NCBI GenBank assembly: GCA_947625985.1
Contig: CANQQF010000029.1
Location: 1-15,528, forward strand
Reading direction: 5' to 3'
DNA: 15,528 bases
Origin: an uncultured Clostridia bacterium
GTDB lineage: Bacteria; Bacillota_A; Clostridia; TANB77; CAG-508
Shown here: piece by piece, positions 1 through 15,528 of the stretch
Layout: each line of letters opens with the position of its first letter
Numbering within the stretch: position 1 is the first letter of the stretch
Program-made: the position numbers and the translations under genes
Notes under the pieces: generated by a model
The model's database searches: none
What the model saw: the letters and a program-made list of their open reading frames with translations, nothing else
What the model was told of the DNA's origin: nothing

Positions 1-32
1 CTTGCGGTTTTGGAATAACTTTAAAACGATAA

Positions 33-72
33 AGAGTCAAAGTCTGGTGCCTTACCGCTTGGCTACAGCCCA
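33..72 (-). pseudogene. Truncated tRNA-Gln(TTG), 5' half only
   Basis: Read on the minus strand from 72, the sequence gives a tRNA-Gln 5' half: acceptor strand TGGGCTG, D arm with AGCC-AAGCGGTAA-GGC, anticodon 5' stem CCAGA, and loop CTTTGAC with anticodon TTG. The 3' stem should read TCTGG, but only TCT is present. After that (32 down to 1) there is no T arm with TTCGAAT and no CAGCCCA to close the acceptor stem, although enough length remains for a whole tRNA. The family assignment rests on comparison from memory with Bacillota tRNA-Gln genes. It could be the remnant of a gene cut by recombination or insertion, or a gene split by an element that continues past the window edge. Confidence 0.72.
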
Positions 73-79
73 ATATAAA
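57..79 (-). repeat. 23-bp direct repeat, copy A (tRNA-Gln 5' end plus leader)
   Basis: Positions 57-79 and 140-162 are identical over 23 bases, 83 bp apart. On the minus strand each copy contains six or seven A/T leader bases, then the first 16 bases of tRNA-Gln. Copy A continues into the truncated tRNA-Gln. Confidence 0.9.
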
Positions 80-139
80 ATTAGGTATTAGTTTTCGCAT
101 ACTGACGTTGTAACTCACTTCGTTCGAACAACCTCAGCA

Positions 140-162
140 GCTTGGCTACAGCCCAATATAAA
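140..162 (-). repeat. 23-bp direct repeat, copy B (tRNA-Gln 5' fragment)
   Basis: This second copy carries only tRNA-Gln bases 1-16 (155 down to 140). It then runs into 60 bp of non-tRNA sequence that holds the 8-bp palindrome GTTCGAAC and a GTTGT/ACAAC stem (about 109-131). It lies between tRNA-His and the longer tRNA-Gln remnant, so it looks like a duplicated tRNA start, either from a decayed tandem tRNA gene or left behind by a recombination event. Confidence 0.85.
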
Positions 163-200
163 TTTATCTAAGTCCACATCATCATAGTATAAATAAAATA

Positions 201-278
201 TGGGGTGGAAGATGGGACTCGAACCCACGGTCTCCAGTGCCACAAACTGGCGCGTTAACCAACTACGCTACATCCACC
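201..278 (-). tRNA. tRNA-His (anticodon GTG)
   Basis: The minus strand folds as a complete cloverleaf. The anticodon loop TTGTGGC (245 down to 239) is closed by CCAGT/ACTGG and has anticodon GTG (243-241). The T loop is TTCGAGT, and 3' CCA is encoded (203-201). The diagnostic histidine feature is present: an extra G at -1 (278) that pairs with discriminator C73 (204), the identity element read by HisRS. The acceptor stem has one T-T mismatch at pair 6-67. It is preceded by a strong promoter and followed by tRNA-Gln fragments. I see no clear terminator after it. Confidence 0.95.
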
Positions 279-311
279 ATATTTTGTAGCCCTAGTGTGA
301 GCACATTTAAT

Positions 312-341
312 ATTTTACCTTATTTTTACCCTATTTGTCAA
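312..341 (-). promoter_or_regulatory. Sigma-A promoter of tRNA-His
   Basis: On the minus strand there is a perfect -35 TTGACA (341-336), an 18-bp spacer and -10 TAAAAT (317-312). The predicted start, near 305, lies about 27 bases before the mature 5' end of tRNA-His. The strength fits a stable-RNA promoter. Confidence 0.75.
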
Positions 342-390
342 CTATTTTTTCATAATTTGTAAAATTTATTCGTTCAATTGTTTAATATAA

Positions 391-422
391 ATATAAGACC
401 ACAAATTAATGTAGCCTTATAT
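391..422 (-). terminator. Stem-loop after the PPIase gene
   Basis: Arms at 422-410 and 403-391 pair over 13 positions (two are G-T wobbles) around a 6-base loop. The hairpin lies 22 bases past the PPIase stop. The following minus-strand bases (TTATATT) are a weak U-tract, so this is a moderate terminator for the radA-disA-PPIase transcript. The remaining gap down to the tRNA promoter holds nothing else I can support. Confidence 0.55.
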
Positions 423-443
423 CTTACTTTTTTTATTTCTAAT

Positions 444-1259
444 TTATTGTTCTAAACTTGATGGATCTATTCCATATTGTTCATACAACCAACTTAAATA
501 ATTAAATGGTTCGCTTGTTTGTGGTAACCCATAATCATATCCAAATGTATCTACTGTCATTGATTTTATTTTTGGCGGATTTACAGGTACACTAACTTCT
601 GAATCAGCTGCACTTGTAGCTTCACTCTCTGAATCTTTTTCTTTAGCTTTTACTTCTACCTCTGCAATTTTCTTTACGACATCCATTCCTTCTGTAACTT
701 TTCCAAATGGTGCATAATATCCTTGTAAGCTTGTATTATCATTTGTTGTCATTATAAAGAATTGAGATCCTTCTGAATTATAAGACTCTTCAGCTAATTC
801 AGAAGAATATGCCGTAAAATCAGATCTAGCCATTGCTACTACACCTTCTTCAAACTTTATTTTGTTTTCTACCCCATTTGCTATAAACTCACCTTTTATT
901 GCATATTCTTTATCTTCTTCTCCTTCAGCTAAATCACGAAGATCTGATAATTTTGGTGATCCTGAACCATCTCCATTTTTATCTCCACCTTGAATCATAA
1001 AATCTTTAAGTATTCTGTGGAATGTTAAATCATTATAAAATCCTCTATTGATTAATGTTACAAAATTTGCTACCGTATCTGGTGCTTGCTCTGGATATAA
1101 CTCCATTTTTACTGTACCAAAGTTTTCAACTTCCATCGTTACTATTGGATTTTTTACTTCCATTGTTGCTTTTTTATAATATCCATATCCTACAAAACAT
1201 AGTCCAACTATTACTAATAATAAAATAAGTACTGTTATAATTGTTCCAATTTTTTTCAT
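444..1259 (-). CDS. Membrane-anchored cyclophilin-type peptidyl-prolyl isomerase
   Basis: Catalyses cis-trans isomerisation of Xaa-Pro bonds, here outside the membrane. Residues 4-28 form one hydrophobic N-terminal segment with no lipobox, so it is probably a signal anchor rather than a lipoprotein. The cyclophilin domain covers about 38-205, with the catalytic block FHRI (80-83) and FMIQGGD (87-93) and the SQFFI block (165-169). A Ser/Glu-rich linker (about 205-228) leads to a C-terminal tail of about 40 residues outside the usual domain. I prefer the ATG at 1259 (271 aa). The in-frame ATG at 1280 has no ribosome binding site of its own, and the AAAGGAAG within its first codons sits correctly for 1259. 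It is the last gene of the radA-disA operon, 28 bases after disA. Its substrate is unknown. Confidence 0.93.
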   Translation of the reverse strand: MKKIGTIITVLILLLVIVGLCFVGYGYYKKATMEVKNPIVTMEVENFGTVKMELYPEQAPDTVANFVTLINRGFYNDLTFHRILKDFMIQGGDKNGDGSGSPKLSDLRDLAEGEEDKEYAIKGEFIANGVENKIKFEEGVVAMARSDFTAYSSELAEESYNSEGSQFFIMTTNDNTSLQGYYAPFGKVTEGMDVVKKIAEVEVKAKEKDSESEATSAADSEVSVPVNPPKIKSMTVDTFGYDYGLPQTSEPFNYLSWLYEQYGIDPSSLEQ

Positions 1260-1287
1260 TTTTTTCTTTCTTCCTTTCATTTATATT

Positions 1288-2370
1288 TTAATCTATTAAG
1301 TTATCAAATACAAATTGTTCTTGCATTCTTCTTAATGATTGTTTAATTGTTTTAGCTCTAATCTCTCCTATACCATCAACTTCATCCAAACTTTTTACAT
1401 CTGCTGCTAATATATGTTGGAAAGATTTAAAGCTTTTAACCAAATTTTCTACTATATTGCTTGGCATTCGAGGTATTTTATTTAAGATTCTATATCCTCT
1501 AGTATATACTGCAACTTCGTCATAATCATCAAATATTTCATATCCTAAAATTTTTGCTATGTTGTTTTCTTTTGATATTTCTTCATATCGTAATTGTGAT
1601 AATTGTTTTTTCACTTTTTGTAAAGCATTTTTATTTCTCTTTGTTATTAAATAATCTTTTACTATCAGTTCTTCTTCTTTTTCTAATCCACCTATTAACT
1701 CTTTTAGTTGCATCCTTACAAGTCTTCCGTCTTCACCTAATTCATTTATTTTTGATTGTATTTCTTCTACAATTCTAATGACCATTTCAGCTCTTTGAAT
1801 AGCAGTTATGACATTTTCTAATGTTACTATATCATTAAATTCATATTCATTCAAGATGCTAAGCTTACTATCAAAAACTTTTTTATATCTTTCAAGTGTT
1901 TGAATCGCTTGATTCGCTTTATTTAGTACTGTATCTGTATTTTCTAATACATAACGATTATTTCCTTTAAAAACTGTAATTATATTTCTTCTTTGTGAAA
2001 TACTTATTACCAACTCTCCTGTTTGTTTAGCAGTTCTTTCTGCTGTTCTATGTCTAGTACCTGTTTCTGTTGTTGTAATTTCAGGAGATGGTATTAGTTG
2101 TGCATTTGCATATAGTATCTTCTTTAAATCACCACTTAATACAATTGCTCCATCCATTTTAGCTAATTCATATAATTTCGCTGAAGAATAATCTTCATTT
2201 ATAAAAAATCCTCCATCTACAACTTCTTTTATAGATTCATTATTCTTCGATATTAATAATAATGCTCCTGTTCTTGCTTTCAATATATTTTCAAGTCCAT
2301 CACGTATTGGGGTTCCTGGCGCAATTAACTTTAATATTTTAGTTAAATTATTTGCTTCTTTTTTATTCAT
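1288..2370 (-). CDS. disA: DNA integrity scanning diadenylate cyclase DisA
   Basis: Makes cyclic di-AMP from two ATP and couples the activity to scanning of DNA for branched structures. The N-terminal DAC domain carries the two signature motifs: DGA at 73-75 and RHRTAER at 106-112. A helical linker follows, then a C-terminal helix-hairpin-helix DNA-binding domain with VDGIGEIRAKTI near 336-347. At 360 aa it matches the length of the Bacillus protein and is colinear with it throughout. I use the ATG at 2370. The in-frame GTG at 2379 lies inside the strong site AAGGGGTGA, which is well spaced for 2370. The radA stop is 12 bases upstream, so the two are co-transcribed. RadA is known to bind DisA and restrain c-di-AMP synthesis, which fits the pairing. 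Confidence 0.97.
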   Translation of the reverse strand: MNKKEANNLTKILKLIAPGTPIRDGLENILKARTGALLLISKNNESIKEVVDGGFFINEDYSSAKLYELAKMDGAIVLSGDLKKILYANAQLIPSPEITTTETGTRHRTAERTAKQTGELVISISQRRNIITVFKGNNRYVLENTDTVLNKANQAIQTLERYKKVFDSKLSILNEYEFNDIVTLENVITAIQRAEMVIRIVEEIQSKINELGEDGRLVRMQLKELIGGLEKEEELIVKDYLITKRNKNALQKVKKQLSQLRYEEISKENNIAKILGYEIFDDYDEVAVYTRGYRILNKIPRMPSNIVENLVKSFKSFQHILAADVKSLDEVDGIGEIRAKTIKQSLRRMQEQFVFDNLID

Positions 2371-2382
2371 ATTATTCACCCC

Positions 2383-3747
2383 TTACTTGATACCTATACT
2401 TTTTAATGCTTCATTTATATTCCTGACGCCTATTATATCTAATTTATACTTTTCTTTCAAGAGTTTTTTATTACTTTCTGGAATAATACAAATTTTAAAT
2501 CCCAATTTTTCTGCTTCTTTTAGCCTTTTTTCTATCATATTAATTCTTCTAACTTCTCCTGTTAGCCCCACTTCTCCTATTATTACCATTTCTTTTGGAA
2601 TTGGAATATTTTTAAAAATTGAAGCTGTAACTGCAATTATTCCTAAGTCTATTGATGGTTCACTTATACGCATACCTCCAACCACATTTACATAAACATC
2701 TTGTCCCCCAAGTAGTAGACCTGTCTTTTTTTCCAATACTGCTATTAATAATGCTAGTCTATTATAATCTATACCATTCGCTGTTCTTTTTGGTATTCCA
2801 TAGATACTTTGTGTTGTTAATGCTTGTAGCTCTATAAGTACTGGTCTTGTTCCTTCAATGCAAGATATTATACATGAACCTGCTGGATTCCCCTCTCTTT
2901 CAGATATTAATACATCTGATGGATTTGTTATTTCACACATTCCTTTATCTTTCATCTCAAACATACCGATTTCATTAGTAGATCCAAATCTATTCTTTAT
3001 CCCACGTAATATTCTATATGAAAAATATCTTTCACCTTCTATATATAAAACTGTATCTACCATATGTTCTAAAACTCTTGGTCCTGCTATATTTCCATCT
3101 TTTGTAACATGTCCAATTAATATTGTTGTAATTTTTCTTGCTTTACATATTCTCATTATTTGTGAAGTTATCTCTCTAACTTGACTTACACTTCCTATTG
3201 CCGCTGTTAATTCATCTGAATACATTGTTTGAACTGAATCTATAATTACTAATTTAGGATTTAATTCTATTATTGCATTATCTACTACCTCTATATTTGT
3301 TTCACCTAAAAACATTATATTTTCATTTCGGATTCCTAATCTATCAGCTCTGAGCTTAATTTGCTCTGCTGACTCTTCTCCAGAAACATAAAGAACTGCT
3401 CCATCTCCTCTTACTTTGTTACACAATTGAAGTATTAGTGTTGATTTTCCAATTCCAGGTTCTCCTCCTAGAAGAATTAATGAACCTTTTACTAATCCTC
3501 CTCCTAATACTCTATCTAGTTCTTCAAATCCTGTAGATACTCTAATTTCTTCTTCTGAGTCATATGTATTTAATTTTTTTGGTTTATTTGTTTCTGTATT
3601 TCCTGTGAGTGCTTTTTTTCCTTTTGATTCTATAAGTTTTTGTTCGTAAAAAGTATTCCAACTATTACATGCCGGACATTTTCCTAACCATTTCGAAGAC
3701 TCATTTCCACATTCACTACATACAAATATTGTTTTTGTTTTTGACAT
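2383..3747 (-). CDS. radA: DNA repair ATPase RadA
   Basis: RecA-like branch-migration helicase acting on recombination intermediates. In order it has: an N-terminal C4 zinc finger (Cys 10, 13, 24, 27), a RecA core with Walker A GGEPGIGKST (94-103) and Walker B LVIIDS (166-171), the RadA-specific KNRFG motif (251-255), and a C-terminal Lon-protease-like domain (about 280-454) used for assembly rather than proteolysis. It is 454 aa, the usual size. The start is the ATG at 3747, preceded by AAAAGGAG at ideal spacing. The longer reading frame beginning at a GTG (3768) would include the ribosome binding site. First gene of the operon with disA. A terminator hairpin ends only about 20 bases upstream, so its promoter must overlap that structure or it depends on read-through. 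Confidence 0.97.
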   Translation of the reverse strand: MSKTKTIFVCSECGNESSKWLGKCPACNSWNTFYEQKLIESKGKKALTGNTETNKPKKLNTYDSEEEIRVSTGFEELDRVLGGGLVKGSLILLGGEPGIGKSTLILQLCNKVRGDGAVLYVSGEESAEQIKLRADRLGIRNENIMFLGETNIEVVDNAIIELNPKLVIIDSVQTMYSDELTAAIGSVSQVREITSQIMRICKARKITTILIGHVTKDGNIAGPRVLEHMVDTVLYIEGERYFSYRILRGIKNRFGSTNEIGMFEMKDKGMCEITNPSDVLISEREGNPAGSCIISCIEGTRPVLIELQALTTQSIYGIPKRTANGIDYNRLALLIAVLEKKTGLLLGGQDVYVNVVGGMRISEPSIDLGIIAVTASIFKNIPIPKEMVIIGEVGLTGEVRRINMIEKRLKEAEKLGFKICIIPESNKKLLKEKYKLDIIGVRNINEALKSIGIK

Positions 3748-3760
3748 ATTTTCTCCTTTT

Positions 3761-3780
3761 CTTACCACAAAAAAAGTATA
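3761..3780 (-). promoter_or_regulatory. Candidate extended -10 promoter of radA inside the terminator arm
   Basis: On the minus strand the distal arm of the hairpin reads TGCTATACT, which matches the extended -10 form TGnTATAAT at five of six -10 bases. The hexamer 17 bases further up (TAGCAA) is a poor -35, as is common with extended -10 promoters. The start would fall in the U-tract, giving a leader of about 20 bases. No better promoter is visible between the upstream gene and radA. Confidence 0.35.
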
Positions 3781-3810
3781 GCATAAACTTCTTTGTTTTG
3801 CTATACTTTT
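3769..3810 (-). terminator. Rho-independent terminator of the repeat-protein gene
   Basis: A perfect 12-bp stem (3810-3799 with 3783-3772) surrounds a loop that can add four more pairs. On the minus strand it is followed by a run of at least seven T. It lies 28 bases past the stop of the upstream gene and directly before radA. Confidence 0.85.
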
Positions 3811-3837
3811 ATAAATTTTTCTTTTTATATAGTATAT

Positions 3838-4215
3838 TTAATTATTTTTTTTACCTTTGAAAAAGTTAGTTATTCTTTTCCAGCTAACTTCTTGATGTAA
3901 AAATTCATTTATTTCATCTTCTACTTTTTGTTGATATGGAGTTAATTCAACTTTTATCACTTTACCCCAATCTATATCTTGTAACCAAAAAGCTTTGAAT
4001 TTGGCCCAAAAACCTCTTTTTGTAGGTAAATTATTTTCATTAATTCCTTGTCCAATTTGAGCTTCAGATTTTACAGGTTCAGTTTCTCCATCGAAGCCAA
4101 CTCCACCAAAAACTCCTGTGCCTCCAGTAATATTTTCTGCATTTTCTTGTTGTTCTCCTAGCTCAACTCCTCCAAAAACTCCTGTTACTTTATTTTCTTC
4201 ACCTAAATCGGCCAT
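3838..4215 (-). CDS. Unrecognised small protein with two pairs of internal repeats
   Basis: I do not recognise this family. The protein (125 aa from the second ATG) is soluble-looking, with no signal peptide or membrane helix. The N-terminal half is acidic and Gly-rich and carries TGVFGGV twice (11-17 and 33-39), each followed by a short stretch and then GE. The C-terminal half is aromatic and basic and carries a second repeat pair: FWLQDIDWGKV (76-86) and FLHQEVSWKRI (105-115), pattern Fxx-Q-[DE]-[IV]-x-W-x-[KR]-[VI]. The tail is Lys-rich. The ribosome binding site AAAGGAGG suits the ATG at 4215 better than the one at 4218. It has its own sigma-A promoter with WalR-like boxes upstream and ends at a strong terminator. 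The layout suggests a scaffold or adaptor with short binding motifs, possibly in cell-envelope biology, but that is inference from regulation only. Confidence 0.8.
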   Translation of the reverse strand: MADLGEENKVTGVFGGVELGEQQENAENITGGTGVFGGVGFDGETEPVKSEAQIGQGINENNLPTKRGFWAKFKAFWLQDIDWGKVIKVELTPYQQKVEDEINEFLHQEVSWKRITNFFKGKKNN

Positions 4216-4251
4216 CATTCTTCCTCCTTTGTGTTATTACTACTTATATTG

Positions 4252-4280
4252 TTTATACTATAAAAAAATTTATAAATCAA
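4252..4280 (-). promoter_or_regulatory. Sigma-A promoter of the repeat-protein gene
   Basis: On the minus strand: -35 TTGATT (4280-4275), exactly 17 bp, -10 TATAAA (4257-4252). The predicted start, near 4245, gives a leader of about 30 bases that includes the AAAGGAGG ribosome binding site. Confidence 0.75.
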
Positions 4281-4289
4281 GTGTTTTTG

Positions 4290-4339
4290 GTTGCTTTTTC
4301 ATTACTTTTTAGTTACATATTTGTTACACTTTCATTACA
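4290..4339 (-). promoter_or_regulatory. Tandem WalR-like box array upstream of the repeat-protein promoter
   Basis: On the minus strand, perfect TGTWAH half-sites occur at 4339-4334 (TGTAAT), 4328-4323 (TGTAAC) and 4317-4312 (TGTAAC), an exact 11-bp period. In phase with them are weaker matches at 4306-4301 (AGTAAT) and 4295-4290 (AGCAAC). The known WalR/YycF consensus is TGTWAH-N5-TGTWAH. The array ends 10 bp above the -35, an activator position, and overlaps the mtaB stop codon. Binding by WalR is inferred. Confidence 0.6.
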
Positions 4340-5643
4340 GTACCTTCTAAATATTCTTGCATTGCTCGTTTTCCCTCTATAGTAATTATTTTATTTTCTA
4401 TATTTGAATCAGATTTACATTCAACAAGTATATAATTATCTGTATGTCCTTTATAAACTCCTTCTTTCAGTTCCTCAATTAAAACACCTAATTGTTTTCC
4501 TACATATTGTTCATGATAATAACTCTGATTTTTATTTGAAAGTTCAATAAGAAGTTTACTTCTTTCTTCTTTAACCTTTCCATTTATTTGATTTTTCATA
4601 ACAGCTGCTTTTGTGCCTTTTCTAGGTGAATATTTAAAAACATGCATCTTATATAATTTTATTTCTTTTAGAAATTCATATGTTTGCTCAAATTCTTCAT
4701 CTGTCTCTTCAGGAAATCCAACTATTATGTCTGTTGTAATTAATACATCTTCATATGTATTTCTAATATTTTCGACTATTTTTCTAAATTGTTTAGTTGT
4801 ATATCTCCTATTCATTCTTCTTAATGTTTCATCACATCCACTTTGCAAAGATAAATGGAAATGGTGACATACTTTTTCTAATTTAGACAGCCTTTCTAAA
4901 AACATGTCATCTATTAATAATGGTTCTAAAGATCCTAATCTAATCCTTTTTAGTCCTTCAATCTTATTTATCTCTTCCAATAAATCAATTAATCGATATT
5001 CTTTTTTTAGTTTAAAATCTTTTCCATAAGAAGCTACATGTATTCCTGTTATAATAACTTCTTGTATTCCTTCTTCTACAATTTTTTTTATTTCTGATAA
5101 AATCCCCTCAGGTTTTCTACTTCTCACTCTTCCACGTGCATATGGAATGATACAATACGAACAAAAGCGGTCACATCCGTCTTGAACTTTTATGACTGCT
5201 CTTGTTTTTTCTGTATATGTAACTTCTCCAAAATCAATAAATTCTCTATCTTGCATAACATCTTCTACACTTGTTATTGTTTTTTGATCTTTTATGAATT
5301 CTTCCACATATTTTACTATATTTGCTTTTTCATTATTTCCTAATACTAAATCAATTTCAGGCATTTTCTCTAAATCATCTTTAGCAACTTGAACATAACA
5401 TCCACACGCAATTATAATAGCTTCATTATTTAACTCTTTTACTCTCCTTAACATTTGCCTTGATTTCCTATCAGACATATTAGTGACTGTACATGTGTTT
5501 ATTATATATATATCAGCTTTTTGATGATATTCTACTATTTTATATCCTGCTTTTTCAAAATCTTGTGCCATACCATTGGTTTCATATTGGTTGACTTTAC
5601 ATCCTAATGTGATAAAAGCCACTCTTTTGATTTCTTTATCCAT
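4324..5643 (-). CDS. mtaB: tRNA t6A37 methylthiotransferase MtaB
   Basis: Radical-SAM enzyme that adds a methylthio group to t6A at position 37 of ANN-decoding tRNAs (notably tRNA-Lys), giving ms2t6A. The N-terminal domain holds the auxiliary-cluster cysteines in LGCKVNQYE (C15), NTCTVT (C51) and CGCYVQ (C82). The radical-SAM motif CDRFCSYC (C157, C161, C164) follows. The C-terminal TRAM domain is about 375-439. The length, 439 aa, is normal for the family. The ATG lies 1 base after the mreB stop, with AAAAGGA inside the last mreB codons as ribosome binding site, so translation is probably coupled. The end of the gene overlaps an array of regulatory half-sites for the next gene. No terminator is seen after it, so some read-through is expected. 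Confidence 0.95.
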   Translation of the reverse strand: MDKEIKRVAFITLGCKVNQYETNGMAQDFEKAGYKIVEYHQKADIYIINTCTVTNMSDRKSRQMLRRVKELNNEAIIIACGCYVQVAKDDLEKMPEIDLVLGNNEKANIVKYVEEFIKDQKTITSVEDVMQDREFIDFGEVTYTEKTRAVIKVQDGCDRFCSYCIIPYARGRVRSRKPEGILSEIKKIVEEGIQEVIITGIHVASYGKDFKLKKEYRLIDLLEEINKIEGLKRIRLGSLEPLLIDDMFLERLSKLEKVCHHFHLSLQSGCDETLRRMNRRYTTKQFRKIVENIRNTYEDVLITTDIIVGFPEETDEEFEQTYEFLKEIKLYKMHVFKYSPRKGTKAAVMKNQINGKVKEERSKLLIELSNKNQSYYHEQYVGKQLGVLIEELKEGVYKGHTDNYILVECKSDSNIENKIITIEGKRAMQEYLEGTVMKV

Positions 5644-5644
5644 T

Positions 5645-6649
5645 TTATCCTTTTCCCTCTAATGCATCTAAGTTATCTAATGCTTTTCCTGTTCCTAATG
5701 CCACACATGAAACAGAATCTTGAGCAATCATAACATTGATACCAGTTTTTTCTTGAAGTAATTTATCTAATCCGTCTAATAAACATCCTCCACCTGTCAT
5801 ATAGATTCCTTTATCACTTATATCAGAAACAAGTTCAGGCGGTGTCCTTTCTAAAACTGAATGAACAGAATCTACAATCATCATTGCTGGCTCTATTAAT
5901 GCTTCTAACATTTCACTAGATTTAATAACTAAAGTTTTTGGAAGTCCGGACATTAAATCTCTTCCTCTAACATCCATCTCCATATCTTGTATTTTAGGAT
6001 AAACACAACCTATATTTAATTTTAAATCTTCTGCTGTCCTCTCTCCAATCATCATATTGTGCTTTTTCTTCATATATTTAACTATAGCTTCATCAAATTT
6101 ATCTCCTGCAACTTTCAATGAAGAACTAACTACAGATCCACCTAATGATATAACTGCTATATCTGTTGTTCCTCCACCAATATCTACTACCATATTTCCA
6201 CATGGTTTTGCTATATCTATTCCCGCACCTATGGCTGCTGCTATAGGTTCTTCTATAAGATATACTTTTCTAGCCCCTGCTTGTGAAGCTGCATCTATCA
6301 CTGCTTTTTTCTCAACTTCTGTAACTTGTGAAGGTATACATATCATAATTCTAGGTGCAAACAAAAACTTTCCACAAACTTTGTTTATGAAATGTTTTAG
6401 CATTTTTTCAGTAACAGTATAATCAGAAATAACTCCATCTCTAAGTGGTCTTGTTGCAACAATATTTCCTGGTGTTCTTCCTAGCATTCTTCTTGCTTCT
6501 CTTCCTACTGCTAGGACATTTCCAGTATTTTTGTCAACTGCCACAACTGATGGCTCTCTTAATACTATTCCTCTTCCTTTAACATAGGCTATTACTGTAG
6601 CTGTGCCTAAATCTATGCCTATATCTTGCCCAAAACCAAATTTAAACAT
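5645..6649 (-). CDS. mreB: Rod shape-determining actin homologue MreB/Mbl
   Basis: Bacterial actin that polymerises under the membrane and directs the elongation wall-synthesis complex. The actin-fold motifs are intact: phosphate-1 DLGTA (13-17), IEEPIAAAIG (132-141), phosphate-2 DIGGGTTD (156-163) and adenosine motif TGGG near 285. Several stretches (LAVG-EARRM-GRTPGN, MLKHFINK, RGRD-SGLP) look closer to Bacillus Mbl than to MreB, and it is not next to mreC/mreD, so an Mbl-like paralogue is likely. I use the ATG at 6649 (334 aa). The longer frame starts with TTG at 6667 and would include the ribosome binding site AAGGGG. It has a consensus promoter and four tandem WalR-like half-sites. First gene of an operon with mtaB. 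Confidence 0.95.
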   Translation of the reverse strand: MFKFGFGQDIGIDLGTATVIAYVKGRGIVLREPSVVAVDKNTGNVLAVGREARRMLGRTPGNIVATRPLRDGVISDYTVTEKMLKHFINKVCGKFLFAPRIMICIPSQVTEVEKKAVIDAASQAGARKVYLIEEPIAAAIGAGIDIAKPCGNMVVDIGGGTTDIAVISLGGSVVSSSLKVAGDKFDEAIVKYMKKKHNMMIGERTAEDLKLNIGCVYPKIQDMEMDVRGRDLMSGLPKTLVIKSSEMLEALIEPAMMIVDSVHSVLERTPPELVSDISDKGIYMTGGGCLLDGLDKLLQEKTGINVMIAQDSVSCVALGTGKALDNLDALEGKG

Positions 6650-6669
6650 GTCTCTCTTCCCCTTCAAAT

Positions 6670-6708
6670 ATTACACTTTTATTACAGTTTCTTTACAATT
6701 ATATTACA
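6670..6708 (-). promoter_or_regulatory. Four tandem WalR-like half-sites over the mreB start region
   Basis: On the minus strand TGTWAH occurs at 6708-6703 (TGTAAT), 6697-6692 (TGTAAA), 6686-6681 (TGTAAT) and 6675-6670 (TGTAAT). All four are perfect, each is separated by exactly 5 bases, and all point the same way. This is the WalR/YycF consensus repeated. The first half-site touches the -10 and the rest run past the predicted start toward the ribosome binding site, a position expected for repression. The regulator itself is inferred. Confidence 0.65.
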
Positions 6709-6726
6709 TTTTAATTGTTTTATCAA
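6698..6726 (-). promoter_or_regulatory. Sigma-A promoter of mreB-mtaB
   Basis: On the minus strand: -35 TTGATA (6726-6721), exactly 17 bp, -10 TATAAT (6703-6698). The predicted start is near 6691, with a leader of about 42 bases. It is back-to-back with the tsaE promoter, and the two -35 elements are about 10 bp apart. Confidence 0.85.
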
Positions 6727-6735
6727 TAGCTTTTA

Positions 6736-6764
6736 TTGAATTTTTCTAAAAAATATAATATAAT
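6736..6764 (+). promoter_or_regulatory. Sigma-A promoter of tsaE with no room for a leader
   Basis: -35 TTGAAT (6736-6741), exactly 17 bp, -10 TATAAT (6759-6764). Six bases then lead to A6771, which is the A of the tsaE ATG, so the predicted transcript starts at or within a few bases of the start codon. A second TATAAT at 6754-6759 has no matching -35 at a normal distance. Confidence 0.75.
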
Positions 6765-6770
6765 AATTGC

Positions 6771-7232
6771 ATGAATAATATAGATTTTATATCAAATAGT
6801 GAAAAAGATACAATGCAATTTGCAAAAAAAATTGCAAAAAAATTAAAAAAAGGTGATGTAATTATACTTTCTGGAGATTTAGGATGTGGTAAAACTAAGT
6901 TTGTAGAAGGTTTTTTAAGTGTGTACAATTTACAAGATGAAATATCAAGCCCTACATTCAACATAGTAAATGAATACAAAAATAATAACATTACTATTTT
7001 TCACTTTGACGTTTACCGCTTAGAAGATAGCTCCGAGTTCTATGAAATTGGTGGGGATGAATTCTTTGAACAAGGCATATGTTTGATTGAATGGGGCGAA
7101 ATTATTGAAGACGCAATTCCTTCTGAACATATAACAATTAATTTCGAAAGAACTGAAAATTCAGAAAATCAAAGAATTTTACATATTTCATGTATTGGAA
7201 AAAAATATATAGATATTTTGAAAGGACTGTAA
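6771..7232 (+). CDS. tsaE: tRNA t6A biosynthesis ATPase TsaE
   Basis: P-loop ATPase of the bacterial threonylcarbamoyl-transfer complex (with TsaB and TsaD) that makes t6A37 of tRNA. It is required for turnover of the complex. Walker A GDLGCGKT (35-42), the FDVYRL block (79-84) and LIEWGE (105-110) are all family hallmarks, and 153 aa is the usual length. The first ATG is supported by the family N-terminus (threonylcarbamoyl ATPases begin about 30 residues before Walker A), yet there is no ribosome binding site and the promoter places +1 at this ATG. It is therefore probably read from a leaderless mRNA. The next Met (15) has only a weak site and would remove the first strand. First gene of tsaE-tsaB-rimI. 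Confidence 0.95.
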   Translation: MNNIDFISNSEKDTMQFAKKIAKKLKKGDVIILSGDLGCGKTKFVEGFLSVYNLQDEISSPTFNIVNEYKNNNITIFHFDVYRLEDSSEFYEIGGDEFFEQGICLIEWGEIIEDAIPSEHITINFERTENSENQRILHISCIGKKYIDILKGL

Positions 7233-7236
7233 AAAA

Positions 7237-7938
7237 TTGAAAATTTTAGCAATTGATACTTCTAGTAAAACTTGTGGAGTTTGTATTTTAGAAAATAAAG
7301 TACAAATATATAAAAAAGATTTAATAACTGATCGTTCTCATTCCATTAAATTAATGCCATTTATTAAAGAATGTTTTGAAAAAACTAATTTATCATTAAA
7401 AGATATTGATTTAATTGTATGTGATAAAGGCCCTGGCTCTTTTACAGGTATTAGAATAGGTGTTGCAACTGCTAAAGCATTTGCTGATAGTTTAAACAAA
7501 ACTTTAATCGGCGTTAATTCTTTAGAAGCATTATCTTATAGATTTATAAATTCTGATAAGCTTATTTGTCCTATTTTAGATGCTAAAAATGAGAACTGTT
7601 ATGTAGCTTTATATAAATGTGAGGATGGAACTTGTAAACAAATAATAGAGCCTTCTGCTCTTTCACTTGAAGAAGCTATAAATAATCTAAAAAAATATTC
7701 AAACTCGTCAATTACTTTCGTTGGTGATGGTGTTAATACTTTTAAAGAAAAACTCTCTTTATCTATCTCTAACTCAGATTTTTTTGATAATGATTTATTA
7801 GATTCTTACTATTTAGGCCTAGCAGGATATATAAAATATTTATCTGGTAATATTGAAAGCCATCTACCCTTATATTTAAAGAAACCACAGGCTCAAAGGC
7901 AATTGGAGGAAAAATTAAATGGAAATAGAAATTCGTAA
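7237..7938 (+). CDS. tsaB: tRNA t6A biosynthesis protein TsaB
   Basis: Inactive ASKHA-fold partner that dimerises with TsaD and recruits TsaE in the t6A37 complex. It opens with the family signature MKILAIDTSS (1-10) and has the block KGPGSFTGIRIGVATAKAFA (64-83), the most conserved part of the family. It lacks the metal-binding histidine motif of TsaD, which separates it from that paralogue. 233 aa is normal. The start codon is TTG at 7237, with AAAGGA ending about 10 bases before it, inside the end of tsaE (4 bases between the genes). No ATG alternative exists nearby. It overlaps rimI by 20 bases. Confidence 0.95.
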   Translation: MKILAIDTSSKTCGVCILENKVQIYKKDLITDRSHSIKLMPFIKECFEKTNLSLKDIDLIVCDKGPGSFTGIRIGVATAKAFADSLNKTLIGVNSLEALSYRFINSDKLICPILDAKNENCYVALYKCEDGTCKQIIEPSALSLEEAINNLKKYSNSSITFVGDGVNTFKEKLSLSISNSDFFDNDLLDSYYLGLAGYIKYLSGNIESHLPLYLKKPQAQRQLEEKLNGNRNS

Positions 7939-8365
7939 AATGACTATAGATGATTTACTATCTATAGAAAACAAATTAGAAAGTGATTTTGATAACTTTT
8001 GGAATGCTTCAATATTTAAACAAGAATTGATTAATAAAAATTCATATTATTTAATTGCTACATATAATAATGAAATTATAGGATTCGCAGGCTATATGAT
8101 AATATTAGATGAAGTAGATATTACAAATATTGTAGTTAGAAAAGATATGAGGAATCAGAAAATTGCAACAAAACTTTTCACTGCTTTACTAAAAACAATA
8201 GAACCTATGGAAAAAATTGAAGAAATTACTTTAGAAGTTAATGAAAATAATATTCCAGCAATTAAACTATATGAAAATTTTGGTTTTGAAAAAGTTGGAC
8301 TTCGTAAAAATTATTATGAAAATCATGAAAATGCTTTAATAATGACGAAAAAGCTAGTAATTTAA
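7919..8365 (+). CDS. rimI: Ribosomal protein S18 alanine N-acetyltransferase-like RimI
   Basis: GNAT-fold acetyltransferase of the RimI type, expected to acetylate the N-terminal alanine of ribosomal protein S18 or related termini. The family end block is clear: LEVNENNIPAIKLYENFGF (105-123), with the putative catalytic Glu 106 and Tyr 118. The acetyl-CoA loop is unusual: the family has [QR]xxGx[GA], but here residues 78-83 read RNQKIA, with Lys where the glycine should be. 148 aa is normal. The ribosome binding site GGAGG lies 9 bases before the ATG, and the gene overlaps tsaB by 20 bases. The tsaE-tsaB-rimI order is a classic cluster, but tsaD, often next, is absent. The stop codon sits in the loop of a terminator. 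Confidence 0.9.
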   Translation: MEIEIRKMTIDDLLSIENKLESDFDNFWNASIFKQELINKNSYYLIATYNNEIIGFAGYMIILDEVDITNIVVRKDMRNQKIATKLFTALLKTIEPMEKIEEITLEVNENNIPAIKLYENFGFEKVGLRKNYYENHENALIMTKKLVI

Positions 8366-8379
8366 TTTACTAGCTTTTT
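8348..8379. terminator. Bidirectional terminator between rimI and the permease gene
   Basis: A perfect 13-bp stem (8348-8360 with 8367-8379) with a 6-base loop and A/T runs on both outer sides, so it can serve both converging operons. The rimI stop codon (8363-8365) is inside the loop. Confidence 0.9.
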
Positions 8380-8388
8380 CATATATTT

Positions 8389-11300
8389 TTATTCTACCGA
8401 TTTTAAACTTTCAATCATATCTATTTTCTTCAATGAAAAATATGTTACTATATTTACTATCAATGTGAATACAATTGTTATTAATATTGAATAAACATAA
8501 CTTTCTGGCTTAATAAATTTCCCAAAACGCATTGATTCTAATTCACATGTTGCTAATATAAATGAATTTAAGAAATATCCTCCTATGCATCCAAGAACAA
8601 TTCCTATAGATGTTAATATTACAGTTTCCCTTGAAATATAATTATAAACTTCTTTGTCATAAAAACCTAAAACTTTAATTGTAGAAAGTTCTCTTATCCT
8701 TTCACTTATATTTACATTTGATAAATTATAAAGTACTACAAACGCCAATATTCCCGCTGATACAATTAAAATTATTACAACATAATTAAGTGAAGTCATC
8801 ATATCTCCTATCGTTTTTGTCGTTGTAGATATTGCATTTACAGCGCTAACCTCATTTTTATCTACAAATTTTTTAACGAATTTATCTTCTTCATCTTGCG
8901 TCATTTCTTCATTTTTCAAGTATAATAAATTGGTTTCATAATTTTTTTCAAATGATTTCTCATATAAGTCCTTTGTCATATATACATAATGTCCTACATA
9001 ATTTTCCACAATATCTGACACTATATATTGTGTGTCAACATCATCTGAATCTCTAATTGTTACTATATCTCCTTGTTTTACATCTATTAAATCTGCAGCT
9101 TTATCAGATATTGTAATTTCATTTTCTTTCATTTCTGATAAATTTACTTTTTCATAAGTTTTTCTATCTCTCAAATTTACTACTTTTTCTAATTCATTAT
9201 AATCATTAGGTATTATAATTTGTATATCCACGCTTTTACTATCAGAGCTATTTCCTTCCTTCATAAGTTTTCCTGTTAATATATTCGTTTCAACAACTTC
9301 GTCTACTTTTTTCTCATTTTTAACCTCATCTAAAATCTTATTATATTGATCATCTTGTAAATTACTTTTTAAACTAATTTGCATATCATAGCTAAATACA
9401 TCTTCATACTGTTTTGGAATTAAAGATGTAATCGAATCTTTAATTCCAAATCCTACTAATATTAATGCTGTACAACCCATTATTCCTATTATCGTCATTA
9501 AAAATCTTTTTTTATATCTAAAAAGATTTCTAACTGTTACTTTTCTTGTAAAACTTAAATGATTCCAAATAATAGGAATATGTTCTAAAATAACCTTCTT
9601 ACCAATCTTTGGTGCTTTAGGTCTCATTAATACTGCAGGTGTATTTATTAGTTCTTTATATGTTGCATATATAGTTGCTCCAACTATACAAACAAATGCC
9701 GCAAATAATCCCACGAATCCATAAAAAGCATTAAATTTTATAACAAAATTTTCAATAGAATACATCATGCTATACATTCTCCAAACTATTCTAGGTAAAA
9801 ATGCACAACCTATTTGCATTCCTAATACTCCACCAATTATGCAAGCTGAACTAGCATAAATAATATATTTTGATGCTATTTGAATTTTCTTATATCCTAA
9901 TGCTTTAAAAGTTCCGATTTGTGTTCTTTGTTCTTCAACCATTCTTGTCATAGATGTTAATGAAATAAGTGTAGCTATTACAAAGAAAACTAATGGGAAT
10001 ACAGCTCCTAAACTATCTATACTTTTTGTATCATTTATAAAACCAACATATCCTTGGTTAGCATTTCTATCTAATATATACCATGTAGCATTTTCAATTT
10101 CAGAAATTTTATCACGTGCATCTATCAATTCTCCTTCTGCATCTGTTATCTTTTTGTTAAATTCTTGTTTATTTTTTTCTAACTCTGCTTCGCCTTCAGC
10201 TAATTTAGTTTTAGAATCATTTAGTGTCTTTTGTGCTTTATCTAACTGTGCATATGTAGAATTTTTGGTTTTTAAAAATTTTTCTTCTTGAGCTTTTAAT
10301 TCTGCTTTTGAATTATTTAAAGTTTGCTTTGCTTTAGCTAATTCATTTTGTCCTGATTGAATTCCTTGTTCTATTTGAACTATTCCATTTTCTAACTGAG
10401 ATTTATTTTCTCTCAATTCTTGTTTCTTATCTTCTAATGTTTTTTTCGTTGCTTCTATTTGTAATTTTTGTTCTTCTGTTAAATTCGGGTTTTGAAGTGA
10501 CTGATTGGCATCTGCTAATCCAGAATCAACTTGATTTAAACCTACATTTAAACTATTTAAGTTTTCTTGTAACTGCGTTTTTTTATTTTGAGCATCTTCC
10601 ATTTGTTTATTCGCTTCTTGTTCTTTTGTTTGTAACTCTACTTCTCCAACATTTAATTTATTTTTACCATCATTAATTTGTTTTTGGGCAGAAGCAAATT
10701 CTTTTTCAGCTTTAGCTTTATTTCGATTTATTTCAGATTGCCCATTTTCAATCTGAGCTTTTGCATCTTGTATCTGTTTTTCAGCATCTGATATTTGTTT
10801 TTCAGCATTTGCTTTTTCTTCATCAAAAGTTTTTTGTGCCTCATCTACTTTTTTATTGGCTTTATCAACAAGCATATCATGTCTTGCTTGTTCACGTTCT
10901 TCTTTTATTTTCTCAACATTTGCTTTTACTTTTTCAATATAGTCTTCATATTCATCAGTTGAAGTTACATAATTTTCACTACCTTTTGCTTTTATATAAA
11001 TCTCTGTATATACATCTTTATAATTTATATTTTCATCATCTACATAGATATAGTAATTTACACGCCCTGCTCCTAATTTGCTTGTACCCTTCTCCATTGA
11101 AATATATAATGGACTTTTAGCTACTCCTACAATTTTAAGTTCTTTATTTTTCAAAAAAGGAACTTTGTTTCCTTCATCATCTGCCATATCTTCCATATGT
11201 ATTTCTATTTTGTCTCCAATTCTTTTGCTATTTGCACGCATAAATAATTCTTCAACAACACATTCTGACTCATTTTCAGGCAATCTACCATCAATAAGTA

Positions 11301-11646
11301 CTGGTTTGTTAATTTCTTCAACACAAAGAATTTTAGCAACAGATTCAACTTCATCTATATTTATAATCGCATCTTGTGTATAAGTACCATATACACCTTC
11401 TACGTTTTCAACTTTTTTCAACTCTTCTACATCTTCATTTGTTAATCCTAAAGTAGACATTACTTGAATATCATATACATTGTTATCTTTATAATATTTA
11501 TCAATTGTATTTAACATATCAGGTGAAGATGCCCTTAGTCCTGCAAAGAATCCAACTCCTAAAAAAGCCATTAATAAAATAGAAATAAATCTTCTATAAG
11601 TATTTTTTATTTCTTTTATTGTATCTTTCATTAATGCCTTTTTCAT
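8389..11646 (-). CDS. FtsX/MacB-type ABC permease with extracellular coiled coil
   Basis: Membrane subunit of a type VII-like ABC system (export or mechanotransmission), working with the ATPase encoded just upstream. TM1 is at about 20-38. A large extracellular part (40-545) holds a MacB-like periplasmic-type domain (about 40-230), then a long coiled coil (about 230-520) rich in Lys, Glu, Gln and Ala with recurring L-x-x-G and A-x-K-x-L heptads. Three FtsX helices follow (about 546-570, 592-622, 640-665), then a second FtsX unit: TM5 (about 714-738), an extracellular domain and three more helices near the C-terminus. That is eight membrane helices and a duplicated FtsX domain. 1085 aa. AAAGGAGG lies 6 bases before the ATG. 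The substrate is unknown; lipids, peptides or cell-wall hydrolase control are all possible. Confidence 0.88.
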   Translation of the reverse strand: MKKALMKDTIKEIKNTYRRFISILLMAFLGVGFFAGLRASSPDMLNTIDKYYKDNNVYDIQVMSTLGLTNEDVEELKKVENVEGVYGTYTQDAIINIDEVESVAKILCVEEINKPVLIDGRLPENESECVVEELFMRANSKRIGDKIEIHMEDMADDEGNKVPFLKNKELKIVGVAKSPLYISMEKGTSKLGAGRVNYYIYVDDENINYKDVYTEIYIKAKGSENYVTSTDEYEDYIEKVKANVEKIKEEREQARHDMLVDKANKKVDEAQKTFDEEKANAEKQISDAEKQIQDAKAQIENGQSEINRNKAKAEKEFASAQKQINDGKNKLNVGEVELQTKEQEANKQMEDAQNKKTQLQENLNSLNVGLNQVDSGLADANQSLQNPNLTEEQKLQIEATKKTLEDKKQELRENKSQLENGIVQIEQGIQSGQNELAKAKQTLNNSKAELKAQEEKFLKTKNSTYAQLDKAQKTLNDSKTKLAEGEAELEKNKQEFNKKITDAEGELIDARDKISEIENATWYILDRNANQGYVGFINDTKSIDSLGAVFPLVFFVIATLISLTSMTRMVEEQRTQIGTFKALGYKKIQIASKYIIYASSACIIGGVLGMQIGCAFLPRIVWRMYSMMYSIENFVIKFNAFYGFVGLFAAFVCIVGATIYATYKELINTPAVLMRPKAPKIGKKVILEHIPIIWNHLSFTRKVTVRNLFRYKKRFLMTIIGIMGCTALILVGFGIKDSITSLIPKQYEDVFSYDMQISLKSNLQDDQYNKILDEVKNEKKVDEVVETNILTGKLMKEGNSSDSKSVDIQIIIPNDYNELEKVVNLRDRKTYEKVNLSEMKENEITISDKAADLIDVKQGDIVTIRDSDDVDTQYIVSDIVENYVGHYVYMTKDLYEKSFEKNYETNLLYLKNEEMTQDEEDKFVKKFVDKNEVSAVNAISTTTKTIGDMMTSLNYVVIILIVSAGILAFVVLYNLSNVNISERIRELSTIKVLGFYDKEVYNYISRETVILTSIGIVLGCIGGYFLNSFILATCELESMRFGKFIKPESYVYSILITIVFTLIVNIVTYFSLKKIDMIESLKSVE

Positions 11647-11673
11647 TGTATCCTCCTTTACTTTATCTTTTTA

Positions 11674-12375
11674 TTACCATTCTATTTTGTCAACTGAAAT
11701 TGGATTTTCGTTAATAGTAATGTTTTGTGCTTTTCCATTTTTAAAACTTATAACTTTATCTGCCATCGGTCCAATAGCTGCATTATGTGTAATTATTAAA
11801 ACTGTCATATTTTCTTTCCTTGCTGTATCTTGTAATAATTTTAAAATTTGTTTTCCTGTTTTATAATCTAGAGCCCCTGTTGGTTCATCACATAGTAATA
11901 GTTTAGGATTTTTAGCAATAGCTCTTGCTATTGCTACTCTTTGTTGTTCTCCTCCAGAAAGTTGAGCAGGAAAATTATTCATTCTATCTTTAAGTCCAAC
12001 CTTTTTCAGTACTGTTACTGGATCTAATGAATCAATACATATTTCTGTAGCTAACTCTACATTTTCTTTTGCAGTAAGATTTTGTACTAAATTATAAAAC
12101 TGAAATACAAAACCTATATCTTCTCTTCTATATTGTATTAATCTTTTGTTTGACAATTTATCTACTCTTTTATTATCAACTATTACTTCTCCTGATGTCA
12201 CACTATCCATTCCTCCAAGAATATTTAAAGCTGTTGTTTTTCCAGCTCCACTTGGACCTACAATAACAACTAATTCTCCTTTCTCAATTTGAAAATTTGT
12301 TTTGTTTAGTGCATTAATTGTTATTTCGCCCATCTCATATTTTTTTACAACATTTTTAAATTCAATGTATGACAT
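11674..12375 (-). CDS. ABC transporter ATPase, MacB/LolD/FtsE type
   Basis: Drives the FtsX-type permease encoded 27 bases downstream. All ATPase motifs are intact: Walker A GPSGAGKT (40-47), Q-loop Gln 92, signature LSGGEQQ (139-145), Walker B LLLCDE (159-164), D-loop ALD (168-170) and switch His 197. The subgroup is clear from the family-typical stretches FVFQFYNL and DEPTGALD. 233 aa is the usual size. The ribosome binding site (AGGA) is moderate. It follows the metallopeptidase gene by 19 bases, so the three genes form one operon. Related pairs act in antimicrobial-peptide resistance or lipoprotein and peptide export; nothing here shows which. Confidence 0.95.
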
Positions 12376-12394
12376 TTCTTTTTCCTACTTTCTT

Positions 12395-12895
12395 TTATCC
12401 TTTTAGTTCTTTTCTATATCGTTTATAATTATTCATATTGCTTTCAACTAAATTCCAAAAATCTTTTGAATGATTCATATGTTTCAAGTGACATATTTCA
12501 TGTAATACCACATACTCAATTAATTCTTTAGGTTTTTTTGCAAGTTTTAAATTTATTGCAATATTTCTTTTACTAGTACAACTTCCCCATGCATATTTCA
12601 TATTTTTTATTGTTATTTTATTAGGGTATTCTCCTACATTTTTTGCGAATCTGTGTGCACATTCATTTATTACTTCTTTTAATTCTAATGCTTCTTCAGT
12701 TGTTACTGGTTCTTCTTGTTCCTTTAATCTTTTTTTCTCTTCTTCTAACTTTTTTTCTATCCAATCATTCTTCTCTTGAACTAAACTTTTTATATATTTA
12801 TCTGATATCCTTCTAGGTGCTTTTACTATTACTTCGCCATCTTTCACTTGTATATATATGTTTTTTATATTTGATTTAACGACTGTATAATCCAT
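12395..12895 (-). CDS. YgjP-like zinc metallopeptidase (DUF45, M48 superfamily)
   Basis: Predicted zinc-dependent peptidase. It has HEICH (132-136) with the catalytic Glu 133, a third ligand in HSKDFW (His 142), and the WGSC block (103-106) conserved in the YgjP/DUF45 family. The N-terminal half has the family's beta-rich start (VKAPRRIS near 24-31), then a charged helix (about 38-75). At 166 aa it is shorter than many members (often about 220-240), but no motif is missing. There is no signal peptide, so it is cytoplasmic. AAAAGGAAG lies before the ATG at normal distance. First gene of an operon with an ABC ATPase and permease, a pairing that gives no obvious function. Confidence 0.88.
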   Translation of the reverse strand: MDYTVVKSNIKNIYIQVKDGEVIVKAPRRISDKYIKSLVQEKNDWIEKKLEEEKKRLKEQEEPVTTEEALELKEVINECAHRFAKNVGEYPNKITIKNMKYAWGSCTSKRNIAINLKLAKKPKELIEYVVLHEICHLKHMNHSKDFWNLVESNMNNYKRYRKELKG

Positions 12896-12925
12896 AATTC
12901 TCTTCCTTTTAATGTTATTATTTAA

Positions 12926-12943
12926 CTTGTATTATATCACAAG
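12926..12943 (-). promoter_or_regulatory. Extended -10 promoter of the metallopeptidase-ABC operon, within an inverted repeat
   Basis: On the minus strand TGATATAAT (12939-12931) is a perfect extended -10. No good -35 lies 17 bases up. The -10 is enclosed by the inverted repeat CTTGT-N8-ACAAG, which could be an operator or chance. The predicted start is near 12924. Confidence 0.5.
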
Positions 12944-12965
12944 AAATATTAATAAAAAAGATTTT

Positions 12966-12994
12966 TTGAAATTTTTATTTTAATGGTATATAAT
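12966..12994 (+). promoter_or_regulatory. Sigma-A promoter of the FxLYD-like gene
   Basis: -35 TTGAAA (12966-12971), exactly 17 bp, -10 TATAAT (12989-12994). A second TATAAT follows at 12994-12999. The leader is about 25 bases and includes the ribosome binding site AGGGGAGGT. Confidence 0.8.
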
Positions 12995-13025
12995 ATAATT
13001 GAATTTAAAAAAGGGGAGGTATTTT

Positions 13026-13715
13026 ATGAAAAGAGGAACAGCAATAGTAGTTATTTTAATATTGATTATATCTCTAGCTATAATTATATTTTCTTCTAGT
13101 GAATTATCTAAACCCTTAAAAACTGGAACACAAGAAGTTGAAAATGCTGAAGAATTAAAATCTTATATTAATATTGAACCTTGTGGCAGTACTCCAGATG
13201 GAAACTATATAATAAAAATTACTAATAATAACTCAGAACCCATATATATTTCAACTTTAAATACTACTTACACAAATAAGGATGGCAATACAGTTGAGAA
13301 AGATTTTACTTCAGGTAAAGGTATAGCAGTAAATAGTTTTTCAGAAATTGTAATATATAATTCTGATTTAGGTGAAGAATATGCACAATCTCTAACCCAT
13401 GATTTTAATTACAATCTTTCTGATATCTCTAGTTATACTAAATATTATTTATATAAAAACTTTGAAATAAATGCTAATAATACTGGCGATAAGATTACTT
13501 TACAAGTAAAAAATAATAATGATGAAATTTCAAAAGATCTATCTATTAATGTACTATATTATGAAAATGGACAAATTGTAAATTGCGTTACAGTAAATTC
13601 TGAAAAAGGTTCAACTATTCCACCAGGTGAATCTACTTCTATAAATGTAGATTATCCTTCAGTTGAATTTGATTCATATGAAGTTTACTTTATAAATGCA
13701 AGTAGAAATATCTAA
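13026..13715 (+). CDS. Secreted or membrane-anchored FxLYD-like beta-sandwich protein
   Basis: Function not recognised. Residues 6-22 are a hydrophobic N-terminal segment after KR, a signal peptide or signal anchor with no lipobox. Two beta-rich, Asn/Thr-rich units follow. The second (about 145-227) has the FxLYD-family layout: ITLQVKNNNDEISKDLSINV, then VLYYENGQIV, then a Pro-Gly turn (IPPGE, 198-202) and a last strand YEVYFINA. The first (about 48-125) has the analogous YIIKITNNNSEPIYI start and is probably a diverged copy. Such domains are usually cell-surface modules. I use the ATG at 13026 (229 aa). A TTG 27 bases earlier would include the ribosome binding site. It is monocistronic, with its own promoter and terminator. 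Confidence 0.82.
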   Translation: MKRGTAIVVILILIISLAIIIFSSSELSKPLKTGTQEVENAEELKSYINIEPCGSTPDGNYIIKITNNNSEPIYISTLNTTYTNKDGNTVEKDFTSGKGIAVNSFSEIVIYNSDLGEEYAQSLTHDFNYNLSDISSYTKYYLYKNFEINANNTGDKITLQVKNNNDEISKDLSINVLYYENGQIVNCVTVNSEKGSTIPPGESTSINVDYPSVEFDSYEVYFINASRNI

Positions 13716-13716
13716 T

Positions 13717-13747
13717 AAAAATCTAAGCTACTTTAGCTTAGATTTTT
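13717..13747 (+). terminator. Rho-independent terminator of the FxLYD-like gene
   Basis: A perfect 14-bp stem (13717-13730 with 13734-13747) with a 3-base loop ends in TTTTTGTTTT, starting 2 bases past the stop. The A-run on the other side allows termination on both strands. Confidence 0.92.
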
Positions 13748-13758
13748 GTTTTAACATG

Positions 13759-13787
13759 TTGTATTTTGTATTTTTTTATGGTAAAAT
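13759..13787 (+). promoter_or_regulatory. Promoter of the DUF1016 nuclease gene
   Basis: -35 TTGTAT (13759-13764), exactly 17 bp, -10 TAAAAT (13782-13787) preceded by TG at the extended position. The predicted start near 13794 gives an unusually long leader of about 130 bases. Confidence 0.55.
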
Positions 13788-13808
13788 GTCCTAGTAACCA
13801 ATTTATGT

Positions 13809-13832
13809 TCCCTATTTTTTATTTTATAGGGA
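13809..13832 (+). other. Hairpin in the leader of the DUF1016 nuclease gene
   Basis: TCCCTAT (13809-13815) pairs with ATAGGGA (13826-13832) around a 10-base A/T loop. A T-run (13846-13852) begins 14 bases later, too far for a standard terminator. It could be a protein-binding operator, a leader structure or a leftover of an insertion. I see nothing else between it and the gene. Confidence 0.45.
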
Positions 13833-13924
13833 CACTATAACTTTATTTTTTTAATAGAGATTTTTTATACAAATGAGACGTCAGTTTTTATATTATATAT
13901 GGATTATAGAAAGGGAACTTTACT

Positions 13925-14935
13925 ATGTTAATTAAAAAAAATCAGTATATAAATGTTTTGGAAAGAATAAAGACTGAAATTTTAAAATCTCAAAAAAATT
14001 CTCAAGCAGTAAAAAAAGATATTATTTTATTATATTGGCATATCGGTAAAATACTACTTGAATATTCTGAATATGATAGCAAATTTATAAAAAATTTATC
14101 TTTAGATTTAAATTCTTTATTTTTTAATATGAAAGGATTAACTCCCTGGAACTTAAAAAAAATGAGAAAATTTGCAAAAAATTATCCGGACTATGAGTTC
14201 GTAAAAAACTATTGTTCAAAGATAACATGGTCTAACAATATCTTAATAATTGACAAAGTAGATAGTTTTGAAAAACGGAAATGGTATATTGAACAAACAA
14301 TTCAATGTTCTTGGTCCTTCAATCTATTAAATAAACAGATTAATTCTGATTTATATAATAGACAAGTTACTTCTCAAAAAGTAACTAATTTCAAAAACAC
14401 TCTACCTGCAATCCAAAGTAATTTAGCTACACAAATGCTAAAAGATCCTTATTGTTTCGATTTCATTTCTTCAAACAATAAAGTTAAAGAGTTAGAAATT
14501 GAAAAAAAATTGTTAGATAAAATTAAAGATGTTTTAATTGAACTAGGACATGGTTTTGCATTTATTGGTGATCAATACAAACTTACAATCGATGATAAAG
14601 ACTATTTTATAGATTTACTATTCTATAATGTACACCTTAAGTGTTACATTGTTATTGAATTAAAAGCAAGAGAATTTCAACCTTCTGATATAGGAAAATT
14701 AAACTTTTATCTATCTGCTGTAAATGACCTAGTAAAAAATGAAACAGATAATCCTAGTATTGGATTACTTTTATGCAAGAAAAAGGATAAATTTACAGCC
14801 CGATATGCAATAAAAGATATTAATAATCCTATTGCAGTTAGTGAATACAGACTTCTAGAAGATACCACTCAAAATTTACAATCACTACTACCAAAGCTTG
14901 AAGACATTCAATTGCATTTTTCAGATTTAGAATGA
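13925..14935 (+). CDS. DUF1016/YhcG-type PDDEXK nuclease-like protein
   Basis: Predicted DNA nuclease of the restriction-endonuclease fold, probably part of mobile-element or defence-related gene pools. The N-terminal helical DUF1016 domain covers about 10-145, with LYWHIGK (36-42), GLTPWNLKKMRKF (71-83), ITWSNNILIIDKV (100-112) and YIEQTI (121-126) matching the family pattern. The C-terminal PDDEXK domain (about 185-320) has Asp 230 in YFIDLLFYN and Glu 245-x-Lys 247 in IELKARE, then GKLNFYLSAVNDL. The active-site residues are intact. 336 aa is within the family range. The ribosome binding site AAAGGGAA lies about 8 bases before the ATG. It stands alone with its own promoter and terminator, with no restriction or toxin partner in the window. 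Confidence 0.92.
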   Translation: MLIKKNQYINVLERIKTEILKSQKNSQAVKKDIILLYWHIGKILLEYSEYDSKFIKNLSLDLNSLFFNMKGLTPWNLKKMRKFAKNYPDYEFVKNYCSKITWSNNILIIDKVDSFEKRKWYIEQTIQCSWSFNLLNKQINSDLYNRQVTSQKVTNFKNTLPAIQSNLATQMLKDPYCFDFISSNNKVKELEIEKKLLDKIKDVLIELGHGFAFIGDQYKLTIDDKDYFIDLLFYNVHLKCYIVIELKAREFQPSDIGKLNFYLSAVNDLVKNETDNPSIGLLLCKKKDKFTARYAIKDINNPIAVSEYRLLEDTTQNLQSLLPKLEDIQLHFSDLE

Positions 14936-14950
14936 TTTTGAGATACAAAC

Positions 14951-14979
14951 AAAAACTAGGAATTTTTCCTAGTTTTTTT
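14951..14979. terminator. Bidirectional terminator after the nuclease gene
   Basis: A perfect 12-bp stem (14951-14962 with 14966-14977) with a TTT loop is followed by T-runs on the plus strand and a matching A-run on the other side, serving the converging gene that ends at 15044 as well. Confidence 0.88.
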
Positions 14980-15043
14980 CATTATAAATCCTTTTCATTT
15001 TAAGATTATTAATTAATATTTGGAAATTTATTTATATTATATT

Positions 15044-15349
15044 TTATTTAATCTGTATATCTGTATAATAGATAATTTCTTTTCCTAATTTTTTCGCATA
15101 TTCTATTTCTTTTTTTGTACTATTTCCAATATAATTATTCACATCTACTACCAATATTGCATCAGATAATTCTATTCTTTTAAAATGTTCTTCTTTTAAT
15201 TTTTTTAATTGCTTATTTGTTCTTTCATGATTTTTTAATACAGGATAAACAGGTGTAAGAATACAAATACCTTTTAGTGCCATTTTTTCTGCGATATACA
15301 TCATTTCTTTTTTAAACTTAAAACTTCCACATAATGTTATTATTTTCAT
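15044..15349 (-). CDS. Small nucleoside 2-deoxyribosyltransferase-like protein
   Basis: Compact Rossmann-like protein (101 aa) of the nucleoside deoxyribosyltransferase superfamily; a role in nucleotide salvage or nucleotide-signal processing is possible but unproven. It shows the family layout: ITLCGSF (4-10) at the first strand, EEHFKRIELSDAILVVDV (53-70), and YIGNSTKKEIEYA (73-85) with the likely catalytic or binding Glu 81. It is shorter than the biochemically studied enzymes (about 150 aa) but usual for the small phage- and host-encoded group. I use the ATG at 15349. The ATG at 15361 lies in the ribosome binding site GGAGAG, and the family begins close to the first strand. Single gene, minus strand. 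Confidence 0.75.
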   Translation of the reverse strand: MKIITLCGSFKFKKEMMYIAEKMALKGICILTPVYPVLKNHERTNKQLKKLKEEHFKRIELSDAILVVDVNNYIGNSTKKEIEYAKKLGKEIIYYTDIQIK

Positions 15350-15381
15350 TAAACTCTCCATTATATCATAAAATCAATTTA

Positions 15382-15410
15382 TTTATACCATAAATAACTA
15401 GTAAAATCAA
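15382..15410 (-). promoter_or_regulatory. Promoter of the deoxyribosyltransferase-like gene
   Basis: On the minus strand: -35 TTGATT (15410-15405), exactly 17 bp, -10 TATAAA (15387-15382) preceded by TG at the extended position. The predicted start is near 15375. The rest of the gap to 15528 shows no gene. TGATATAAT near 15504-15512 (plus) could be an extended -10 for a gene beyond the edge. Confidence 0.7.
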
Positions 15411-15528
15411 TGTTTTATATATTTTATAATATCATTAACTTATTTTATGAATATAGGTTTACAATAGATATGTCACACTAAGATATAAAAAAGGAAATAC
15501 CAATATGATATAATGTTTTTAACCACAA

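Follow-up and report, generated by a model that had tools for sequence, protein, structure and literature searches.

The window, by which we mean the whole stretch of DNA analysed (15,528 bases, 27.5% G+C), has mreB, mtaB and a small gene on its minus strand, together with genes for RadA-like, DisA and cyclophilin proteins, the last three assigned by Pfam. The names radA and mtaB are presumptive ones, given from the look of the sequences. An open reading frame and Pfam identify mreB (5645-6649, minus strand), and next to it is mtaB (4324-5643, minus strand), the 3' end of which overlaps the first two half-sites of the repeat array at 4290-4339 that is our main subject. The small gene (3838-4218, minus strand) encodes 126 amino acids, or 125 if the second ATG is used, with VFGGV motifs and an aromatic-rich C-terminal half. 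On its 3' side, at 3772-3810 of the same strand, is a terminator-like hairpin with a U run; it has few G-C pairs and a z of -4.76, and the terminator scan did not list it. Elsewhere in the window are a tRNA-His gene (201-277, minus strand), a gene for a YhcG-type PDDEXK nuclease with a DUF1016 N-terminal domain according to Pfam (13925-14935), and two open reading frames with no Pfam match (12999-13715 and 15044-15361).

The array is read on the minus strand and comprises five half-sites with a period of 11 bp throughout. Compared with TGTWAH, the first three match at all six positions: TGTAAT (4334-4339) lies within mtaB codons, TGTAAC (4323-4328) spans the mtaB stop codon, and a second TGTAAC (4312-4317) is intergenic. 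The two that follow, also intergenic, are degenerate, with AGTAAT (4301-4306) matching at five positions and AGCAAC (4290-4295) at four, and the in-phase positions flanking the array (three upstream and four downstream) score just 1-4 of 6. The window holds three perfect period-11 triples, this one and two overlapping ones in an array at mreB, and no perfect triple at any other period from 7 to 20. Among 2000 dinucleotide shuffles of the window, 6 contained a perfect period-11 triple, and 24 a triple with one or another period between 8 and 14. The initial annotation had described three perfect and two degenerate half-sites, in phase, in one orientation and at an 11-bp period, and both the sequence and the shuffles bear this out.

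Below the array we read by eye a promoter for the small gene, with TTGATT (4275-4280, minus strand) as the -35 element and, after 17 bp, TATAAA (4252-4257, minus strand, inside TATAGTATAAAC) as the -10 element; both blocks are conserved in relatives. A strict promoter scan of 3700-4420 did not return this promoter, because the scan demands T as the last base of the -10 element; its single match was elsewhere (3901-3872), and shuffles averaged 3.3. The mreB promoter, likewise read by eye and conserved, consists of TTGATA (6721-6726), a 17-bp spacer and TATAAT (6698-6703), together 6698-6726 on the minus strand. The array that goes with it has four perfect half-sites (6703-6708, 6692-6697, 6681-6686 and 6670-6675; 6670-6708 in all, minus strand). 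While the array of the small gene sits above the -35 element, the -10 element of mreB fills the first spacer of its array, TGTAATATAAT in the window. Among relatives (the loci described below), the mreB -10 element is within the array (TGTAATATAATYGNAA) in 56 of 59 readable cases, and a TTG -35 element precedes it at 17 bp in 56 of 59 loci, a count that skips 21 of 80 loci in which the mreB match is absent or partial or the flank is too short.

To the question of whether the array at 4290-4339 belongs to mtaB or to the small gene, related loci give a consistent answer. An MtaB scan of genome contigs left 80 of 215 loci that encode a relative, under titles of Clostridia, Clostridium sp., Clostridiales or Eubacteriales; because they are related, these loci cannot be counted as independent samples. 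A relative of the small gene directly follows mtaB in 70 of the 80; variants have altered C-terminal parts (L003, L034) or a long added N-terminal part (L080). In the other ten the small gene does not follow mtaB, and one of these ten is a contig end. Of the 70 loci with the small gene, 65 have a best in-phase triple of at least 16 out of 18 and the remaining five one of 15, versus 13-15 in the nine truly gene-less loci; the contig-end locus scores 17. With the window included, 66 of 71 upstream stretches reach at least 16/18, compared with 1.4% of 2840 shuffled stretches. As the triples were picked by score, the conservation of their first three sites is partly a product of selection; the fourth in-phase site, TTTAAT, was not selected by the scoring, and a profile of 32 loci gives it 1.3-2.0 bits per column.

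A 37-row family profile located the small gene elsewhere in three of the genomes of the nine gene-less loci, and did not find it in the other six, which are possibly incomplete. Of the three relocated genes, two sit above radA on fetched stretches that lack an mtaB match and one adjoins neither gene; all three keep an 18/18 array. The small gene was also found in 11 of 391 genomes drawn from the class, three of them already in our set, and the family is therefore confined to part of the class; triples at the eight further copies score 15 to 18, and in L186, which scores 15, there is no convincing true array. Since the arrays score high with the small gene and low without it, and travel with the relocated copies, the array is passed on together with the small gene. 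The array at 4290-4339 belongs to the small gene and not to mtaB. The initial annotation had set against itself the prospect that half-sites are kept solely within mtaB codons, which is not the pattern in relatives: the triple is entirely past the mtaB stop in 49 of 71 loci, and the relocated copies keep their arrays.

The array is also kept in helical phase with the promoter. In the 60 of 71 loci with a triple of at least 16 and a -10 element of at least 10/12 (the other 11 were left out), the distance from array start to -10 element is 82 or 83 in 40 loci, 71 or 72 in 13, 61 in six and 75 in one. This distance equals 5 or 6 modulo 11 in 59 of the 60, and in 64 of all 71; the lone exception, L067, fits if its -10 element is read, by eye, as TATGAT. 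The search for arrays was limited to 45-125 bp above the -10 element, and phase with that element was not a selection criterion. Thus an activator position just above a promoter, as first proposed from the window, is supported both by the TTGATT-17-TATAAA arrangement below the array and by its conserved, phased position in relatives. Several of the shorter distances mark where the best triple starts in a longer in-phase array rather than a shorter gap. In L004, L030, L031 and L050, the perfect triple starts one helical turn nearer the -10 element than in most relatives. In an MtaB tree of 79 rows (two loci were dropped for length), L030 is nested among the longer-spaced L011, L019 and L043, while L012 with L031, and L050, fall in other parts; from these scattered positions, the one-turn step seems to have arisen more than once.

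Similar arrays were sought genome-wide in 12 relatives, 11 of them chosen for good contigs and one, the genome of L001, as the nearest relative, so that the set is not a random draw. With gaps of 3-8 allowed, there are 124 TGTAAH triples in the 12 genomes, 92 of them at gaps of exactly 5,5; the next commonest gap pair accounts for five triples, and the reversed pattern, summed over the genomes, for 26. The letters of the triples fit TGTAAY. By our own count the 92 triples are 86 places, because some arrays exceed three sites; 17 of these were excluded because their position put them at mreB or the small gene, and the remaining 69 were fetched.

NrdD adjoins arrays in ten genomes (L105, L109, L145 and seven other loci), and in nine of the ten the array is between nrdD and a divergent Crp-like gene, which suggests a link of wall signalling with nucleotide supply in anaerobes. 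FtsA adjoins arrays in seven of the 12 genomes, and Veg in four by clustering or six by eye. At ftsA (L094, L100, L113, L122, L130, L136 and L142) the arrays have the reverse orientation, and 7 bp separate the end of their last in-phase site from the -35 element below. Unnamed neighbours include a 285-residue family in six genomes, a small secreted-looking family in five, a 450-residue family in four, and a 696-residue protein together with a divergent 158-residue one in three. MinD, an S11 carboxypeptidase, a response regulator and some further unnamed proteins occur beside arrays in two genomes each, and an M23 peptidase, UvrC and Tuf once each (the last two by eye). Pfam gave no match for the families represented by L091:1366-2367, L102:1717-2121 and L110:2648-4000 (about 285, 130 and 450 residues), nor did NCBIfam for the first and third. 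The 450-residue neighbour had looked PilM-like by eye, and the name was dropped when family searches returned nothing. The arrays at ftsA, minD, the S11 and M23 peptidase genes and mreB form a set centred on the wall and division, as expected of WalR operators; NrdD, UvrC and Tuf are not typical wall genes.

Each of the 12 genomes has one WalR-like regulator, at 269.8-337 bits, with any other regulator at 220.1 bits or less. None of the 12 reaches the NCBI YycF equivalog cut-off of 340 bits, and for this reason we call them WalR-like and not WalR. One array-bearing response regulator, the protein compared across the family models, scores 328 bits with the YycF/WalR model, versus 247 with MtrA, 246 with RpaB and 220 with PhoB. 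The five chains closest to the DNA-binding domain of the regulator score 115-121 bits; three of these bear the names VicR, YycF and WalR, and RTVDVTVRR-REKIE is nearly common to the regulator and the VicR/YycF/WalR group; RegX3 comes next at 90 bits. A WalK-like kinase (334-361 bits, with a cut-off of 725) is found in 10 of the 12 genomes; in G002 it is split in two, and G004 has none but weaker kinases. In L160 and L163, the two loci read, it does not adjoin the WalR-like gene, which is followed, by reading, by ispG in both and by ispH as well in L163; in G003, G006 and G010 the kinase is on the same contig as the WalR-like gene, 8-20 kb away. Above walK, an array was sought in ten loci and the best triple reaches 14/18, although the start chosen in L192, L193 and perhaps L197 falls within the gene. 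Autoregulation of walR was considered as a general link and dropped, as there is an array at only two of 12 walR genes (the start in L168 is unreadable).

The arrays here share with WalRK (YycFG, VicRK) operators the half-site, the 5-bp gap and the direct orientation, as well as the placing above a -35 element or over a -10 element; the B. subtilis WalR consensus is given as TGTWAH-N5-TGTWAH in part of one report (PMC9210968). The themes of WalR regulons, as they appear in portions of that report and of PMC10746227, match the neighbours seen here in ftsA, D-Ala-D-Ala carboxypeptidase and surface proteins. Unlike WalRK operators, the arrays are of three to five sites in a row and phased to the promoter; unlike WalR regulons, mreB, minD, veg and nrdD are among the neighbours; and the regulator is just under the NCBI cut-off, with the kinase not adjacent in the two loci read. 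MtrA and RpaB are OmpR-family proteins like the regulator here, and MtrA governs division and wall genes according to part of another report (PMC6265350), but their models score well below that for YycF.

We consider it rather likely, judging from sequence comparison, that the array is a WalR-type operator through which a WalR-like protein activates the small gene and represses mreB-mtaB. From the motif, the regulon content and the presence of one WalR-like regulator per genome, we infer that this protein is the binder. A WalR-like OmpR-family regulator would bind the 11-bp-spaced half-sites head to tail on one face of the DNA, at about -94 to -45, and, once bound, would activate the promoter below the array; at mreB-mtaB it would instead act as a repressor, lying over the mreB -10 element, and its further targets would be ftsA, nrdD, veg and other genes of division and the envelope. 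The direction of each effect is predicted by analogy with S. aureus. For S. aureus WalR, according to PMC10746227, sites upstream of the -35 element go with activation, sites between or beyond the -35 and -10 elements go with repression, and the orientation of a site is irrelevant to the sign. With one array above the -35 element and the other over the -10 element, this rule predicts opposite signs, and thus the small gene is probably switched on, and mreB held down, by the cell wall control system. Shared control of mreB-mtaB and the small gene, possibly in opposite directions, had been proposed from the window; the mreB arrangement kept in 56 of 59 relatives and the predicted opposite signs agree with it. 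No report of WalR control of mreB was found among the titles and abstract openings of the literature searched.

Several other explanations were weighed. PhoP/PhoB boxes are 11-bp direct repeats bound by OmpR-family proteins, and the full-length best solved match of the regulator is RegX3 (the YycF/WalR chains among the matches listed are single domains), so one might suppose that the array is a phosphate box, bound by a sister OmpR-family regulator at low phosphate. This we regard as quite improbable. PstS (TIGR02136, E up to 1e-10) was found in none of the 12 genomes, while the control search succeeded in 13 of 14 named genomes, and such an absence counts against a phosphate regulon; none of the 69 fetched arrays had a recognisable phosphate gene beside it, the letters of the arrays fit TGTAAY, and the regulator scores far higher with the YycF model than with PhoB. 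An origin by chance, or as a side effect of mtaB coding where the DNA is rich in A+T, might be entertained for the window, where the first half-site is in mtaB codons and the second crosses the stop, but it has next to no likelihood given triples wholly outside mtaB in most loci, arrays that stay with the small gene away from mtaB, shuffles of window and upstream stretches that fail to reproduce the arrays, and a phase that was unselected yet kept.

Some modest chance falls to a different OmpR-family regulator of the lineage, or to two paralogues sharing one motif, as the binder of the arrays. In seven of the 12 genomes the YycF model also picks up a second or third regulator at E up to 1e-60, nine genomes have other OmpR-type regulators or kinases, and walR itself has an array in only two; on the other side, the WalR-like protein is the sole match at 1e-60 in five genomes (G004, G005, G008, G009 and G012), and all five carry arrays. 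It is also rather unlikely that the array is functional with another sign, repressing the small gene or merely tuning it: the position rule does come from part of a report on another species (PMC10746227), but an array above the -35 element and in phase with the -10 element is placed as for an activator touching RNA polymerase.

Turning to the small protein, a profile search with an E limit of 0.001 collected 2506 protein clusters, and no Pfam domain was found among the 120 listed. The protein of the window has no Pfam or NCBIfam family; among 37 family members at most three match any one model, weakly and in a scattered way (best E 0.0013), and the best match to solved structures in the PDB is at E 0.43. 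These searches found no characterised relative. The N-terminal half is acidic, with VFGGV motifs that are absent from the shorter MKEY-type members, and the C-terminal half has a net charge of +4 and repeated aromatic-rich amphipathic stretches, the hydrophobic moments being suggestive at most. Two AlphaFold models, from 37 and 67 sequences, are too poor for use (mean pLDDT 54.0 and 51.7, pTM 0.20 and 0.19), and both of these poor models predict short helices at 69-77, 93-106 and 112-119. The array had been put forward as the best clue to the role of this protein, and it does lead as far as membership in a cell envelope and division regulon, but no further. We infer an envelope or membrane site of action for the protein; from its composition and its company in the regulon, our guess is a peripheral membrane role. 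A reciprocal shape switch, thrown by one regulator within one block of genes, can be imagined: high WalR-like signalling would shut off mreB and induce the small protein, and the latter, as a peripheral membrane adaptor specific to the lineage and equipped with short, aromatic amphipathic helices, would act on the elongation or division machinery in place of MreB or against it, although we think this unlikely.

The array ties a large unnamed protein family (the 2506 clusters) to an envelope and division regulon, and this makes the function of the family testable. The arrays together offer a map, drawn from sequence only, of a WalR-type regulon in uncultured gut Clostridia. The one-turn steps in spacing amount to a natural experiment on the way such activators contact RNA polymerase. 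In these organisms mreB appears to be driven in the opposite direction from the small gene and ftsA.
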